Assembly (NCBI GenBank): GCA_021404565.1
Contig: JAAWWF010000028.1
Span: 186,001 to 250,000 of the forward strand
Source: Roseivirga sp.
GTDB taxonomy: Bacteria > Bacteroidota > Bacteroidia > Cytophagales > Cyclobacteriaceae
Direction of reading: 5' to 3'
Length of the DNA stretch: 64,000 bases
The notes beneath the pieces were generated by a model, which worked only from the letters and a program-made list of their open reading frames with translations, did not search any database and had not been told where the DNA came from. Numbering within the stretch: position 1 is the stretch's first letter; each line of letters begins with the position of its first letter. The translations under genes were made by a program, and so were the position numbers. Below are positions 1-64,000 of the stretch, piece after piece.

Positions 1-1
1 T

Positions 2-646
2 CTTACTCACCAGAACAAGGTAATCAGCGGGGAACTCAAAGCGCTTTCCCCGGAACTGAATGTACATGGTAAGAACGTAGTGGTGATTGGCGGTGGTGAT
101 ACGGGCGCTGACTGTGTTGGTACTTCCAATCGACAGAGAGCCAATAGTATTACCCAGATCGAACTGTTGGATAAGCCTCCGACCGCCCGGGCACAGGAAA
201 ACCCCTGGCCTGAATGGCCCATGGTACTCAACACTTCTACTTCGCATGAAGAAGGAGCAGACAGAGAATGGTCGCTACTGACCAAACGCTTTATTGGCGA
301 TGATACCGGCAAGCTTACAGGTCTGGAAACCGTGAAGATCCAATGGACCGATAAATCAGCCTTTAAGTTTGAAGAAGTGACAGGTTCAAACCAGATTATA
401 CCCTGTGATAAGGCCTTTCTGGCCATAGGTTTCGTTCACACGCAAAAGAAGGGTGTGGTGGAGCAGTTTGATCTTGAACTGGATAGCAGGGGCAATATAA
501 AATGCCAAAAGTTTCAAAGCTCAAAGCCACATGTGTTTGCAGCCGGTGATAACCGCAGAGGACAATCGCTGGTGGTATGGGCCATAGCCGAGGGTAGGAA
601 GGCTGCCATGGCTGTGGACAATTTTTTAGTAGAAGTGGAAGTGTAG
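2..646 (+). CDS. gltD: Glutamate synthase small subunit, C-terminal part (cut by window edge)
   Basis: This is the last 215 codons of the NADPH/FAD subunit of glutamate synthase, which passes electrons from NADPH to the large subunit for ammonia assimilation. The reading frame is open to the left edge, so the start and the Fe-S/FAD N-terminal part are missing. The second dinucleotide-binding motif VVVIGGGDTGADC is visible near codons 26-38. The typical C-terminal FAD segment (AAGDNRRGQSLVVWAIAEGR) follows near the end. gltB is expected just upstream, outside the window. Identification is from family knowledge of these motifs. Confidence 0.93.
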   Translation, partial: LTHQNKVISGELKALSPELNVHGKNVVVIGGGDTGADCVGTSNRQRANSITQIELLDKPPTARAQENPWPEWPMVLNTSTSHEEGADREWSLLTKRFIGDDTGKLTGLETVKIQWTDKSAFKFEEVTGSNQIIPCDKAFLAIGFVHTQKKGVVEQFDLELDSRGNIKCQKFQSSKPHVFAAGDNRRGQSLVVWAIAEGRKAAMAVDNFLVEVEV

Positions 647-1041
647 AATTTCCCATTCTTCAGGACAGCGGCTTGCCGTCTAAGGAAGTTATAGAGGGCC
701 TGCCGGGAAGGGAAGGAGAGTTACTCAAAATACCTCTTAGTGGTAGTTTAAGAAGACAGGTTCGTGTCGTTTCGATGCGGACCTTCTTTGTTTAATATCA
801 TGTCAAAAAAGCGTTAGACATCTGGTGTATAGACTGTTACAGGGTTTTCTTCTTTCAAGCTTTTAATGAGTTTGTTTCTTGTTTTATACAAAATAAGTCT
901 ATCATTATTTTTAGTAGTTATGTGTTTTATTAACTATATTGATAATACACAAAATTTATCTGCTTAATTACCATTTTTTTTATTGATTTAAGGTTTGAGC
1001 CTCGGGTTTTGTGTGAATAGCCGAATTAAACACTAAATACT
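647..1041. other. Intergenic region, 395 bp, no gene seen
   Basis: The first half is of ordinary composition; the second half (about 880-1010) is strongly AT-rich and probably carries the promoter of the cytochrome/amine oxidase pair. I found no ORF with protein-like composition and no clean terminator or exact TAnnTTTG box. Confidence 0.6.
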
Positions 1042-2958
1042 ATGAAACACTCCAGAGTTGTTTTGCTGCGAATCGTAGCACTCTCTGTTGTTTTGCTTGC
1101 TACTATGTCGGTGGTCTTTAAAGGGGATTATTCCCGTGTATTAGACCTCATAAAAGGTGAGCAAACCAACAATCTGCAGATCGACATTAATACGATCGCC
1201 CCGCCCAATACCAATCCCATCGCTCAACCAGACTTCGATATTTTTGCCTGGAACAGCTTTATTGCTTTAAACTGGCCGGCCATTGTGCCGGATAGCGCGG
1301 CAAATGGTAACATCCGCGGCATTCCCGATACCTCAAAGACATTTGCCACGGCCAATCCCGGTGATTTGTTGGTGTGGGAAACTTTCAAGGAGAAAAGAGA
1401 AATTTTTAATCAGACGACATCGACCGGAGCTGATACCCTCTTGCCATGGAATTCGAAGGTGGATTATGGTGATTTGATTCCTGCTACAGATGACACGATA
1501 TCGGCTCCTTTTGGAAGTACAACCCCTGCTTTAATACGAACTTTCCACCAGGCCAGAAAACAAATGACGGCCATCCCAATTCCCTTTGACGCTTTTGACG
1601 AAACAGCTGAAGTAGGTTCTGAGGTATTGGAAAAGCATTATCCGGATAGTACCACTGCCAATCCTATACTTCACAGACCAGTGGGACCCAGAGTCTGGAA
1701 GGGAGTGCCATCCGATTCTACTCCGGTTTTATACGAAGTAAAGCTCAATTACGACTACTATAATTACGTCAAGGCCAATCAATACTACACCAGTAATCTG
1801 GCAGGTATTACGGCTGCGGCCGATGCTGCACAAATCAGGTTGCCCTATAGAACCTCTTCTGAATACGGCCCCAAAGGGCAGTCAGCAGGTACTAACTATG
1901 CCATTAAAACCAACTATGATCAAAGCTACGTTGCCGCTCAATATGACACTATCAACAGTACCTTAACCGAAAAGAACAATGCACCGCCATTGATTGGGTC
2001 TATGCAGTTTAAGGCAGGTTGGGTAATGCTCGATCCGGCTAAAGACGATACCAGTAAATACCATATCAGCAAAGCGCTTTACTATGAGTCAGTCAATGGT
2101 CAGCCGGTGGCTCATGAAGGACTTTTCGGACTTATCGGGCTGCATATCATACAAAGGGTTCATTTGACCAATGCGGAAGACGATTCAAATCCGGTCGGAG
2201 GAACCTTCATTTTTGCTACCTGGGAACATACTTCGCTTCGATCCGATACAGTAAAGTACACTTACTCAAACTATTACAATCCTGAAGTTGATCCGGGTGC
2301 AGATACATTGGCTAACGGAGATTACAAATATCCCCAGGGCTTTTATCCACCGATCAACCGCACTTTGGACAATGATGGCGTGTATCAGGTGAAAGCCAAG
2401 TTCCCGATCATCAGTAATCCGGGAAATCCAATGGCTCCCGGCACCGCTGAGGTGAATGCCATGGTGCACAGCATGTTACCGGCAAACTCCGTCTGGAAAA
2501 ACTACCAGCTGGTTGGTACACAGTTCGTGGCCATCGATGTAAACAGCTCGAGTTTGCTGGAAGCTGCCAACAAAACACCACGATACCCGGTGAGTGAGAA
2601 TGATCCACAAGGCATAGGCTTACCCGTTTTTCTGGCCAATGTGGTGATTGAAACCAATGAAGGACTACAGCACTTTAAAGGTCAGCCACCAGGAACCTTA
2701 CCCATTAATAACTATGAAGGCGCTGGTGTAGGGGTGAACAACACCAATAACTTCCTGCGAAACAATAACAATACCTCATTCAACAGAACGGCTTTCAATA
2801 TGGGAGGCTGTATGGGCTGCCATGGTGTAGCGCAAAGCAAAGGCTTCTCATTCAGCTTTGTGCTGTTGGGCGGACGAGAGGGTGCCAAAACCGATACGCA
2901 GACCAATTTTGAGATCCCACCCCTGGTACCTGTGAACAATAATGGTTCAAATGACTAG
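1042..2958 (+). CDS. Secreted protein with one c-type heme motif, partner of the amine oxidase
   Basis: 638 aa with an N-terminal hydrophobic export segment (residues about 5-25). The only heme-binding motif is C590-M-G-C593-H594 near the C-terminus, preceded by an Asn-rich stretch; this suggests a mono-heme protein exported to the periplasm. The large region between the signal and the heme motif is not a domain I recognise. The next gene begins 20 bp downstream and encodes a Tat-exported flavin amine oxidase, so the pair probably forms a unit in which this protein accepts electrons from the flavoprotein. Heme binding is seen as a motif; the electron-transfer role is inferred. Confidence 0.8.
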   Translation: MKHSRVVLLRIVALSVVLLATMSVVFKGDYSRVLDLIKGEQTNNLQIDINTIAPPNTNPIAQPDFDIFAWNSFIALNWPAIVPDSAANGNIRGIPDTSKTFATANPGDLLVWETFKEKREIFNQTTSTGADTLLPWNSKVDYGDLIPATDDTISAPFGSTTPALIRTFHQARKQMTAIPIPFDAFDETAEVGSEVLEKHYPDSTTANPILHRPVGPRVWKGVPSDSTPVLYEVKLNYDYYNYVKANQYYTSNLAGITAAADAAQIRLPYRTSSEYGPKGQSAGTNYAIKTNYDQSYVAAQYDTINSTLTEKNNAPPLIGSMQFKAGWVMLDPAKDDTSKYHISKALYYESVNGQPVAHEGLFGLIGLHIIQRVHLTNAEDDSNPVGGTFIFATWEHTSLRSDTVKYTYSNYYNPEVDPGADTLANGDYKYPQGFYPPINRTLDNDGVYQVKAKFPIISNPGNPMAPGTAEVNAMVHSMLPANSVWKNYQLVGTQFVAIDVNSSSLLEAANKTPRYPVSENDPQGIGLPVFLANVVIETNEGLQHFKGQPPGTLPINNYEGAGVGVNNTNNFLRNNNNTSFNRTAFNMGGCMGCHGVAQSKGFSFSFVLLGGREGAKTDTQTNFEIPPLVPVNNNGSND

Positions 2959-2978
2959 TTCACCAAAACATTCAACCG

Positions 2979-5552
2979 ATGAGTAAAGACAAAAAAAATA
3001 TAGCTTCCGAAGCTAATTCGCGAAGAGACTTTATAAAAAAGACAGCCTTAGGTGCAGGTGCCGTGGTAGGTCTTAGTGCCACCTCAGCCTGCACAACTAC
3101 GGGAGCCCTGGGTGATGTGCTTGGCAATCCCCTGGAAGAAACCGCTCTGGAAAACCACGATGTGATTGTAGTGGGCGCTGGTGTTTCGGGTGTTTATGCT
3201 GCCACACGACTGGCATTGGTCAATACAGATGCAGCTCAGATAACTGCTTCCGAACGGGCCACAGGTAAAGTGGTAAAGCCTCAGAAACCAAGGGCAGGTT
3301 CACCTATTGAAAGTTTCCTGACTGCTACTGGTAAAAAAACACTGGATGTAAAGCTCTATGAATACTCGGGAAGGGTGGGAGGCAGACTCCTCTCCACACC
3401 CATTGAAGGAGTGGACGGGGCAGATAGTGGACCTCTTCGTTATGCAGAATTCGGAGGATTCCGTTTCGACCGACAGATGAAAATAGTCTGGGAAACGGCA
3501 CAGGCTCTTGGTTTGTCTGATGAACCCTTTTACTATCAGGACATCAATGTCGAGGAAAACAACATTGTAAACGTAAGAGGAGATTTGTACACGAATGACA
3601 ACCCTTCTTCCGATAAGGTTTATAATTCATACCCCAATATCGGTGGTCTGGAAAAGGACATCATCGAGTCTGGTTTCGATTTAGGTAATTATATTACCAA
3701 CCAGGCATTTCAGAGCACCCTGGACGATGCGAATCCCAGGATCCCGTTGGGTACTTACAAGAACATAGAGAGTATTACAACGGGGCCAGTAAGACCTTAT
3801 CCCACCATCAGCATACAGTTCAAGAACAGTCTCACACCAGGTACCGGGCCCCTGGTTACCATTCCCGGAGGTGTAAATGGCTGGTCTTTCGCCTATGTAC
3901 GATTCCATTATGCTTTCAATATAGGTGATTGGGCCACTGTCAAGGAAGTTTCTGACACATATGAGGCCGCCAAACAAGTAGCCAAGATTGGGGGCAGACC
4001 TTTCTACAACTGGTCCTGGTGGGCCTTGAAGCGTCATTATCTCACTCAGGAAGCTGTGGCCTATCTGGAAGATTCCAGCGGCTATAATGAAGAAGGAAAT
4101 GCCGGAACGGTAGAAACTAATATTGATGAGAATTTCTATTTCTCTGTGAAGTCAGACGGTGCTGATTTGGTGGGTTTAACTGACTATTCCAGTACGGATC
4201 ATTTCTCGCCAGAAACGGCCTGGAGGCACATTACGGAAGGCTATTCGGCTATTCCTCAACAACTATATGGCATCTTCAGGAAAATCGATAAGTATGGTAT
4301 TACAGCCACAGGCATCAATACCAGCGGCACGGCAGGGCTTAATAAAAATGCGGCTGTGGATGTTGTCAAGAAACAGCTGATTGCTTTTGATAAGACAACT
4401 GATACCGTTGGCGGACAGCCTCAATATAAATGTCTGTTCTATGCCCGGCAGCAGGGGCAGAAGTTGGCCATTTCAGGATCAGAAGCTATAGTGCTTTATA
4501 CGACCAACCTGGCTATTACCAAACAGGGACTTCCTATTGGTGACCCAAAGCTTGACGCTGCTCTTAAAGTACTGGAGCAGTTCACTATGGTTACTTGTAA
4601 CTTCCTGATATTGGCAATGCCCAGAAGGTCGCTTGAGCTGATCGTCCAGAACAATTTCTTTTTCGGGAGCCAGGGAGTGCAGAATGCACTTCAGAATTCA
4701 GTCCACAACATCCTGGCCATGCGCATGTTCGTGGCATATCCCAAACCCTGGTGGCTTAGTCAGCCACCTTATAATCAACTGCCAAGCGCAAACAACCCTT
4801 TGGTTCAGTCGGAGTTTTACCCCGTAGGCAGGACCCGCACCGATCTCGGACTTAGACAGCTATACTATTGGTGTTATAATAAAGGTTCGGCAGGGCCCGG
4901 TAATAACTATGCCGATCCGAATAAACCCGCGGTTATGTTAGCGAGTTATACCAGCGGAGATGCCACGCGCTATTGGCGGGCACTTCAGGAAGGTCAGCCT
5001 TTTGATAATTTTTCAGGATCTCAAACACAACAGGCACATCTGTATAATCAGGCAGCCAAAGTCAAAGGTGATTTGAAGATTCGCAATCCACAGGCAGGGG
5101 GCCCCCGACATGGCAGTATTACTATGGGAGTAGAAGCACACCGACAGATCGTTACATTACACGGGATGGATGCAAACTATGACAACCTTCCCTTGCCTTA
5201 CTATGTCCACTATGAAGATTGGAGCAAAGACCCCTGGGGTGCTGGATGGCATAGCTGGAGATCCGGTTATTCCAAACAGGACAACATTCCGGTGTTAAGA
5301 CGGCCATTACCCACGGAGAACGTCTACATAATAGGAGAATGCTACTCTAATGTGCAGGGATGGGTACAAGGAGCGCTGAATGCTGCCGAGGCCATGCTAC
5401 AGTGTAATATGGGCTTGCCCTGGGCTTCCTGGTTATCTGTAAATGGTATCTGGCTGGGACAGGGTACAGAGTGGGTGACAGCTAGCACTGGTAATCCTGA
5501 TCCTGATCCATGCCTGGCCACCAATAACACCGGATTGCCACCCGGTAATTAG
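2979..5552 (+). CDS. Tat-exported flavin-containing amine oxidase family protein
   Basis: 857 aa. A twin-arginine signal is visible (RRDFIKK, residues 15-21, followed by an Ala/Gly-rich hydrophobic stretch and a possible lipobox Cys near 38). A Rossmann FAD motif DVIVVGAGVSGVYAATRLA lies near residues 62-80, followed by YSGRVGGRLLS, the usual arginine-containing segment of the family. The C-terminal FAD contact ENVYIIGECYSNVQGW lies near residues 780-795. The family oxidises amines or amino acids; the substrate cannot be read from sequence. It is longer than typical amine oxidases (about 450-550 aa), with added segments in the middle. It is probably co-transcribed with the upstream heme protein. 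Confidence 0.85.
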   Translation: MSKDKKNIASEANSRRDFIKKTALGAGAVVGLSATSACTTTGALGDVLGNPLEETALENHDVIVVGAGVSGVYAATRLALVNTDAAQITASERATGKVVKPQKPRAGSPIESFLTATGKKTLDVKLYEYSGRVGGRLLSTPIEGVDGADSGPLRYAEFGGFRFDRQMKIVWETAQALGLSDEPFYYQDINVEENNIVNVRGDLYTNDNPSSDKVYNSYPNIGGLEKDIIESGFDLGNYITNQAFQSTLDDANPRIPLGTYKNIESITTGPVRPYPTISIQFKNSLTPGTGPLVTIPGGVNGWSFAYVRFHYAFNIGDWATVKEVSDTYEAAKQVAKIGGRPFYNWSWWALKRHYLTQEAVAYLEDSSGYNEEGNAGTVETNIDENFYFSVKSDGADLVGLTDYSSTDHFSPETAWRHITEGYSAIPQQLYGIFRKIDKYGITATGINTSGTAGLNKNAAVDVVKKQLIAFDKTTDTVGGQPQYKCLFYARQQGQKLAISGSEAIVLYTTNLAITKQGLPIGDPKLDAALKVLEQFTMVTCNFLILAMPRRSLELIVQNNFFFGSQGVQNALQNSVHNILAMRMFVAYPKPWWLSQPPYNQLPSANNPLVQSEFYPVGRTRTDLGLRQLYYWCYNKGSAGPGNNYADPNKPAVMLASYTSGDATRYWRALQEGQPFDNFSGSQTQQAHLYNQAAKVKGDLKIRNPQAGGPRHGSITMGVEAHRQIVTLHGMDANYDNLPLPYYVHYEDWSKDPWGAGWHSWRSGYSKQDNIPVLRRPLPTENVYIIGECYSNVQGWVQGALNAAEAMLQCNMGLPWASWLSVNGIWLGQGTEWVTASTGNPDPDPCLATNNTGLPPGN

Positions 5553-5600
5553 ATTCTTGTGAGATAGATTCGATATTCAGTCGGATTAGTCAAAACAACA

Positions 5601-5640
5601 AAAGGGTCGATTCTTAAGCGAATTGACTCTTTTTGTTTTT
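5601..5640 (+). terminator. Intrinsic terminator after the amine oxidase gene
   Basis: A 13-bp stem (arms 5601-5613 and 5620-5632, including G-U pairs) with a six-base loop is followed by a T-rich tract. It sits 48 bp after the amine oxidase stop. Confidence 0.75.
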
Positions 5641-5721
5641 ATGTGCTTGATTGAACTCTATTGGATTGATTTCTTTTATCATCGGAAACCGAGTTCTGAA
5701 GCTATAAATTTGTGGGAATAA

Positions 5722-5767
5722 TTGCGTAACCAAATAGTTACACATATGTTTGTAACCAATCGGTTAC
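5722..5767 (+). promoter_or_regulatory. Promoter with two inverted-repeat operators upstream of the ArsR gene
   Basis: A Bacteroidota-type promoter is visible: TTG at 5722-5724, a 20-bp spacer, and TATGTTTG at 5745-5752, which matches TAnnTTTG. Two related inverted repeats surround the -7 box: GTAAC-N6-GTTAC at 5726-5741 and GTAACC-N4-GGTTAC at 5752-5767, with centres 26 bp apart. The first lies between the two promoter boxes and the second covers the expected start site. This is the arrangement expected for autorepression by the downstream ArsR protein, which is inferred. Confidence 0.75.
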
Positions 5768-5782
5768 TTATTAATTCAAATC

Positions 5783-6199
5783 ATGAGGAGAGACGTATTT
5801 CAGGCCATTGCAGATCCTACCAGGAGACAGATAATCAATATGGTGGCTCACAAGTCACTGAACCTGAACTCGGTTGCAGAGCAGTTTGAGGTGAGCAGGC
5901 CGGCCATATCAAAGCATATCAAAATCCTTACAGAATGCGGTTTGGTGGTGATCAACCAGAAGGGAAGAGAGCGTTTTTGTGAGGCCAAAGTGGAGAAACT
6001 GACTGAGGTTTCCGATTGGGTGGAGCAATTCCGGGAAATGTGGGAAGCCAAATTTGATTCCCTTGATAAATACCTTACAAAACTACAGGCGGCAGATACA
6101 AAGCCAAAACCTGCTAAGACAAGAAAGAAAACAAAACAGGACGCTCCGGAGACGAACAAGGAATCGGGAGAGCCTGAAAATCAATATTCACTATTTTAA
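5783..6199 (+). CDS. ArsR-family winged-helix repressor
   Basis: 138 aa. The N-terminal 90 residues form a winged-helix domain typical of ArsR/SdpR-like repressors: FQAIADPTRRQII, then the recognition helix VSRPAISKHIKIL (about residues 37-49) and a wing around GRERF. A Lys/Glu-rich tail follows. No metal-binding cysteine pair is seen in the ArsR alpha-3 position. The downstream gene, 18 bp away, encodes an AHSA1/SRPBCC protein; this pairing is common and such regulators usually repress their own two-gene operon. Two palindromes in the promoter are likely operators. Confidence 0.92.
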   Translation: MRRDVFQAIADPTRRQIINMVAHKSLNLNSVAEQFEVSRPAISKHIKILTECGLVVINQKGRERFCEAKVEKLTEVSDWVEQFREMWEAKFDSLDKYLTKLQAADTKPKPAKTRKKTKQDAPETNKESGEPENQYSLF

Positions 6200-6217
6200 T
6201 TTTTTATCATTTAAGAC

Positions 6218-6679
6218 ATGGCAGACACAAATAACCTTCAGGATCGCGTACTTACCATCACACGCACATTTAATGCTCCCAGAAAACTCGTTTGGGAGGT
6301 ATGGACCCAACCAGAGCACATAGCCCAATGGTGGGGGCCAACGGGTATGGAAACCAGGGTAGAAGAGCAGGATTTTAAAGTGGGTGGTAATTGGAAGTAT
6401 GTTATGACCATGCCGAATGGCCAGGACTTTGTGGCCGAAGGTACCTACACTGAAATAGAAGATTTTGCCAAAATTGTCACAGGGGCAAATTTCAGACCCA
6501 TGACCGAAGGCGTTACACTTTCTAATCTTTTCGAAGATGAGGGTGCCGGTACCAAAATCACTTTTGATGTGATTCACCCTACGGCTGAGTATGCACAGCA
6601 ACAAAAAGACATGGGCTTTGAAAAGGGCTGGGGCTCACATTTCGATCGCATGCAGGAGTACGTTTCTACGCTGGCTTAA
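6218..6679 (+). CDS. SRPBCC/AHSA1 (START-like) domain protein
   Basis: 153 aa single-domain protein. The opening segment (TRTFNAPRKLVWEVWTQPEHIAQWWGP) and the later GTYTEIEDFAKIV and GWGSHFDRMQEYV are characteristic of the activator-of-Hsp90-like SRPBCC fold, a hydrophobic-ligand pocket. It lies 18 bp behind an ArsR gene and probably shares its promoter. The ligand and physiological role are not deducible. Confidence 0.9.
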   Translation: MADTNNLQDRVLTITRTFNAPRKLVWEVWTQPEHIAQWWGPTGMETRVEEQDFKVGGNWKYVMTMPNGQDFVAEGTYTEIEDFAKIVTGANFRPMTEGVTLSNLFEDEGAGTKITFDVIHPTAEYAQQQKDMGFEKGWGSHFDRMQEYVSTLA

Positions 6680-6750
6680 TAAAAATAATAATGGCGCGCT
6701 TTTTTAAAGCGTGCCGCTAACTAAGGCGTGCCCTTAATCTCCCAAAAGAC

Positions 6751-6783
6751 AAATGCCGCAGGTGGTCACCTGCGGCATTTTGT
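6751..6783. terminator. Bidirectional terminator between convergent genes
   Basis: Arms 6751-6764 and 6767-6780 are perfectly complementary (AAATGCCGCAGGTG and its complement), with A and T tracts at the two ends. It can therefore stop transcription from both the AHSA1 gene and the facing GIN-domain gene. Confidence 0.85.
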
Positions 6784-6827
6784 ATTAGAGTTAATTGAGC
6801 TTTCGAGTTTGACCTTTTGTGGAATAT

Positions 6828-7478
6828 TTAATTAGCATTGACCAACGAGCCCGCGCCACTAATGTCTGAATTGATCTGCGGGTTTCCTTTGTATCTTATT
6901 TGAGAAGCACCTGATATGGTTACATCCAGCAGCTGTTCCGCAGTCACTCTGATATTTGAGGCACCGGATACTACGGCTCTTACTGTTTGAGCCTCCATAC
7001 CATAACCCTTAAAGTTACTGGCTCCTGATAAACGCAGGCTTACTTCATCTGCCTGACCGCAGAGATTGAAGTTACTGGCACCACTGCTTCTTATATCGAG
7101 ATTATCGAGGTTGAGGCATCCCTCTGACCGGAGGGAGGCAGCTCCACTAAGCTCAATTCTTTCGTAATCAGCCGCGCTGATGTAGATATCAAGTGTTTCC
7201 AGCCTTCTCAGGCTTCGGCTGAGTGAAATATTCAGTTCACCGTTGATTACCACGGTTTCTACCACGCTCATGATATTTTCGTGTGTTTCAATTCTCAGGT
7301 TCTGATCAGGTTCCTGGCTGATATAAATATTAGCAGGAACCGAGATGTCAAGAGAGTGGAAATTATCTACCGATCGGGTTTCTGAGATAATACTGCCACT
7401 GGCAAATATGCCATTATCGTCACAGGATACTACCAGGGTAAGTGCCATGACTAAGAGGAGTAAATTTTTGAGTTTCAT
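6828..7478 (-). CDS. Lipoprotein with a head GIN domain (DUF2807)
   Basis: 216 aa with a lipoprotein signal (LVVSC, Cys19). The mature part is a repetitive beta-helix-like domain with recurrent short motifs such as LSGA, SSGASN and VSGASNI, typical of the Bacteroidota 'putative auto-transporter adhesin, head GIN' family. It is expected on the outer or inner membrane surface facing the periplasm or outside. Function is unknown in the family beyond suspected adhesion. It is a single gene, converging with the AHSA1 gene. Confidence 0.85.
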   Translation of the reverse strand: MKLKNLLLLVMALTLVVSCDDNGIFASGSIISETRSVDNFHSLDISVPANIYISQEPDQNLRIETHENIMSVVETVVINGELNISLSRSLRRLETLDIYISAADYERIELSGAASLRSEGCLNLDNLDIRSSGASNFNLCGQADEVSLRLSGASNFKGYGMEAQTVRAVVSGASNIRVTAEQLLDVTISGASQIRYKGNPQINSDISGAGSLVNAN

Positions 7479-7630
7479 CTTTTTAAAATTTGTTGTGTTG
7501 TTGACCTATTACAATTCTATGACGGGTCATGTCAAATACACACGTATACAAAGGATGATTTTTTTTCAAAAAAGCTTCTGAGCCTTACACAAGGCTGTTT
7601 TAGATAGTATTCTATCCTTATCTTCGCGGC

Positions 7631-8854
7631 ATGAACTATCAGGAAGCCATCAATTTTCTCTTCGGTGCATTACCTATGTATCAACGGGTGGGCAAATCGG
7701 CTTTCAAAAAAGACCTGACCAATACGCTGCGTTTGTGCGAAGCCCTGGGAAATCCCCAGAGGCGCTTTAAGTCGATCCATGTGGCGGGTACCAATGGCAA
7801 GGGCAGCTCCAGTCATATGCTCGCGAGCGTTATGCAGGAAGCTGGCTATAAGACCGGCTTGTATACCTCTCCGCACTTAAAGAACTTTACCGAACGGATT
7901 AAGGTGAATGGCAAAGAGATTTCGGAAAGTGGAGTCGTGGGTTTTGTGGTTAACAATAAAGCTGCCATCGAAGAAATAAAGCCTTCCTTCTTTGAAATGA
8001 CAGTAGCCATGGCCTTTGACTATTTTGCCCGACAAGAAGTGGATATAGCCATTATCGAGGTGGGGCTTGGTGGCAGATTGGATTCTACCAATATCATTAG
8101 CCCGGAAATTGCCTTGATTACCAACATAGGAATGGATCATACGGATATGTTAGGAGATACGCTTGAAGCCATCGCCTTTGAGAAAGCCGGTATTATCAAA
8201 CCTCATATTCCTGTAGTCATAGGAGAGACTCACCCTGTGACAGCGGATGTCTTCACCCGAATTGCCACAGAACGTAAGGCTCCACTGACTTTTGCGGACC
8301 AGGGAACCCGAAACCAATATACACTGGACCTGAAAGGTAATTATCAACAGAAAAATCTGCCTGGAGTACTTGAGGTCATTAATAAATTACAGGAAGCCGG
8401 TTGGCATATTGCCGATTCAACTGTGACAAGAGGACTCAGTTCTGTTATCAGCAATACCGGCCTTAAAGGAAGATGGCAACAGCTGTCGATTAATCCTTTA
8501 ACTATATGTGATACAGGTCACAATAAAGAAGGAATTCAACTATTGATTGATCAAATGAATACTTTGACATATGATCAGTTATACCTGGTTATGGGCTTTG
8601 TAAACGACAAGAATGTAGGTGAAGTACTAAGACTTTTGTCTGCTGATGCCAACTTTATATTTTGCGAGGCATCAGTACCCAGGGCAATGAAGCTTGCAGA
8701 CCTGAAACAGCAGGCGAAGGCAATGACAATAGAGGCGGAATATGTACCGGATGTAAATGAAGCTCTGGCTATGGCCAGAAGCCGGGCCAACGAGAATGAT
8801 TTGATCTTTGTAGGTGGCAGTAACTTCGTAGTAGCCGAATTGAATGAACTATAA
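7631..8854 (+). CDS. folC: Bifunctional folylpolyglutamate synthase / dihydrofolate synthase
   Basis: 407 aa. It adds glutamate to dihydropteroate and folates using ATP. The Mur-ligase-like ATP loop HVAGTNGKGSSSHML is near residues 50-64, followed by the family signature YTSPHLKNFTERIKVNG. EVGLGGRLDSTN and ITNIGMDHTDMLG are the further conserved blocks, and DTGHNKEG marks the C-terminal domain. Length is normal. It is followed 3 bp later by trmB, which overlaps a PAP2 phosphatase gene, so the three are likely one operon. Confidence 0.95.
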   Translation: MNYQEAINFLFGALPMYQRVGKSAFKKDLTNTLRLCEALGNPQRRFKSIHVAGTNGKGSSSHMLASVMQEAGYKTGLYTSPHLKNFTERIKVNGKEISESGVVGFVVNNKAAIEEIKPSFFEMTVAMAFDYFARQEVDIAIIEVGLGGRLDSTNIISPEIALITNIGMDHTDMLGDTLEAIAFEKAGIIKPHIPVVIGETHPVTADVFTRIATERKAPLTFADQGTRNQYTLDLKGNYQQKNLPGVLEVINKLQEAGWHIADSTVTRGLSSVISNTGLKGRWQQLSINPLTICDTGHNKEGIQLLIDQMNTLTYDQLYLVMGFVNDKNVGEVLRLLSADANFIFCEASVPRAMKLADLKQQAKAMTIEAEYVPDVNEALAMARSRANENDLIFVGGSNFVVAELNEL

Positions 8855-8857
8855 TAC

Positions 8858-9520
8858 ATGAGCAGACAAAAGACCAGGCGCTTTGAAGAGACCTTTAAGG
8901 CTCGTAACGTGATTGAGGAGACCAAGCCACATTACCACCAGATGAAAGGAAACTGGAACAGAGATTTCTTTGGGAATGATGCACCCATTACCCTTGAGAT
9001 TGGCTGTGGGAAAGGAGAGTATTCTGTGGGGCTGGCAAGGATTAATGCCGATAAGAATTTCGTAGGCGTTGACATAAAAGGGGACAGGCTCTGGAAAGGA
9101 AGTAAGCAAGCCATGGAAGAAAAACTCAACAATGTAGGCTTTCTGCGAGCCCAGGTGGAGCATATTGATGGTTTCTTTGAACCCAATGAGGTGGAATGCA
9201 TCTGGATCACCTTTCCCGATCCTCGACCGAGAGACAGAGATATTAAAAGGAGGCTGACCTCACCTCGCTTTATGGAGCATTACAAAAACCTGTTGAAGCC
9301 GGGAGGGGTGGTTTATTTTAAGACAGACAGCACCTCGCTGTTTGAATATACCCTGGAAGTGCTGGCCGAACGTGAAGACATTCAGGACCTTGTATATACT
9401 TTCAACCTGTATGAATCGGAGTATATGGATGAACATCACGGAATAAAGACTAAGTTTGAGCAAAAATTCCACGATCTGGGAGAAGATATTAAATACCTGA
9501 AATTTCGATTCGTCCAATGA
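8858..9520 (+). CDS. trmB: tRNA (guanine-N7-)-methyltransferase
   Basis: 220 aa. It methylates G46 of tRNA with S-adenosylmethionine. The SAM motif LEIGCGKGEYSVGLA is near residues 45-59. The family block ITFPDPRPRDRDIKRRLTSP is present, although the usual PDPWPKKRHHKRR core is changed to PDPRPRDRDIKRR. KTDSTSLFEYTLEVL completes the signature. It lies between folC and the PAP2 gene, overlapping the latter by 4 bp (ATGA). Confidence 0.93.
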   Translation: MSRQKTRRFEETFKARNVIEETKPHYHQMKGNWNRDFFGNDAPITLEIGCGKGEYSVGLARINADKNFVGVDIKGDRLWKGSKQAMEEKLNNVGFLRAQVEHIDGFFEPNEVECIWITFPDPRPRDRDIKRRLTSPRFMEHYKNLLKPGGVVYFKTDSTSLFEYTLEVLAEREDIQDLVYTFNLYESEYMDEHHGIKTKFEQKFHDLGEDIKYLKFRFVQ

Positions 9521-10161
9521 GCCAACGATATGTCATAGATAAAGAGCTGCAATGGTTGGTTGCTGTTTACCTGATTGTACTGGGCATGATCACGGTCTTG
9601 ACGAATCATGGAGATGTAGTGCTTTGGATTAATGCGCGGCATACGGTGCAGGGTGATTTCTTTTTTAAATACTGGACTTACCTTGGTGATGGAGTTATTC
9701 TTGGCGCTGTGGCCCTTTACTTCCTCTTTACTCACCTGTGGCGGTTTTACTTTATGCTGCTGGCCATTGCCCTGCAAACTGCCTTTGTACACATCTTTAA
9801 GCAGTGGCTTTATGCTGGTGAACCCCGACCAAAGACTTTCTTCGCTGATCAGATTGATCAGCTTAATTTTGTGGAAGGTGTAACTGTAAGAGGCTATGAT
9901 AGTTTTCCATCCGGTCACACCGCCACGGCTTTTGTATTGGGCATGGTGCTGATCTGGGTTTCAAAAAACCTCTATTGGCGCTTTGTACTCTTTGTTTCAG
10001 CCATACTGGTGGGGATTTCACGCATCTACATATTGCAGCACTTTGCACGTGATGTTTTCTTTGGTAGCATATTCGGAATCCTGGCTGTAGTCCTTTCCTG
10101 GCAAATACTCAGAAAGCAGGCATGGAATCCAAGGTTGGAAAGAGGTCTTATTAAGAGATAG
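9517..10161 (+). CDS. PAP2-family membrane phosphatase
   Basis: 214 aa with about five hydrophobic helices. All three catalytic blocks of the family are visible: KQWLYAGEPRP (K-x6-RP type), PSGH in SFPSGHTATAF, and SRIYILQHFARD (SR-x5-H-x3-D). It probably removes phosphate from undecaprenyl pyrophosphate or another lipid phosphate on the periplasmic side. It starts inside the trmB stop (4-bp overlap), pointing to translational coupling. The exact substrate is unknown. Confidence 0.9.
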   Translation: MSQRYVIDKELQWLVAVYLIVLGMITVLTNHGDVVLWINARHTVQGDFFFKYWTYLGDGVILGAVALYFLFTHLWRFYFMLLAIALQTAFVHIFKQWLYAGEPRPKTFFADQIDQLNFVEGVTVRGYDSFPSGHTATAFVLGMVLIWVSKNLYWRFVLFVSAILVGISRIYILQHFARDVFFGSIFGILAVVLSWQILRKQAWNPRLERGLIKR

Positions 10162-10203
10162 ACTCAAGGCCAGATACTTCTTAACCAGTAAACGGATGAA
10201 TTC

Positions 10204-11793
10204 TTAATTACCAAGCCTGGGTTTTCCCCATTTCATAATCAGGGTAGTCGGGTTCTCAAAAGTATCTCGTGCCTCAGTATGATACACCAGCCCGGGAATC
10301 TTCTCCAATTCTTCTCTGTATTCAGTCCTTGAAATCACATAACCGGCTGGTTCAGATAGCACGACATTCTTCACATAATCCAGTGTATCGTAACGTTTGA
10401 TCTCTCTCTGCAGGGTGAACACAAAAGCAGCATTTAGTCGCTTATAAGAGATTATCTTGGCCTCTGTATTCATCGTAGGCAAGGTCTTTCTTACAGGACT
10501 TTCACGGTCAATCTCAGGATAAATCAGATGGAAAAAGAACATGGTGGTGACCAGCCAACCCCCCATCAATAACAGCAATATTCGGGGCATCACCTTCTTC
10601 TTCATATACACCAGCAGGCCAATTCCCACTACTGACAGGACAATAAAGTAATAGCTAAGGTGAGTAAGATGACTCAGTGACTTATCCGCTCCAATGCCGA
10701 AATAGATTCCTACAGGAAAACCAAGGAGCAAAATGGCATACGCTACCAGACCAACCCGGTTGCCCGCTTTCTGAAACCAATATTTGTCAATTTTAGTTAA
10801 GTAGTAGCCCAATATCACAGCCAGTACAGGATAGCTCGGCACTGTATAGTTGGGTAATTTAGTGCTGCTGATAGAAAAGAAAATGATGATGACTGAGGTA
10901 GCAATCAGAACATATAGTAAAGTATCATTTTTCCTCCGTTCTCTGATGGCATAGCGGACAGACTGGAAAACGAAGGGCAGGAAAGTAAGCATGCCGAGCA
11001 CAAATACATAAGCAAATGTGAGCAGAAAGATTCCGTCATGACCTTCCATGGGGTCAGAGAAACGGTTGAAGTTATGCTTGAAAAAGAACTCGTTTGTCCA
11101 GACACCATTAGTTTCGATATGCACCTGATAGTACCAGGGTAGGGCAATAAGCAAAGAGAGCAATACCCCTCCAAATGGTTGCAGTCTCCAGATGGTGGGC
11201 CATTTAAGGTCTCGTTTAAAGATCAAAAACAGCAGTGCGGTGAGGCCTGCCAGCCCCAGGGCCACCGGACCTTTCACGAGTAGGCCACAGCCTATAGCAA
11301 AGTAAAAGGCGAAGAGTTGCCATTTGCTTCCGCTGTGATATGCCTCATAAAATGAAAAGAACGCCCAGGTGAGAAAGAAGATCAGGTAGGGGTCGGGTAC
11401 CGACATATGCATCTGCAATGCAAAGTGCAGCGAAGCAGTAAGCGCCAATGCGGCATAGATTGCAGCTCTTTCTCCCAGGTTTTTGCGAGTAAACAGAAAA
11501 ACCAGCAAGATCGTGAGCACGCCCATAACCGAGGAGAAGAACCTTGCACCAAAGGCATTCACGCCAAAGAGCTTATAGCCGGCTATCATAAAATAATAGT
11601 GCAGGGGAGGTTTGTCTGTTCTCAGCTCATAGTTGAAGTGCGGCACCACCCAGTTGCCACTTTCCAGCATTTCGCGGGCAGCCTCAGCGTTTTTTGCCTC
11701 ATCGAGGGCATATACATCCAGTCCCCCGATATTGGCAAAGCTCACGGCCACAGCCAGTACCAGGACAAAGAATAATGAGCGCTTTTGATTCAT
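10204..11793 (-). CDS. Glycosyltransferase family 39 (ArnT/PMT-like)
   Basis: 529 aa integral membrane protein with roughly ten to twelve helices. The N-terminal periplasmic loop holds the family signature DEAKNAEAAREMLESGNWVV with the acidic catalytic Asp/Glu pair, and RTDKPPLHYYF follows. Such enzymes move a sugar from a polyprenyl-phosphate carrier to lipid A or other acceptors. A polyprenyl-phosphate sugar synthase-like GT2 gene is divergent next door, matching a donor/acceptor pair. CAAAGCTA at 11801-11808 fits a minus-strand -7 box (TAnnTTTG) but lies only 8 bp from the start, so I do not rely on it. Confidence 0.88.
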   Translation of the reverse strand: MNQKRSLFFVLVLAVAVSFANIGGLDVYALDEAKNAEAAREMLESGNWVVPHFNYELRTDKPPLHYYFMIAGYKLFGVNAFGARFFSSVMGVLTILLVFLFTRKNLGERAAIYAALALTASLHFALQMHMSVPDPYLIFFLTWAFFSFYEAYHSGSKWQLFAFYFAIGCGLLVKGPVALGLAGLTALLFLIFKRDLKWPTIWRLQPFGGVLLSLLIALPWYYQVHIETNGVWTNEFFFKHNFNRFSDPMEGHDGIFLLTFAYVFVLGMLTFLPFVFQSVRYAIRERRKNDTLLYVLIATSVIIIFFSISSTKLPNYTVPSYPVLAVILGYYLTKIDKYWFQKAGNRVGLVAYAILLLGFPVGIYFGIGADKSLSHLTHLSYYFIVLSVVGIGLLVYMKKKVMPRILLLLMGGWLVTTMFFFHLIYPEIDRESPVRKTLPTMNTEAKIISYKRLNAAFVFTLQREIKRYDTLDYVKNVVLSEPAGYVISRTEYREELEKIPGLVYHTEARDTFENPTTLIMKWGKPRLGN

Positions 11794-12043
11794 TTGCGCA
11801 CAAAGCTAAGAAAGAAGTTCGAAGCTGGAAGTGCTGAGTGAGAAGTGATTTCGCTTAAGCTCACTTCAGGCTCGTCTCTTCCGGCTTGTCATTAGGTAAT
11901 TGTGCATTAACTCGCTTAATTTGCAGCATTAAATTAATGTGGCCTGCTCTCAGTCTGTGTAAAGTACTGATTGGGTGCTTACATTAAATAATTAACAGGG
12001 TCTTCGCGTCTGCCATAACAACGTGAAGGCAGATTCAGAAGAT

Positions 12044-12982
12044 ATGAAGCTTTCAGTTGTTGTAACGGTCTATAACGAAGAGGATAATGTGATTCCATTG
12101 TGCCAGAAGGAGTATGAAGCACTGGAAGGGATTGATTATGAGTTGATTTTGGTAGATGACGGTTCTACTGACGATACGATAAAGAATATAAAGTCAGTCG
12201 CTAATTCCCGCACCCGATTATTGGTGTTTAACAAGAACTACGGCCAGAGTACAGCCATGTCGGCTGGCATTGATGCCGCTAAGGGAGACTTCATTGTAAC
12301 GATGGATGGTGATTTGCAGAATGATCCTGCCGACATCCCCAAAATGATGCAGAAACTGGAAGATTCTGGCATGGATGTAGTAGCGGGTGTAAGGGCCAAT
12401 CGCAAAGATGGCTTCGTTCTGCGTAAATTTCCGAGCAAAATTGCTAACTGGATTATCAGGAACACTACCGATGTGAGATTGAGTGATTATGGTTGCTCAC
12501 TTCGTATCTATAGAAAAGACATTGCCAAAAACCTGGGTCTTTATGGCGAGTTGCACCGCTTTATCCCTGTATTGGCAAAGCTACAGGGTGCTAAAATGAC
12601 AGAGGTGGATGTAAATCATCATGCCCGTATCCATGGTGAATCGAAGTATGGAATCAACCGCACCTTTAAGGTAATGGCTGACCTGCTGCTGATGATCTTC
12701 TTTCAGAAGTACTTCCGCAGACCCATGCATCTCTTTGGCGGACTGGGCATCATCACTTTCATGCTAGGGTTCGTGATAGACCTCTACCTGGTCATTTACA
12801 AGTTCGTGACGGGTGCTGATATCTGGGGCAGACCCTTGCTGCTATTGGGTAGTATTATGATCCTGGCGGGCATCCAGTTTATCACCGTGGGCATTATTGC
12901 CGAACTGATGATGCGTACCTATTTCGAGTCACAGAACAAAAAGACTTATCGTTTAAAGGAGGACTTCGTTGGACAAGGCTAA
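12044..12982 (+). CDS. Glycosyltransferase family 2, polyprenyl-phosphate sugar synthase type
   Basis: About 312 aa from the ATG at 12044; a GTG at 12023 would add seven residues. I prefer the ATG because MKLSVVVTVYNEEDN is the usual start of this family. The GT-A core shows LVDDGSTDDT and the TMDGDLQNDP metal site. The C-terminal third has two membrane helices (about residues 230-260 and 270-305), as in GtrB/DPM1-like enzymes that load a sugar on a polyprenyl phosphate. It overlaps the following membrane-protein gene by 14 bp. Confidence 0.88.
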   Translation: MKLSVVVTVYNEEDNVIPLCQKEYEALEGIDYELILVDDGSTDDTIKNIKSVANSRTRLLVFNKNYGQSTAMSAGIDAAKGDFIVTMDGDLQNDPADIPKMMQKLEDSGMDVVAGVRANRKDGFVLRKFPSKIANWIIRNTTDVRLSDYGCSLRIYRKDIAKNLGLYGELHRFIPVLAKLQGAKMTEVDVNHHARIHGESKYGINRTFKVMADLLLMIFFQKYFRRPMHLFGGLGIITFMLGFVIDLYLVIYKFVTGADIWGRPLLLLGSIMILAGIQFITVGIIAELMMRTYFESQNKKTYRLKEDFVGQG

Positions 12983-13865
12983 GCTGAAAAAGCGGCTTAA
13001 GCTGGTTGTTCAGTTACTGGTAGCGGCCCTGGCCATTTACCTGGTAACAGGCCAGATTGACCTTCAGGAGTATAAAAAACAGCTGTTAGGCTTGCATCCC
13101 GGCTGGCTCATGCTCGCTGTACTGGCTTTTAACGGCTCTAAAGTTCTGAGCGCCTTCCGGCTTAATTATTTCTTCAAATCTCTTGGGCTTTCTCTGGGCT
13201 CAGTCTACAATCTAAAGCTCTATTACCTGGGAATGCTTTATAACCAGGTTTTCCCGGGAGGTATAGGAGGAGACGGCTACAAAGTCTATTTGCTGAACAA
13301 GCTTTATGAAACCCCGGTAAAGGGACTTATCACAGCCACTTTGCTCGACCGTATCAGTGGGGTAGTGGCCCTGGGTTTTCTGGCCTTTATTACCGGTCTT
13401 TTTGGTAGCTCCGCCCAGTGGTTAGACACTTATTCATTTCTGCTCTGGGTAGGTTTGATTGCTGCTTATCCTTCTTACTATTTGCTGGTACACTTTCTCT
13501 TTCCGAGTTATAAAAAATACAATCACATTACCAATATACAGGCCATTGGTGTACAGGGGCTTCAGGTCCTCTGTGCTTACTTTATGTTGCAGGCACTCGG
13601 CATAGAGGCAGGTTATATGGATTATTTTACACTGTTTCTGGTGTCTTCTGTAGCTGCTGCACTGCCCATATCCGCTCCGGGAGGCCTTGGAGTGAGGGAG
13701 TGGGTAATGGTGGAAGGTGCTGTGATTTTTGCACTCAATGGGAGTGCGGCTGCCGCTTTTGCTTCGATTTTCTTTATTATTACCTTATTCAGTTCTTTAC
13801 TGGGTTCTGTTTTTATCAGACAGTTCAGAGGGCCTGATGGAGCGGATTCAAACCAGAAGACCTAA
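12969..13865 (+). CDS. Lysylphosphatidylglycerol-synthase-type (UPF0104) membrane protein, flippase-like
   Basis: 298 aa, apparently starting at a TTG codon inside the end of the upstream GT2 gene. Seven to eight hydrophobic helices are visible, with family blocks NQVFPGGIGGDGYKVYLL (about residues 93-110) and ALPISAPGGLGVREWVMVEG (about residues 230-250), which match the LPG_synthase_TM superfamily. Members near glycosyltransferases are thought to flip lipid-linked sugars. The 14-bp overlap implies translation coupled to the GT2 gene. Confidence 0.85.
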   Translation: MDKAKLKKRLKLVVQLLVAALAIYLVTGQIDLQEYKKQLLGLHPGWLMLAVLAFNGSKVLSAFRLNYFFKSLGLSLGSVYNLKLYYLGMLYNQVFPGGIGGDGYKVYLLNKLYETPVKGLITATLLDRISGVVALGFLAFITGLFGSSAQWLDTYSFLLWVGLIAAYPSYYLLVHFLFPSYKKYNHITNIQAIGVQGLQVLCAYFMLQALGIEAGYMDYFTLFLVSSVAAALPISAPGGLGVREWVMVEGAVIFALNGSAAAAFASIFFIITLFSSLLGSVFIRQFRGPDGADSNQKT

Positions 13866-13910
13866 ACAGGACCTGGCTGATCCTTGCCTGTCATTTGTCA
13901 ATAAAGAGTT

Positions 13911-15704
13911 ATGTTCAAAAGATACTTAATCTTCGTTTTAAGCTTACTTACGGCTGCGTCTGCTCAGGCTCAGCTGACTCCGGCTGAACTCATTGCAAAA
14001 CACAAAGAGGCAATGAGTGAGTTTAGCCGGGGTATAGATGAGAAAGCTCCGGTAATCATGGCAGAGGGTATAGTGGAGTTTATAGGCATAGAATTACCCT
14101 TTAAGGCCTATCTCAAGGATAGTATGCTCCGCTTTGAAAGTGAGCACTTTGATGTGATTATAAATGATTCTATCAGTTGGTCGAGAGGTTCAGACGGAGA
14201 CCACACTTTTGATGCTTCCTTCGAACTTGGTTTTCAAGGATTGATCAGAAACAGGGATCAAAACTTTTTGGACTTACTGGAAAATGGTTACAAGCCCGTA
14301 CATCTCGATGAAACACTGTTGTTGGATAGTATTAAGGCCTACAATCTCATCGTAGAGAAAGAAGATAAAAGGATGTACTGCTATTTTGACAGGGATAGCT
14401 ATTACTTCCTTGGTTACAAAACCCGAAAACCACGCGAGCAAAGGTATTACCTCAATCATCAGGTCATAGGCAACTACTTGTGGCCAAGAACTTTTATTTA
14501 TCAATCATATCAGGATGAGTCCTTTTTTAGGATAAGCGCCTACACAGAAACAGGAGCCGGATCAGCCGTGTTTGAGCTAAGTGCGGAGGCAAAAGAAGAA
14601 TACGAAAAACAGTTTCCCTTCGATCACAAACCTGAGCTTATTAGCGGAAACCGGCTGTTGTATTACCAGGGGCTGGCATTGGGAGATAAAGGAGAGTTTA
14701 AGAAGGCCATTGAGAAGTTTAATCTGGCTCTTGACAAAAATCCTGATAACGAACGACTGCTGAGCATAAGGGCCGTGTCATATGCGGCACTCAGCAATTA
14801 TGAGAAAGCAATGGCAGATTTGAACAGGGCCATTGAAGTCGCTCCGCTTTATGCCAGCACATATTTTAAAATGGGGAGGATCAAAGAGCATTTTGGTGAT
14901 GTAGACGGGGCCTTGGAAGCCTTTAAGAAGGCTGCTTCGCTTGCCCCTGGCAATTCCAATGCATATGAAAAAATCGGATCCATTTACCATTTGGAAAAGA
15001 AGAATTACAAAAGAGCACATGAAGCATTTGACAAGGCTTTGGAGATCGATCCGTTTTTTGCTGAAGGTCACTATTTCAGGGGAGTTGCCGCCATGGTACT
15101 CGGCAACGATAGAGCCGCCCTGGCAGATTTAATGAAGGCAGAATCATTGGGACTTAATGAGAGCCGGTTGTTTGGCGCTATGGGTATGGTGCTTAGTAAC
15201 CTTGAAGAGCAAGAGGCCTCGGCAGATGCTTTTAGGAAGTCCATTGCTTTAGACCCTTCAAACCTGAGGGATAAGGTTTCTCTTGTGATGACGCTATCAG
15301 GTTTAGGTCGTCACAATGAATTGGTAGAACTCGCTACGGAAGTGTTGTCTGAAGACCCGAACGATATGGATATTTTGTTCTACAGATCAATAAGTCTGTT
15401 TAAATTGGATAGGTTTGCAGAAGCAAAGGAAGGTTTAGAAATACTGATTAAAGAACCTGAGACGCCCAACTACCTATGGTTTTATAAAGGTTATTCCAAT
15501 GAAATGTTGGGAGCCTCAGCAGAAGCCCTTCAGGATTATACCCGCTATTTGGAAACTGAAGAGTGGAGTGTTGTCTATTTAAGGAGAGGCTTTATGTACA
15601 TCGAAGCTGAAAAAGAAACCGAGGGTTGTAAGGACTTCACCAAGGCTGATCAGTTAGGACTGGAAGCAGCAAAGGAGGCCCTGTTCAAATATTGTGACCG
15701 TTGA
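13911..15704 (+). CDS. Secreted TPR-repeat protein
   Basis: 597 aa with a signal peptide ending near ASAQAQ. Residues about 25-230 form a non-repeat domain of unknown type with predicted beta strands. From about 240 to the end there are around ten TPR units (for example AIEKFNLALDKNPDNE and AHEAFDKALEIDPFFAE), so it is probably a periplasmic scaffold. It follows the flippase-like gene by 45 bp in the same direction. No enzymatic motif was seen. Confidence 0.85.
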   Translation: MFKRYLIFVLSLLTAASAQAQLTPAELIAKHKEAMSEFSRGIDEKAPVIMAEGIVEFIGIELPFKAYLKDSMLRFESEHFDVIINDSISWSRGSDGDHTFDASFELGFQGLIRNRDQNFLDLLENGYKPVHLDETLLLDSIKAYNLIVEKEDKRMYCYFDRDSYYFLGYKTRKPREQRYYLNHQVIGNYLWPRTFIYQSYQDESFFRISAYTETGAGSAVFELSAEAKEEYEKQFPFDHKPELISGNRLLYYQGLALGDKGEFKKAIEKFNLALDKNPDNERLLSIRAVSYAALSNYEKAMADLNRAIEVAPLYASTYFKMGRIKEHFGDVDGALEAFKKAASLAPGNSNAYEKIGSIYHLEKKNYKRAHEAFDKALEIDPFFAEGHYFRGVAAMVLGNDRAALADLMKAESLGLNESRLFGAMGMVLSNLEEQEASADAFRKSIALDPSNLRDKVSLVMTLSGLGRHNELVELATEVLSEDPNDMDILFYRSISLFKLDRFAEAKEGLEILIKEPETPNYLWFYKGYSNEMLGASAEALQDYTRYLETEEWSVVYLRRGFMYIEAEKETEGCKDFTKADQLGLEAAKEALFKYCDR

Positions 15705-15729
15705 ACAGAGTTGATACGGATCATTTTGC

Positions 15730-16431
15730 TCAAGGATTGATCAGTTCATAGATCCAATCAATATTCCTGAAAGAGATTTTAACGATTCTCGGCTGCGCCT
15801 TGTCAATAAAAACATTCTGTTCTGCCACACCTCCTGATAATTCAAGGCGATAAGCCTCTATTTCCATTCCATTCAGATTCACCGTCTCACTACCTACAAC
15901 ATGAGCCGTTACAGTTCTTACCGCTCCGTCCATGCTGCTGAATTGAGGATAGCTGAATTTCATTCCCTCCTTAAGGTCTTTATAAAAGGGACTGAGTACA
16001 AAAGAGGCCAAACGAGGCTTTGTGTTCTCCGGAAGTTCTTTTGTGAGGCTGGACGTGGGCTTCTTAGCCGATTTCGGGAAATTTGCGTAGCCCTTTACTA
16101 CATTCTCGTTCCAGCGAAATTTAGTCTCTATGGGGTATCCAGATAGTCTTCCGGTGATCAGAACGGAGTCCGGTGCCAGGGTCTGACCATTGAGATACAG
16201 AAACATATCCTCATAGAAACCAGGAACCCTGGAGTCTTCGCTCACCAGAATTTGCTTGCCAATGCGCCTCACTTCAAAGCGTGAGTAACCAAGAGAATCT
16301 GCTCCACGAGACATTCTGAAGGTCCATTGATGCAGGTTTTCGATCTTGTCGACATCCCATGACTGGGCGCTACAAAGCGGACTCAAAAACAAACTGCCTG
16401 CAAGTAGCAGGTAGACAATGCTATTCTTCAT
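15730..16431 (-). CDS. Secreted protein of unknown function (DUF3108-like)
   Basis: 233 aa with a signal peptide ending around LCSAQS. The mature sequence is beta-rich, with alternating hydrophobic residues and few catalytic-type motifs. The repeating 'property of a lipid-binding barrel' look and the ending IVKISFRNIDWIYELINP remind me of DUF3108/DUF6134 periplasmic proteins; this is a weak resemblance only. It starts 3 bp after the histidine phosphatase stop, so the two genes are likely co-transcribed. Confidence 0.65.
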   Translation of the reverse strand: MKNSIVYLLLAGSLFLSPLCSAQSWDVDKIENLHQWTFRMSRGADSLGYSRFEVRRIGKQILVSEDSRVPGFYEDMFLYLNGQTLAPDSVLITGRLSGYPIETKFRWNENVVKGYANFPKSAKKPTSSLTKELPENTKPRLASFVLSPFYKDLKEGMKFSYPQFSSMDGAVRTVTAHVVGSETVNLNGMEIEAYRLELSGGVAEQNVFIDKAQPRIVKISFRNIDWIYELINP

Positions 16432-16434
16432 TGA

Positions 16435-16932
16435 TTAGTAATTCAGCATGGTTACAGTGCCTTTGCCTACCTCGGAGATGGTCACCACAAAGATCTTGTT
16501 GTATTCGCTTTCGTCCAGCTGGGCAAATTGCTGATTACCTAAAAGTGCATTGGCTACAAATGGGGTAGTATTGGAGTGACCCGAGACAATGATGGTGCCC
16601 CCGGCATGATCTTTCATGATTTCATTGATAAAGCCCGTGCCCCGAGGGTTATACTCTTTTACTTCAAGGGAAACCGACTTGGCCAGCGGAGCTACGGTAG
16701 ATTGCGTTCTTTTATAAGGAGTAGAGTATATGGCGGCTATATCTGCATTCTTAAAGAGCTCTTTCAGTCTTTCAGCCCGGGCTTCACCTTCAGCCGTCAA
16801 TCCGGGGTTTCTGGTACCGTCATCGGCTTTTTCTGCGTGCCTGATTAGAACGAAAGTGGTTAGTTTTTCCTGTGCAAATGAACTCTGTGAACAGGTCAAA
16901 ACGATGATGGCAAAAAATAGAAGTCTCTTCAT
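16435..16932 (-). CDS. Exported histidine phosphatase (SixA/phosphoglycerate mutase superfamily)
   Basis: 165 aa with a signal peptide (about residues 1-20, ending SSFAQE). The catalytic motif LIRHAEK lies near residue 30, and YSTPYKRTQST and IIVSGHSNTTP supply the other active-site Arg and His. Proteins of this type dephosphorylate small molecules or phosphohistidine. Export means it acts in the periplasm. Its downstream neighbour is a secreted protein of unknown function. Confidence 0.85.
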   Translation of the reverse strand: MKRLLFFAIIVLTCSQSSFAQEKLTTFVLIRHAEKADDGTRNPGLTAEGEARAERLKELFKNADIAAIYSTPYKRTQSTVAPLAKSVSLEVKEYNPRGTGFINEIMKDHAGGTIIVSGHSNTTPFVANALLGNQQFAQLDESEYNKIFVVTISEVGKGTVTMLNY

Positions 16933-17313
16933 GGCTATTGTTTATATGCTGCAATTTATAAATAAACAGCTTTGAAGCACTGTACCCTGTGTTGAATGGA
17001 ATGATCATGTCAGAACAAGCAATATTGAACAGGTGTGGATGATTCATTTTTGCCAACAGTCTTCCAATCACTCTACCAAGGGCTAACACAAGGTGTGGTT
17101 CCTGAGTAGAAACTTTGGGGGCGAATCAGCAGATAGCCCTCATTTGGCTGAACGGGTAATGGAAAGCGCCAATCCGATGGCCTGCTCTTCACTATCAGCA
17201 AAGGCAATAGCCAATAGATGCCTGGCCAAAAGGGCAGAGCTGACACCAGAATCAGTGCCAGTTGAATCATCGGGTGCTGTCGCTTTACAATAGATGCCGA
17301 CCGCATCTTTCAT
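16933..17313. other. Intergenic region, 381 bp, at most one doubtful small ORF
   Basis: No RNA gene, repeat or clean terminator was recognised. The right half overlaps a weak hydrophobic ORF on the minus strand that is listed separately with low confidence. Confidence 0.5.
17073..17306 (-). CDS. Doubtful small membrane protein
   Basis: A 77-aa frame immediately after the next minus-strand gene. It contains a convincing hydrophobic segment (LALILVSALPFWPGIYWLLP) followed by a polar tail. However, another minus-strand frame beginning right at the upstream stop (TAG-ATG) also yields a plausible 57-aa peptide, and neither has a ribosome-binding signal. I give it only as a candidate. Confidence 0.25.
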   Translation of the reverse strand: MRSASIVKRQHPMIQLALILVSALPFWPGIYWLLPLLIVKSRPSDWRFPLPVQPNEGYLLIRPQSFYSGTTPCVSPW

Positions 17314-18165
17314 CTATTTGCCATCAAGCAATTCCCAGCTTTCCAGTTTCAACCACCAACGATAGATCTCATCATCATCGGCATTATAGAGACCTTGCCC
17401 GAGCAGGTAGGGTGCCTCGTGAATCACATAGAACTTAGCCGAATTGGCTGATTGCGCCTCATTTGTATTGTTGACAACGAAGGGCCTGTATTGTTTGCCA
17501 TCTGGCGTTCTAAAGTCGGTTTGCTCTTCCACAATTGCCGGTTCGGGCAAGAGCACACTTTGCGGAGCGTAAAACAACGGTTCCAACCTGATCTTGTCTC
17601 CAACTTTCAGGTCCATGGCGGCCCACATCATAAAGCGGATCTGCCGAAAGCCAAAAGTTGGTTTACTGTTTGGGGTTTCCTTAAATTCTGCTTCACCTGT
17701 GGCCGTATTGAGCTTCGATACAGCTATTTTATCCTCCTGAACCCGTACCGAGGTATAATCCTGCGGAGTGCCTGCTTTTGGGCCCACAGCCAGATACATC
17801 TCCAGCGTTTCTTCATCCAGATAGTAAAACTGTGTTCTGCCGTTCGTGTCTTTCACCTTGTCGGTACCGACATCATGCACCTCAAAGAGGATGGCCTTTT
17901 TGCCAAACCACCAAACACGCTGGGCTGTCATAATCACCTTGTCATTCACGGCCTCCCTGGTTTTGTTATGGGTATAGGTGCGGCTATAGACGGCCCTGTA
18001 GGGTTGGAAGTTTTTGAAAGTAATGTCTCCCGGGGCTGTGATTTTCCAGTTGGGGAAGTCTGCGAATTCCTTCTTTGATGGATGAATGCCCTGACCATTG
18101 CTGGAAAACACTATGAAGAGGGCCGCGAAGGCTGCCCCGAATAATCTCATTTTTTTCATTGTCAT
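17314..18165 (-). CDS. Secreted protein of unknown function, 283 aa
   Basis: The N-terminus (hydrophobic residues about 7-24, ending SSNGQ) is a signal peptide. The remainder is rich in aromatic residues and beta-type alternation (RVWWFGKKAILFEVHDVG, YRWWLKLESWELLDGK) and looks like a compact periplasmic domain. I cannot assign it to a family with confidence. It is divergent from the winged-helix/propeller regulator gene, 137 bp away. Confidence 0.7.
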   Translation of the reverse strand: MTMKKMRLFGAAFAALFIVFSSNGQGIHPSKKEFADFPNWKITAPGDITFKNFQPYRAVYSRTYTHNKTREAVNDKVIMTAQRVWWFGKKAILFEVHDVGTDKVKDTNGRTQFYYLDEETLEMYLAVGPKAGTPQDYTSVRVQEDKIAVSKLNTATGEAEFKETPNSKPTFGFRQIRFMMWAAMDLKVGDKIRLEPLFYAPQSVLLPEPAIVEEQTDFRTPDGKQYRPFVVNNTNEAQSANSAKFYVIHEAPYLLGQGLYNADDDEIYRWWLKLESWELLDGK

Positions 18166-18302
18166 AGATTTTGGTTTTTGATAAAGGCCAATTACAAGGG
18201 ACTATCCAGCGAAAGCCGGACGAAATGCGGTTATTTATGTGACTTTTTTGTGACGAATGAAACATGTGGTGCATAATCTCTGTCACTTGAGTAAATTCAT
18301 TT

Positions 18303-20369
18303 ATGAAAGTCACTGAAGTCAATTCTTTCAAACTCGGTGAGTGGTGGGTAGAGCCAAAACTTTTACGCATTAGCAAAAAGGGAGAGGAGAGAAAGCTCGA
18401 ATTCAAAACCATGCAGATTTTGCTCTTGCTGGCTTCGAAGCCCGGAGAAGTAGTCTCTAAGGAGCAAATTCATGATGAGATTTGGGAAGGCATATTAGTG
18501 ACCGATAATGCCTTGACCCGGGCCATATCGAAACTAAGAAAGGCGCTTGGAGACAATCCCCGGAAAACGCGCTATATCAGTACAATCAGCAAGTCGGGCT
18601 ACCGATTGGTGGCGACCGTTTCTTATCCTGCGACCATCTCTTCAGCAAATGAAGTGAAAAGCCTTATCGACAGGAGGTGGATTTGGGCTTTGGCGCCTAT
18701 CGCCTTGTTGGCCGTATTGAGTAATATTCCGCCCCGTACCACTACCAGGTACTCAGAATTCTTAACACCTTCTCCGGTTTCCACACATATTGGTCCCGAG
18801 TTGGCTCATAGCATCTCACCAGATGGCTCTATGATGTCTTTCTCGCGCATTATCGAGGATCGTCCATTTGCCAATGTCTTTGTACAGCATTTGGATGAGC
18901 TGAGAGAAGTTAATTTCACGAGTAATGACACTAGTCATCAGGCTTATGGCATCTGGTCGCCTGATGGCCAATACATAGCCTATGTAAGCACAGAAGAGGG
19001 GGATTGTGGCATCTATCAGCAGCTGAGTGGTGGTGGGGATAAAAAGAGAATTGGTAGCTGTTTATCCAACCCTGATGATTTGGTTTGGTCACCGGATGGT
19101 AAGACCATTGCATTTACCGATCAGAAGGACTCAGAGACACGAAGAATCTATTTCCTCGATCTGGACTCACAAAAGACTAAAGAGCTTATGACCCCGGCCC
19201 CCGGTACAGCTCACCGTGACCCTGCCTTTGGACCTGAAGGTAAACACCTTTACTTCCGGAAATCAGTCAACGGTCAGGGCTCTGATTTGTATAAACTAAA
19301 ACTATCCAACCTGGAATCGACAAGACTGACATTTGAAAATGCACGAATCTTTGGTCTTGATGTATTTGATAATGGCTCAAGGCTTGCCTTCTCTTCCAAC
19401 AGGGGAGGGCAATGGGCACTGTGGCATATCTCCACAGATGGTGGTGCCATAGAGCGTTTCCAGATCAACGACAGGATATTGCTGGAACCAAAGATAGCGG
19501 CCAATGGACAGCGTATGATTTATAAAAGTGTGACCGATCAGACCAGATTATGGGCGCTCAATCGCAGTACAAACTTTGAAGAAGCCAGCCCGATGGTGCC
19601 TTCTACCAGGGCCGACAAACACCCGGCTCTATCGGCTGATGGTAAAAAACTGGCTTTTATTTCCGATCGCTCGGGCTTTTATGAGCTGTGGGTCAAAGAC
19701 CTGATAACTGATAAACTTATGAAACTGACCGATTTTGAGGGGAGTTTCATAAGCCTGCCTTCCTGGTCGATCGATGGAACCAGCTTAATCTTCGATGCCA
19801 GAACAGAGGGTGAGCACAATATCTATACCATGGAGATAGCCACGGGAGAGATGGGCAGCTTTATCGGACTGGAAGGAGATCAGTTGAATGCCCGCTTTTC
19901 AAGAGATGGCAAATCGGTTTACTTTGCTTCCAATCATCAAGGTAGCTGGCAGATTTATCAGCAGGCGGTTGAAGGAGGAGAACTCAGGCAGGTAACTACA
20001 ACGGGAGGTTTTTACCTGCAGGAGGGATACGATGATCAGCTTTATGTGGTTCGATCAGACACGAGTGGGCTTTGGCGCATGCCGATGGAGGGAGGGGAGT
20101 CGACTTTAATTCTGCCAGACTTTCAATCCGTTGACTGGGGTAGCTGGGCACCTGTAGCCGATGGTATCCTATATGTCTCAAGAACAACACAGCCTCAGTT
20201 GTATCATCAGGCCTATAACCTGGAAAAGCCTGCCCGTCTTCTTTTTCAGACTCCAAAACGTGTACCTCTTTCTACACCAGCACTTACTGCTACGTCCAGT
20301 GGAGATCAGATCATTTTCACACAAATAGAGTTTAGCGAGGACGAAATTATGATGGTTGATTTTAAATAA
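18303..20369 (+). CDS. Membrane-anchored winged-helix regulator with TolB-like beta-propeller
   Basis: 688 aa. Residues about 5-105 form an OmpR/PhoB-type winged helix (EQIHDEIWEGILVTDNALTR, ISKLRKALGDNPRKTRYIST), as in CadC. One membrane helix follows (about residues 121-137, WIWALAPIALLAVLSN). The periplasmic part consists of WD40-like PD40 repeats (WSPDGQYIAYVS, WSPDGKTIAFTD, LSADGKKLAFIS, FSRDGKSVYFAS) forming a TolB-type propeller. It probably senses an envelope ligand and regulates nearby genes directly from the membrane. The permease genes downstream may be targets, but this is a guess. Confidence 0.88.
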   Translation: MKVTEVNSFKLGEWWVEPKLLRISKKGEERKLEFKTMQILLLLASKPGEVVSKEQIHDEIWEGILVTDNALTRAISKLRKALGDNPRKTRYISTISKSGYRLVATVSYPATISSANEVKSLIDRRWIWALAPIALLAVLSNIPPRTTTRYSEFLTPSPVSTHIGPELAHSISPDGSMMSFSRIIEDRPFANVFVQHLDELREVNFTSNDTSHQAYGIWSPDGQYIAYVSTEEGDCGIYQQLSGGGDKKRIGSCLSNPDDLVWSPDGKTIAFTDQKDSETRRIYFLDLDSQKTKELMTPAPGTAHRDPAFGPEGKHLYFRKSVNGQGSDLYKLKLSNLESTRLTFENARIFGLDVFDNGSRLAFSSNRGGQWALWHISTDGGAIERFQINDRILLEPKIAANGQRMIYKSVTDQTRLWALNRSTNFEEASPMVPSTRADKHPALSADGKKLAFISDRSGFYELWVKDLITDKLMKLTDFEGSFISLPSWSIDGTSLIFDARTEGEHNIYTMEIATGEMGSFIGLEGDQLNARFSRDGKSVYFASNHQGSWQIYQQAVEGGELRQVTTTGGFYLQEGYDDQLYVVRSDTSGLWRMPMEGGESTLILPDFQSVDWGSWAPVADGILYVSRTTQPQLYHQAYNLEKPARLLFQTPKRVPLSTPALTATSSGDQIIFTQIEFSEDEIMMVDFK

Positions 20370-20434
20370 GAGGTCCCGCTACGGGATAAGGGCTTGAACA
20401 GGAAGGCAGGCTGGCCTCATCGATGCCAGGGAGT

Positions 20435-20873
20435 TATGTATATCAGGAGTGATATCTATGTAACTAATCAGAATTGTCCTATTGGTTTTTCCGCATTTCT
20501 GTATGAAGCAATATTCGTGCTGTGAAGCAGCAAATAAAGAATTGAGAAGGAATATTTGCCGCAACATAAACAGACGCCTCTATGAGGCTCATAAAGGTCC
20601 TTTTGATTGAGAGTAAATGTTAACTCACTCAATAACAAGGCATTGTCTAAAGAGTTTGTTCTGCTCGTAATACTGGCCATTCTGGTGGCTCTGCCAGTCG
20701 GTTATTACCTGATGCAAAGCTGGCTGGATAGTTTTGCCTATAGAATAAACCTTGGGCCTGAGTATTTCATAATAGCCAGTTTGCTCATATTCATAATGGC
20801 CTGGTTCACAGTAGTAATACAAACTGCCCATTCATCCAAGCTAAATATCCCTGACAGTTTACGAGGAGAATAA
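20435..20873 (+). pseudogene. C-terminal remnant of an FtsX/MacB-type permease
   Basis: From about 20636 a frame reads ALSKEFVLLVILAILVALPV, then QSWLDSFAYRINLG, and ends in NIPDSLRGE. This closely follows the C-terminus of FtsX-type permeases, including the intact gene downstream (LLSKDF, DHWLDSYEIRT, NPVKALSTE). No start region or first membrane half exists. Upstream, ATGTATATCAGG at about 20435 matches the intact gene near 22985, and stop codons and frame changes lie between, so the whole stretch is likely a decayed copy with a deletion. Confidence 0.65.
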
Positions 20874-21125
20874 GAGTAGTGGTATTTCAAAGCAGAAGTA
20901 CTCGACTTGCTGTTACGGATTGATCCTGATTAAACTGAAGGTACCATGTAATGCTCTTTTCTTTCACTCGTCCTGTTTAAGATTAGCTGCTAATCTTTTT
21001 GAAAAATCGGATTAAAAGGAGAGTTCATTGCTATAGCTCCGTGGAAAATAGTCAATCCGTTTTCTGAGAAAGATAGTGTCCATGCTAATCATCTGATAAA
21101 GCCTGTTCAACCTAATAACTGCCAT

Positions 21126-23516
21126 ATGTTCAAGCACAATTTTAAGGTCATCTATCGGCAAATGCTGAAAGACAAAGCCTATTCAGTTATCAATATCGGA
21201 GGGCTTGCCATTGGTATGGTAGTAGCTATGTTGATAGGGCTGTGGGTTCATGATGAGCTTACCTACAATCATTATCATAAAGATTATGATCGCATTGTCC
21301 AGATAATGAACCACCACAAATTTCGTGACCGCTTGAGAACCAGTACTTACCTGACCACGGGTGCTAGCGTGGTGATCAAGGAGAGTTTTCCTGATCGTAT
21401 CGAAGATATATTTATGATTCGCGCGGCAACACAAGAGCATGTGCTGATTTACAAAGACAATAAGTTTCGGCAAGAAGGTATATTCATGGGACCTGCAGGC
21501 CCTAAAGTGCTCGGTTTTGAAATGATTGCAGGCACTTTGGATGGACTTAATGACCGCAGATCAATCATGTTAAATGAGTCGTTTGCCAAAAGCTTGTTTG
21601 GCAATGAAAACCCAATCAACAAATCCCTGATGATGAATGACCAAACCAGCCTTTTGGTCACGGGGGTATACAAAGACATTCCTGAAAATTCGAAATTCAA
21701 CCATGCCAATTATGTCATGAACCTGGAGCTGTTGTTAACACCGGAGAGAATGAACATTTGGGATGATATCAATGTGGATATCTATGCTAAAGTAGCCCCT
21801 GGTGTTAATACGGAGGAGCTGGGAAATCTGATGACTGAGGCAGTGGAACCCTTCCTTCCGAATTTTCTTAAGGAAAGGGAGATGCAACTCTTTCTGCACC
21901 CTATGAAAGACTGGCACCTGAAGTCGGAGTTCAGAGACTTTAAGCAGGTGACGAGCCAACGAATGCAGTTTGTATGGCTCTACAGCATCCTGGGGGTGTT
22001 TGTGCTTATTTTGGCTTGTATCAATTTTACGAACCTCAGTACAGCGCGGTCTGAAAAAAGAGCCAAAGAGTCGGGCATCAGGAAAACCCTGGGCTCACAT
22101 AGAAAACAGCTTATTGCCCAGTTCTATATCGAGTCTTTGCTCTACAGTGCCATGGCATTTGGGCCCGCACTAGTCCTTTTAGCGGCACTGATACCATGGT
22201 TTAACGAAACATCGGGCAAAGGAGTAGCCGCACCCTGGGACATGGCTGGTTTTTGGTTGATCTCCCTGAGCTTTGTGCTGCTTACCGGCATTCTGGCAGG
22301 GGCTTACCCAGCCATGTACCTTTCTTCATTTGAGCCTGTTAAGGCCCTGAAAGGTAAATTTTCTTCGGGCAAAAGGGCTTCATTGCCCAGAAAAATATTG
22401 GTCGTGGTACAGTTCACCATTTCCATTGGCCTTATTATCGGCACTATTACGGTGAGCAACCAAATCAAAACAGCCAAAGACCGGCCTCCAGGTTATTCAC
22501 CAGAGGGGCTGATAGCCATCAAACAAACCTCCCGGGAATTTCTCAACAAGTCAATAGCATTGAAGCAGGAATTGCTCAATTCGGGTTATGCCATGGCTGC
22601 AGGCTCTTCTAACTATTCGATCATTAACAACCGTGGGAGTAATAGTGGTTTTAGCCTGGAAGGCATGGATGAAGGTTTCGACATACAATTCAATACCATC
22701 AATGTTACCACTGGATATGCTGAGGCAGTAGGGATGGATTTTATTACCGGACGCGATTTTTCTGAGGCCTTTCAAACAGATAAGAATGCCATCATCATTA
22801 ACCGGAAGGCCATGGAGCTTATGAACCTGGAGAATCCTTTAGGTACCATAGTGAACTATGCGCCAGGCTGGAAAGCCCCGAAAAACTACACCATCATAGG
22901 AGTGGTAGAAGACATGGTTAAGAAATCTCCATTTGCCAGGACCGATCCATCCATCATATTCCTTAGTGAAAGGGCTGCCTCCTACATGTATATCAGGGTT
23001 AATCCAACCATTGGCATTAGCGAATCTATCAACGGACTTAGAGAAGCATTTGCCAGGGTACTGCCCAATGACCCCTTCGATTTCAGTTTTGCAGAAAATG
23101 ATTACAACAAAAAGTTCATTGAAGAACAAAGAATAAGTAATCAGGCGAGTTTCTTTAGCATTGTGGCCATTGTAATCAGCTGCCTCGGACTGTTTGGCCT
23201 GGCCTCATTTATGGCAGAGCATCGCATCAAAGAGGTAGGCATTCGCAAAGTACTGGGGGCCAGTGTAGGCAATGTCATGATCTTGCTTTCTAAAGACTTT
23301 GCCGTTTTGGTACTGTTTGCCAGCCTTATTTCCATACCCATTGCTTACAGGGTATTGGATCACTGGCTGGACTCCTATGAAATCAGAACTCAGCTATACT
23401 GGTGGATATTCGCTATAGCAGGAATTGGCACTTTGATGATCACTTTGCTCACAGTGAGTATACAGGCCCTGAAAGCAGCTATGTCCAACCCTGTGAAGGC
23501 ACTGAGCACTGAGTAG
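21126..23516 (+). CDS. FtsX/MacB-type ABC transporter permease
   Basis: 796 aa, the usual length for the Bacteroidota family of 'ABC transporter permease' with two MacB periplasmic core domains. An N-terminal helix (NIGGLAIGMVVAMLIGLWVH) is followed by a periplasmic domain, three helices ending near residue 410 (GAYPAMYLSSFEPVKALKG), a fourth plus second periplasmic domain, and three C-terminal helices. GIRKTLGSHRKQL and GIRKVLGASVGNV are the two coupling-helix blocks. No ATPase gene is adjacent. The role (lipoprotein or peptide export, or envelope stress) is not deducible. Confidence 0.9.
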   Translation: MFKHNFKVIYRQMLKDKAYSVINIGGLAIGMVVAMLIGLWVHDELTYNHYHKDYDRIVQIMNHHKFRDRLRTSTYLTTGASVVIKESFPDRIEDIFMIRAATQEHVLIYKDNKFRQEGIFMGPAGPKVLGFEMIAGTLDGLNDRRSIMLNESFAKSLFGNENPINKSLMMNDQTSLLVTGVYKDIPENSKFNHANYVMNLELLLTPERMNIWDDINVDIYAKVAPGVNTEELGNLMTEAVEPFLPNFLKEREMQLFLHPMKDWHLKSEFRDFKQVTSQRMQFVWLYSILGVFVLILACINFTNLSTARSEKRAKESGIRKTLGSHRKQLIAQFYIESLLYSAMAFGPALVLLAALIPWFNETSGKGVAAPWDMAGFWLISLSFVLLTGILAGAYPAMYLSSFEPVKALKGKFSSGKRASLPRKILVVVQFTISIGLIIGTITVSNQIKTAKDRPPGYSPEGLIAIKQTSREFLNKSIALKQELLNSGYAMAAGSSNYSIINNRGSNSGFSLEGMDEGFDIQFNTINVTTGYAEAVGMDFITGRDFSEAFQTDKNAIIINRKAMELMNLENPLGTIVNYAPGWKAPKNYTIIGVVEDMVKKSPFARTDPSIIFLSERAASYMYIRVNPTIGISESINGLREAFARVLPNDPFDFSFAENDYNKKFIEEQRISNQASFFSIVAIVISCLGLFGLASFMAEHRIKEVGIRKVLGASVGNVMILLSKDFAVLVLFASLISIPIAYRVLDHWLDSYEIRTQLYWWIFAIAGIGTLMITLLTVSIQALKAAMSNPVKALSTE

Positions 23517-23530
23517 GAAAGGACCGTGGC

Positions 23531-25267
23531 TCAGGTCATTTCATAGGTCTGGTTCTCTGCCATTTTCATTTCACCAACAGTCATTCCCTTCGCTCTGGCT
23601 TTCTTGCGCTCAAGACTCGCTTCATAGGCAGATATTCCATGTAGTTCAGACAGGTAGTCTAAATGACCCGGTGAGGTTACGACCATGATATCATCAGGTG
23701 TGATATCACCTGGGCTTTCATAGCCACATGATTCAGCCAGCATTTGAGTTTCCTTATATAGGGTATCTGCATAAGTGGCCACGCGTTTTGCCGCACTTTC
23801 AATATCCAATGCCCGCTCCAGGTTTTTATTTTGAGTAGCAATACCGGTAGGGCAATTGTTGGTGTGACATTCCAATGCCTGAATACATCCAAGTGACAAC
23901 ATAAAGCCTCTGGCCATATAAATGGCGTCAGCACCGAGAGCCATAGCGACAGCAATCTCAATAGGTGTTGCTATTTTACCACTGGCAAACAGTACTACCT
24001 TATCGCGAACCTTGTGATGCTTCAAAGCCCAGTCTGCTACTGCCAGCGCCTGCTTCATTGGCAGTCCGGAATAAGAACTCAATACATACGGAGCTGCTCC
24101 GGTGCCTCCGTCACCACCATCTATTACAATGTAGTCAGGGCCTCTTCCAGGTTCTTTGCTCATTTTAGAAGCTACATCTTCTATTTCTGAGGTATGCCCA
24201 ATCACCATTTTGATTCCTACAGGCTTATTTACAATGTTTCTCACATGATCTATAAAGTCGAAAAGCCCATCAACATCGCTAAATTCTTTGTGCCTTGCAG
24301 GTGCATAGGCATCTTTACCCATCGGTACTTTTCTGATGTTGGAAATCTCTTCAGTGATTTTTTCTTTGAGTAACATTCCTCCTTTTCCAGGTTTGGCCCC
24401 TTGTGCCAATTTGATTTCAAACATTTTCACCTGAGGGTGTTTGGCCATTTCTGCTAAAAGATCGTCATCTAAATTGCCTTCTTCATCGCGAATACCATAT
24501 TTGGCTGTACCTATCTGGAATATGAGGTCTCCTCCTCCATACTCATGACAGGGAGCAAGTGATCCTTCACCCGTGTTGTGCATGATTCCTGCCATTTGAG
24601 CACCTTTGTTGAGTGCTGCATGCGCACGATAGGAGAGTGCACCGTAGGACATTGCACTGATATTGACAAAGTGAGTCATGACTACCGGCTCTACCCCCGT
24701 GTGCGCACCAATTATCTTCTTATAAGCACGTCCGATAGCATCACCTGACTTCGATTTGGTATTGGTGAATGTCGCGGGCATGATGAGCGTGGTACCCACT
24801 TTATCCATATCTATCTGGCTACCAAAGCCTATGGTGTTTCGTGTTCCTTTCGAAGTCTCGTAAACCCAGTTCCGTGTAATCCTGTTGTATGGAGTTTCTT
24901 CCTGATCGTTGAGAAATAAGTATTGACGCAACAGAGGCCCCATTTTGACTAACATCTTTCTGCCCCAGATGATTACGGGAAATAAGCGTTGTATTGGGTT
25001 ATCCTTTTGACGCTTGTCATGAATAAAGAGAACAATCACCCCTACAGCCAGTGCAAATAATGCAAACTCGCCCGTCAATGTAGCTGCCCATTTAAAGATA
25101 CCTACAGATTCTAATGTTGCTTTTTGGAAATAGTAACCATACACAGCAGTAACAGCACTCGATAGAAAAAACCAGCTAATGGTATAAGTATTAAAACTTT
25201 TGAGGAATTCTCCCATTGAGGGAGCTTTGGATACACTTGTTTTATGGAATCTTCTTTCGTTAGCCAT
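23531..25267 (-). CDS. FMN-binding glutamate synthase family protein, membrane-anchored
   Basis: 578 aa. Two hydrophobic segments lie in the first 85 residues. From about 130 on, the sequence is the FMN/Fe-S TIM-barrel of glutamate synthase large subunits: MHNTGEGSLAPCHEYGGGDL, KPGKGGMLLKEKI, VIDGGDGGTGAAPYVLS and the Cys-bearing CIQALECHTNNCPTGIATQN. It lacks the glutaminase and beta-helix domains of GltB. Physiological substrate is unknown; family members are often annotated only as FMN-binding. It converges with the permease gene (14 bp apart) and borders the accessory island. Confidence 0.88.
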   Translation of the reverse strand: MANERRFHKTSVSKAPSMGEFLKSFNTYTISWFFLSSAVTAVYGYYFQKATLESVGIFKWAATLTGEFALFALAVGVIVLFIHDKRQKDNPIQRLFPVIIWGRKMLVKMGPLLRQYLFLNDQEETPYNRITRNWVYETSKGTRNTIGFGSQIDMDKVGTTLIMPATFTNTKSKSGDAIGRAYKKIIGAHTGVEPVVMTHFVNISAMSYGALSYRAHAALNKGAQMAGIMHNTGEGSLAPCHEYGGGDLIFQIGTAKYGIRDEEGNLDDDLLAEMAKHPQVKMFEIKLAQGAKPGKGGMLLKEKITEEISNIRKVPMGKDAYAPARHKEFSDVDGLFDFIDHVRNIVNKPVGIKMVIGHTSEIEDVASKMSKEPGRGPDYIVIDGGDGGTGAAPYVLSSYSGLPMKQALAVADWALKHHKVRDKVVLFASGKIATPIEIAVAMALGADAIYMARGFMLSLGCIQALECHTNNCPTGIATQNKNLERALDIESAAKRVATYADTLYKETQMLAESCGYESPGDITPDDIMVVTSPGHLDYLSELHGISAYEASLERKKARAKGMTVGEMKMAENQTYEMT

Positions 25268-25397
25268 GGGTAAGTTGTTTTGATCAACAATTCAAGCTGA
25301 AACCCTAAATAACAATGGAGCTGGCTTGAGATGAGGGAGTTAAGATTTTATTCAAATTCGATGATTGTTTATTAACCATACAGAATGAGTATTGAAA

Positions 25398-25420
25398 TGG
25401 CTGCGTGGACGGATTTGAAC
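25398..25420 (-). other. tRNA 3'-end-like fragment, possible attachment-site remnant
   Basis: Read on the minus strand it gives GTTCAAATCC, followed by CGTCCACGCAGCCA, which looks like a T-loop, T-stem 3' strand, acceptor 3' strand and CCA. The 5' part of a tRNA is absent: the sequence further right forms unrelated palindromes and no matching acceptor or T-stem partner is found. Such fragments are often left by integrases at tRNA genes. No second copy was seen at the other island end. Confidence 0.35.
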
Positions 25421-25433
25421 GCGCGGGTTATTA

Positions 25434-25487
25434 TCACTAAAAGGAGGACGAGTCGTTAAGAAATGATTCAGTGAATCATTTTAGTGA
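25434..25487. repeat. Nested palindromes beside the tRNA-like fragment
   Basis: An outer 9-bp inverted repeat (TCACTAAAA at 25434-25442 and its complement at 25479-25487) encloses an 8+1+8 perfect palindrome (ATGATTCA at 25463-25470, complement 25472-25479). The two could form one hairpin or alternate folds. Function unknown. Confidence 0.7.
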
Positions 25488-25543
25488 CCGACAAACTTAC
25501 AGGGTAGAGGAGAATGCGGTAGCCAGCGGGTTTGGTGGCTGCT

Positions 25544-25667
25544 TAACATAACATGTTATTATATAACCGCGCTGCTGTCAATATACAGCCCAAACGTAAC
25601 CAAGCCCTAAACAGCCACAATGCCATAAATGGCAATAAGTGTTATATAATGTATTAGCGTTATGTTA
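25544..25667. repeat. Multi-arm palindrome at left island border
   Basis: Outer stem: TAACATAAC (25544-25552) with GTTATGTTA (25659-25667), then TTATATAAC (25559-25567) with GTTATATAA (25641-25649). Inside are two smaller hairpins, around GCTGT...ACAGC (about 25572-25588) and TGCCAT-AA-ATGGCA (25621-25634). The fold is cloverleaf-like. A second element with the same outer end and the same plan lies at 32856-32954. Confidence 0.75.
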
Positions 25668-25745
25668 CTTTGCTTTGGCTTATTAAACTATTACTTTAAT
25701 CTATTTTGAACTCATAGATCAGCTTTAAAATCAGAAAACAGATAG

Positions 25746-25814
25746 GTGCCCTATTTCTTTTTTAGGGCGGGGCATCGCGGCCCCGACCAATAGGGAAGAG
25801 AGAAAAATTTATTC
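25746..25814. repeat. Left inverted repeat of the island
   Basis: Two blocks match the reverse complement of 32605-32649: 25746-25763 (GTGCCCTATTTCTTTTTT, one mismatch in 18) and 25798-25814 (GAGAGAAAAATTTATTC, exact over 17). The spacer between the blocks differs in length and here contains its own small palindrome (CGGGGC...GCCCCG). The two copies bracket the helicase-to-repeat region of about 6.9 kb. Confidence 0.85.
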
Positions 25815-25912
25815 GATAATTATTCTTAAACCTTAATAGTAATTAGTGCATTAAGAAATTATTCTCTAGTTTAAATTAATTATTGTCAAAAGAATAATAT
25901 GCACAATTTACT

Positions 25913-28900
25913 ATGAGCCTATTCCCTAAATGGACTGGTGAAATTACATTACCGAAAGCCGAATTTATCCCGATTAAAGTAGGTGACAATTCTATAAATC
26001 GATTGATTTTCCCCAGCTTAATAGTTGAGGTGGAACTATTAGAATCTTTATATGAAGGGTTTGACTTAATAAAGACCTCTCTTGCACCTCCCTTTCAAGA
26101 AATTCTTATTCGGAATCCAAGAATGCGAAACGATCCACCTACTGGTTATACAGTACTAAAAAGGAAAGGAAGTCCAGCAGATGCACATATATCTGATTCA
26201 AAATTGATTTGGGAGAGGATAGACCCTAAGAGAATATTAGTAGATGGTTCAGTCAACGTTTTAAACTCCTGGAAACGTAAGTTTAGTTTCTTGGAGGAAG
26301 ATCCTGAAAATAGTATTGACGGTCTTAGGCCTCCTCAGATTGGGGCACTACACGCAATTGCAGCTTATTTTGCGGTTCAAACACCTAGAGACCCGGCAAC
26401 AATAGTATTACCTACAGGTACTGGAAAAACAGAGACCATGTTATCTGCATTCATTTACCGTAGATTGGATAAACTACTGGTTATTGTGCCATCAAATGCT
26501 TTAAGGGATCAAATAGGGAAGAAGTTCTTGTCTCTTGGCATTTTACCTCTCATTGGAGTTGTTCCAATTGATATTGCACGACCTTATGTAGCATTAATAA
26601 AAAAAGGAATCAAAGACATATCTGAGGCACAAGAACTACTACAGAAATCAAATGTAATAATAGCAACACCTAACATAATTCAGGCATCTGACGGAAATGC
26701 AGTCAGGACTTTAACCGAAGGCTGTAGCGATTTATTTATCGATGAAGCACACCATTCTCCAGCAAGTACTTGGGAAAGCATAAGAGCGCACTTTAAAGGA
26801 AAACGTATAACTCAATTTACTGCAACGCCTTTCAGAAATGATAAACATCATATCGGAGGCAAGATTATCTTTAATTACAAATTAGGTGATGCCCAAGGAG
26901 CGGATTATTACAAGCGGATTCGTCTTGTGCCGATAGAAGAATGGGGGGATGAAAGAGATTGTGATGTTGAAATTGCAAAAAAAGCCATTGATGTTTTACG
27001 AAGCGATGATGAAGCTGATCTCGATCATATTATTATGGCCAGAGCGGATAAAGTAAGTCGGGCTGTTGAAATTCTGGAAATCTATAGGGAGCATGCTCCG
27101 GAATATAATCCACTTCTTGTTCATTCAAGGTTAAGTAAATCCGAGGTAGCTGATTCAATTGATAAGGTTATTGCTCGTGAATCAAGAATTGTAGTATGCG
27201 TAGATATGCTGGGAGAAGGTTTCGATCTGCCCAATTTAAAAATTGCAGCCATTCATGATGGACACAAGAGTCTGGCAATAACGCTGCAATTTATTGGTCG
27301 TTTTACTCGAAAATCTCAGCGAGTTGGAGATGCAGCGGTTGTAGTCAATGTAGCAGACCCGAAAACACAAAAAAAACTAGAAGCACTTTATGCTCAAGGC
27401 GCTGATTGGGATAATCTTATAAAAAGATTAAGCGAAGACCGGATTGAGAGCGAAATTAGCTTACAAGAGATAGTAGAAAACCTCAAGAAGAAAGGAGACT
27501 TGAGCAATCAAATTTCCTTATGGAACCTCAAACCAAACTTAACAGCTCAGATATACAAGACTAGTTGCTCTGAATGGAATCCAGAACACTACGGAAATAA
27601 CTTGTCTTCAAGTTTCCAACACTGGTATTCACTCTCGGAAGAAAATAATGTATTGATAGTAATGGGCTTACAGGAAAACCCTGTAAAGTGGGGCAGTCAC
27701 CAAGAGTTAAAAGATTCATTATATAAACTTCTAATAGCCTACTGGAATCCCAATAATCAAGCACTGTTTATCTATTCCAACGATTATTTAGCCTTTCGAG
27801 TGGAAAAAATGGCAACAGATATTACCAACGATTCTACCGAATTAGTAAGTGGTAATAGCATTTTTAATGTTCTAAATAATGTTCAGTTACCATTAGTTAA
27901 GAATCTTGGTGCGGCTAAAATTGGAGCAATTAGCTTTACTCAGTATTTCGGATCGAATGTAACAGATGGCTTAGCGGATATTGAAAAGGTACAATCAGTT
28001 CTAAGCAACATTGCTTGCTTAGGCTATGAAGAAGGAGAAAGGGTAATATGGGGAGCTTCTCAGCGAAAGGGTAAAGTATGGTCAGTTACCAGTGGATCAA
28101 TTGAGACATGGATGGATTGGTGTGATAAAATTTGGGCTAAGGTCTCAGAGAGAAGTATTGATCCTACAAACATTACGAGAGACTTTCTTCGTCCAAGCAA
28201 ACTCGATAATGGTTATAGTTATCAGGCAATTACCGTACAGTGGGGGGAGCATGTGCAATCAAAAAAAGAGGATCATGTATATATATTCTTTGGCAACACC
28301 CCTATACCAATCTACTCTGTTGATATCGAGATTGTAAATATAACAGACGGTTCAAATGTTACAGACATTCAAATTTCTTGTGAGAATTATGAAAGCGTCT
28401 ATCGATTTGAAATAAATTCTCAATTTGATTCGGGATATCGGTACATGCTTATTTCAGGTTCAGAAATTTTCTTTAGGTATGGAACATCGGGGGCGATAAA
28501 ACCACTGGAAGAGCACGTTATAGCTGATCCTTTTATTATACGGTATGCTGATGGCACACACTCGTATAACAACTATCACATCAATCTAAAACTAGAAGCT
28601 GGTACTTACCCGCAAGACAGACTTGAAACTTGGGATTGGGGTTCAACAAGTCTATCTGATGAATCGATGGGCAAAGAAGAAAATAAGAATACGATTCAGT
28701 ATTTCACTTTTGAAAAATTGGAGAATGAATATGATGTAATATTCAATGATGATGCTAAGGGAGAAGCAGCTGATTTAGTTTGTCTAAAGGAACTTGAAGA
28801 TAATTCGATAGAACTTTGTTTGGTCCATTGTAAAAATGCCAAAGGAGGTAAGGTTAGTCGAGATATTGACAATATGTACACCGTTTGCGGACAAGCTCAA

Positions 28901-29194
28901 AAAAGCATTCGTTGGAAGCATATGGGGTTATCAGAATTGCAGTTACACCTAAGAAGGAGACATCAACTATGGCAAGATTCTGGTGCTAGTAGGATATTAA
29001 AAGGAGACTTTAAAACAATGTCTTATCTGAAAAACAAATCTAGACAAGTCAAAGTAAGTTTTAAAGTCTTGATTGTTCAACCGGGCTTAAGTAAGGCTAC
29101 CGTAACGGAAGATATTTTGAGGCTATTGGGCACAACAGAGCTTTATCTTAAAAAAACCACCGAAGCTGAATTCCGAGTAATATGTTCAGAGTGA
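25913..29194 (+). CDS. SF2 DEAH-box helicase with probable C-terminal nuclease domain
   Basis: 1093 aa. Helicase motifs are complete: an upstream Gln motif region (GLRPPQIGAL), Walker A PTGTGKT (167-173), DEAHH (277-281), TATPFRNDKHH, GEGFDLPNLK and the arginine-finger block QFIGRFTRKS. Residues about 550-920 are of unknown fold. Near the end, GEAADLV (E951, D954) followed by LVHCK (K974) and DIDNMYTVCGQAQ resembles a PD-(D/E)xK-like core with His where Glu is usual. Helicase-nuclease proteins of this size occur in phage defence. The coding sequence is clearly more AT-rich than flanking core genes, suggesting horizontal transfer. Confidence 0.85.
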   Translation: MSLFPKWTGEITLPKAEFIPIKVGDNSINRLIFPSLIVEVELLESLYEGFDLIKTSLAPPFQEILIRNPRMRNDPPTGYTVLKRKGSPADAHISDSKLIWERIDPKRILVDGSVNVLNSWKRKFSFLEEDPENSIDGLRPPQIGALHAIAAYFAVQTPRDPATIVLPTGTGKTETMLSAFIYRRLDKLLVIVPSNALRDQIGKKFLSLGILPLIGVVPIDIARPYVALIKKGIKDISEAQELLQKSNVIIATPNIIQASDGNAVRTLTEGCSDLFIDEAHHSPASTWESIRAHFKGKRITQFTATPFRNDKHHIGGKIIFNYKLGDAQGADYYKRIRLVPIEEWGDERDCDVEIAKKAIDVLRSDDEADLDHIIMARADKVSRAVEILEIYREHAPEYNPLLVHSRLSKSEVADSIDKVIARESRIVVCVDMLGEGFDLPNLKIAAIHDGHKSLAITLQFIGRFTRKSQRVGDAAVVVNVADPKTQKKLEALYAQGADWDNLIKRLSEDRIESEISLQEIVENLKKKGDLSNQISLWNLKPNLTAQIYKTSCSEWNPEHYGNNLSSSFQHWYSLSEENNVLIVMGLQENPVKWGSHQELKDSLYKLLIAYWNPNNQALFIYSNDYLAFRVEKMATDITNDSTELVSGNSIFNVLNNVQLPLVKNLGAAKIGAISFTQYFGSNVTDGLADIEKVQSVLSNIACLGYEEGERVIWGASQRKGKVWSVTSGSIETWMDWCDKIWAKVSERSIDPTNITRDFLRPSKLDNGYSYQAITVQWGEHVQSKKEDHVYIFFGNTPIPIYSVDIEIVNITDGSNVTDIQISCENYESVYRFEINSQFDSGYRYMLISGSEIFFRYGTSGAIKPLEEHVIADPFIIRYADGTHSYNNYHINLKLEAGTYPQDRLETWDWGSTSLSDESMGKEENKNTIQYFTFEKLENEYDVIFNDDAKGEAADLVCLKELEDNSIELCLVHCKNAKGGKVSRDIDNMYTVCGQAQKSIRWKHMGLSELQLHLRRRHQLWQDSGASRILKGDFKTMSYLKNKSRQVKVSFKVLIVQPGLSKATVTEDILRLLGTTELYLKKTTEAEFRVICSE

Positions 29195-29352
29195 TAGAAT
29201 AGGTTAAAAGCCTCTGAGCTTATGTATATACTTGCTTGACCAAAACCCTAATTAGTGCCCTATAATTAAAGGCATTCCAAGTATTTTTATAACTTGATAA
29301 TTAGCAGTCGAAAAAAAGCTATCGATGAAACACATAAGAAATTAGAAAGTAA

Positions 29353-29904
29353 TTGGCGACACCGTTAGATAGCATAACAGATGGGCACGAATTCCAGAGG
29401 ATCGTAGCGGAATATTTTCGCTGCCTGAGGGAAGAACAGCACGATTATCATATTGCTGATGTTCAGGTACAAGCCAATGGTGTCGGAGCCGATGATGGTT
29501 GTGATATTCTTGTGGAGTTTTATTTTGAAGATGCCATTACCCGACATTCTTGGAGATGGGTAATTGAGTGCAAATGCTGGAACAGGGCAATTGGTCCAAA
29601 TGACATCAATATTGGACGCATTTCATCGATAATGAAAGCGAATAATGCCAATGGTTACTTGCTTGTGTGTAAAAATGATGCTACTGCCAGTTTGATCAGA
29701 GACTTTCAACGTTTCCATCAAAATGGAACAGAAGAGAAATACATGATTTGGAATGGAACTCAGGTATGGAGAAAATTTGCAGAACGCGTAGGTATTCTTA
29801 AAGCATATTTCCCTGACTATTACAAGGAAAAGCTTGTTGATACAAATGATGAGATAAACTATGAAGAGCTATTCGAAGAGTTTAAAAAGAAGCTAGAAAA
29901 ATGA
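29353..29904 (+). CDS. PD-(D/E)xK restriction-endonuclease-like protein (Mrr-like)
   Basis: 183 aa, starting at a TTG at 29353 with AGAAAG just upstream; no in-frame ATG would keep the conserved N-terminus. The opening helix HEFQRIVAEYF and the core GCD51ILVEF ... WVIE72CK74CW give a textbook D...ExK nuclease site, and the fold order fits Mrr/HJC-like endonucleases. There is no separate DNA-recognition domain. Its end overlaps the TIR-like gene by 4 bp (ATGA), so the two are translated together. It lies 158 bp behind the helicase gene. Role is probably defensive nucleic-acid cleavage, by inference. Confidence 0.82.
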   Translation: MATPLDSITDGHEFQRIVAEYFRCLREEQHDYHIADVQVQANGVGADDGCDILVEFYFEDAITRHSWRWVIECKCWNRAIGPNDINIGRISSIMKANNANGYLLVCKNDATASLIRDFQRFHQNGTEEKYMIWNGTQVWRKFAERVGILKAYFPDYYKEKLVDTNDEINYEELFEEFKKKLEK

Positions 29905-30374
29905 GAGTTTTCGTATCATATTCTTTCAATGACAGTGAGCTACACTTACTCACTTTGCTTTTGGAGAAGCTTCGGAATGCAGGTCATTATGTTGAATCAT
30001 CAGTCAGTGTTTACCACGATTATTTGAATAACAATAGTGAACATAAAATTCAGAGTTCTGACCTATTTTTAGGTATCATAACCAATGACAGTGATAGCAT
30101 TCGTGAAGTTGAACAAGAATGGCATATTGCACAGCAGAACAACGTTGAATCTATTTTGCTGGTAGAAGAAGGAGTATCTGTTGATGATCAAACGATAAAA
30201 CATATCAGTTTCAACCGTCATAACCCTAAACCTTCGATTAATAAGCTCTTCGGGGCAGCTCAAGGTTCAAAAAAGAAGAGCGATGATCCCAGTAGTGTAT
30301 TAATTGGAGCAGGGATAGTGATTGCTGGCGTTGCAGCTTTAATAGCACTACTTTCGGGTGGAGACAAGAAGTAA
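29901..30374 (+). CDS. TIR-like domain protein with C-terminal membrane helix
   Basis: 157 aa. Residues 1-115 look like a TIR/TIR-like fold: MRVFVSYSFNDSELHLL (first strand and loop), SSDLFLGIITNDS, then IREVEQEWHIAQ (acidic residues E69, E71, E73, the region where TIR NADases carry the catalytic Glu) and VESILLVEE. A hydrophobic helix follows at about 130-150 (SVLIGAGIVIAGVAALIALL), ending in GGDKK. It could therefore be a membrane-tethered effector. Enzyme activity is not proven by the sequence. It overlaps the nuclease gene by 4 bp. Confidence 0.75.
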   Translation: MRVFVSYSFNDSELHLLTLLLEKLRNAGHYVESSVSVYHDYLNNNSEHKIQSSDLFLGIITNDSDSIREVEQEWHIAQQNNVESILLVEEGVSVDDQTIKHISFNRHNPKPSINKLFGAAQGSKKKSDDPSSVLIGAGIVIAGVAALIALLSGGDKK

Positions 30375-30403
30375 GGAATTATTTTGATAAGGGTAGTTCA
30401 GTA

Positions 30404-31012
30404 TTACAATCCCCGAATCTCATGCATATAAAGGCCGGTATATTTCTTTATTGTCTTTTCATCTAGACCATCTTTCTTCATTTTCGCAGCAATGGTCAAA
30501 GCTTCCTTTCGCTGCTCTGCCTCAATTTTCATTTTGGTCATCACGGCTTTTTCACGGTCAACAACTTCATATAAGCCTGAACTCTTCAACTTATCAATGA
30601 TGCCTTCTCGTGAAAAACTATAGAATGTCTCTTCCGAGATAACCAGATGATCAATCACATCAATATTGATCAATTTGCCAACCTTCAGGATGCGGTCTGT
30701 AAAATCATGATCTGCTTTTGAAGGCTTCACGTCTCCACTAGGGTGATTATGAACCAAGACCATCGTGACCGCAAGTTTGTATATGCCCATCCTAAACACA
30801 TCAGGAGGGTTCACATTTACTCGGTTTACTCGCCCTAAAGCGACCAATTCAATGAACAGAATCTTCTTTTTGTTGTCCAGCCCAATCACCCAAAAGTGTT
30901 CCTGATTTCTGCGGATTTTATTCTCACGCAGCAACACTTGCTGCATCACCTTGTAAATATCTTCTGGATAGAGAAGCTTTACTTTTTGGTCTTTGGTTAG
31001 GCGAACATTCAT
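30404..31012 (-). CDS. RadC-like JAB-domain protein of mobile-element type
   Basis: 202 aa. The JAMM metal site VHNHPSGDVKPSKAD is near residues 104-118, and the following IDVIDHLVIS is typical of RadC. The N-terminal helix-hairpin-helix domain of full RadC is missing, as in copies carried on islands and plasmids. The C-terminal end (IAAKMKKDGLDEKTIKKYTGL) resembles the tail of Rpn/PD-(D/E)xK transposase-like proteins. Its role is unknown; such short RadC proteins are frequent in defence and mobile regions. It converges with the TIR gene. Confidence 0.85.
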   Translation of the reverse strand: MNVRLTKDQKVKLLYPEDIYKVMQQVLLRENKIRRNQEHFWVIGLDNKKKILFIELVALGRVNRVNVNPPDVFRMGIYKLAVTMVLVHNHPSGDVKPSKADHDFTDRILKVGKLINIDVIDHLVISEETFYSFSREGIIDKLKSSGLYEVVDREKAVMTKMKIEAEQRKEALTIAAKMKKDGLDEKTIKKYTGLYMHEIRGL

Positions 31013-31118
31013 CGATTCAAAAATACATATTTATATGCGCAGCAATTGCCACCAATTCAAGATAAAACAAAAGGAACGCATATTCTTATTTTGTGCAAAA
31101 TTATAAGGATTGATGTGC

Positions 31119-31477
31119 AAAAAAAGCCCCCTAAAAAGGGAGCGAAGAAATGCCAAACTCAAAGCAGCCCCACAACACACGGTGGGTATAAAGCCCTTGA
31201 CAACTGGACAAGGAAACCCGAAAGCGAGAAGGTTGAACATTTCGACCAGCATAAACCCAGCCCCGAATGAGCCGCACACGAACATTGAAGAAATAATGCA
31301 TAACAGAAAAGATTTAGAATGAACGCCCGGCTGAGTGCCAGGCAAAGCAATCCATCATGGAAGGAGTGAGGCAAATGCAAGGGGTAAAGCGGCTGAGGCG
31401 TTAGCCGAAGCGGCTTTGATTTACTTGCCCTTGTCATTTCCCGAGCCCGTTCCATAACTTTGCGGTATCTCTGGCAC
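31119..31477 (-). ncRNA. Candidate structured RNA, unit A
   Basis: Read on the minus strand it starts with a closed structured domain and ends in an intrinsic terminator (stem 31137-31143 with 31126-31132, then seven Ts at 31119-31125). Domain stems: GTGCCAG 31335-31341 with 31471-31477; ATGGAA 31357-31362 with 31450-31455; CAAGGG 31378-31383 with 31428-31433 and AAATG 31373-31377 with 31435-31439; AAAGC 31386-31390 with 31413-31417. A conserved TTAGC loop lies at 31401-31405. The same plan recurs in unit B with paired base changes. No promoter consensus was found. Confidence 0.6.
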
Positions 31478-31653
31478 GATCAATACCACGCATTCAAGCC
31501 CTTTTCATCTCTTTTAGGCTTTTTAAATCTCTTTTAATCCAACAGAAGTTTGATTGAGCGATGAAACAGAAGGGTAGAGGTGAGGCTATTTTGAAACACG
31601 GGTGCTTCCCTAATCCTTTTATTCTTTTCATCCTTTTATCCTCATCCATGCAC

Positions 31654-32008
31654 AAAAAAGGGGCACTACGGCCCCCAAGTTTTAAGAATGGCACACCACC
31701 ACAGTGCATTTTTGCAATACTTGTGCATAGCGAGCTTGCGGGCGCAATAACGATTAGAAGCAATAACTTCAAAGGATTTAAGACTATCCGGAAACTCCAA
31801 CTTTGGAATTTCCAAAACGACCAAATAAGTGTACATAATGAAAGAATTAAAGTGAAACCCCAGCAACAGCACCGGGGAAAGCATTCTCTCATGGATAAGG
31901 CGAAGAAAATGCAAGGCCCAAAGCGGGTGCAGCCTTAGCGAACCGGCTTTGGCTCTGTATCAGCCTTGCATTTCCTGAGACGTTCCATAATTTGGCTGGT
32001 CTCGGTGC
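31654..32008 (-). ncRNA. Candidate structured RNA, unit B
   Basis: Paralogue of unit A, about 530 bp away and in the same direction. Outer stem GCACCG 31869-31874 with 32003-32008; ATGGA 31891-31895 with 31984-31988; an 11-bp perfect stem AAATGCAAGGC 31907-31917 with 31963-31973; inner AAAGCGGGT 31920-31928 with 31942-31950. The minus-strand end is a GGGGC/GCCCC hairpin (31671-31675 with 31660-31664) followed by six Ts (31654-31659). Several outer-stem pairs differ from A on both sides while keeping pairing. CAAGGGTA at 32044-32051 is one base off a minus-strand -7 box. Confidence 0.6.
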
Positions 32009-32131
32009 ATATCATCACAGAATGTAAGCCTGACGGTACATTTCAAGGGTATCCTAACATTATGTTAAATAGAAATTTCTCACTACATATCATCGTTAAA
32101 CGAGATATTGAATAGGAAGGCGCGTTGGCCT

Positions 32132-32181
32132 GAAGGAATACGGGGCCGCGTCCGCCTGTGCGGCTGACCGATTATTCCTTC
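32132..32181. repeat. GC-rich hairpin in the island
   Basis: Arms GAAGGAATA (32132-32140) and TATTCCTTC (32173-32181) are perfect, and enclose a GC-rich interior with a second small stem (CCGC...GCGG). It lies between unit B and the tandem repeat. Function unknown. Confidence 0.7.
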
Positions 32182-32191
32182 TAGATTTTTG

Positions 32192-32218
32192 CATACTTTT
32201 TATCAATGAAAAAGTATG
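32192..32218. repeat. CATACTTTTT inverted repeat
   Basis: Ten-base perfect arms (CATACTTTTT at 32192-32201, complement at 32209-32218) with a seven-base loop. It has the form of a dispersed Bacteroidota palindrome but I cannot name it. Confidence 0.7.
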
Positions 32219-32339
32219 AGCCTAGCGGCTTGAGCGACCACAGTGGTAACTGAACAATAACAGATCGTCCCACAGGTTGCCAACCATCAATACACAACCA
32301 CAGCAAAAAGAAATGCTTCGGACTTATACGAGCGTTCAC

Positions 32340-32600
32340 TTACACAATCGCTGCAAAATCCAAACGCCTGAGATTTGCACAGAGAATTCCTTTCTGTACA
32401 ATCGCCTGAATACTGCCCGAGTTTAAAAGCACTGAGAATCGTGTATTTGAAAATGTCTGTACAATCATCCGTTACAGCGAAATTCTAACGCCTGAGATTT
32501 CCGTATTTGAAAACGATCTGTACAATGGGACACTGTAGTGAAATTCTAACGCTTTAGAATCGCATAGAAAATCCAAACTGTGAATCATATACGAGAATGT
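32340..32600. repeat. Degenerate tandem repeat, about four copies of 60-64 bp
   Basis: The block AACGCCTGAGATTT recurs in variants at 32364, 32428, 32488 and 32549 (spacings 64, 60, 61), and CTGTACAAT recurs at 32394, 32457 and 32518 (spacings 63, 61). In copies 1 and 4 the block sits in a small hairpin loop whose stem differs but still pairs (AAATC/GATTT in copy 1, ATTCT/AGAAT in copy 4). It directly precedes the right island inverted repeat. Not CRISPR: the spacers are themselves similar. Confidence 0.8.
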
Positions 32601-32604
32601 CGTA

Positions 32605-32649
32605 GAATAAATTTTTCTCTCGCGCGTGGGCAAAAAAGAAATATGGCAC
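32605..32649. repeat. Right inverted repeat of the island
   Basis: GAATAAATTTTTCTCTC (32605-32621) and AAAAAAGAAATATGGCAC (32632-32649) are the reverse complement of the two blocks at 25798-25814 and 25746-25763. The similarity stops at GTGCC on the outer side, which may mark the element end. Confidence 0.85.
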
Positions 32650-32682
32650 TGTGGGAAGACCAAGCGTGGCCGTGTGGCTGGA

Positions 32683-32729
32683 TTGGCGAATTAATTTTGG
32701 CTGCAAGCCAAGAGTAATTCATTCGCCAA
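32683..32729. repeat. Large two-level hairpin outside the right inverted repeat
   Basis: Outer arms TTGGCGAATTAATT (32683-32696) and 32716-32729 pair with one mismatch in 14. Inside, TTGGCT (32697-32702) pairs perfectly with AGCCAA (32706-32711). Confidence 0.8.
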
Positions 32730-32855
32730 AGCGGGCTTGCCGCGGGGCAATTTAACATTAACGCAAATTATATGACAAACTGCACAGTGTCTCAACATAA
32801 CCGCCTTTTAAAAGCTTCATTAGAAAACGAGAGCCATATAGTCCAGCTTTGCTGG

Positions 32856-32954
32856 TTAACATAATATCATTATAAGATCAAACGTCACAACGTTATAACC
32901 AATTGACAGTCAAATGATTAATATCAGTTTGTCTTATAATTTATATTATGTTAA
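32856..32954. repeat. Multi-arm palindrome at right island border
   Basis: Outer stem TTAACATAATAT (32856-32867) with ATATTATGTTAA (32943-32954), continued by ATTATAAGA (32869-32877) with TCTTATAAT (32932-32940). Two inner hairpins lie near 32881-32894 (AACG...CGTT) and 32901-32915 (TTGAC-A-GTCAA). It shares its end sequence and plan with 25544-25667. Confidence 0.8.
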
Positions 32955-33070
32955 ATAAAATTATGAACCCAAATAGAAAAGTCCCAACCTTCTCATATCA
33001 CGATATTTTCAAAACGCTTTCCTCTCACTAGTCATGCAACTCCTAAAAGAACTCTCATCATTGTGAACCA

Positions 33071-33100
33071 CAAAAAAAGCAGCACCTGCTCAGGTGCTGC
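33071..33100 (-). terminator. Terminator of the gyrA-TPR operon
   Basis: Perfect ten-base arms GCAGCACCTG (33079-33088) and complement (33091-33100), followed on the minus strand by a run of seven Ts (33072-33078). Confidence 0.85.
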
Positions 33101-33145
33101 CTTGAAATATTTTCAGACGCCTCTGGTTTATCTCAGAGAGCCTGT

Positions 33146-34339
33146 TTAATCATTACCCTCTATCTTGGCAATCCTGTCAAGAATTTCATCACGCTTATCA
33201 TCCATATCAAGCTGATCATAGATTGTGCTCAGTGGGTTTAAGAAGTAAGTATCCTCAGGACGTTGCACAATTCCTTTTTCAAAATATGGCATGGCCTCTC
33301 TGAATTTGGCATAAGCCTCTTTCTTCAGCTTTTGATACTCAGCATCGTCATCAGTGTTATTGGCAGCTTTTAATTTTTCATAGGCCAGATTATAGTGCAC
33401 AGACCCGGCAACATAAAGTGCATCATAATATTCAGGATCAAGACCCAGTGCTAAATCAGCTGCCTTGAGCGCCTCATCAAAATTCTCGCTGTTCCAATAC
33501 AGAAAAGCCATCGTATAATAAGTGGTCTTCGTTGCATTGCCAGAGGCGGCCACATCTTTCAAACCCTGGATAGCTTCATCCATTTTTTCAGATTTGATCA
33601 ATACGTCAATTTCGTAGTCCTTATAAAGCTTCTCATCCGGATACGCTTCCTTAGCCATTCTTATATATTTCAACGCATTATCGTAGTCCTCTTGCCTGGC
33701 AAAATAGATATCAATTAGTCCGTTATAGGCAAACTGAGTATTGGCAAACTTTTGTTCTTCTGGTAAGGCCTCGTTGAGCTCTATTACCCTCATGTAGTTT
33801 TCAAGTGCCTCCTTATCCTTGTCAGATCCATAAGCGCTATAACCTACGTAAAAACTCATAACAATGTCATCAGGAATTATTTTAGACGAAATCAGGAAGT
33901 ACTCATATGACTTGTCATACTCTTGCGCTTCAAAGTGAACATTTCCTTGTCTGTTAAGCATGTTTTGGAGGTACATTAACCCTTTACCGCCAGCAAGCCA
34001 AACATTCTCTGCATTCAGCACTACATCCTCCATCAAGTCGTCTTTCATCTTATCGCCACCTTTTTCAATGGCAGTCTCGAAATTATCAAAAGAGGCCTGC
34101 GCCAGGGAAAGCTGAGTTAAGTCCTCATTGAAAAGGTACATATTTGCTTGCCCGATGATCTTGTAAACCTCCGGGTTGTCCTGGGTTTCCGCATTGGCAG
34201 CACACTGCTTAGCCAGGTCGATGGCCGTAGTATAGTCCTTCTTATTAAAGGCTTTCTTGGCCGCTTTAAACGTTTTCTTTTGCGCATGTACTCCCAACAC
34301 CATAAGTGAAAGTAATGCCGTAAAAAATAGCTTTTTCAT
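33146..34339 (-). CDS. Secreted TPR protein downstream of gyrA
   Basis: 397 aa with a signal peptide ending near GVHAQ. The first repeat (KAFNKKDYTTAIDLAKQCA) and many following units mark a TPR solenoid: ALENYMRVIELNEALPEEQ, ALKYIRMAKEAYPDE, ALKAADLALGLDPEYYD. It ends with a Lys/Glu-rich helix. It lies 26 bp behind gyrA and ahead of a strong terminator, so it is probably transcribed with gyrA. A tetratricopeptide protein in this position is common in Cytophagales as far as I recall; its role is unknown. Confidence 0.85.
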   Translation of the reverse strand: MKKLFFTALLSLMVLGVHAQKKTFKAAKKAFNKKDYTTAIDLAKQCAANAETQDNPEVYKIIGQANMYLFNEDLTQLSLAQASFDNFETAIEKGGDKMKDDLMEDVVLNAENVWLAGGKGLMYLQNMLNRQGNVHFEAQEYDKSYEYFLISSKIIPDDIVMSFYVGYSAYGSDKDKEALENYMRVIELNEALPEEQKFANTQFAYNGLIDIYFARQEDYDNALKYIRMAKEAYPDEKLYKDYEIDVLIKSEKMDEAIQGLKDVAASGNATKTTYYTMAFLYWNSENFDEALKAADLALGLDPEYYDALYVAGSVHYNLAYEKLKAANNTDDDAEYQKLKKEAYAKFREAMPYFEKGIVQRPEDTYFLNPLSTIYDQLDMDDKRDEILDRIAKIEGND

Positions 34340-34365
34340 GATATTAATATTGTAGTCTCTATAGT

Positions 34366-36906
34366 TTAATTCTGGTTGTCATCATTAACCTCATCTGAGG
34401 CATTACCCTGCTCTTCGGAATTATCAGTTTCTAATGAATCTGTTTCTTCCTCGTCAGAGTCCATTCTCTGAATTTTTTCCACCGATGAAATTTCATCAGA
34501 GTCGCTGAGTTTAATCAGCCTCACTCCTTGTGTGGCACGTCCCATTACCCTCAGGTTTTCAACTGAAATCCTGATAGTAATGCCCGATTTGTTAATAATC
34601 ATCAAGTCATCGGTATCAATTACCTCCTTGATAGCTACTAAGTTACCGGTTTTTTCAGTAATGTTAATGGTTTTCACACCCTTACCGCCACGCTTGGTGA
34701 TACGGTAGTCATCTATTGGTGAGCGCTTGCCGTAGCCTTTATCAGACACGACCAGCAGGTTGGCCTCTTCCCTATTTACACATACCATGCCAACTACTCT
34801 GTCATCGGGAGTTTCCAGGGTAACGCCTCTTACACCGGCAGCTGTTCTTCCCATAGGCCTCACATCACTCTCATGGAAGTGTACCACCTTACCAGATCGC
34901 TTTCCGATAATAATATGATTATCTCCATTGGTCAGCCTGATATCCAGTAATCTGTCGCCTTCATTAATGGTAATAGCATTGATTCCATTGGTTCTGGGAC
35001 GGGAATAAGCTTCCAGCGAGGTTTTCTTAATAGTGCCTCGTTGGGTACACATCACCAGGAAGTTATTATTGATGTAATCTTCGTCTTTAAGGTCATGTAC
35101 ATCAATGATGGCCCTCACTTTATCTCCGGGCTCGATATTAATCAGGTTTTGTACAGGGCGTCCTTTCGATGTCTTACCACCCTCAGGCAGTTGCCAAACC
35201 TTTTTCCAGAATACCTTACCAAACTCTGTAAATATGAGCAGGTAGTCGTGGGTCATACCCACAAAGAGATGCTCTGTAAAATCATCGTTTTTAGACCCGG
35301 CACCTTTGGCACCTACGCCTCCTCTGCCCTGGGTTCTGTATTCCGAAAGTTGTGTCCGCTTCACATAGCCCTCGTGAGAAAAGGTAATCACCATTTCCTC
35401 ATTAGGAATCATATCTTCAGCGCTGAAATCTTCTGCAGAGTGAACGATATCCGTTCTTCTTTCATCACCATATCGCTCCTGAATTTCTATCAACTCTTCC
35501 TTGATGATAGCCATTCTAAGCTCCTCTTTTTCAAGGATTTCTTTCAGTTTGGTAATGAGTGCCATAATCTCATCATACTCTTTCTGAATCTTCTCTCTTT
35601 CCAGACCGGTAAGTCGTTGAAGTCTCATTTCCAGAATGGCCTTGGCCTGTATTTCTGAGAGCTCAAAGTTTTCTATCAGACCTGCTTTTGCAATTTCAGG
35701 GTCACGTGAACTTCTGATCAGATTAATGACTTCATCAAGATTGTCAAGGGCTATAAGATAGCCTTGTAAGATGTGTGCTCGCTTTTCAGCCTCGTTGAGC
35801 TCATACTGGGTTCTGCGGGTAACCACCTCATGGCGATGCTCCACATAATACTTGATCAGGTCCTTGAGGTTCAGCGTATAGGGTCTCCCCTTTACCAATG
35901 CAACATTGTTTACACCAAATGAAGATTGAAGCTGAGTGTATTTGTATAGATTATTGAGAACTACATTGCCTATCGCATCCTTTTTGAGCTCATAGACGAT
36001 TCTCATACCATTCCTGTCGGACTCATCACGCATATCAGAAATACCTTCTATGCGTTTCTCATTGATCAGTCCAGCGGTCTTCTCAATCATACTGGCCTTG
36101 TTGACCATGTACGGAATCTCGGTAACAATGATTTGTTCTCTGCCTGTTTTAGTCGTTTCAATATCCGCTTTGGCCCTGAGAACCACACGGCCACGGCCTG
36201 TTTCAAAAGCTGATTTGACACCTGTATAACCGTAAATGGTTCCACCAGTCGGAAAATCCGGAGCTGTGACATGCGTCATTAGCTCTTCAACAGTGATCTC
36301 GTTATTGTCAATATAGGCGATAATACCATTTACCACCTCTGTGAGGTTATGTGGGGCCATATTCGTGGCCATACCTACAGCAATTCCCGAACTACCGTTC
36401 AACAATAGATTAGGCAGCTTACCGGGAAGCACCGATGGTTCTTTCAGTGAGTCATCGAAGTTCAGCTGAAAATCAACGGTATCCTTATTGATGTCAGTCA
36501 ACAATTCATCCGCGATACGCCTCAAACGAGCCTCCGTATAACGCATTGCTGCAGGAGAATCGCCATCGACCGATCCAAAGTTACCTTGCCCATCAACCAG
36601 CGGGTAGCGCAAAGACCATTCCTGAGCCATTCGCACCATGGTGTCGTATACAGAAGAGTCTCCGTGCGGGTGATATTTACCCAGCACCTCTCCTACGATT
36701 CTAGCTGATTTTTTATAGGGTTTGTTCCAGTTAACTCCCAGGTCCAGCATTCCATATAAAACCCTTCTGTGTACAGGTTTGAGTCCGTCACGGACATCTG
36801 GTAATGCTCTTGAAATGATCACCGACATAGAGTAGTCGATGTAAGCGCCCCTCATCTCATCTTCTATATTGATGGGGATGATGGTTTCCTTATCTCCTTC
36901 TGCCAT
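34366..36906 (-). CDS. gyrA: DNA gyrase subunit A
   Basis: 846 aa. It cuts and rejoins DNA during ATP-driven negative supercoiling with GyrB. The catalytic tyrosine is Y123 ([10 protein letters not shown]). The quinolone-resistance region [10 protein letters not shown] keeps S84 and D88, equivalent to E. coli S83 and D87, so no known resistance change is visible. The C-terminal beta-pinwheel carries QGRGGVG as its GyrA box, supporting gyrase rather than topoisomerase IV, though the consensus is imperfect. The tail is strongly acidic and Asn-rich. Confidence 0.97.
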
Positions 36907-36993
36907 AAATTGCTAAAAAGTACATGAAATTTAAGGCAGCAATATACGTAATTTTATCCGATGGAGAGACTCAAAAAGTGAAGGAAAACAGAC

Positions 36994-38160
36994 TTAATTT
37001 CCTCCTATTCTCACCTTCTCTTTTCGGGATTTTCCGAACTGACCGGTGCGAGGGTTCTGAGGGGCAAAAATAGATCGGCCACGGTAAATTTTGCCGTTAA
37101 AAATATGCTCCATTTTCACCCTGTGGGCCTTGTACTTGTTCCTTGGATAAGTGGGGTATTTGATGAGAGCTCCAATATCAATGGAAAAGACGGAAAACTT
37201 ATGTGGTACAGAAATCAGGTCATTGGAAATATTATACTGCCGAATCTCAAAAGATGGACGAAGATACAGCTTAAAATACTTGGAAACCCTCTTCTCAAAG
37301 ATGACTCCCAGGTTGAAAAAGGGATCGTACTTAACGATTGACTGATTGAGTGCGGAGCTTTTCGTTTTCCACACCCCTCCTGATAAATCCACCAAAAGGG
37401 AAAGATCTCCATAGCGATAGGCATTGTAGGTAACGGACCCGAACATTTTTGTGGTGGATATTTCAGTTACCGGCAGTATAAAAGACCTCAGGCGTGAATT
37501 GATATCCTGGGTGTTTCGATCGTTCCGGAATTTCAACTTACCAAAGCTAATCCCCCCTCCTATACGCAAAAGCTCGTCATCGGTCATTATACGCTCTCCT
37601 GTACGCTTCAAATGCTTCTTGTCTACCTTCCTTATAGAAAAGGACAAACGCAGTGTAAAGGGGTTAATTCGACCGTTGTTTTTATAAACGAAATTAGTAG
37701 TGTCGGTACCCACCACCTCGGCATCATCATCAATCCTGGTAATATCAAAGGGAGTCAGGTCGTTGAACCAATTATTATAGGCGTTGAACGGGCCCTGACC
37801 TGAGGTTTCTCCTGTGGGTACAATGAATAATTGATCGCCCCTGGGGTTTCTTACAACTGATACGCCTGTAAGTTCATTTTGATAAGAAAAATAGCCGTAC
37901 CCCTTCTCAACACTGAAGTTGAACATATTGAGAACCTTCCTCACCTGGCTGGTTTGCTGTTTTTCTTTCTGCTCTGCTGTTAGCGGTGCCTGCCCCGGGG
38001 CGAACCCCTGGTAGCCCTGATTCTTCTTCTTTTTAGACTTTTTGGTCTTTTTCTCTTTTGGGGGCTTGTCTTTGTTTTTCTTAAACAACTGGGCCTGGGC
38101 GTTCTCCTGGGTCAGGGTGAAGGCTGCTATGAGAAATGTAAAGAATAAAAACTTTTTCAA
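36994..38160 (-). CDS. Secreted beta-rich protein of unknown function
   Basis: 388 aa. Signal peptide (ends NAQAQ), then a very basic linker of Lys runs (about residues 27-47), then a beta-rich region with alternating aromatic residues (FKLYLRPSFEIRQYNI, YGDLSLLVDLSGGVWK), suggesting an outer-membrane barrel or a beta-sandwich. I do not recognise the family. It sits between gyrA and another small secreted protein, all on the minus strand. Confidence 0.7.
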   Translation of the reverse strand: MKKFLFFTFLIAAFTLTQENAQAQLFKKNKDKPPKEKKTKKSKKKKNQGYQGFAPGQAPLTAEQKEKQQTSQVRKVLNMFNFSVEKGYGYFSYQNELTGVSVVRNPRGDQLFIVPTGETSGQGPFNAYNNWFNDLTPFDITRIDDDAEVVGTDTTNFVYKNNGRINPFTLRLSFSIRKVDKKHLKRTGERIMTDDELLRIGGGISFGKLKFRNDRNTQDINSRLRSFILPVTEISTTKMFGSVTYNAYRYGDLSLLVDLSGGVWKTKSSALNQSIVKYDPFFNLGVIFEKRVSKYFKLYLRPSFEIRQYNISNDLISVPHKFSVFSIDIGALIKYPTYPRNKYKAHRVKMEHIFNGKIYRGRSIFAPQNPRTGQFGKSRKEKVRIGGN

Positions 38161-38220
38161 TTAGGGGAGTCTCCTTTTATAATTAATGGCAAACTATCCA
38201 GATTATTACTTCTGACCAAC

Positions 38221-38250
38221 AAAAAAAGCCCTGAGTTGTCAGGGCTTCTT
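38221..38250 (-). terminator. Terminator after the small secreted protein gene
   Basis: AAGCCCTGA (38226-38234) pairs with 38239-38247; the minus strand continues into a T-run (38221-38225). It lies just after the stop of the 38277-38735 gene. Confidence 0.85.
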
Positions 38251-38276
38251 CATTAGTATGTTAAGGTTGATTAAGG

Positions 38277-38735
38277 TTATGCGGTCATTGATGCCATTAA
38301 GCCATCTACTTTGGCTTTTACATCGCCACCTGACTTATAGGCCTTTTTAATAGCATTGTATTTTTTGGCTCCGAGAGAATATTTGGCGAGCGTTCTCACA
38401 ACAGTTCCCGCTCCTTTTTCTCTGTCTTTTTTCCTTTTCATAAGAGTGGCATAGAAAGTCTGCTGGAATTTTTCTGCTTCAGTACTTGAAGGAAGCTTTG
38501 TGGCATCACCCTTTGCTATTGCATTCAACTCGTTGTACATGTTACCATCAAACCCCTCTTGTTGGTCTATCAAACTGTTGATGTAAGGGTTAATCTTATC
38601 AGTGATTGACTTTTGGGCCATCAGTATAACAGCATAGTCCTTAATGTCCTCATCACTAAAATCCTGTGCCTGAACGTTTATAGCAACGAAGGCCAACAAC
38701 ATTGCGGCTAATACAGCTTTTGATAATTTTCTCAT
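38277..38735 (-). CDS. Small secreted helical protein of unknown function
   Basis: 152 aa with a clear signal peptide ending near NVQAQ. The mature 130 residues look alpha-helical and end in a basic helix (KKYNAIKKAYKSGGDVKAKVDGLMASM). No known motif. It is a single gene with its own terminator, hinting at strong expression. Confidence 0.75.
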   Translation of the reverse strand: MRKLSKAVLAAMLLAFVAINVQAQDFSDEDIKDYAVILMAQKSITDKINPYINSLIDQQEGFDGNMYNELNAIAKGDATKLPSSTEAEKFQQTFYATLMKRKKDREKGAGTVVRTLAKYSLGAKKYNAIKKAYKSGGDVKAKVDGLMASMTA

Positions 38736-38888
38736 TGTGTTTTGTCCTCTTTTGTAGTTTAGCGGTTAAAATTGAGCATACAAAAAAAGTGATTAGCCAA
38801 AGATATACAAGCGAATCAGAGCCAAATATGATAAATGGTAGCCATTTTCGTATGCTTTCATCCATCTAACACAAATCATGTACCAAAA

Positions 38889-39245
38889 ATGAACAAAATC
38901 TATTATCTGTCGACCTGTTCTACCTGCAAGCGTATTATGTCGGAGCTCCCTATGGAGTCTTTTGAAAAGCAGGATATTAAGAAGGAAACCATTACCGAAA
39001 CCCAGCTGGAAGAGATGAAGAACCTTGCCGGGTCTTATGAATCTCTTTTCAGTAGAGTGGCAATGAAATACCGATCGATGGGATTGAATGAAATGACTCT
39101 TGCTGAGGATGACTATAAAAAGTATATCCTGCAGGAGTACACCTTTCTTAAACGACCTGTTTTCATCATCGATGATCAGATCTATATCGGTAATAGTAAA
39201 AAGAATGTAACTGCTGTAAAAACAGCCTTGGGTGTGGAGGGCTAA
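38889..39245 (+). CDS. ArsC/Spx-like protein (YffB type)
   Basis: 118 aa from the ATG at 38889, which places MNKIYYLSTCSTCKRI at the N-terminus as expected; the longer frame from 38835 adds an unlikely leader. A CxxC pair (C10, C13) sits where arsenate-reductase-like proteins carry their redox Cys, and LKRPVFIIDDQIYIG matches the conserved cis-Pro block. It is probably a thioredoxin-fold reductase or Spx-like protein, without evidence for arsenic specificity. It overlaps rpe by 4 bp tail to tail. Confidence 0.85.
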   Translation: MNKIYYLSTCSTCKRIMSELPMESFEKQDIKKETITETQLEEMKNLAGSYESLFSRVAMKYRSMGLNEMTLAEDDYKKYILQEYTFLKRPVFIIDDQIYIGNSKKNVTAVKTALGVEG

Positions 39246-39895
39246 ATTGCTTTCAAGTTACTGATGGTCGTGGCCGGGTCAGCTGATTTAAAAACAAAGC
39301 TTCCGGCTACTAATACATCTGCTCCTGCTTCCATAAGCTCAGGGGCATTTTGGGCATTGACCCCCCCATCGATTTCAATAAGCGTCTCTGCATTGGACTC
39401 CGAAATCAACCGCTTCAGCTCCTTTACCTTGCTGTAAGTGTGCTCTATAAAAGATTGGCCGCCAAAACCGGGATTAACCGACATTAAACACACCAGGTCA
39501 ATATCTGCGATCGTATCTTTCAGCAACTGCACGTTGGTATGTGGGTTCAGGGCCACTCCCGCTTTGCAGCCCAGAGATTTGATAAATTGCAGGGTGCGAT
39601 GCAAGTGGTTACAGGCTTCATAATGAACTGTCAATACAGCCGCACCGGCATCTCTGAATGCTTCTAGGTAACGATCTGGCTGCTCTATCATCAGATGGAC
39701 GTCTAATGGCTTTTGCGCATGTTTGTTGATCGCCTGGCAAACAGGAATTCCGAAAGAAATATTGGGCACAAACACCCCATCCATTATATCCACGTGTATC
39801 CAGTCTGCATCACTGCTGTTTAGCATTTCTACATCGCGCTGCAGGTTGGCAAAATCAGCGGCTAATACGGAGGGGGCAATCATGGGTGAGCTCAT
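39242..39895 (-). CDS. rpe: Ribulose-phosphate 3-epimerase
   Basis: 217 aa TIM barrel that interconverts ribulose-5-phosphate and xylulose-5-phosphate in the pentose phosphate path. Family blocks are all visible: APSVLAADFANL, WIHVDIMDGVFVPNISFG with the metal-binding His and Asp, VHLMIEQPD, MSVNPGFGGQSF and IEIDGGVN. Length is normal. It is a single gene, 66 bp beyond the stop of the subtilase gene. Confidence 0.96.
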   Translation of the reverse strand: MSSPMIAPSVLAADFANLQRDVEMLNSSDADWIHVDIMDGVFVPNISFGIPVCQAINKHAQKPLDVHLMIEQPDRYLEAFRDAGAAVLTVHYEACNHLHRTLQFIKSLGCKAGVALNPHTNVQLLKDTIADIDLVCLMSVNPGFGGQSFIEHTYSKVKELKRLISESNAETLIEIDGGVNAQNAPELMEAGADVLVAGSFVFKSADPATTISNLKAI

Positions 39896-39961
39896 GCAGC
39901 AAATATAGATTCAATGTGGAGAAGTTCGATGAATTGACCTCAATAAATCATAAAGTCAGAC

Positions 39962-41578
39962 CTAGAGTCGAATCAGTTTCTTAGCAAAGCTCCCTCCCTG
40001 CCCGACTACTTTCAAAAGATACAAGCCTGGTGGATTGTCTCCAAGCCCAATTTGGATACGATTATCACGCTCTGTCGGTATGAAATTATATTCGTTTATC
40101 ACCTGGCCATTGGTCCTGACCAACTCTACCCTGACCTCACGATTGAAAAAAGAAGTATCAAAAGCGAGATTGACAAATGAGTCGCTGACAGGATTTGGAT
40201 AGACGGTAAGATCCTCCACAACCGGCAGCCCGATTTCTCCGGCAATTTGTACGGTGGTTATAAAATTTGGGATGCCAAAGCCTATCTGATTGTCAGGGTT
40301 GTTGTATTGACTTCCACTTAACCGGATCAGATTTAGGAGTTCATTAGCTGTAAGATCCGGGTAAACCTGCCATACGCCAGCCATCAACCCTGCTATGAGT
40401 GGCGAGGCAAATGAGGTCCCGTCACTAAAGGTTACCGAACCATCTGTGCCTGTGACGGCCGTAGACACCCCCAAGGCGGCTACATCCGGTTTTACTCTAT
40501 TATCTGCAGAAGGTCCCACACTGCTGATTCTGGCTTTTTGCAGCGCTGCATTTACTGACCCGACAGCGAGGTTATGGGGACTGTCTCCAGGAGCAGTAAT
40601 GATAGGCCACAATTGGCTCTGCCCGGTATTACCCGCACTGGTCACCAGGGCTATCCCTTTTGATGCGGCAATATTGGTGGCCCGGGTAATCACTGTTGTG
40701 CGACCATCCATGTCACTAAGACTGTAGTCCATGGATGGATCCAGAAACAGATTATAGCCAAGAGATGTATTAATGATATCTACTCCTGCACTATCGGCTT
40801 TTTCAGCAGCGAAGAGCCAGTTGTATTCCTCAACCCGGTATTCTCCTGAAGCTTCTGTAATGCTTAGGATAAAGCTGGCCTCTGGTGCTGTACCTGTTAG
40901 TTCTTCAGACCTGGCAGCCAACACAGACAAAACCCTGCGGCCATGAGTGACATTGTTTTCTACGTTCGATCTGTTAATCGTAAAATCATGGGTATAGAGA
41001 ATGCGGTTTTCCTGAAACAAATGATCAAAGGCCGGGATACTGCTCAGGTTGTTGAAACCTTCATCAAAGACAGCGATGAGCATACCCTGGCCTTCGAAGC
41101 CCGCCTGATGCATGGCGCTGATTCCAATCATGTCATTCTGAAAATCACTTTGGGTCGATTCAGCCCCCTGTGCTGATTCTGCTCCATCAGAATCACTCCC
41201 GTCAGCAGAAAGCGGAGCATCAGGCCCCACATACTCTGTGCGGTCAACAAAGGAAAGCGCTTCGATAGCTCCAATTAAGCCCGGCTCGGCCTGAATCAAT
41301 ACGCCATTCATCCACTTAGTCGTGAAGTATGTTTCGGCACCAAGGGTTTCAAGAGCCTCAACATAGGTCTGGTTGACGGGCAGGTCGTTTTCAGCAATAG
41401 CAATCTGCTGTCTTTGTCTGCGGGCTATGGCGCGTGATGACAGAAACTGTTGGGGATTGGAGGTAGAAAAGGTGGTACCAGACTTATCGGTAAAGAAGAC
41501 CATATAGCGATCCTGGGCACTTGACAGGCCAATGGTGAGGCAGTATAGTATCAGGCTTATGCTACCCGCCCGCACCAT
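39962..41578 (-). CDS. S8 subtilisin-like peptidase with type IX secretion sorting domain
   Basis: 538 aa. A signal peptide (ends LSSAQD) and an inhibitor-like propeptide with the typical FFTDKSGTTFS start precede the peptidase. The catalytic triad is visible: Asp in IAVFDEGFNN, His in VTHGRRVLS, and Ser in DGTSFASPLIAGL. The C-terminal 85 residues are a T9SS domain (VYPNPVSDSFVNLAF ... GLYLLKVVG ... KKLIRL), so the enzyme is secreted through the outer membrane and anchored or released. Its start overlaps the upstream lipoprotein gene by 17 bp. Confidence 0.93.
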   Translation of the reverse strand: MVRAGSISLILYCLTIGLSSAQDRYMVFFTDKSGTTFSTSNPQQFLSSRAIARRQRQQIAIAENDLPVNQTYVEALETLGAETYFTTKWMNGVLIQAEPGLIGAIEALSFVDRTEYVGPDAPLSADGSDSDGAESAQGAESTQSDFQNDMIGISAMHQAGFEGQGMLIAVFDEGFNNLSSIPAFDHLFQENRILYTHDFTINRSNVENNVTHGRRVLSVLAARSEELTGTAPEASFILSITEASGEYRVEEYNWLFAAEKADSAGVDIINTSLGYNLFLDPSMDYSLSDMDGRTTVITRATNIAASKGIALVTSAGNTGQSQLWPIITAPGDSPHNLAVGSVNAALQKARISSVGPSADNRVKPDVAALGVSTAVTGTDGSVTFSDGTSFASPLIAGLMAGVWQVYPDLTANELLNLIRLSGSQYNNPDNQIGFGIPNFITTVQIAGEIGLPVVEDLTVYPNPVSDSFVNLAFDTSFFNREVRVELVRTNGQVINEYNFIPTERDNRIQIGLGDNPPGLYLLKVVGQGGSFAKKLIRL

Positions 41579-42368
41579 CTATCTTTCCTTCACTGGTTAG
41601 GAGCTCTCTGTAAAAACGTCCGGATTCAACAAGCTCCTGTCCAAGGCACTCTGCTCGTGAACAAATTTTGACCACATCATATTGTTTGAAAACGAGCCCT
41701 ATACTGTCTTTATATACCTCAACCCTGTTATCCCGAAAGGTGATCATATCTTCATCATTATGCTGCTCAACCACCATTACTTCCGAAAAACTAATAGCGC
41801 TACCGGGAATAGGCACCTGAAAACTGGTGTTATTCTCTTCATCCTGGGCAGCGCTGAAGGTAATAATCCTGAACTCATCTTCTGCTCTGGTATTAAAGGC
41901 ATTGCCGTTCCACTTGCGTTCCTGCACCGATGGAAAAACCATTTTAACGATAGGAATATTGTTTTCAACAGAGACGGCCCGGTCAGTTTCCACACGAGCT
42001 GACCATACAGAATCCAACTCCCATGCCTGAGAAACATTTTCGCGCCTGAAGCGATGAATAATGTTGGAGGTAATGCCGTTGCTGACAAAGGATTCCTTAA
42101 CCTCTTCCCTTATTTGATACTGTGAAGTATCACTGATATCGACTGCGAGGTACCTGATTTCGTAAACATCGTATTCACGAAACTGCCCCTCTTCTAAGAA
42201 GTAATAGGACTTGCCTGTGTCGGGTTCTATAGCAGGAATAGAATCCGTAGTATCACCGCAGGCCGAGGCTATAAATAGCAATAGGAACAGTGCCAGAACT
42301 GCGTTACTTAAGTTTCTTGTAGGCATAAAGTTAATATGCTGTTTAATTTTCATTATCAATGAAACCAT
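41562..42368 (-). CDS. Lipoprotein of unknown function, paralogue 1 of a tandem pair
   Basis: Up to 268 aa; ATGs at 42353 and 42326 are alternative starts, all leading to the lipobox ASAC. The mature domain (about 230 aa, KSYYFLEEGQFREYDVYEIRY, RVEVYKDSIGLVFKQYDVVK) is beta-rich and closely resembles the neighbour at 42343-43113. Function unknown; it overlaps the subtilase gene by 17 bp, suggesting one transcript. Confidence 0.8.
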   Translation of the reverse strand: MVSLIMKIKQHINFMPTRNLSNAVLALFLLLFIASACGDTTDSIPAIEPDTGKSYYFLEEGQFREYDVYEIRYLAVDISDTSQYQIREEVKESFVSNGITSNIIHRFRRENVSQAWELDSVWSARVETDRAVSVENNIPIVKMVFPSVQERKWNGNAFNTRAEDEFRIITFSAAQDEENNTSFQVPIPGSAISFSEVMVVEQHNDEDMITFRDNRVEVYKDSIGLVFKQYDVVKICSRAECLGQELVESGRFYRELLTSEGKIDGAGG

Positions 42369-43113
42369 GTGTTAACAGAATTTCCCTATAGTATCGGCCT
42401 GAAACCACAAACTCTCCCGGCATGGTCGGGTCATAGTCACAAACACTGTTCGTTGTGCAATACTTCAATGTTTCATATTCTTTGTACACTAAGCCAACAC
42501 TATCTTTATACACTTCCATGCGTACATCCTTGTCAACGAAGTCCTCGAATGATTCGTGTTCTATAACAAGTACTTCTGTAAAACTCGCTGCGCTGCCCGC
42601 CACAGGTACCCTGAAACTGGTTTGGTTTTCATCATTCTGAGTCGGGTCGAAAGTAATCACTTTAAATTCGTCCTCTTGTCTGGTGTTAAACAAATTTCCA
42701 TCCCAGGTACGTTCTTGTAGTGATGGAAAGGTCATTTTGAGAATAGGAATATTGTTTTCCATAGAAATGGCCCGATCTCTTTCAACTCTTGCCGACCAAA
42801 CCGAATCCAGTGACCACTCCTGGTTTTCATCAATGCGTGAAAACCTGTGTATTACATTAGACCTGACGCCATTGTTTGTAAATGATTCTTTTACTTCCTC
42901 GCGCAATTGATAGGCTAAGGTGTCGCTTAAGCCTACAGCATGATAGCGGATTTCATAAACCTCATATTCCCTGAATTTACCTTCTTCCAAAAAGAAGTAA
43001 GATTTACCTGCCTCCTGATCAATTGCAGGAATTGTCTCACTGCTGCCTGAAGTACCGCAGGAAGAAAGAAATAGCGAACAAAGAATGAATACCGGAAAAA
43101 ACTGCTTGACCAT
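42343..43113 (-). CDS. Lipoprotein of unknown function, paralogue 2
   Basis: 256 aa with lipobox SSCG (Cys near 20). It is collinear with the next gene over the whole mature domain: KSYFFLEEGKFREYEVYEIRY, ESFTNNGVRSNVIHRFSR, LDSVWSARVERDRAIS, NIPILKMTFPSLQERTWDGN. The pair is thus a recent tandem duplication. Both end with a short Cys-containing segment. Its stop overlaps the start of the copy at 41562-42368. Confidence 0.8.
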   Translation of the reverse strand: MVKQFFPVFILCSLFLSSCGTSGSSETIPAIDQEAGKSYFFLEEGKFREYEVYEIRYHAVGLSDTLAYQLREEVKESFTNNGVRSNVIHRFSRIDENQEWSLDSVWSARVERDRAISMENNIPILKMTFPSLQERTWDGNLFNTRQEDEFKVITFDPTQNDENQTSFRVPVAGSAASFTEVLVIEHESFEDFVDKDVRMEVYKDSVGLVYKEYETLKYCTTNSVCDYDPTMPGEFVVSGRYYREILLTHGFIDNEN

Positions 43114-43187
43114 GGTACAATGAAGGACTTAAAACAAAGCGAAAGACACCATTCTCTTCTTATGACCACCGTAAATATAACGCAAGT

Positions 43188-43220
43188 CGCCTGTAATCTG
43201 GTTTTACAGGCGGCTTTTTT
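43188..43220 (+). terminator. Plus-strand terminator between two minus-strand genes
   Basis: CGCCTGTAA (43188-43196) pairs with 43204-43212 and is followed by GC and six Ts (43215-43220). Its direction is opposite to both adjacent genes, so it could end an antisense or small transcript. No plus-strand gene is apparent. Confidence 0.6.
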
Positions 43221-43259
43221 ATCGTTGAGTATGTTGTGAACCCCTGATTGCTAAATCAG

Positions 43260-43502
43260 TTAACTGATAGAGGTTCTTACTTTTAGGGTATAAGCCCTGA
43301 GCGCTTGTTTAAACTCCATTCCTTCATTCTGAATTTGCTCCAGGATATAAATGGCTGCAAAAATATGCGTAAGCTGTTCTCCTTCATCATCTCCACCTAC
43401 TTCAATTTGCAGGGGATTTTCTTCCAGCAGGTCTTCTTCCGCTTGCCTGAGAGCATCTAAAGCTGTGGTCTCCACCAACCTTTTGATTACCGGTATTTTC
43501 AT
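43260..43502 (-). CDS. Small conserved protein next to thioredoxin (DUF6952-like)
   Basis: 80 aa. The composition is acidic and helical, with a conserved-looking core LQIEVGGDDEGEQLTHIFAA and a basic end (YTLKVRTSIS). I believe it matches a Bacteroidota family, DUF6952, that accompanies thioredoxin genes; this is recalled, not checked. It lies 2 bp after the thioredoxin stop on the same strand. Confidence 0.75.
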   Translation of the reverse strand: MKIPVIKRLVETTALDALRQAEEDLLEENPLQIEVGGDDEGEQLTHIFAAIYILEQIQNEGMEFKQALRAYTLKVRTSIS

Positions 43503-43504
43503 GA

Positions 43505-43822
43505 CTAGTTCAGCTTTTCAATGAGTGAAACCACCTGATCTTCTTTATTGGAAGCCAGCGATTCTAACAGTTCTCCGTTCTGAAAAATAGCGAATGTTGG
43601 CAGGTTCTTTACCTCCCCGGCTTTCCTCGCTTCAGGACTCTGCTCGGCATTCACGTCAAGAAACGTAACACCCTCAAAACGTTCATCATTGGAAAGCCTT
43701 TTGTATTTGGGAGCAAAAAGGCGGCAACTTCCACACCATCCGGCAAAGTATTTCACCACTACCTTCTGATTATCAGCAAGTTCTTGTTTGAAGTTTGAAT
43801 CGTCTACGATTGTAACAGCCAT
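43505..43822 (-). CDS. Thioredoxin family protein
   Basis: 105 aa with a thioredoxin fold. The redox site is WCGSC (FAGWCGSCRLF, near residues 30-36), changed from the classical WCGPC, and the cis-Pro block KNLPTFAIFQNG is present. Cytosolic, no signal peptide. It is grouped with a flavodoxin-like gene upstream (9 bp) and a small acidic protein downstream (2 bp), so a redox operon is likely. Confidence 0.9.
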   Translation of the reverse strand: MAVTIVDDSNFKQELADNQKVVVKYFAGWCGSCRLFAPKYKRLSNDERFEGVTFLDVNAEQSPEARKAGEVKNLPTFAIFQNGELLESLASNKEDQVVSLIEKLN

Positions 43823-43830
43823 ATCTATTA

Positions 43831-44364
43831 TTATCCTATTAAGTTTTCAATTGAATTCTGCAGCAAATTAACCCTCTTCAGTACATTTTCGTTTCCGAAA
43901 GTCTCGTTATCTGCCAACCATGTATGAAAATATCCGGAGAACTGCATATCCATATATTTGGCTGTTTGTTGAATGGGTAAGGCAAAGCCCTCTCCCGCTT
44001 CTTCCCAGCTACCACAGCTGATCAGGGCCAATTGCTTGTCTTTGAGTTTTCTTCCCAGGTCTTTTCTGATAGTAACCAGGTCTGACCATCTGTCGATAAA
44101 GGTTTTCATTTGAGCTGACATGCTATACCAATACACAGGGGTAGCCAGAATAATGACGGATGCCTCTGTCATTTTCTCCGCTATCGGCAGAAAGTCGTCC
44201 TGCTGATTATCATGGTCATAGTCGTAATAACCGATGTCATGACTGCTTAGATCAATAAGTTCCTCTTCCAACTGCTCACAGAGGTGATTCATCACGGTGA
44301 TTGTGTTGCCTGCTTTCCTGGAAGACCCCACTATGAATAATATTCTCTCCTGATTGTTTGACAT
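43831..44364 (-). CDS. Flavodoxin-like NAD(P)H-dependent oxidoreductase
   Basis: 177 aa. The phosphate loop GSSRKAGNTITVMNHLCEQL near residues 14-33 binds FMN. ILATPVYWYSMSAQMKTFIDRW is the family signature around the flavin, and LISCGSWEEAG follows. It probably reduces quinones or other small electron acceptors. It leads the thioredoxin and small acidic protein genes. Confidence 0.88.
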   Translation of the reverse strand: MSNNQERILFIVGSSRKAGNTITVMNHLCEQLEEELIDLSSHDIGYYDYDHDNQQDDFLPIAEKMTEASVIILATPVYWYSMSAQMKTFIDRWSDLVTIRKDLGRKLKDKQLALISCGSWEEAGEGFALPIQQTAKYMDMQFSGYFHTWLADNETFGNENVLKRVNLLQNSIENLIG

Positions 44365-44456
44365 GATTGCTCTTTGCTGTGCAAAACAGGCTGAATTGAT
44401 TTACATTTGCCAGCAACAAGAATTGAATTAATTAATAGCCAATAGTTCTCATCAAT

Positions 44457-45059
44457 ATGGCCTTAAAAACCTTTGTAAAAGTTAGTGGAGTGAATAATCT
44501 GAGCGATGCCAGGTATTGCAGTGGAATGGAAGTAGATCAGTTGGGTTTTTCTATTCAGGAAAACGGTGCTAACTATACAGATCCTGAGAAATTTAAAGAG
44601 ATCAAGGGCTGGCTTTCGGGAGTAGCCTATGTAGGTGAAATTGAAGCCGATAGTACAAAAAACATCTCTGAAACTGTGAAAGACTATGAGCTGGATGCCC
44701 TGCAAGTGGCCACGAGCCAGCAGGTAATGGATGCCCAGGCAACAGGACTCCCCATCATTCTGAAAACAGATGTTTCGATGATCACATTTGAGGTATTGGC
44801 TTCTCTGAAAGACAAGGTCTCCTACTTTCTGATTGAGTCTGTGTATGAAGGACAGGTAAGCCCCGATATTCTGGCATTGACGAGTCTGTACCCGATTGTA
44901 TTAGGCTATGGATTTGATGCAGAGACAGTTGAAGGGATGGTATCTTCAGGAATCAAGGGCATTGCCCTGAAAGGTGGTGAAGAGATTAGTCCCGGACTGA
45001 GAGATTTCGATGAAATGATGGATATTCTTGAAGCGCTTGAAATTGACGATACGCTATAG
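44457..45059 (+). CDS. TrpF-like (phosphoribosylanthranilate isomerase-like) protein
   Basis: 200 aa. The first block KVSGVNNLSDARYCSGMEVDQLGF parallels the TrpF KxCGxT...DAxxAxxxGAxxxGF signature, but the catalytic Cys is replaced by Ser. The end SPGLRDFDEMMDIL parallels the TrpF KPGIKDxxKV block. Several core strands are diverged and there are no other trp genes nearby, so it may be a non-catalytic relative. It is a single gene, divergent from the flavodoxin operon and convergent with tonB. Confidence 0.7.
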   Translation: MALKTFVKVSGVNNLSDARYCSGMEVDQLGFSIQENGANYTDPEKFKEIKGWLSGVAYVGEIEADSTKNISETVKDYELDALQVATSQQVMDAQATGLPIILKTDVSMITFEVLASLKDKVSYFLIESVYEGQVSPDILALTSLYPIVLGYGFDAETVEGMVSSGIKGIALKGGEEISPGLRDFDEMMDILEALEIDDTL

Positions 45060-45081
45060 AAGCGCAGCGTATTGACTTAAT

Positions 45082-45116
45082 AAAAATGCCTTACCGGTAT
45101 CTGGTAAGGCATTTTT
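45082..45116. terminator. Bidirectional terminator
   Basis: Perfect fourteen-base arms AAAAATGCCTTACC (45082-45095) and complement (45103-45116), loop of seven. It serves the TrpF-like gene and the TonB operon, which converge here. Confidence 0.9.
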
Positions 45117-45139
45117 ATTATGTCTTGTGCGTAGAGTGA

Positions 45140-46180
45140 CTACTTGGTCTTAATGATGAATTTAATCTCTCCTACCGAAATTGGCGCAGCCTGTGCACTC
45201 AGGGTTCTTTTAAAGGAGAGCTTCTGCACTTCCCTCTTATAGAAATCTACTACGGTATTATCACTGATGGTGGTCCCAGGCATTTTCGTCACCTCTCTTA
45301 CCACCCCGCGATCATCTACTCTGATCTGAAACAGTATCACTCCGTCAACTTCAGAGTCATCTTTGCCAGAAGGGGCTCTGTCCCAGGCCCAGCCATCGAG
45401 GCTCAGGCTAACACCGAGATTTCCGCCATCTTCAGCCTGACCATTTGTATTGGCCTGTCCATCCTTTTTACCCATTTGACCTCGGGTATCCACCTTATCT
45501 CCCTGGTTGCTTGAGGCTGCTTCCTTAGATTTGGTATCACTTTTTTTAGAACCTAAAATGGCTCTGGTATTCACAACAGGGTCTGGCTTTGGCTCTTCTT
45601 TTTTTGGTTCTTCCTTTTTCTCTTCTACAGGAGGTGTCTCTTCCTTTGCTTCCTCTTTTGCCGGATCCTTTACTTCTTCCGTTTTTTCTTCTTCTTTCGT
45701 TTCCTCTTCAGACTTCTCCTCGACCTTAACATCGCTCTCGGTTTCCTGTGTTTCAGTAGCCTCAACTGTTTTTTCAACTACTGGGTCAGCTGTCTTTTCG
45801 GGAGTTTCTACCGGTTTTGCCTCTTCCACAGGCTCAGTCACTGGTGGTGTTTCCTCAACAGGCTCCTCTGTAACTTCTTCCGTGGTCTCTTCAGTCTGCT
45901 CAACTTCCTGAGTTTCTTCCGTATCAGTCTCTGACTCAGGAGGTGTGGTATTGTCTGTTTCTTCAGTTGGACTATCTACTTCGCTCTCAGTATCCCCGAA
46001 ACCCTCGTCCTGAACGCCCAGGTTAAATGTCAGACCACTGAGTGTATTTGGCGGATCGGGTTGTCTCCATGCCACTAAAAGAAGAAAAATAAGTAGTAGC
46101 GAACCATGGACAATAGCCGACATGATTAAGCTAAACCGCTTATTCTTTTTTTCTTGCTCCAGGTTCTCTTGTCTTTCCAT
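45140..46180 (-). CDS. TonB-type energy transducer
   Basis: 346 aa. One N-terminal membrane helix (SLIMSAIVHGSLLLIFLLLV, with the His common in TonB helices) is followed by a long Pro/Glu/Thr-rich spacer (about residues 65-205), a Gly/Asn-rich link, and a C-terminal domain with DRGVVREVTKMPGTTISDN and KFIIKTK that fits TonB/TolA-like C-termini. It is last in an ExbB-ExbD-TonB set and overlaps exbD by one base. Confidence 0.85.
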   Translation of the reverse strand: MERQENLEQEKKNKRFSLIMSAIVHGSLLLIFLLLVAWRQPDPPNTLSGLTFNLGVQDEGFGDTESEVDSPTEETDNTTPPESETDTEETQEVEQTEETTEEVTEEPVEETPPVTEPVEEAKPVETPEKTADPVVEKTVEATETQETESDVKVEEKSEEETKEEEKTEEVKDPAKEEAKEETPPVEEKKEEPKKEEPKPDPVVNTRAILGSKKSDTKSKEAASSNQGDKVDTRGQMGKKDGQANTNGQAEDGGNLGVSLSLDGWAWDRAPSGKDDSEVDGVILFQIRVDDRGVVREVTKMPGTTISDNTVVDFYKREVQKLSFKRTLSAQAAPISVGEIKFIIKTK

Positions 46181-46569
46181 TATTCTGGTTTTGTCACGAT
46201 AGTCAGCTTTTGCTTTAGCTTCATGGCAATACCGGCCACTTTTACTAAATGCTTAGTGTCTACACTTTCATCAACGTGAATTGCGACAGAACCGTTTATT
46301 TCGGTGGCAACTTTTGCCAATTCTCTTTCCAAATTGTTGATGGAAACCTCATTATCATTGAGGTAATACTTCAAATCTGCTGTAATGGTTACCGAGTTAC
46401 TTTGAGAAACAATATTTCCTACAGCAGCACTGGGCAAGTTAACAGGAAGACCCGATGGCGTAATAAAGGACGAAGTCAGCATAAAGAAAATCAGCAGCAA
46501 AAACACGATGTCGGTCATTGACGACATGCTGAAATTGGCATTTACCTCATGTTTTGATTTGATATCCAT
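46180..46569 (-). CDS. ExbD/TolR-type biopolymer transport protein
   Basis: 129 aa. The single helix near the start contains TDIVFLLLIFFMLTSSFI with the proton-conducting Asp (about residue 19). The periplasmic part is short. Together with the ExbB gene (adjacent, sharing a base) and the TonB gene it forms a proton-driven motor complex. Confidence 0.92.
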   Translation of the reverse strand: MDIKSKHEVNANFSMSSMTDIVFLLLIFFMLTSSFITPSGLPVNLPSAAVGNIVSQSNSVTITADLKYYLNDNEVSINNLERELAKVATEINGSVAIHVDESVDTKHLVKVAGIAMKLKQKLTIVTKPE

Positions 46570-47249
46570 TATTGTGGCTCTTGTAACAGATCAATAAAGT
46601 CGATAGAAGTGTACTCCATATAATGGATGGCTTTCTGCACTCTGGCTACCAGGTAGTTATAGCCCAGATAGGCTACAATACCTACTACCAAACCTGCAGC
46701 AGTGGTAATCATGGCTTCATATATACCTGTTGAGAGCAGCTTAGGACTTACCGCCCCTTCTTCCTGTGCAATGGCAATAAAGGCCTGAATCATACCGGAT
46801 ACCGTACCAAGAAAACCAATCATGGGCGCGGCACCGGCAATGGTAGCCAGCATAGAAAGGTTCTTTTCAAGTCGGTAAACTTCAATTTTACCTACATTTT
46901 CTATAGAAGCTTCAATGGTTTTGAGCGGGCTCCCAATGCGATGGATGCCCTTTTCAATCATTTTGGCGATAGGCGATTCCGTTTGAGAGCACAATAGCTT
47001 GGCTCCGTTGATATCACCATTAAGTACCAGGTTTTTAATTTTATCCATAAACTCAAAAGGAGTTTTGGAAGCCCGGTTCACAGTTTTGTATCGTTCGAAA
47101 AAGATGAAGATGGCTACGATCCAAAGAATGGCGATGGGTACAAGCCAGAAGCCCCCTTTTAATAATAGATCGATAAAGGACAGCACACCATCCCCGGCAT
47201 CAGTTACGCTTGTCGTATCTGACGAATTCAATTGTTGCAATAAGATCAT
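46569..47249 (-). CDS. ExbB/TolQ/MotA-type proton channel protein
   Basis: 226 aa with three helices: about residues 30-50 (GGFWLVPIAILWIVAIFIFF), then MLATIAGAAPMIGFLGTVSGMI and GIYEAMITTAAGLVVGIVAYLGYNY, the latter two being the conserved channel helices of the family. It overlaps exbD by one base and follows the SPOR gene by 1 bp, so all belong to one operon. Confidence 0.93.
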   Translation of the reverse strand: MILLQQLNSSDTTSVTDAGDGVLSFIDLLLKGGFWLVPIAILWIVAIFIFFERYKTVNRASKTPFEFMDKIKNLVLNGDINGAKLLCSQTESPIAKMIEKGIHRIGSPLKTIEASIENVGKIEVYRLEKNLSMLATIAGAAPMIGFLGTVSGMIQAFIAIAQEEGAVSPKLLSTGIYEAMITTAAGLVVGIVAYLGYNYLVARVQKAIHYMEYTSIDFIDLLQEPQ

Positions 47250-47250
47250 T

Positions 47251-48084
47251 TTAGTTTTTCAATACCCAGATGTTGTCTCCGTAAGTAGATTTTAAGCTTT
47301 CTATAGAACTTTCGGCTGTTGCATAATCATCAGCCGGATTGATACCTACTCTGTAAAATTGACCTCCCGTTTCCGGTTCCAGAATATAAGCATCGGTACC
47401 TCCGGCCACAATTTCTTTAGCCTTGTCTTCAGCACCATCTACGCCATAAAAACTACCTACCACGACATAGAAACGTGTTCCTTTTTCAGAAATTGTAATG
47501 ACTTGTGCTTCCTTTGGTGGTTCTGGCTCAGGATCGGGCTGGGCAACCACTTCTGGCTCAGGCTCAGCAGGTTTTGGCTGCTCTACAGGTACCTTAACAG
47601 GCTCATCCTTGGGTTCTTCACCGTTTGGTCTGAGTACAAACCAATAAACGGCTGCAGCGGCCAGAATGAGTATGATGATAATGATCCAGATAGCGCCCCG
47701 GTTCTTATTCACTTCCTCACGGGGCTTTTCTACTACCGGAGCAGGTGCTGGCTTGGCTGGCTCTTCTTCAACTTCCGGTTCTGGTTCAGGCTCAATTACC
47801 GGAGCAACAGCGACTTCCTCTTGTTCAGGTTCAGGCTCTGGCTCTTGCGGGGCCTCCTCTTCAGCTGGTTCTTCTTTCATTTCCTCAAGCTCAACCGGCT
47901 CAAGGTCAATATCGTCCAGACCAAAATCATCGTCTGTGATTATGGGCTCTTCAATAGGAGCTTCTTCTTCCTTTTTAGGCTTTGGAGAGCTTTTAGGACT
48001 GCTCTTTTTAGTGCCCTTAGATGATTTGGTGCTGGTTTTCTTTTTCTTATTCTCTGAAGAGTCGCTCTTCTTTTTAGCCGCCAT
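47251..48084 (-). CDS. SPOR-domain membrane protein
   Basis: 277 aa. A Lys/Ser-rich cytoplasmic start and a long acidic Pro/Glu-rich stretch (residues about 35-125) are followed by one membrane helix (AIWIIIIILILAAAAVYWFVL), a Pro/Glu-rich spacer and a C-terminal SPOR domain (TRFYVVVGSFYGVDGAEDKA) that binds denuded peptidoglycan at division sites. It precedes exbB by 1 bp, tying the motor to the cell wall. Confidence 0.88.
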   Translation of the reverse strand: MAAKKKSDSSENKKKKTSTKSSKGTKKSSPKSSPKPKKEEEAPIEEPIITDDDFGLDDIDLEPVELEEMKEEPAEEEAPQEPEPEPEQEEVAVAPVIEPEPEPEVEEEPAKPAPAPVVEKPREEVNKNRGAIWIIIIILILAAAAVYWFVLRPNGEEPKDEPVKVPVEQPKPAEPEPEVVAQPDPEPEPPKEAQVITISEKGTRFYVVVGSFYGVDGAEDKAKEIVAGGTDAYILEPETGGQFYRVGINPADDYATAESSIESLKSTYGDNIWVLKN

Positions 48085-48171
48085 AGACTTTTAGGGTTGG
48101 TTGATTATTCCTCAAATAAACAAAATATCAAAGCCATATTAAAAGGTTGTTGATATGAAGTTAAAGCGAGT

Positions 48172-49833
48172 TTAGAAAGAAACGGCTATGCCGGCCAGAA
48201 ACTGAATGCCCCTATTCGGATAATTCAGGTAACGCTGGTACTCCTTGCCAAAAATGTTTCTTATCTGCAAAAACACACCCAACTGTTCATTCAGGTCATA
48301 TTTACCTTCAAGATTCAGGTCTATGATATCGTCCAGTTCAGTGCGTATGGCACTTTCTCTATTAAGCCCCACCAGGCCTCCAACATAGTAAAGATCACCT
48401 GAAACAGTAAGGCCTTCTACGGGAAAGGTCGTAGCATTTAACAACGCCTGGTATTGTGGCCTGTGAAAGGCATCTGTAAGCGTTACGAGCTTATAATCAT
48501 AAAAGTCAAAGCGCAATGAGCTTCGGAATGAACCGGGGTTCTCATAAACCAGCTCACTAAAGATGTTGGTACGATCAATGGCGTCTGTATCATATAACAC
48601 TTCAAACCTTGTTGAATCCGTAATAGCATTAGTGAAGAATGGGAGCCTTTGCAATGAAGCAATAGAGACACCGGCTTTGAGCCTCACTCCTTCTGCCAGA
48701 TCGATATTGAGCCCTCCGAAAATATCACTTTCCTTTTCAGTATTGAACAGGGCAAAATCTGCTTCCAGGAATGGATTGATATCGGCAAAAGAGCGGAAAG
48801 TGTTCATTTCCAAATCGCCCTCATAGCCGGCATAGAAGTTCAAACCCTTACTTGGGTTTAAATCGATACGGATGTGTGGAAAAACCTTGAATCCATCTTC
48901 TGCTCCGGCAAAAGTGCTTAAATCATCATTGTCAGTAGCAAAGTTGGCTCCGGCAGACAACTTGAATGATGTGCCATAATAGAGCAACCGGGGTTTAAGG
49001 TTCACAAAGCTTCGGTTCACCTTCTCTGTATCTTCTCTGGACGAAAAGGTTGCCAGCCCCTGCAGTTTCACCTCCAGGTTGTCGTTTGGTTTGAAACTAA
49101 AGCCAACATCAAAGTTGAACTGGCTCTCACGAGCGTTAAAAGCATCCTTAAAGAAACCCCAATCCGTCAGGAAATGGTAGTCGCTGGCTTCGTCCTTGTT
49201 TGTTTTCGTTACACCAATTTTGGCCGAAAAACCTGTGAATTTTTGCTCAATGTCACCGGGGGTTAAATCCAGTGCAGGATTGTAGCCATAGAAATGTCTC
49301 TTACGGCTCAGGTAGTCGAGAGATCCGGAAATGGTGTTGTTACCATTGAAATATTTACCTCCAAGGCCAATTTCAGTATCAGCACTTCCTGAGTTATCGT
49401 CAAACACAGGCCCCTTCTTAGAGGAAAGGTGTCTGCCATAGAGGTTGAAGACATAGTTTTCGTTTCTCAGCGAACTGAAGTAGACTTCCAGGTACGGAGT
49501 GCTAAAATTACCATAGCCAGCTTTAATATAATTACCGGTAATCGCTGTCTGTGCATCCTGAATGGGTAGCCTCACCGCCCTGAAAGTGGGCTGTAGCGGA
49601 CTTAACGTGTAATTATAGCTCTTGAAGCTATAGCGCTGATCTGTAGCTGCCGGATTAACCGGCAGTTGGGGTATCTTCTCAAAATTCCTGTTAGCAGCCG
49701 GTAAGGTGATTTTACGGGTTTTATCAATGATGATCTCCGGATCACCTTCCAGTGTCCCTTCGCCCTCCTGGCCATATACCTGGGTAATGGCCACTGCTGA
49801 TAATAATATGAAAGTCAGTCTTAATCGTCTCAT
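48172..49833 (-). CDS. Outer-membrane beta-barrel protein (TonB-receptor-like)
   Basis: 553 aa from the ATG at 49833 right after the TPR gene stop; an earlier ATG at 49848 would overlap it. A signal peptide (ends QVYGQ) is followed by a beta-strand-rich sequence of about 20 alternating segments (NYIKAGYGNFSTPYLEVYFSS, LRFDFYDYKLVTLTDAF) ending in aromatic Phe, as in outer-membrane barrels. No plug domain is apparent. It is part of the TPR-barrel-SPOR-ExbBD-TonB operon and is the likely outer-membrane target of the motor. Confidence 0.78.
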   Translation of the reverse strand: MRRLRLTFILLSAVAITQVYGQEGEGTLEGDPEIIIDKTRKITLPAANRNFEKIPQLPVNPAATDQRYSFKSYNYTLSPLQPTFRAVRLPIQDAQTAITGNYIKAGYGNFSTPYLEVYFSSLRNENYVFNLYGRHLSSKKGPVFDDNSGSADTEIGLGGKYFNGNNTISGSLDYLSRKRHFYGYNPALDLTPGDIEQKFTGFSAKIGVTKTNKDEASDYHFLTDWGFFKDAFNARESQFNFDVGFSFKPNDNLEVKLQGLATFSSREDTEKVNRSFVNLKPRLLYYGTSFKLSAGANFATDNDDLSTFAGAEDGFKVFPHIRIDLNPSKGLNFYAGYEGDLEMNTFRSFADINPFLEADFALFNTEKESDIFGGLNIDLAEGVRLKAGVSIASLQRLPFFTNAITDSTRFEVLYDTDAIDRTNIFSELVYENPGSFRSSLRFDFYDYKLVTLTDAFHRPQYQALLNATTFPVEGLTVSGDLYYVGGLVGLNRESAIRTELDDIIDLNLEGKYDLNEQLGVFLQIRNIFGKEYQRYLNYPNRGIQFLAGIAVSF

Positions 49834-49834
49834 C

Positions 49835-52800
49835 TTAGTTGTTGCCATTATTGTTAGTCGTATCTGCTGCTGCCGGGCTTTGTGTGGCTTCCAGCTTTTC
49901 TATCTCCGCCAGTTTTATCCGTGCTTCGCTCACTACCGATGCTACCGGAGAGTTTTCGATGATTGAATTGACCGTTGCCTTAGCCTGGAACAGTTCTTTC
50001 AATGCTACATAGTTATCGGCAATCAGTAAGAATGATTTACCTACCCAATCATCGTAATCAAGAAAGTTATTGATATCAAACAGCGTATTGTTCGACTGCT
50101 GATAAAGTTTTTGCTGATAAAAGACCAGGCCAAGGGTATACTGCGCCTGGGCACCAAACTGATCCTTTGCCGTGTTAATTGTGCTTAAAAACTCGTCAAT
50201 GGCTGTATCAAAATCACCTTCAGCATAAGCAGCCAGCCCCAGGTATAGTTGAGACCTGTTAGAAGCTGTTGGTGAAACATTACCACGCTCGATGATCTTA
50301 CGGGCATAACCGCGCATCTTATCGTACTCAGCCAGTTTATAGTATGATTCCAGCAGACCAGACCATGCCGTATTTTCCTGACGATCGTTTTTCTTCACCT
50401 CTTCCAGCTTGGTATAAAAGTTGGCCGCTTCCTGGAAATCTCCTTGAGTCAATTGCAGTTCCCCGATACGTTCGTATACTATATCCATATCGCTAATCTT
50501 GCGCTCCTGGAACACCTCATAATAGAGTTCCAAAGCCTGGTCCGCATTCTGCAGCCTATAATTGCTTTCTGCCCTATAGAATTTAGATTCGTAAACCTTA
50601 CCGCTCTCAGGGTAGTTCTTTTCATAATTGGCGAATGCTCCTAAAGCTGCATCATACGTACCAGCGAAATAGAGACTTTTTGCAGCTTCGAACTCAATGC
50701 TTTCAATCTGGTCGTCATCAGGATAAGCATTCTGATACTTATTCAACCATTGAGCAAACTCGATCACATTATCCTGAAGTTTCAGGGTGTTTTGTAGGCC
50801 CAATAGTGCACTGTTAGCCACTCGGCTGCTCGACATATAGTCATTCAAAATAGTGATATAGTCAGCTTTTACCTTGTCGTAATCTTCAAGATTGAAATAG
50901 GCCTGGGCTCTACCTTCATAGGCATAAGGCATAAAAGGGCTTTGCTTCAGGTTATCGATGATCCGGGTAAAGGTTTGGATGGCCAGTCTGTAGTCTTTGG
51001 TTTCCAGCTGAATCTGAGCCTTTTTGAAGATGGCATCATCATAGTAGCGCGACCTTGAATACCTGTTGATCACCGTCTCCAGCTGTGATATAGCCTCGTC
51101 ACTCTTATCCTGAAAGTCTCTGACCACCCCTTTTTGAAAATAGGCGTAGTCTTTTTGCGGGTTATCATTGTTGATCGCACGATCGTAATAAGAGATTGCA
51201 CTGGCATACTCCTTTTCTACATAGTAGCAGTCGGCCAGTCGAAGAATTGCATCATTATAATTCTGCTTGTCAGCGGCCCTTTCCATGGCGTCTACATACT
51301 GTTTAAAGTAGAGTCTTGCATTTTTATAGTCCTTACTGTTGTAATAGGCATAGGCCAGACCATAATTGGCTTTTTGATAGTACTCCGAACTCCTGTTACG
51401 TCTCTGTATTACAGTACGATAGGCCCTTACAGCCTGAGCATAACTTCTACTGGTTGAATAAGCCTCAGCTTTCCAGAAACTGGCAGCTATGGACAGGTCC
51501 CCGTCTATTGCAAATTGTAATGATTTATCAAATAACTGAACTGCCTGCAGGTACTTGGCGGAATTGTAAAACTGCGTCCCCTTATAAAAGGTCACCTTTT
51601 GATAGGCCTCTTTAATCCTATCACTCTTGTTTGGAATTTTCTCGATGAACGTGATTGCCCTGGCATAGTCATTTGTATTCAGAAATGCCTCGCTGATCAG
51701 GTTATTGGCCTCAGGCACGTAGTCACTGGTCGGGTATTGTTTCATAAAGCGATCGAGAGAAACGATTGCCTGTGAAAATTTGCCGGATTGAAAGCTCACC
51801 TTAGCCAGGTTAAAGGCGGCTTCTTCCTGAATTTCTTTGTTGAATTCAAGCTTAGCTGCCTTGTCAAAGGCAGAACTGGCAAAAATAAAGTTCTTGTCCT
51901 GTACATAGAGTTGCCCCAGGTAATAAGAGGCATACTGAGAAAGCGTATCGCTGTTGAGCGCCACTTTCTTAAAGTTGTTAACGGCATCTGCATTGTTGCC
52001 CGCCATAAAGTTGGCATACCCCATCCGGTAAAGTGTCTGCTGATCAGCGCTTTGGGCTGCCAATTGCTCATAGAGCTTAAAAAACTCCACACTTTCAGGC
52101 CATTGTCGTTCCTGGTAGTAAGACTCAGCAGCCAGCTGGTAGATCTGATAGAGGTAGTCGGTGGTTCTGCTGAATTGCTGAACGTCTTTAAAGCCGGCAG
52201 CATATTGGGTCAGTTCACCATAGCGCTTTTGCTTATAGTAACTACTTACAATCAATACAGGTACCCTGTTTTTGTATTGAGGGGTTCCTTCAGCTCGCTT
52301 AAAATCCACCAGTGCTTTGTCGTACTCTCCCTTCTGATAGGCCAGGTGGCCTGAATAGTAATTGGCATGAGGAAAATAGGGACTCTGGTTCCGCTTGGCC
52401 AGATCGAGGTATTTGGCTGCTTCATCATTGCGTCTTAATCCATAAGAGGCGTAACCGATTTTAAAATTCACCTCCAGCCTTTCTTCTGCACTCAGCAAAC
52501 TTGTATTCACCAACTTCAGGTATTTGACCGTATTCTGATAGTCGTTGTTTTTGAAGCTCACCATCCCCAGGTTGTAATAGGCCTTGGCAGCCTTTGGGTG
52601 GTTGGGGTGTTCTTTCACAAACTCAGCTATGAGTTGTGCACCATCTGCGTTGTCTAGATTCAGAGCGGAAAAGGCCACATAATATTTGGCGTCTACCCTC
52701 TTTATTTCGTCTTTACCTTCCTTTAGATATCTCTCGAACTGTTCCCTGGCCGCTCCATACTTATCTTTATCCAATAGCTCAATGCCAGCATCGAAATATC

Positions 52801-52909
52801 GGCTTTCATCGCTTTGGTAGAGTGTATTCTGAGCTTTTAATGACCCTAAGGAAACAAACAGGATGGTGATTAAAAAGTATTTCCTGTACATCAACTTACG
52901 TTTGTTCAC
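49835..52909 (-). CDS. Large secreted TPR protein
   Basis: 1024 aa with an N-terminal signal region (KYFLITILFVSLGSLKAQ). About twenty or more TPR-like units follow (FDAGIELLDKDKYGAAREQF, AAKAYYNLGMVSFKNNDYQ, YQKANYGLAYAYYNSKDYKN), ending in an Asn-rich tail. Such large TPR proteins with a barrel and ExbBD are common in Bacteroidota gliding and envelope loci; this copy heads the operon, whose next gene starts right after its stop. Confidence 0.85.
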   Translation of the reverse strand: MNKRKLMYRKYFLITILFVSLGSLKAQNTLYQSDESRYFDAGIELLDKDKYGAAREQFERYLKEGKDEIKRVDAKYYVAFSALNLDNADGAQLIAEFVKEHPNHPKAAKAYYNLGMVSFKNNDYQNTVKYLKLVNTSLLSAEERLEVNFKIGYASYGLRRNDEAAKYLDLAKRNQSPYFPHANYYSGHLAYQKGEYDKALVDFKRAEGTPQYKNRVPVLIVSSYYKQKRYGELTQYAAGFKDVQQFSRTTDYLYQIYQLAAESYYQERQWPESVEFFKLYEQLAAQSADQQTLYRMGYANFMAGNNADAVNNFKKVALNSDTLSQYASYYLGQLYVQDKNFIFASSAFDKAAKLEFNKEIQEEAAFNLAKVSFQSGKFSQAIVSLDRFMKQYPTSDYVPEANNLISEAFLNTNDYARAITFIEKIPNKSDRIKEAYQKVTFYKGTQFYNSAKYLQAVQLFDKSLQFAIDGDLSIAASFWKAEAYSTSRSYAQAVRAYRTVIQRRNRSSEYYQKANYGLAYAYYNSKDYKNARLYFKQYVDAMERAADKQNYNDAILRLADCYYVEKEYASAISYYDRAINNDNPQKDYAYFQKGVVRDFQDKSDEAISQLETVINRYSRSRYYDDAIFKKAQIQLETKDYRLAIQTFTRIIDNLKQSPFMPYAYEGRAQAYFNLEDYDKVKADYITILNDYMSSSRVANSALLGLQNTLKLQDNVIEFAQWLNKYQNAYPDDDQIESIEFEAAKSLYFAGTYDAALGAFANYEKNYPESGKVYESKFYRAESNYRLQNADQALELYYEVFQERKISDMDIVYERIGELQLTQGDFQEAANFYTKLEEVKKNDRQENTAWSGLLESYYKLAEYDKMRGYARKIIERGNVSPTASNRSQLYLGLAAYAEGDFDTAIDEFLSTINTAKDQFGAQAQYTLGLVFYQQKLYQQSNNTLFDINNFLDYDDWVGKSFLLIADNYVALKELFQAKATVNSIIENSPVASVVSEARIKLAEIEKLEATQSPAAADTTNNNGNN

Positions 52910-53041
52910 TTGTTAACTTAACTAACTGTTTACCTTTTCTAATATTGCAGCAGCCCTGCCATAATAATCCGGATGAAACGGATTCACCCTAACCCCTTCT
53001 GCCTGTTTTCTGTGCAATAACACATGTTGTTCAGGCATAAT

Positions 53042-54094
53042 TCAATGCATTAGCAGAAAGACGAGTTCTTTTAAAACCTCACCATCTGCAGCCGCTCCGC
53101 TGTCTACTCCTTTTGACTTCAGGTCAGCCTTTCTCAAAAATGAGATATTCTGCATTACTTTGCCTAGCGGATAGCTGCGAGCGGCAGCTTTATATTCTTT
53201 TAAGGCAAAAGGCCGCACGCCCATTGCACTGGTCAGCGACTGGTCTGACTTATCTTTGGTACCATGAAAGATGAGCAGCTTACTGTAAAACGAGTACAGC
53301 AAGGCAATCATAGGAATGATGGGATTGGCTTTGGCATTGGCTGCAAAGTAGCGCACTATCCTATTAGCCTTTACCGGGTCTCGGAATGAGATGGCTCTCT
53401 GTAACTCAAAGACATTGTAATCTTTACTGATCCCCACATATTTCTGAACCAGGTCCTCGTTAATGCTGTCTCCTTCTTTGAGGTTAATCAGCATCTTGCC
53501 TATCTCATTGGTAAGACGTTCCAGGTTGGTGCCCACGTATTCACTGAGCATCATAATGGAACGATCATTTATGCCATATCCTTTTTGCCTGATGTAGTCC
53601 TCAATCCATTGGGGAAGCTGGTAATCTCTTAGCTGAGCGGTGGCCACAAAAACCGATTTGGCTTTAGCTGCTTTGGCCAAAGGTTTACGTCCGTCCAGAT
53701 TTTTATGTTTGTGGGCAAATACGAGCACTGTGGAGGGTACGGGTTGATCCAGATAGTGCATCAGCAGCTTCTGGCCTTCCTCCTTATTTATATCCTGAAT
53801 GTCTTTGGCCTCCTTCACAATCACCACCTGCCTTTCTGCCATCATCGGAAATCGTTTGGCATTGGTCAGCACCTGGGCCATTGTTACATCTTTCCCATAC
53901 ATAATGGTTTGATTAAAGCCCTTTTCTGCCTCTGAAAGGCAATGGTCTTCAATGTAATCTGCAATCTGATCGATATAATAAGGCTCATCGCCCTGAAGGA
54001 AGTAAACCGGTGCGTACTTGCCGGCTTTGAGGTCAGCTAAAACTTTTTCGGGGGTATTGCTCATGGCTCTGCTGACACGAATATAAGGAGTCAA
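53042..54094 (-). CDS. holA: DNA polymerase III delta subunit
   Basis: 350 aa. The delta subunit opens the sliding clamp within the clamp loader. Its start PVYFLQGDEPYYIDQIADYIE is the family signature, followed by the AAA+-like fold, NLERLTNEIGKMLINL and DYNVFELQRAISFRDPVKA. Length and layout agree with holA. It converges on nothing and is divergent from the TPR gene at 54165. Confidence 0.93.
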   Translation of the reverse strand: MTPYIRVSRAMSNTPEKVLADLKAGKYAPVYFLQGDEPYYIDQIADYIEDHCLSEAEKGFNQTIMYGKDVTMAQVLTNAKRFPMMAERQVVIVKEAKDIQDINKEEGQKLLMHYLDQPVPSTVLVFAHKHKNLDGRKPLAKAAKAKSVFVATAQLRDYQLPQWIEDYIRQKGYGINDRSIMMLSEYVGTNLERLTNEIGKMLINLKEGDSINEDLVQKYVGISKDYNVFELQRAISFRDPVKANRIVRYFAANAKANPIIPMIALLYSFYSKLLIFHGTKDKSDQSLTSAMGVRPFALKEYKAAARSYPLGKVMQNISFLRKADLKSKGVDSGAAADGEVLKELVFLLMH

Positions 54095-54164
54095 TCCGGG
54101 ATAAAACAGCCAATACCAACAAAGAGTTTTTGTAGCTGTTTATATTTGTAAAAAAGAGGATCTG

Positions 54165-54857
54165 ATGGTTGATAAATTGATCGAACAGGGAGTACAAAGT
54201 TGCAGGGATGCGAAGTTTGAAGAAGGGGTGAAATTCTTTGATAAAGCGCTGAAGTCATCACCGAATCATCTCCTGGCATTATCTAATCGGGCGCGAGCAC
54301 TTTCCAGGGTAGGCAGGCTTGCCGATGCGCTGTCAGATTTTAAGCAACTGATACAGCTACAACCGGCAAATGCACAATTCATGGGTGACTATGCGGTGGC
54401 CCTGCATCTGAATGATAAGAATGACGAGGCAGGCCTGATGTTTGACAAGGCCCTGGCCCTGGAGCCTCAGAACCCCTACCGCTATTCCAGCCGTGCCTTC
54501 TTTAAAGATCGTATCGGAGACACTGAGGGAGCTTTGGCCGATTATGATCAGTGCATTACTCTTGATCCCGAAGATGCCATAGCCTTGAATAACAGAGGAC
54601 TGGTAGAGGAAAAGCTGGGATATAAGGACAAAGCGAATAAAAGCTTTGATCAATCGAATAAGCTGGTGGGGTATGAACCGAAGGGAACTTCAAATTCCAT
54701 AGCTCAGGGCTCAAATGTCGATCTTCAAATTCCAAATTCCAACGATGAGGCCACAACTGACGCGCCTACTACCCGATGGGAAGTGGTGAAATCAGTATTT
54801 ACGAAAGAAGGATTCAGAGATTTTGTAAAGTTTTCAGCCGGCCTGATCAAGAAGTAA
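54165..54857 (+). CDS. Cytosolic TPR protein
   Basis: 230 aa without signal peptide. Four TPR units fill residues about 1-140 (EEGVKFFDKALKSSPNHLLA, ADALSDFKQLIQLQPANAQF, DEAGLMFDKALALEPQNPYR, EGALADYDQCITLDPEDA). The 90-residue tail is Asn/Ser/Gln-rich and unlike the rest; its DNA (about 54688-54740) has the look of an intergenic AT repeat that became coding. Role unknown. Confidence 0.8.
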   Translation: MVDKLIEQGVQSCRDAKFEEGVKFFDKALKSSPNHLLALSNRARALSRVGRLADALSDFKQLIQLQPANAQFMGDYAVALHLNDKNDEAGLMFDKALALEPQNPYRYSSRAFFKDRIGDTEGALADYDQCITLDPEDAIALNNRGLVEEKLGYKDKANKSFDQSNKLVGYEPKGTSNSIAQGSNVDLQIPNSNDEATTDAPTTRWEVVKSVFTKEGFRDFVKFSAGLIKK

Positions 54858-55056
54858 GGATATAAATCCACTATCTGATTTCTCCAGTATTCTCCGATCA
54901 CTATTCACTTATAAAGTGGTCTCCATCTCCTTCATTCATCTGACTATTCTCCTTTGTTCTCTGACCGGATTATAACTCCATCAGACTAAATCATGATTTG
55001 CGCGGAAAATGATTTATAAGGCATCTATACTCGCCAGATAAATTCAGAAGCGAAGG

Positions 55057-55806
55057 ATGAAATTGAAACTACTAAACCCTCAACATTACTACAGTGAGTT
55101 CAGGCAGCTAACAAAGTTTGTGATTACTCCAGTCTACGACTCAAATCGTGAATTGAGTATATCACAAAAAATCAGCGGTACCTGGACCCTGTTTGTGGTT
55201 AAAACAGTTTTGACGGTTCTTATCGGAATAGTTATGGGGCTGGTCTATGACCCGGTAAACCAAACTACCAATAGTATGGCTGAGCGGTTCAACCCTGCCG
55301 CCCTACTGATGGTGGGTGTATTCATCCTCCCCTTATTAGAAGAAGTCGCTTTTAGACTGTCATTGAAGTTTAAGCCTGTCTATCTGGCATTGACCCTGGG
55401 AGTATTAGGCTATTACATTAGCAGTAAGGCTATATATCAGGCGAAATTGAGTGATGTTCATCATCATTTTGAAAATAGAATGATCATCGTTCTGGCGATT
55501 ATGTTCATTGCCTATCCCCTTTTTTCCTTACCCAAAGTAAAAAAGGTACTGGATCAGTTCTGGAAAAATAATTTCAAATGGATCCTGTACGTTTCCTCCT
55601 TTGGTTTCGCATGGGTGCACATCTTCAACTATGAGCTAAGCCTTGAACATTTGCTTCTGATGCCCGTCATTACCCTACCTAAGCTGGTTGGTGCCTTAAG
55701 CTATGGCTATGCCAGGGTAAACTATGGATTTGTTTACTCCTTTGCCATTCACATATGTAATAACAGTATAGGTTTTATGGTCAGTACGCTATTTGGGTCG
55801 GATTAA
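55057..55806 (+). CDS. CPBP-family intramembrane metalloprotease
   Basis: 249 aa with about six helices. The family's metal sites are visible: EEVAFR in FILPLLEEVAFRLSLKF (E-E-x3-R), FAWVHIFNY (F-x3-H) and HICNNS (H-x3-N/B). Members cleave CAAX-type substrates or act as bacterial immunity/processing proteases. Single gene, no obvious partner. Confidence 0.83.
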   Translation: MKLKLLNPQHYYSEFRQLTKFVITPVYDSNRELSISQKISGTWTLFVVKTVLTVLIGIVMGLVYDPVNQTTNSMAERFNPAALLMVGVFILPLLEEVAFRLSLKFKPVYLALTLGVLGYYISSKAIYQAKLSDVHHHFENRMIIVLAIMFIAYPLFSLPKVKKVLDQFWKNNFKWILYVSSFGFAWVHIFNYELSLEHLLLMPVITLPKLVGALSYGYARVNYGFVYSFAIHICNNSIGFMVSTLFGSD

Positions 55807-55928
55807 TTTCAATAACTCATTTCTTACAACTTGCCTAAGCCCAGCTCATTTTTAAATTTGGCAAACCTCTATTGTCTTATTATTACCTAGAAAATCACTA
55901 TTTTAGACAATCAACCAAAACACTAAAA

Positions 55929-57362
55929 ATGAAACGAGTTAATTTTTTAAGCTTAGCAGTCATATTGACCGCCTTTCTGTTTGCGGCCTGTGACAATACT
56001 GGTGATAAGAAAGAGGTAGTCACCCACAACAACTTCCTGAGTCTCTCAGATATTCATTTCAACCCCTACTATGACACCGCTTTACTCAAACAACTCATTG
56101 CAGCTCCCGCCAGTGGTTGGGAGGCAATATTCGAAACATCGACAAAAGAAGGCTTTGGTTATTATGGCTGGCAAACCGACTGGAGAAAGCTTGATACCAA
56201 CTGGAATCTTTTTAAAAGTGCCCTGGATGAAGTGGTGGCCGTCAATGCAAAGCCTGATTTCATTACAATCAACGGTGATTTTCTGGCGCACGAGTTTGAA
56301 GAAGCCTTTAGCAAGTACTATAAAGACGACCAGGCTGAAATGCGTGACTTCATTACGAAGACGATAGACTTTATCAACAGTCAGATCGCCAAACGCTTTC
56401 CCGATACACCTATCTTTCCGACACTTGGCAACAACGATGCTTTCTGTGGAGATTATGAAATAAGAGGTTCAGGTTCATTTTTATCGCGCACAGCGCCAAT
56501 ATTTGCCGATAACCTTAACGGTTTAATCAATGCAGCAGATTTCAACGAAAGCTACAAAAACGGAGGTTATTACATTGCCAGTAACCCTAATAACAGCAGT
56601 CACAAGATTATTTCACTAAACACGGTGATGATGTCTACAAAATACATGAACACTGCCCATAATGTATGCCAGACTCTCCCACCTCCTTCAGTGGTTGATG
56701 CCAATGTGCAGACCATGTTCCGTTGGCTGGGTAAAAAACTAGGGGCGGCAAGGGCTAATGGCGATAAAGTTTGGCTGATGTATCATATTCCACCTGGACT
56801 GAATGCTTATAGCAGTAGTAGCGGAACACCTTCTTATTACTATAAACCCCAATACAACAAACAGTATTTGGATACAGTGAACAAATACTCCGATGTGATT
56901 GTAGCACAGCTGGGCGGACATACACATATGGACAATTTCATTGTCATTAATGGCAGTACTGCACCCAACTCATTCGTGCATATCTCCCCGGCCATTACAC
57001 CAGTGTACGATAATAACCCGGGCTTCCTGGAGTACAGCTATACCCCGGGCACCGGAGAGCTGATTGACTATGATGTGCACGGCTTCAGTAATGTAGAAAG
57101 TTCAACCACCTCAAACTGGAGTAAAGAATATACCTTTTCAACAACTTATGGTCAGGACAAACTCAGTCCGGCCAACCTGAAAGCAGTTTACACAAGCTTC
57201 CTGACTGATCCCGCAGCCAAAAAACACTACGTGGATTATTATGTGGTAGAGGATACAACGCGTGGCTCAATCACAGATGAAAACTGGAATTATTACTATT
57301 GTGCTTTTGGTAATCAAACGGCCACCGAATATCAGGACTGCGTTAACAACCTTAAGAAATGA
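55929..57362 (+). CDS. Lipoprotein metallophosphoesterase (acid sphingomyelinase-like)
   Basis: 477 aa from the ATG at 55929, chosen because it gives an exact lipoprotein signal (FLFAACDN); the longer frame from 55872 would mask it. Metal ligands of calcineurin-type phosphoesterases are in order: LSDIHFNPYYD, NGDFLAHEF, LGNNDAF, MYHIPPG, GGHTHMDNF. The arrangement resembles acid sphingomyelinase-like phosphodiesterases. It should sit in the membrane facing the periplasm and could release phosphate from lipids or nucleotides. Confidence 0.88.
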   Translation: MKRVNFLSLAVILTAFLFAACDNTGDKKEVVTHNNFLSLSDIHFNPYYDTALLKQLIAAPASGWEAIFETSTKEGFGYYGWQTDWRKLDTNWNLFKSALDEVVAVNAKPDFITINGDFLAHEFEEAFSKYYKDDQAEMRDFITKTIDFINSQIAKRFPDTPIFPTLGNNDAFCGDYEIRGSGSFLSRTAPIFADNLNGLINAADFNESYKNGGYYIASNPNNSSHKIISLNTVMMSTKYMNTAHNVCQTLPPPSVVDANVQTMFRWLGKKLGAARANGDKVWLMYHIPPGLNAYSSSSGTPSYYYKPQYNKQYLDTVNKYSDVIVAQLGGHTHMDNFIVINGSTAPNSFVHISPAITPVYDNNPGFLEYSYTPGTGELIDYDVHGFSNVESSTTSNWSKEYTFSTTYGQDKLSPANLKAVYTSFLTDPAAKKHYVDYYVVEDTTRGSITDENWNYYYCAFGNQTATEYQDCVNNLKK

Positions 57363-57373
57363 TGAGTGTCGAG

Positions 57374-57410
57374 TGATGAATGTTGAATGAAAGTAATTCA
57401 GCATTCATCA
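57374..57410. repeat. Hairpin after the phosphoesterase gene
   Basis: Arms 57374-57388 and 57396-57410 (TGATGAATGTTGAAT, one G-U pair). A related hairpin lies at 57923-57954, so the pair brackets the broken gene at 57496. Confidence 0.8.
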
Positions 57411-57495
57411 TTTGAACTAATCATATCTATATAGCTCATGGTTAATTCTTTTAGCAAAAACAGAATATTGGCATTGCTTTTGTCTCAGTTTCGAG

Positions 57496-57933
57496 ATGAA
57501 ACTGGTTTTCCTTCTTGCTTTTCTTGTTACTTCATTTGCGGCAATGGGCCAAACGGAGTTTGATCATTCCGACATATGGAGGGTATATGAGTGGAATGGG
57601 TTCAACAAAGGGTCATTTGGTCCCGAGAAAGGGAAAAGTGGAGATTTATATCAACAAAGACCTATCTGTAAAAAGGTATGACTACAACTTTTCGGGACAT
57701 CCAGATTATATTGAACTGAGTAGGAGGAAGCAGATATTCAAATTGGTAGACTCTTCCATATCAAAAGAAACATCTATCTGCTCGTTGGATACATTAACGG
57801 TAAAGCCACGAATAGCTCATGGCCTCTAAGCATAAACAAACGAAGACTTAAGTTTCTGGCAGTTGATTCATCACCAGGGGCAAGACCTGCACGAAGGTTT
57901 GGACTTAGGTTGAGAAGAACAAAAGTTGAATGA
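57496..57933 (+). pseudogene. Small secreted protein gene with two compensating frameshifts
   Basis: The frame starts MKLVFLLAFLVTSFAAMGQ (a signal peptide) and reads to about 57637 (FGPEKGK). A coherent continuation lies in another frame from about 57637 to 57760 (VEIYINKDLSVKRYDYNFSG, DYIELSRRKQIFKLVDSS). It then returns to the first frame (RNIYLLVGYINGKATN, WPLSINKRRLKFLAVD), which ends at 57933. Both switches fall at AAAAG runs. The whole would be about 145 aa. It is either a decayed gene or carries sequencing errors. Confidence 0.6.
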
Positions 57934-57954
57934 TTAATGAAGGTAATTCAACTT
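57923..57954. terminator. Hairpin between the broken gene and the ankyrin gene
   Basis: AAGTTGAAT (57923-57931) pairs with ATTCAACTT (57946-57954). It lies at the junction of two convergent genes and resembles the hairpin at 57374-57410; it may act as a terminator, but no clean T-run follows. Confidence 0.5.
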
Positions 57955-57968
57955 TCATCACTCAACCT

Positions 57969-59174
57969 TCACAATTCCAACAATTTCACTACCTCGGTAT
58001 GTCCACCAGCCCTGGCCCAATCGATGGCTCTTTTACCCTGAGCGTTCTCTAGTTGTGGATCTGCTCCTTTTTCCAGCAAAAATTTCGTCAGGGCTACTTG
58101 CCCCTGATCAGCGGCAATCCGGAGTAATACTCCCCTGCTTCCGCCTCCAATGGCCATATCAGGATCCTGATCGTCAAAGAGCACTTTGAAGCGTTCAAAC
58201 TTACCAAACTCAATAGCATCGAAGAGGTTGAAGTACTGATCGTTCTGGTTAAACCATTCGAACAGTTCTGTACGGCCGCAATAGTGTGCCCAGCCAATGG
58301 GTGTTGAATTATGCTCAGGATCATGAAGCATGGTACTGGCCCCATGTTCAATAAGCAGTTCTGAAGCTTCCAGCCACCCTGCCCAGGCTGCTCCATGCAG
58401 CGGAGTCACGGACCAGGGACCCCATTTACGGTAGAGGTTTACATCCAACTCCAGACTTAGCAGAAATTTGATCACCTCCAGCTCATTGTTAATGCTGGCT
58501 GCCAACAGGCAGTCCTGCAAAACCTCCCGGTCTGTAGCCTTCTTATTACCGTCTCTTCTATGATGGCTGAATAAGCGATCAGCATCTTCTTTCAGGTACC
58601 CATCCGGATGGATATAGCCTTTCACAGAGTGTAACAAACCCAGTCCCGCGGCAAAAACCATATCAATGTCATGCCCCAGGTCATAGAGGATCCGGGCGGC
58701 TTCCTTCTGTCGCTTATTCTCCACGGTATGATAAATGGCTCCAAAAAGGTTGACTCCCGTTTCGCCATACTCCAGCTCAGCCCCGTGTTTTACCAGAGTT
58801 TCTACCAATTGTCGTGCAAAACCCTTATTGATCGCCTGGGAGCCACTGACAATCAGCCCGATAATGGTACCATGGTCTGTGCCAGGTTGGGTCGGCCCAC
58901 CACCACAGATTGCGTTGGGATCAGCGCCCGATCCGAGCAGAAACTCTGCTATCTCCACAATGTTGGCAGGTATTTCCTCATTCCGGTGTGGATTAAAGGC
59001 AACATGATGTAGCAGCGTGGCTTTATGAAAATAACCGGCATAAGGTTCTTCTGCCGAATCATTCGTCATTCTGACTAATGCAGGTTCAGCCTTGATCAAT
59101 TCTTTAAGTCGGTCAAGGTTTCCATGGTCAATGGCCGCAACGGCTTCAGCAAAGTGAAGGTGTAATTGAGACAT
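57969..59174 (-). CDS. Ankyrin-repeat protein
   Basis: 401 aa, cytosolic, no signal. Several ankyrin units are visible: ALLHHVAFNPHRNEEIP near residue 50, NNELEVIKFLLSLELDVNLY, TPLHGAAWAGWLEASELLIE, RIAADQGQVALTKFLLEKGA, KRAIDWARAGGHTEVVKLLEL. Cys-rich or catalytic motifs are absent. Role probably protein binding. Convergent with the broken small gene. Confidence 0.88.
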   Translation of the reverse strand: MSQLHLHFAEAVAAIDHGNLDRLKELIKAEPALVRMTNDSAEEPYAGYFHKATLLHHVAFNPHRNEEIPANIVEIAEFLLGSGADPNAICGGGPTQPGTDHGTIIGLIVSGSQAINKGFARQLVETLVKHGAELEYGETGVNLFGAIYHTVENKRQKEAARILYDLGHDIDMVFAAGLGLLHSVKGYIHPDGYLKEDADRLFSHHRRDGNKKATDREVLQDCLLAASINNELEVIKFLLSLELDVNLYRKWGPWSVTPLHGAAWAGWLEASELLIEHGASTMLHDPEHNSTPIGWAHYCGRTELFEWFNQNDQYFNLFDAIEFGKFERFKVLFDDQDPDMAIGGGSRGVLLRIAADQGQVALTKFLLEKGADPQLENAQGKRAIDWARAGGHTEVVKLLEL

Positions 59175-59428
59175 GAAATAAGGTCTGGTTTAAGGTTCAA
59201 ATTTAGTTTATGATATTATCTGAACATAGCTACACATGACATATGTCGACTTAGGTTCGGCATATGGTGCAGTTGGGCTCAGTAAAAGCCAAGTTGGCAT
59301 AATATTACAAACCAGATAGATAATCCTTCGTATTGCTTTGTATCATTTACTAAAGGGAGAACTCTTTCTTATATCAATTCAATAGTGATTGAAATGGTAT
59401 TATATTCACAAAACGGAAAACTACAACC

Positions 59429-60013
59429 ATGAAGACTTTATCACTTAGCCTCCTGTTCACTTTGTTAGTCAGCCCGCTTTTCGGGCAGCATAGCAAGGAA
59501 GATCAAATTAATATGGCCGTATTGGCAGCCCCAGAGGCTGTAAGGGCTGGTGCGCATGTGTATGGTTTTGATACAGAGGGCAAGTTCGTAACCCTCAGAG
59601 AAGGAACAAATGACTGGATTGTAAGGGCTGACGACCCCAACAGGCCTGGGTTTGAAGTGGTTTGCTATAAGAAGGATGTAGAACCTTTTATGGCACGCGG
59701 CAGACAGCTGAGAGCTGAAGGAAAAAATCGGGCTGAGCTATTTAAAATCCGCGAAGATGAGATGCACAATGGCAGCCTACAAAAGCCGAATCAGGGTTCT
59801 ACCCTGCATATCTATTATGGCAGAGAAGCCAAATACAATGCTGAGACAAAAGAGATCGATGGAGCCAGCTACCGTTACGTAGTCTATATGCCCCTGGCTA
59901 CACAAGAGAGCACAGGCTTGCCACTGAAACCCAATGGTGCTGGCCACCCATGGTTAATGTTCCCCGGCTTATACAGGGCCCATATTATGATTACGCCTCC
60001 TGCCGGAAAGTAA
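59429..60013 (+). CDS. Secreted protein of unknown function, 194 aa
   Basis: A signal peptide ends near SPLFGQ. The mature protein is a compact domain: EAVRAGAHVYGFDTEGKFVT, FEVVCYKKDVEPFMARGRQL, GSTLHIYYGREAKYNAET, YVVYMPLATQESTGL. Family not recognised; the ending AHIMITPPAGK recurs in hypothetical secreted proteins in my memory, without certainty. Single gene. Confidence 0.7.
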   Translation: MKTLSLSLLFTLLVSPLFGQHSKEDQINMAVLAAPEAVRAGAHVYGFDTEGKFVTLREGTNDWIVRADDPNRPGFEVVCYKKDVEPFMARGRQLRAEGKNRAELFKIREDEMHNGSLQKPNQGSTLHIYYGREAKYNAETKEIDGASYRYVVYMPLATQESTGLPLKPNGAGHPWLMFPGLYRAHIMITPPAGK

Positions 60014-60060
60014 GTTCATTATAGGTTTTGGCCTTATTGGTCAAAACGCTGATAATGACA

Positions 60061-60092
60061 GCTCTGTCAAAAGATCTCGCTTTTGACAGAGC
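60061..60092. terminator. Hairpin after the 59429 gene
   Basis: Perfect thirteen-base arms GCTCTGTCAAAAG (60061-60073) and complement (60080-60092), but no T-run follows. Confidence 0.5.
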
Positions 60093-60172
60093 ATGAGAAG
60101 AAATCAGAAGAGGCATGCAACTATTCATGCCTTTTATTGCGTCATTAGGTCAGTCTTAGTCAACAATACCTT

Positions 60173-61660
60173 ATGTCGTTTCATTATCGAATTTCCTGCA
60201 TTGTCTTTCTGTGCATTCTATCCAGCTGTCAACCAGCTACCCCCGAAAAAAACTTATCTCCGGAAGCTACCCGCGTAGAGCAGCTGGCTATAAAGCAGAT
60301 GAGGTCATTTGACGTCCCCGGCCTGGCGGTGGGAGTTATTAAGAATGGAGAGGTTTTGTATGCCGGAGCTCACGGATTTCAGGGACTGGATTCCCCTAAG
60401 CCGCTGACCACGCATTCCTTGTTCCATATGGCATCGGTCTCAAAACCATTTGTGGCCACCGCCATGGCACAATTGCTGGAGCAAGGCAAAATTCAGTTGG
60501 ATGATAAACTCACCGACCATCTGCCCTATTTCACCATGGCAGATGGCATGTATAAGGAAATTACGCTGAACCATATGCTCAACCACTCCTCAGGCATACC
60601 GGATGTAGAAGATTATGAATGGGATAATCCCCAGTACGATGATGGAGCTGTAGAAAGATTTGCCAGGAGCCATGCCAATATAAAACTGGACTTTGCACCC
60701 GGAACAGAGTTCAGTTACAGCAATGCGGCTTTCGATATACTCTGTGATGTGATTGCCAGGGCTTCGGGCCTGACCTTTGAGGCCTACGTAAAACAGCATA
60801 TTTTTGAACCTGTAGGGATGACCAACAGCACTTTTCTTAAACCTGAGGTACCTGCAGAACTAGCCACTAAACCGCATATATTAGGAGACGACCTCCGCAG
60901 GGTAGTGAGCAAAGTTTATCCTTACAACCGGAGGCATGCCGGAAGCTCAACCTTACACTCAAATGTTGAGGATATGCTGCTCTGGGCACAAGTCAATTTG
61001 AATAAAGGAATTATTAATGGCAACAGAATCTACCAGGAAAGCTCCTTCCGGTTACTCACAACCAGCCAAATTAAAATTAACACAAACAGAAGTGTGGGCC
61101 TGAGTTGGTTCCAGAAGAGTTTGAAGGGATCCAATATGGTCTACCATTCTGGAGGAGATTTGGGTTACAGTACCTTTTTCGGCTTTCTTCCAGAACAAAA
61201 ATCCGCCATCGTGATCATGACCAATACCGATGGTTTTTGGGCCCAGGATGCGGCATCCACCATTTTGGCCAACACAATCTTCGGTGATTCCCTTAACTGG
61301 AAAGCCCCGATTCACTATAAATTAAAGGATCACATTCTCACTGAGGGTATCGAAAAAACCCGTCAGGTGTACTTTGACGAACGTGATCAATCTCCACAAA
61401 ACTACCTGTTCAGCGGAGATTACATCGATAATCTGGGATATTGGCTCATCGACCGCGGGCAGGCGCAGAAGGCCCTGGAAGTATTTATGCTCAATGTGGA
61501 GTTAGAACCAGAAGACTCAGGCTGGCCCGACAGTGTGGCTGATGCCTATGTGGCCATGGACAGTACAGAAGCCGCTATCAAATGGTATAAAAAAGCACTG
61601 GAGATGAAGCCGACACAAAATTTTACAATCAGGAAACTCAACCGGCTACTCCAAGATTGA
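60173..61660 (+). CDS. Lipoprotein serine hydrolase, class C beta-lactamase-like
   Basis: 495 aa with a lipobox (ILSSC near residue 17). Active-site blocks of the penicillin-binding/beta-lactamase C family are present: SVSKPF (S-x2-K), YSNAAF (Y-x-N) and YHSGGDLG (H-x-G). The C-terminal 90 residues contain a TPR-like unit (ALEVFMLNVELEPEDSG, AAIKWYKKALEMKP). Such proteins are usually D-Ala peptidases or esterases rather than resistance enzymes. Confidence 0.9.
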   Translation: MSFHYRISCIVFLCILSSCQPATPEKNLSPEATRVEQLAIKQMRSFDVPGLAVGVIKNGEVLYAGAHGFQGLDSPKPLTTHSLFHMASVSKPFVATAMAQLLEQGKIQLDDKLTDHLPYFTMADGMYKEITLNHMLNHSSGIPDVEDYEWDNPQYDDGAVERFARSHANIKLDFAPGTEFSYSNAAFDILCDVIARASGLTFEAYVKQHIFEPVGMTNSTFLKPEVPAELATKPHILGDDLRRVVSKVYPYNRRHAGSSTLHSNVEDMLLWAQVNLNKGIINGNRIYQESSFRLLTTSQIKINTNRSVGLSWFQKSLKGSNMVYHSGGDLGYSTFFGFLPEQKSAIVIMTNTDGFWAQDAASTILANTIFGDSLNWKAPIHYKLKDHILTEGIEKTRQVYFDERDQSPQNYLFSGDYIDNLGYWLIDRGQAQKALEVFMLNVELEPEDSGWPDSVADAYVAMDSTEAAIKWYKKALEMKPTQNFTIRKLNRLLQD

Positions 61661-61801
61661 CCTTAAATCATTGTTCAAGCCAGGCACCAGGTCGGATTAC
61701 CGGGTACCCGGGGAGACTTAGATATTTCTGCCATTGAAATAAACCTACACGGGGTAATAAAGTTGATTTTGTAATTTAAGATTCAACCTTATTCCGACCG
61801 A

Positions 61802-64000
61802 ATGAAAATCTATCGATCCCTACCCTTTTTTCTACTCTTAAGTTGTACCCTGCTGTTTGGTTTTAACATCGTTGAAGCGCAAACAGCTAAAACTCCTCCG
61901 CCTGTTGATCCCTCCTTTTATCAGGGCTATTCCTGGCGAAATATTGGTCCCAACCGGGGCGGACGTTCTTTGGGTAGCTCGGGAAGCCCCGGCAGACCGA
62001 ATGAGTATTATTTTGGTGCTACCGGTGGAGGGCTCTGGAAAACTACCGATGGCGGTAACGAATGGTTTCCTGTAACGGACGGGCAAATCACCTCTTCGAG
62101 CATTGGTGCGGTGGCTGTGGCTGAAACCAATCCGGATATTGTTTATATCGGAGGAGGTGAAACCCAGCTCAGAGGTAGTATTACCCAAGGCGATGGCGTC
62201 TATAAAACCACCGATGGAGGCAAAACCTGGAGACACCTGGGGCTCAAAGAAACGCAGGCCATTTCACGGATCAGGGTCCACCCTACCAACCCTAATATCG
62301 TTTATGTAGCTGCCCTGGGCCATGTTTATGGCGACAATGAAGAGCGTGGTATATTCCGGTCTAAAGACGGTGGTAATACCTGGGAAAAGGTGCTTTATGT
62401 AAATGACAAGGTCGGTGCAGCTGACCTGATTATCGATCGTACCAATCCCGACATTCTCTATGCCACTACCTGGCAGGTGTATCGTAAAGCCTGGAAAATG
62501 TGGGGTGGCGGACCTGGCTGTGGCCTTTGGAAATCGCTGGATGGCGGAGATACCTGGGTAAACCTTACTACCAACCCCGGTATGCCTGAAGGACCCATTG
62601 GTAAAATTGGTATTACTGTTTCCCCGGTAGATAATAATCGCCTTTGGGCCATCGTAGAAGCCAATGAAGGTGGCGTTTTTCGTTCAGATGATGCCGGCTG
62701 GACCTGGGAAAGAGTCAACTCAGAGAGAAAGCTTCGGCAGCGTGCCTTCTACTATTCCAGAATTTATGCCGATCCACAGGATAAAGATATTGTCTACTGT
62801 CTGAATGTGAATTTTTGGAAATCTACCGATGGTGGCAAAACCTTCGATATCAGAATAAGACCACCTCATGGTGATAATCATGACCTGTGGATTGACCCCA
62901 ATGATCCCCAGCGTATGATCAGCTCCAACGATGGTGGTGGTACCGTTTCTATCAATGGTGGGCAAAGCTGGACAGAGCAAGACTATACCACCACGCAGTT
63001 TTATCATGTAATGACTACCAGTGATGTGCCCTATCATGTAGCGGGTGCTCAGCAGGACAATAGCACTTTGGCCATGCCCAGTGATGGCTGGGGGCATAAA
63101 ATGGGGCGTGGTCCCGGCCATGGCTGGCATTACCCGGTCGGTGGTGGAGAAAGTGGCTGGATCACCCAGAGCCCTACTAATCCCGATGTCTTCTATGCAG
63201 GAAGCCAGGGAGCCCTGTTGACGCGCTACAATCGCAGTACGGGTCAAAGAAGAGATATACAGGTATATCCAAGGTTTTTCTCAGGTGAGCCTTCCAGCGC
63301 CCTACCTGAGCGCTGGCAATGGACTTTCCCGATCATGTTTTCTCCACTGGACCCTTCTACCATGTACACCACCTCGCAACATGTATGGAAAACCACGGAT
63401 GACGGACAGAGCTGGGAGAAAATCAGTCCCGATCTGACCTATGCCGACCCTGAGACGCTGGGAGTTACGGGTGGTATCATTACCAAAGACATGAACGGGC
63501 CTGAAATCTATGCCACCGTGTTTGCACTGGCTCCTTCCAATCACGATGTCAATACCATTTGGGCCGGCTCTGATGATGGCAAGGTACATATCACCAGAAA
63601 TGGTGGTAAGCGTTGGACGGATATCACTCCCAAAGAGCTACCAAAATTTTCTCGCATCAGTATTATCGATGAAAGTAAGTTCAATGCCGGTACGCTATAT
63701 CTGGCAGCCAATCGCTACCAGGTAGATGACAGAGAGCCCTATGTATTCAAAACCACCGATTATGGTAAGAGCTGGACTAAAATCACTACTGGAATCCAGC
63801 CAGGCCACTTTGCCCGGGCAATTCGGGAGGATCTGAAAAAACCTGGTTTGCTTTACCTTGCTACAGAGCACGGTGTTTACGTTTCTTTCAATGATGGAGC
63901 CATATGGCAGTCGTTGCAGCTCAATCTGCCGGATACGCCTATTCGTGATCTGGTATTGAGAGATGATGATGTGGTATTGGGTTCTCATGGCAGAGGTTTC
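61802..64000 (+). CDS. Secreted BNR/sortilin-like beta-propeller protein (cut by right edge)
   Basis: At least 733 codons, open to the window end. A signal peptide ends near NIVEAQ. The sequence has repeated BNR/Asp-box units (GGLWKTTDGGNEW, YKTTDGGKTWRHLG, FRSKDGGNTWEKV, WKSLDGGDTWVNL, KTTDDGQSWEK) of a VPS10/sortilin-like propeller, and starts with WRNIGPNRGGRS as in the large 'glycosyl hydrolase' group of Bacteroidota. Role is probably peptide or glycan binding at the cell surface. Confidence 0.85.
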   Translation, partial: MKIYRSLPFFLLLSCTLLFGFNIVEAQTAKTPPPVDPSFYQGYSWRNIGPNRGGRSLGSSGSPGRPNEYYFGATGGGLWKTTDGGNEWFPVTDGQITSSSIGAVAVAETNPDIVYIGGGETQLRGSITQGDGVYKTTDGGKTWRHLGLKETQAISRIRVHPTNPNIVYVAALGHVYGDNEERGIFRSKDGGNTWEKVLYVNDKVGAADLIIDRTNPDILYATTWQVYRKAWKMWGGGPGCGLWKSLDGGDTWVNLTTNPGMPEGPIGKIGITVSPVDNNRLWAIVEANEGGVFRSDDAGWTWERVNSERKLRQRAFYYSRIYADPQDKDIVYCLNVNFWKSTDGGKTFDIRIRPPHGDNHDLWIDPNDPQRMISSNDGGGTVSINGGQSWTEQDYTTTQFYHVMTTSDVPYHVAGAQQDNSTLAMPSDGWGHKMGRGPGHGWHYPVGGGESGWITQSPTNPDVFYAGSQGALLTRYNRSTGQRRDIQVYPRFFSGEPSSALPERWQWTFPIMFSPLDPSTMYTTSQHVWKTTDDGQSWEKISPDLTYADPETLGVTGGIITKDMNGPEIYATVFALAPSNHDVNTIWAGSDDGKVHITRNGGKRWTDITPKELPKFSRISIIDESKFNAGTLYLAANRYQVDDREPYVFKTTDYGKSWTKITTGIQPGHFARAIREDLKKPGLLYLATEHGVYVSFNDGAIWQSLQLNLPDTPIRDLVLRDDDVVLGSHGRGF

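Follow-up and report, generated by a model that had tools for sequence, protein, structure and literature searches.

The locus studied here raises a simple question: do two paralogous structured units on the minus strand of a Roseivirga sp. genome (8.57 Mb) encode RNAs, or does their structure have another meaning? They lie in the 64,000-nt stretch of DNA that was analysed as a whole (hereafter the window), and the original prediction had described them as two structured RNA genes in a non-coding island, possibly a guide, decoy or primer RNA. Units A (31119-31477) and B (31654-32008) are indeed found at these positions with a shared architecture and fold. Each is composed, on the minus strand, of a hairpin, a 56-codon ORF and an intrinsic terminator, and they align with 70% identity over 184 columns. 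The sequence holds the stems as described, the outer one pairing GTGCCAG with CTGGCAC in A (31471-31477 and 31335-31341; less conserved) and GCACCG with CGGTGC in B, and the inner one CAAGGG with CCCTTG in A and CAAGGC with GCCTTG in B. The terminators are also where minus-strand transcripts had been expected to end, at 31119..31142 for A and at about 31654..31675 for B, the latter directly 3' of the ORF B stop. The hairpins proper (minus strand) span 31353..31469 in A and 31887..32002 in B, and score 77.6 and 58.6 bits with the R2 covariance model, in which both window copies are training rows. Compared with dinucleotide shuffles, the RNA fold of B is clearly stable (z -4.49; 0/100 shuffles equally stable), as is the fold of its plus-strand DNA (z -3.81; 0/200). 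Unit A taken alone is only weakly above chance on either count (RNA, z -1.81 with 6/100 shuffles equally stable; plus-strand DNA, z -2.02 with 7/200). In line with the failure of the original prediction to match a known RNA family, Rfam yielded no match at gathering score, either in the window or in the 12 related loci searched. A permissive Rfam search of 31000-33200 returned a single match, to Xist, which at E 0.98 is due to chance.

The middle of each unit, previously taken as less conserved non-coding sequence, is in fact occupied by the 56-codon ORF. ORF A (MHYFFNVRVRLIRGWVYAGRN...SSLPF; 31131..31301, minus strand) has its stop codon within the terminator, and ORF B (MYTYLVVLEIP...ASNRYCARKLAMHKYCKNALWWCAILKTWGP) occupies 31666..31836 on the same strand. 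The frame stays open in homologues from two genomes of the same genus as the window genome (G016 and G003) and from the Flavobacteriales MAG UBA6057. ORF B proteins are 76-80% identical among these homologues with pN/pS values of 0.06-0.24 (six pairs), which indicates clear purifying selection on this gene. For ORF A, codon-aligned comparisons gave a pN/pS of 0.22 between G016 and UBA6057 and of 0.62-0.69 between the window copy and either of them; the A gene of the window is therefore under weaker constraint or has decayed in part. A conserved reading frame, which the original prediction had itself set beforehand as evidence against an RNA gene, is thus present in both units. Because of these ORFs, the reading as non-coding RNA genes is ruled out: the units are real and conserved, and the idea of related structured elements holds, but what was read as two RNA genes is a pair of short protein-coding genes, each preceded by one of these related hairpins.

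The two proteins are themselves poorly connected to known families. BLASTP detects no relationship between A and B; Pfam and NCBIfam assign no family to either ORF or to their close copies, for which PHROGs gave a single match that is not credible (E 0.43), and alignments of both proteins matched nothing in the viral contigs searched. Among 390 genomes of the order, 23 nevertheless hold a match to the A family at E<=0.01, and for 18 of these it reaches E<=0.001; many members of the family end in a ..S.LPF motif. The overlap of stop codon and terminator is a recurrent feature of A ORFs, seen in 11 of the 15 examined, with the terminator standing behind the stop in the other four. Weak matches of the B protein in four further genomes (G382, G131, G164 and G169) proved chance-like on inspection. 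Structure prediction reached a pLDDT of 56.9 for A and of 75.3 for the best of five models of B (41-52 for the others), and a PDB fold search with the predicted B structure gave no match at E<=0.001.

What units A and B have in common is the imperfect hairpin of ~120 nt that precedes each ORF. A first covariance model, built from 13 A and 4 B leaders, detected further copies in related loci, some of them before a DUF6943 gene or a different ORF of 54 aa. The covariance-model search of Bacteroidota genomes that had been suggested at the outset was then carried further with a second model: at E<=0.001 and with strict filters, it detected the hairpin in 33/390 genomes of the order (22/129 genera), 30/295 genomes of the class (24/156 genera) and 13/228 genomes of a phylum sample (6/115 genera), three overlapping samples whose tallies are not additive. 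The analyses below rely on 99 matches at E<=0.0001 from 81 sources, corresponding to 95 distinct hairpins once four identical ones are removed, and on a non-redundant set in which greedy clustering at 75% identity kept 32 of the 99 and dropped 67. The window's own genome holds a third copy (G000:C34:402643-402774; L095 14644-14775), which no ORF of recognisable A or B type follows. At its apex, the hairpin frequently shows a short conserved palindrome, AAAAATCTCC..GGTAGTATTTTT (e.g. L078 8520-8555), which is also seen in the hairpins of the SSB and PcfK rows and is possibly an UP-like or primosome element.

Across Bacteroidia, this hairpin occurs before unrelated genes: A-like, B, DUF6943, SSB, RadC and PcfK. 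When the next ORF within 260 nt of the 95 distinct hairpins is assigned by sequence pattern, it is A-like in 27 cases, DUF6943 in 26 and B in four; SSB and CTn-FRQMA follow with two each, and RadC-like, PcfK-like and 54-aa ORFs with one each. In the remainder it is an unnamed ORF (24) or there is none (seven), which counts against the explanation that we favour below. The second commonest partner, DUF6943 (PF22105; one copy checked with Pfam, 1.5e-47), is absent from the window units; its protein had no match among the plasmids searched, and its name was not found in the literature searched. The RadC-like ORF stands 43 nt behind its hairpin (L143 of G505) and is named from its SHNHPSGN motif, not from Pfam. 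At somewhat greater distance, a hairpin lies ~610 nt before PcfK and PcfJ (L168), and another (L155, at 6529) 329 nt before a same-strand row made of SSB (PF00436), DUF932, PRTRC_E, an unknown gene and Prok-E2_D. Two genomes thus have hairpins before SSB genes, one at a single locus (L147 of G696) and the other at two (L151 and L155 of G537). Of these three SSB genes, one is called by Pfam and two by likeness, and their presence behind the hairpins is in our view the most telling coincidence.

One structure placed before unrelated ORFs, mostly with a short gap to the start codon and with terminators behind those ORFs, is what would be expected of a cis-regulatory RNA leader, i.e. a hairpin transcribed as 5' UTR that controls several genes in the manner of a riboswitch or a protein-binding site. 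The strong covariation of the hairpin would fit such a leader as well. Indeed, standard pairs fill 91.2% of the 1496 paired cells of the 99-row alignment versus 64.2% after shuffling, and 405 of these cells are double changes versus a shuffled mean of 123 and 33-80 in slid controls, which bears out the compensatory changes and the selection on pairing that had been claimed from A and B, on a scale far beyond what a pair of copies can reveal. However, the kind of pairs points elsewhere. Read on the sense strand, the 1496 cells comprise 1353 Watson-Crick pairs, only 12 G-U (G-T) and 36 A-C, although G-U should be the better tolerated of the two in an RNA helix. The scarcity of G-U persists in the non-redundant 32 (4/497 cells). 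Pairing is therefore conserved but almost purely Watson-Crick, unlike RNA. Since an A-C cell on the sense strand is a G-T cell on the plus strand, the bias, if it is genuine, speaks for the plus strand, the template of the ORF, as the one that folds; it amounts to 36 against 12 in 95 rows and to 11 against 4 in the non-redundant set, where it is not significant (p 0.12). Besides the near-absence of G-U pairs, two observations speak against an RNA leader: no strict-consensus sense promoter was found in the 150 nt upstream of any of the 99 hairpins, and the conserved, unpaired GCAAAnnTA at the hairpin base matches a -7 box perfectly when read on the opposite strand. We consequently regard an RNA leader as unlikely.

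This -7 box is the second conserved property of the family. In Bacteroidota, TAnnTTTG is described as the -7 box of sigma-A promoters, located at -12 to -5 (PMC9723704, PMC7366714), and the conserved base of the 5' hairpin arm, GCAAAnnTA, reads TAnnTTTGC on the opposite strand. CAAAnnTA is found exactly in 78 of 99 5' windows of 38 nt (2.3% of random windows of equal size) and, at one fixed offset, exactly in 69/99 and with at least five of its six fixed letters in 84/99; its two n positions vary and the other six hardly do. In antisense orientation, the complete arrangement TTG-N17-23-TAnnTTTG is present in 50/99 hairpins, against 0/99 in sense and 1.2 in dinucleotide shuffles, although the covariance model was trained on the motif and its 99 matches are consequently enriched for it. 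The non-redundant 32 hold 16 full antisense promoters, 18 exact -7 boxes and no sense promoter; the lower share of exact boxes in this set is a point against the explanation favoured below. Moreover, the promoter stands at neither base of 86 other inverted repeats, taken from 44 of the 81 sources. Of the 13 A leaders of alignment A6, which were gathered by DNA or protein homology and not by the covariance model but were trimmed at the box motif, 10 carry the exact box.

In the window, hairpin A has on the plus strand an exact TAnnTTTG box at its base (TAACTTTG, 31455..31462) and a -33 element TTG 21 nt before it (31431..31433), within the conserved CCTTG core. Hairpin B has no exact TAnnTTTG, which counts against our main explanation. 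Its base shows the variant TAATTTG, one base short (31988..31994, plus strand), with a TTG 19 nt upstream (31966-31968, plus strand), and the same variant is seen in the G003 copy. A minor promoter motif of F. psychrophilum given in PMC9723704, SM5 (TAnnTTGY), likewise has its TA-to-TTG distance shortened by one base, but the B variant ends in G, not in the Y of SM5. The DUF6943 genes offered an independent check through a protein search in 12 genomes without a covariance-model match, which yielded two genes. One (L182) is preceded by a hairpin with a different core, scored weakly by the model (20.2 bits), that has the same box and an antisense TTG-N16-TAACTTTG at its base. The other (L181) shows the motif alone, 184 nt upstream, with two weak model matches elsewhere in the locus; its upstream region contains neither a full promoter nor a covariance-model match, which again counts against the main explanation.

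Such a complete promoter could simply work as it stands in duplex DNA, facing outward from the ORF and driving antisense or divergent transcription, the inverted repeat being incidental. The full TTG-N17-23-TAnnTTTG in half of the hairpins should indeed be recognised in double-stranded form. However, the sequence beyond the promoter differs between the copies compared, the motif is missing from the other inverted repeats, and an outward promoter would explain neither the co-inheritance of hairpin and ORF nor the covariation along the whole stem, so that we hold this possibility to be distinctly unlikely. The paucity of G-U pairs and the conserved antisense promoter together argue instead for a structure acting at the DNA level, and no longer for the guide, decoy or primer RNA of the original prediction.

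We therefore slightly favour the proposal that each unit consists of a single-strand-DNA promoter, a 56-codon gene and a terminator, working like the Frpo/ssi elements of plasmid F and other enterobacterial plasmids, which drive expression of SSB and further early genes as the plasmid enters a cell. The features on which it builds were computed directly. They are the covarying hairpins, a promoter present in antisense and missing in sense, the small ORFs and the unrelated partner genes, SSB included. The hairpin would fold when the plus strand, the template of the ORF, is present in single-stranded form. The folded stem would then provide a double-stranded -33 element (TTG) and spacer, and would end near -12/-11 of TAnnTTTG as a natural fork junction. 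Indeed, the consensus helix starts at the last A of CAAAnnTA and thus covers -12, and in most rows it does not reach -11: over 95 rows, the letter opposite that position is G 59 times, T 24 times and A nine times. The arm bearing TTG and TAnnTTTG would serve as non-template and the opposite arm as template, running on into the ORF, so that RNA polymerase with its housekeeping sigma factor could bind and read the latter arm into the small gene. In duplex DNA, the promoter has its back to the ORF and the strict search found none in sense, and the gene would thus be off. We infer that the polymerase uses the hairpin, that the DNA enters the cell as a single strand and that the island is mobile.

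Single-strand promoters have been described for plasmids such as F, ColIb-P9 and enterobacterial relatives (PMC11541004, PMC9849209). In plasmid F, Frpo1 and Frpo2 precede ygeAB and ssb, and the early rise of fluorescence is described as abolished once they are deleted (PMC9849209). The single-stranded form of Frpo folds and reconstitutes -10/-35 elements, and is needed for the early expression of ssb-F and its neighbours (PMC9849209, PMC11541004). The likeness with the present family extends to several features. Both are long imperfect hairpins whose stem contains housekeeping-sigma boxes and which stand before early genes or, here, candidates for early genes. In the folded strand the boxes are aimed at the ORF, complete in half of the hairpins here, exact in A and one base short in B. 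No strict-consensus sense promoter occurs in any of the 99 hairpins, as in the stretch upstream of them. In addition, Frpo stands before ssb in F as hairpins here stand before SSB genes in three loci, and the annotated region of F holds SSB and DUF932 genes, as does the gene row of L155. There are also differences. blastn of both window units at E<=1e-5 found no homology in 72,556 plasmid records including F (nor any match in phages), and the boxes are of the Bacteroidota type, TTG/TAnnTTTG, versus TTGACA/TATAAT in Frpo. The hairpins here also occur in chromosomal islands, unlike the Frpo/ssi of conjugative plasmids. In the Frpo regions of F, where the best antisense boxes (8/12 letters) lie on the gene-proximal arm, the geometry could not be brought into line with that of our hairpins.

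The same folded strand could alternatively act as an sso/ssi site, on which the polymerase primes synthesis of the complementary strand, the small genes being mere passengers. Its geometry would be identical to that of a single-strand promoter, and the title of Masai and Arai (1997) reportedly calls Frpo both a promoter and a primer site. Yet the element recurs in the same orientation upstream of ORFs, including SSB, RadC-like and DUF6943, as a promoter would, and we strongly doubt that priming is its main role. Another class of single-stranded hairpins is found in integrons, whose attC sites are imperfect, bulged single-strand DNA hairpins beside varied ORFs, with the core GTTRRRY/RYYYAAC. 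An attC-like site that recombines as a single strand and gathers ORFs would fit the DNA-like hairpins, their recurrent bulges and the different ORFs behind them, as well as the A/B units of G016, which recur in tandem and flank cargo on either side. By contrast, the hairpins here are tied to a downstream ORF and terminator and carry conserved promoter boxes. Within the A family the hairpin stays with the following ORF and it is the preceding gene that varies, and inspection by eye revealed no attC core boxes in the hairpins. A cassette recombination site is thus very improbable.

The surroundings of the window units are of the mobile or defence type, as first noted. The minus-strand order is B, A and a RadC-like gene (30404..31012; Pfam PF04002, 8.2e-34), next in line after unit A; the plus strand nearby carries a helicase, an Mrr nuclease and a TIR-like gene just under the Pfam cut-off. 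In G016, A/B copies flank an AAA ATPase gene, a DUF4276-like gene (weak, below the cut-off) and a DUF4062 gene; A units stand by a TIR-STING gene with a likely CD-NTase in G413, and by metal-efflux genes in G274 and G532. Several A units accordingly have defence or metal-efflux genes as neighbours, not transfer genes, which counts against a single-strand promoter. Leading-region-type neighbours, SSB-DUF932-PRTRC and PcfK/PcfJ, are found in other genomes and not among the window ORFs scanned. Since a general Pfam scan revealed neither a relaxase nor a transfer gene among the 20 window ORFs submitted to it, the window units may be carried-over parts; the proteins of other loci given to Pfam showed no relaxase either.

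Other features were observed around these loci. In L078 (9879-11833), a TIR-STING effector identified by Pfam adjoins a likely CD-NTase upstream of the A unit and on the same strand; CD-NTase is our own reading, Pfam having given a sub-threshold DUF7516. Upstream of B, 32055-32980 is a conserved non-coding block in which ATTTAACATAA/TTATGTTAAAT-like motifs occur several times as inverted pairs, which we take to resemble the XerD arm of dif, and cargo differs between genomes just past TATTTAACATAATGT in this block. Related blocks occur in the same genome at 393.5 kb and 402.8-403.5 kb of G000:C34. A palindrome-bearing repeat of 60 nt (window 32175-32235; L032 5628-5688; L024 7824-7881) is 95% identical between the window genome and an Owenweeksia MAG and 92% between the window genome and G016, most neighbouring matches being at 66-77%. 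Finally, in nine loci (L074-L081, L085) the gene of an unknown protein of ~250 aa (MARQ...) converges on the A unit, followed by DUF5675 in eight of them (L074-L081) and, in L078, by a short holin-like ORF recognised by eye after these genes. It is multi-copy in G413 and G073, whereas no copy turned up in the genome that holds the window.

To conclude, the structure shared by units A and B belongs to a family of hairpins found before short or unrelated genes, for which a role as single-strand-DNA promoter is the explanation that we retain. A literature search under the phrase of single-strand promoters in Bacteroidota found none, although Frpo and Bacteroid* do co-occur. Judging from neighbouring genes, A, B and DUF6943 could be early or anti-defence proteins. 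The wider proposal is, to our mind, evenly balanced: Bacteroidia would have their own class of single-strand promoters, with no sequence relationship to Frpo, that combines the TTG/TAnnTTTG boxes of the phylum with a helix stopping at the -12/-11 fork; the A, B and DUF6943 proteins would be widespread, unrecognised factors of early entry, perhaps anti-defence, that could be listed by hairpin search. If true, the hairpin would offer a search handle for early genes such as DUF6943 and would allow a direct bench test. It would also provide a major gut and marine phylum with a promoter class from which one could tell the genes of mobile DNA that are used first on arrival in another host.
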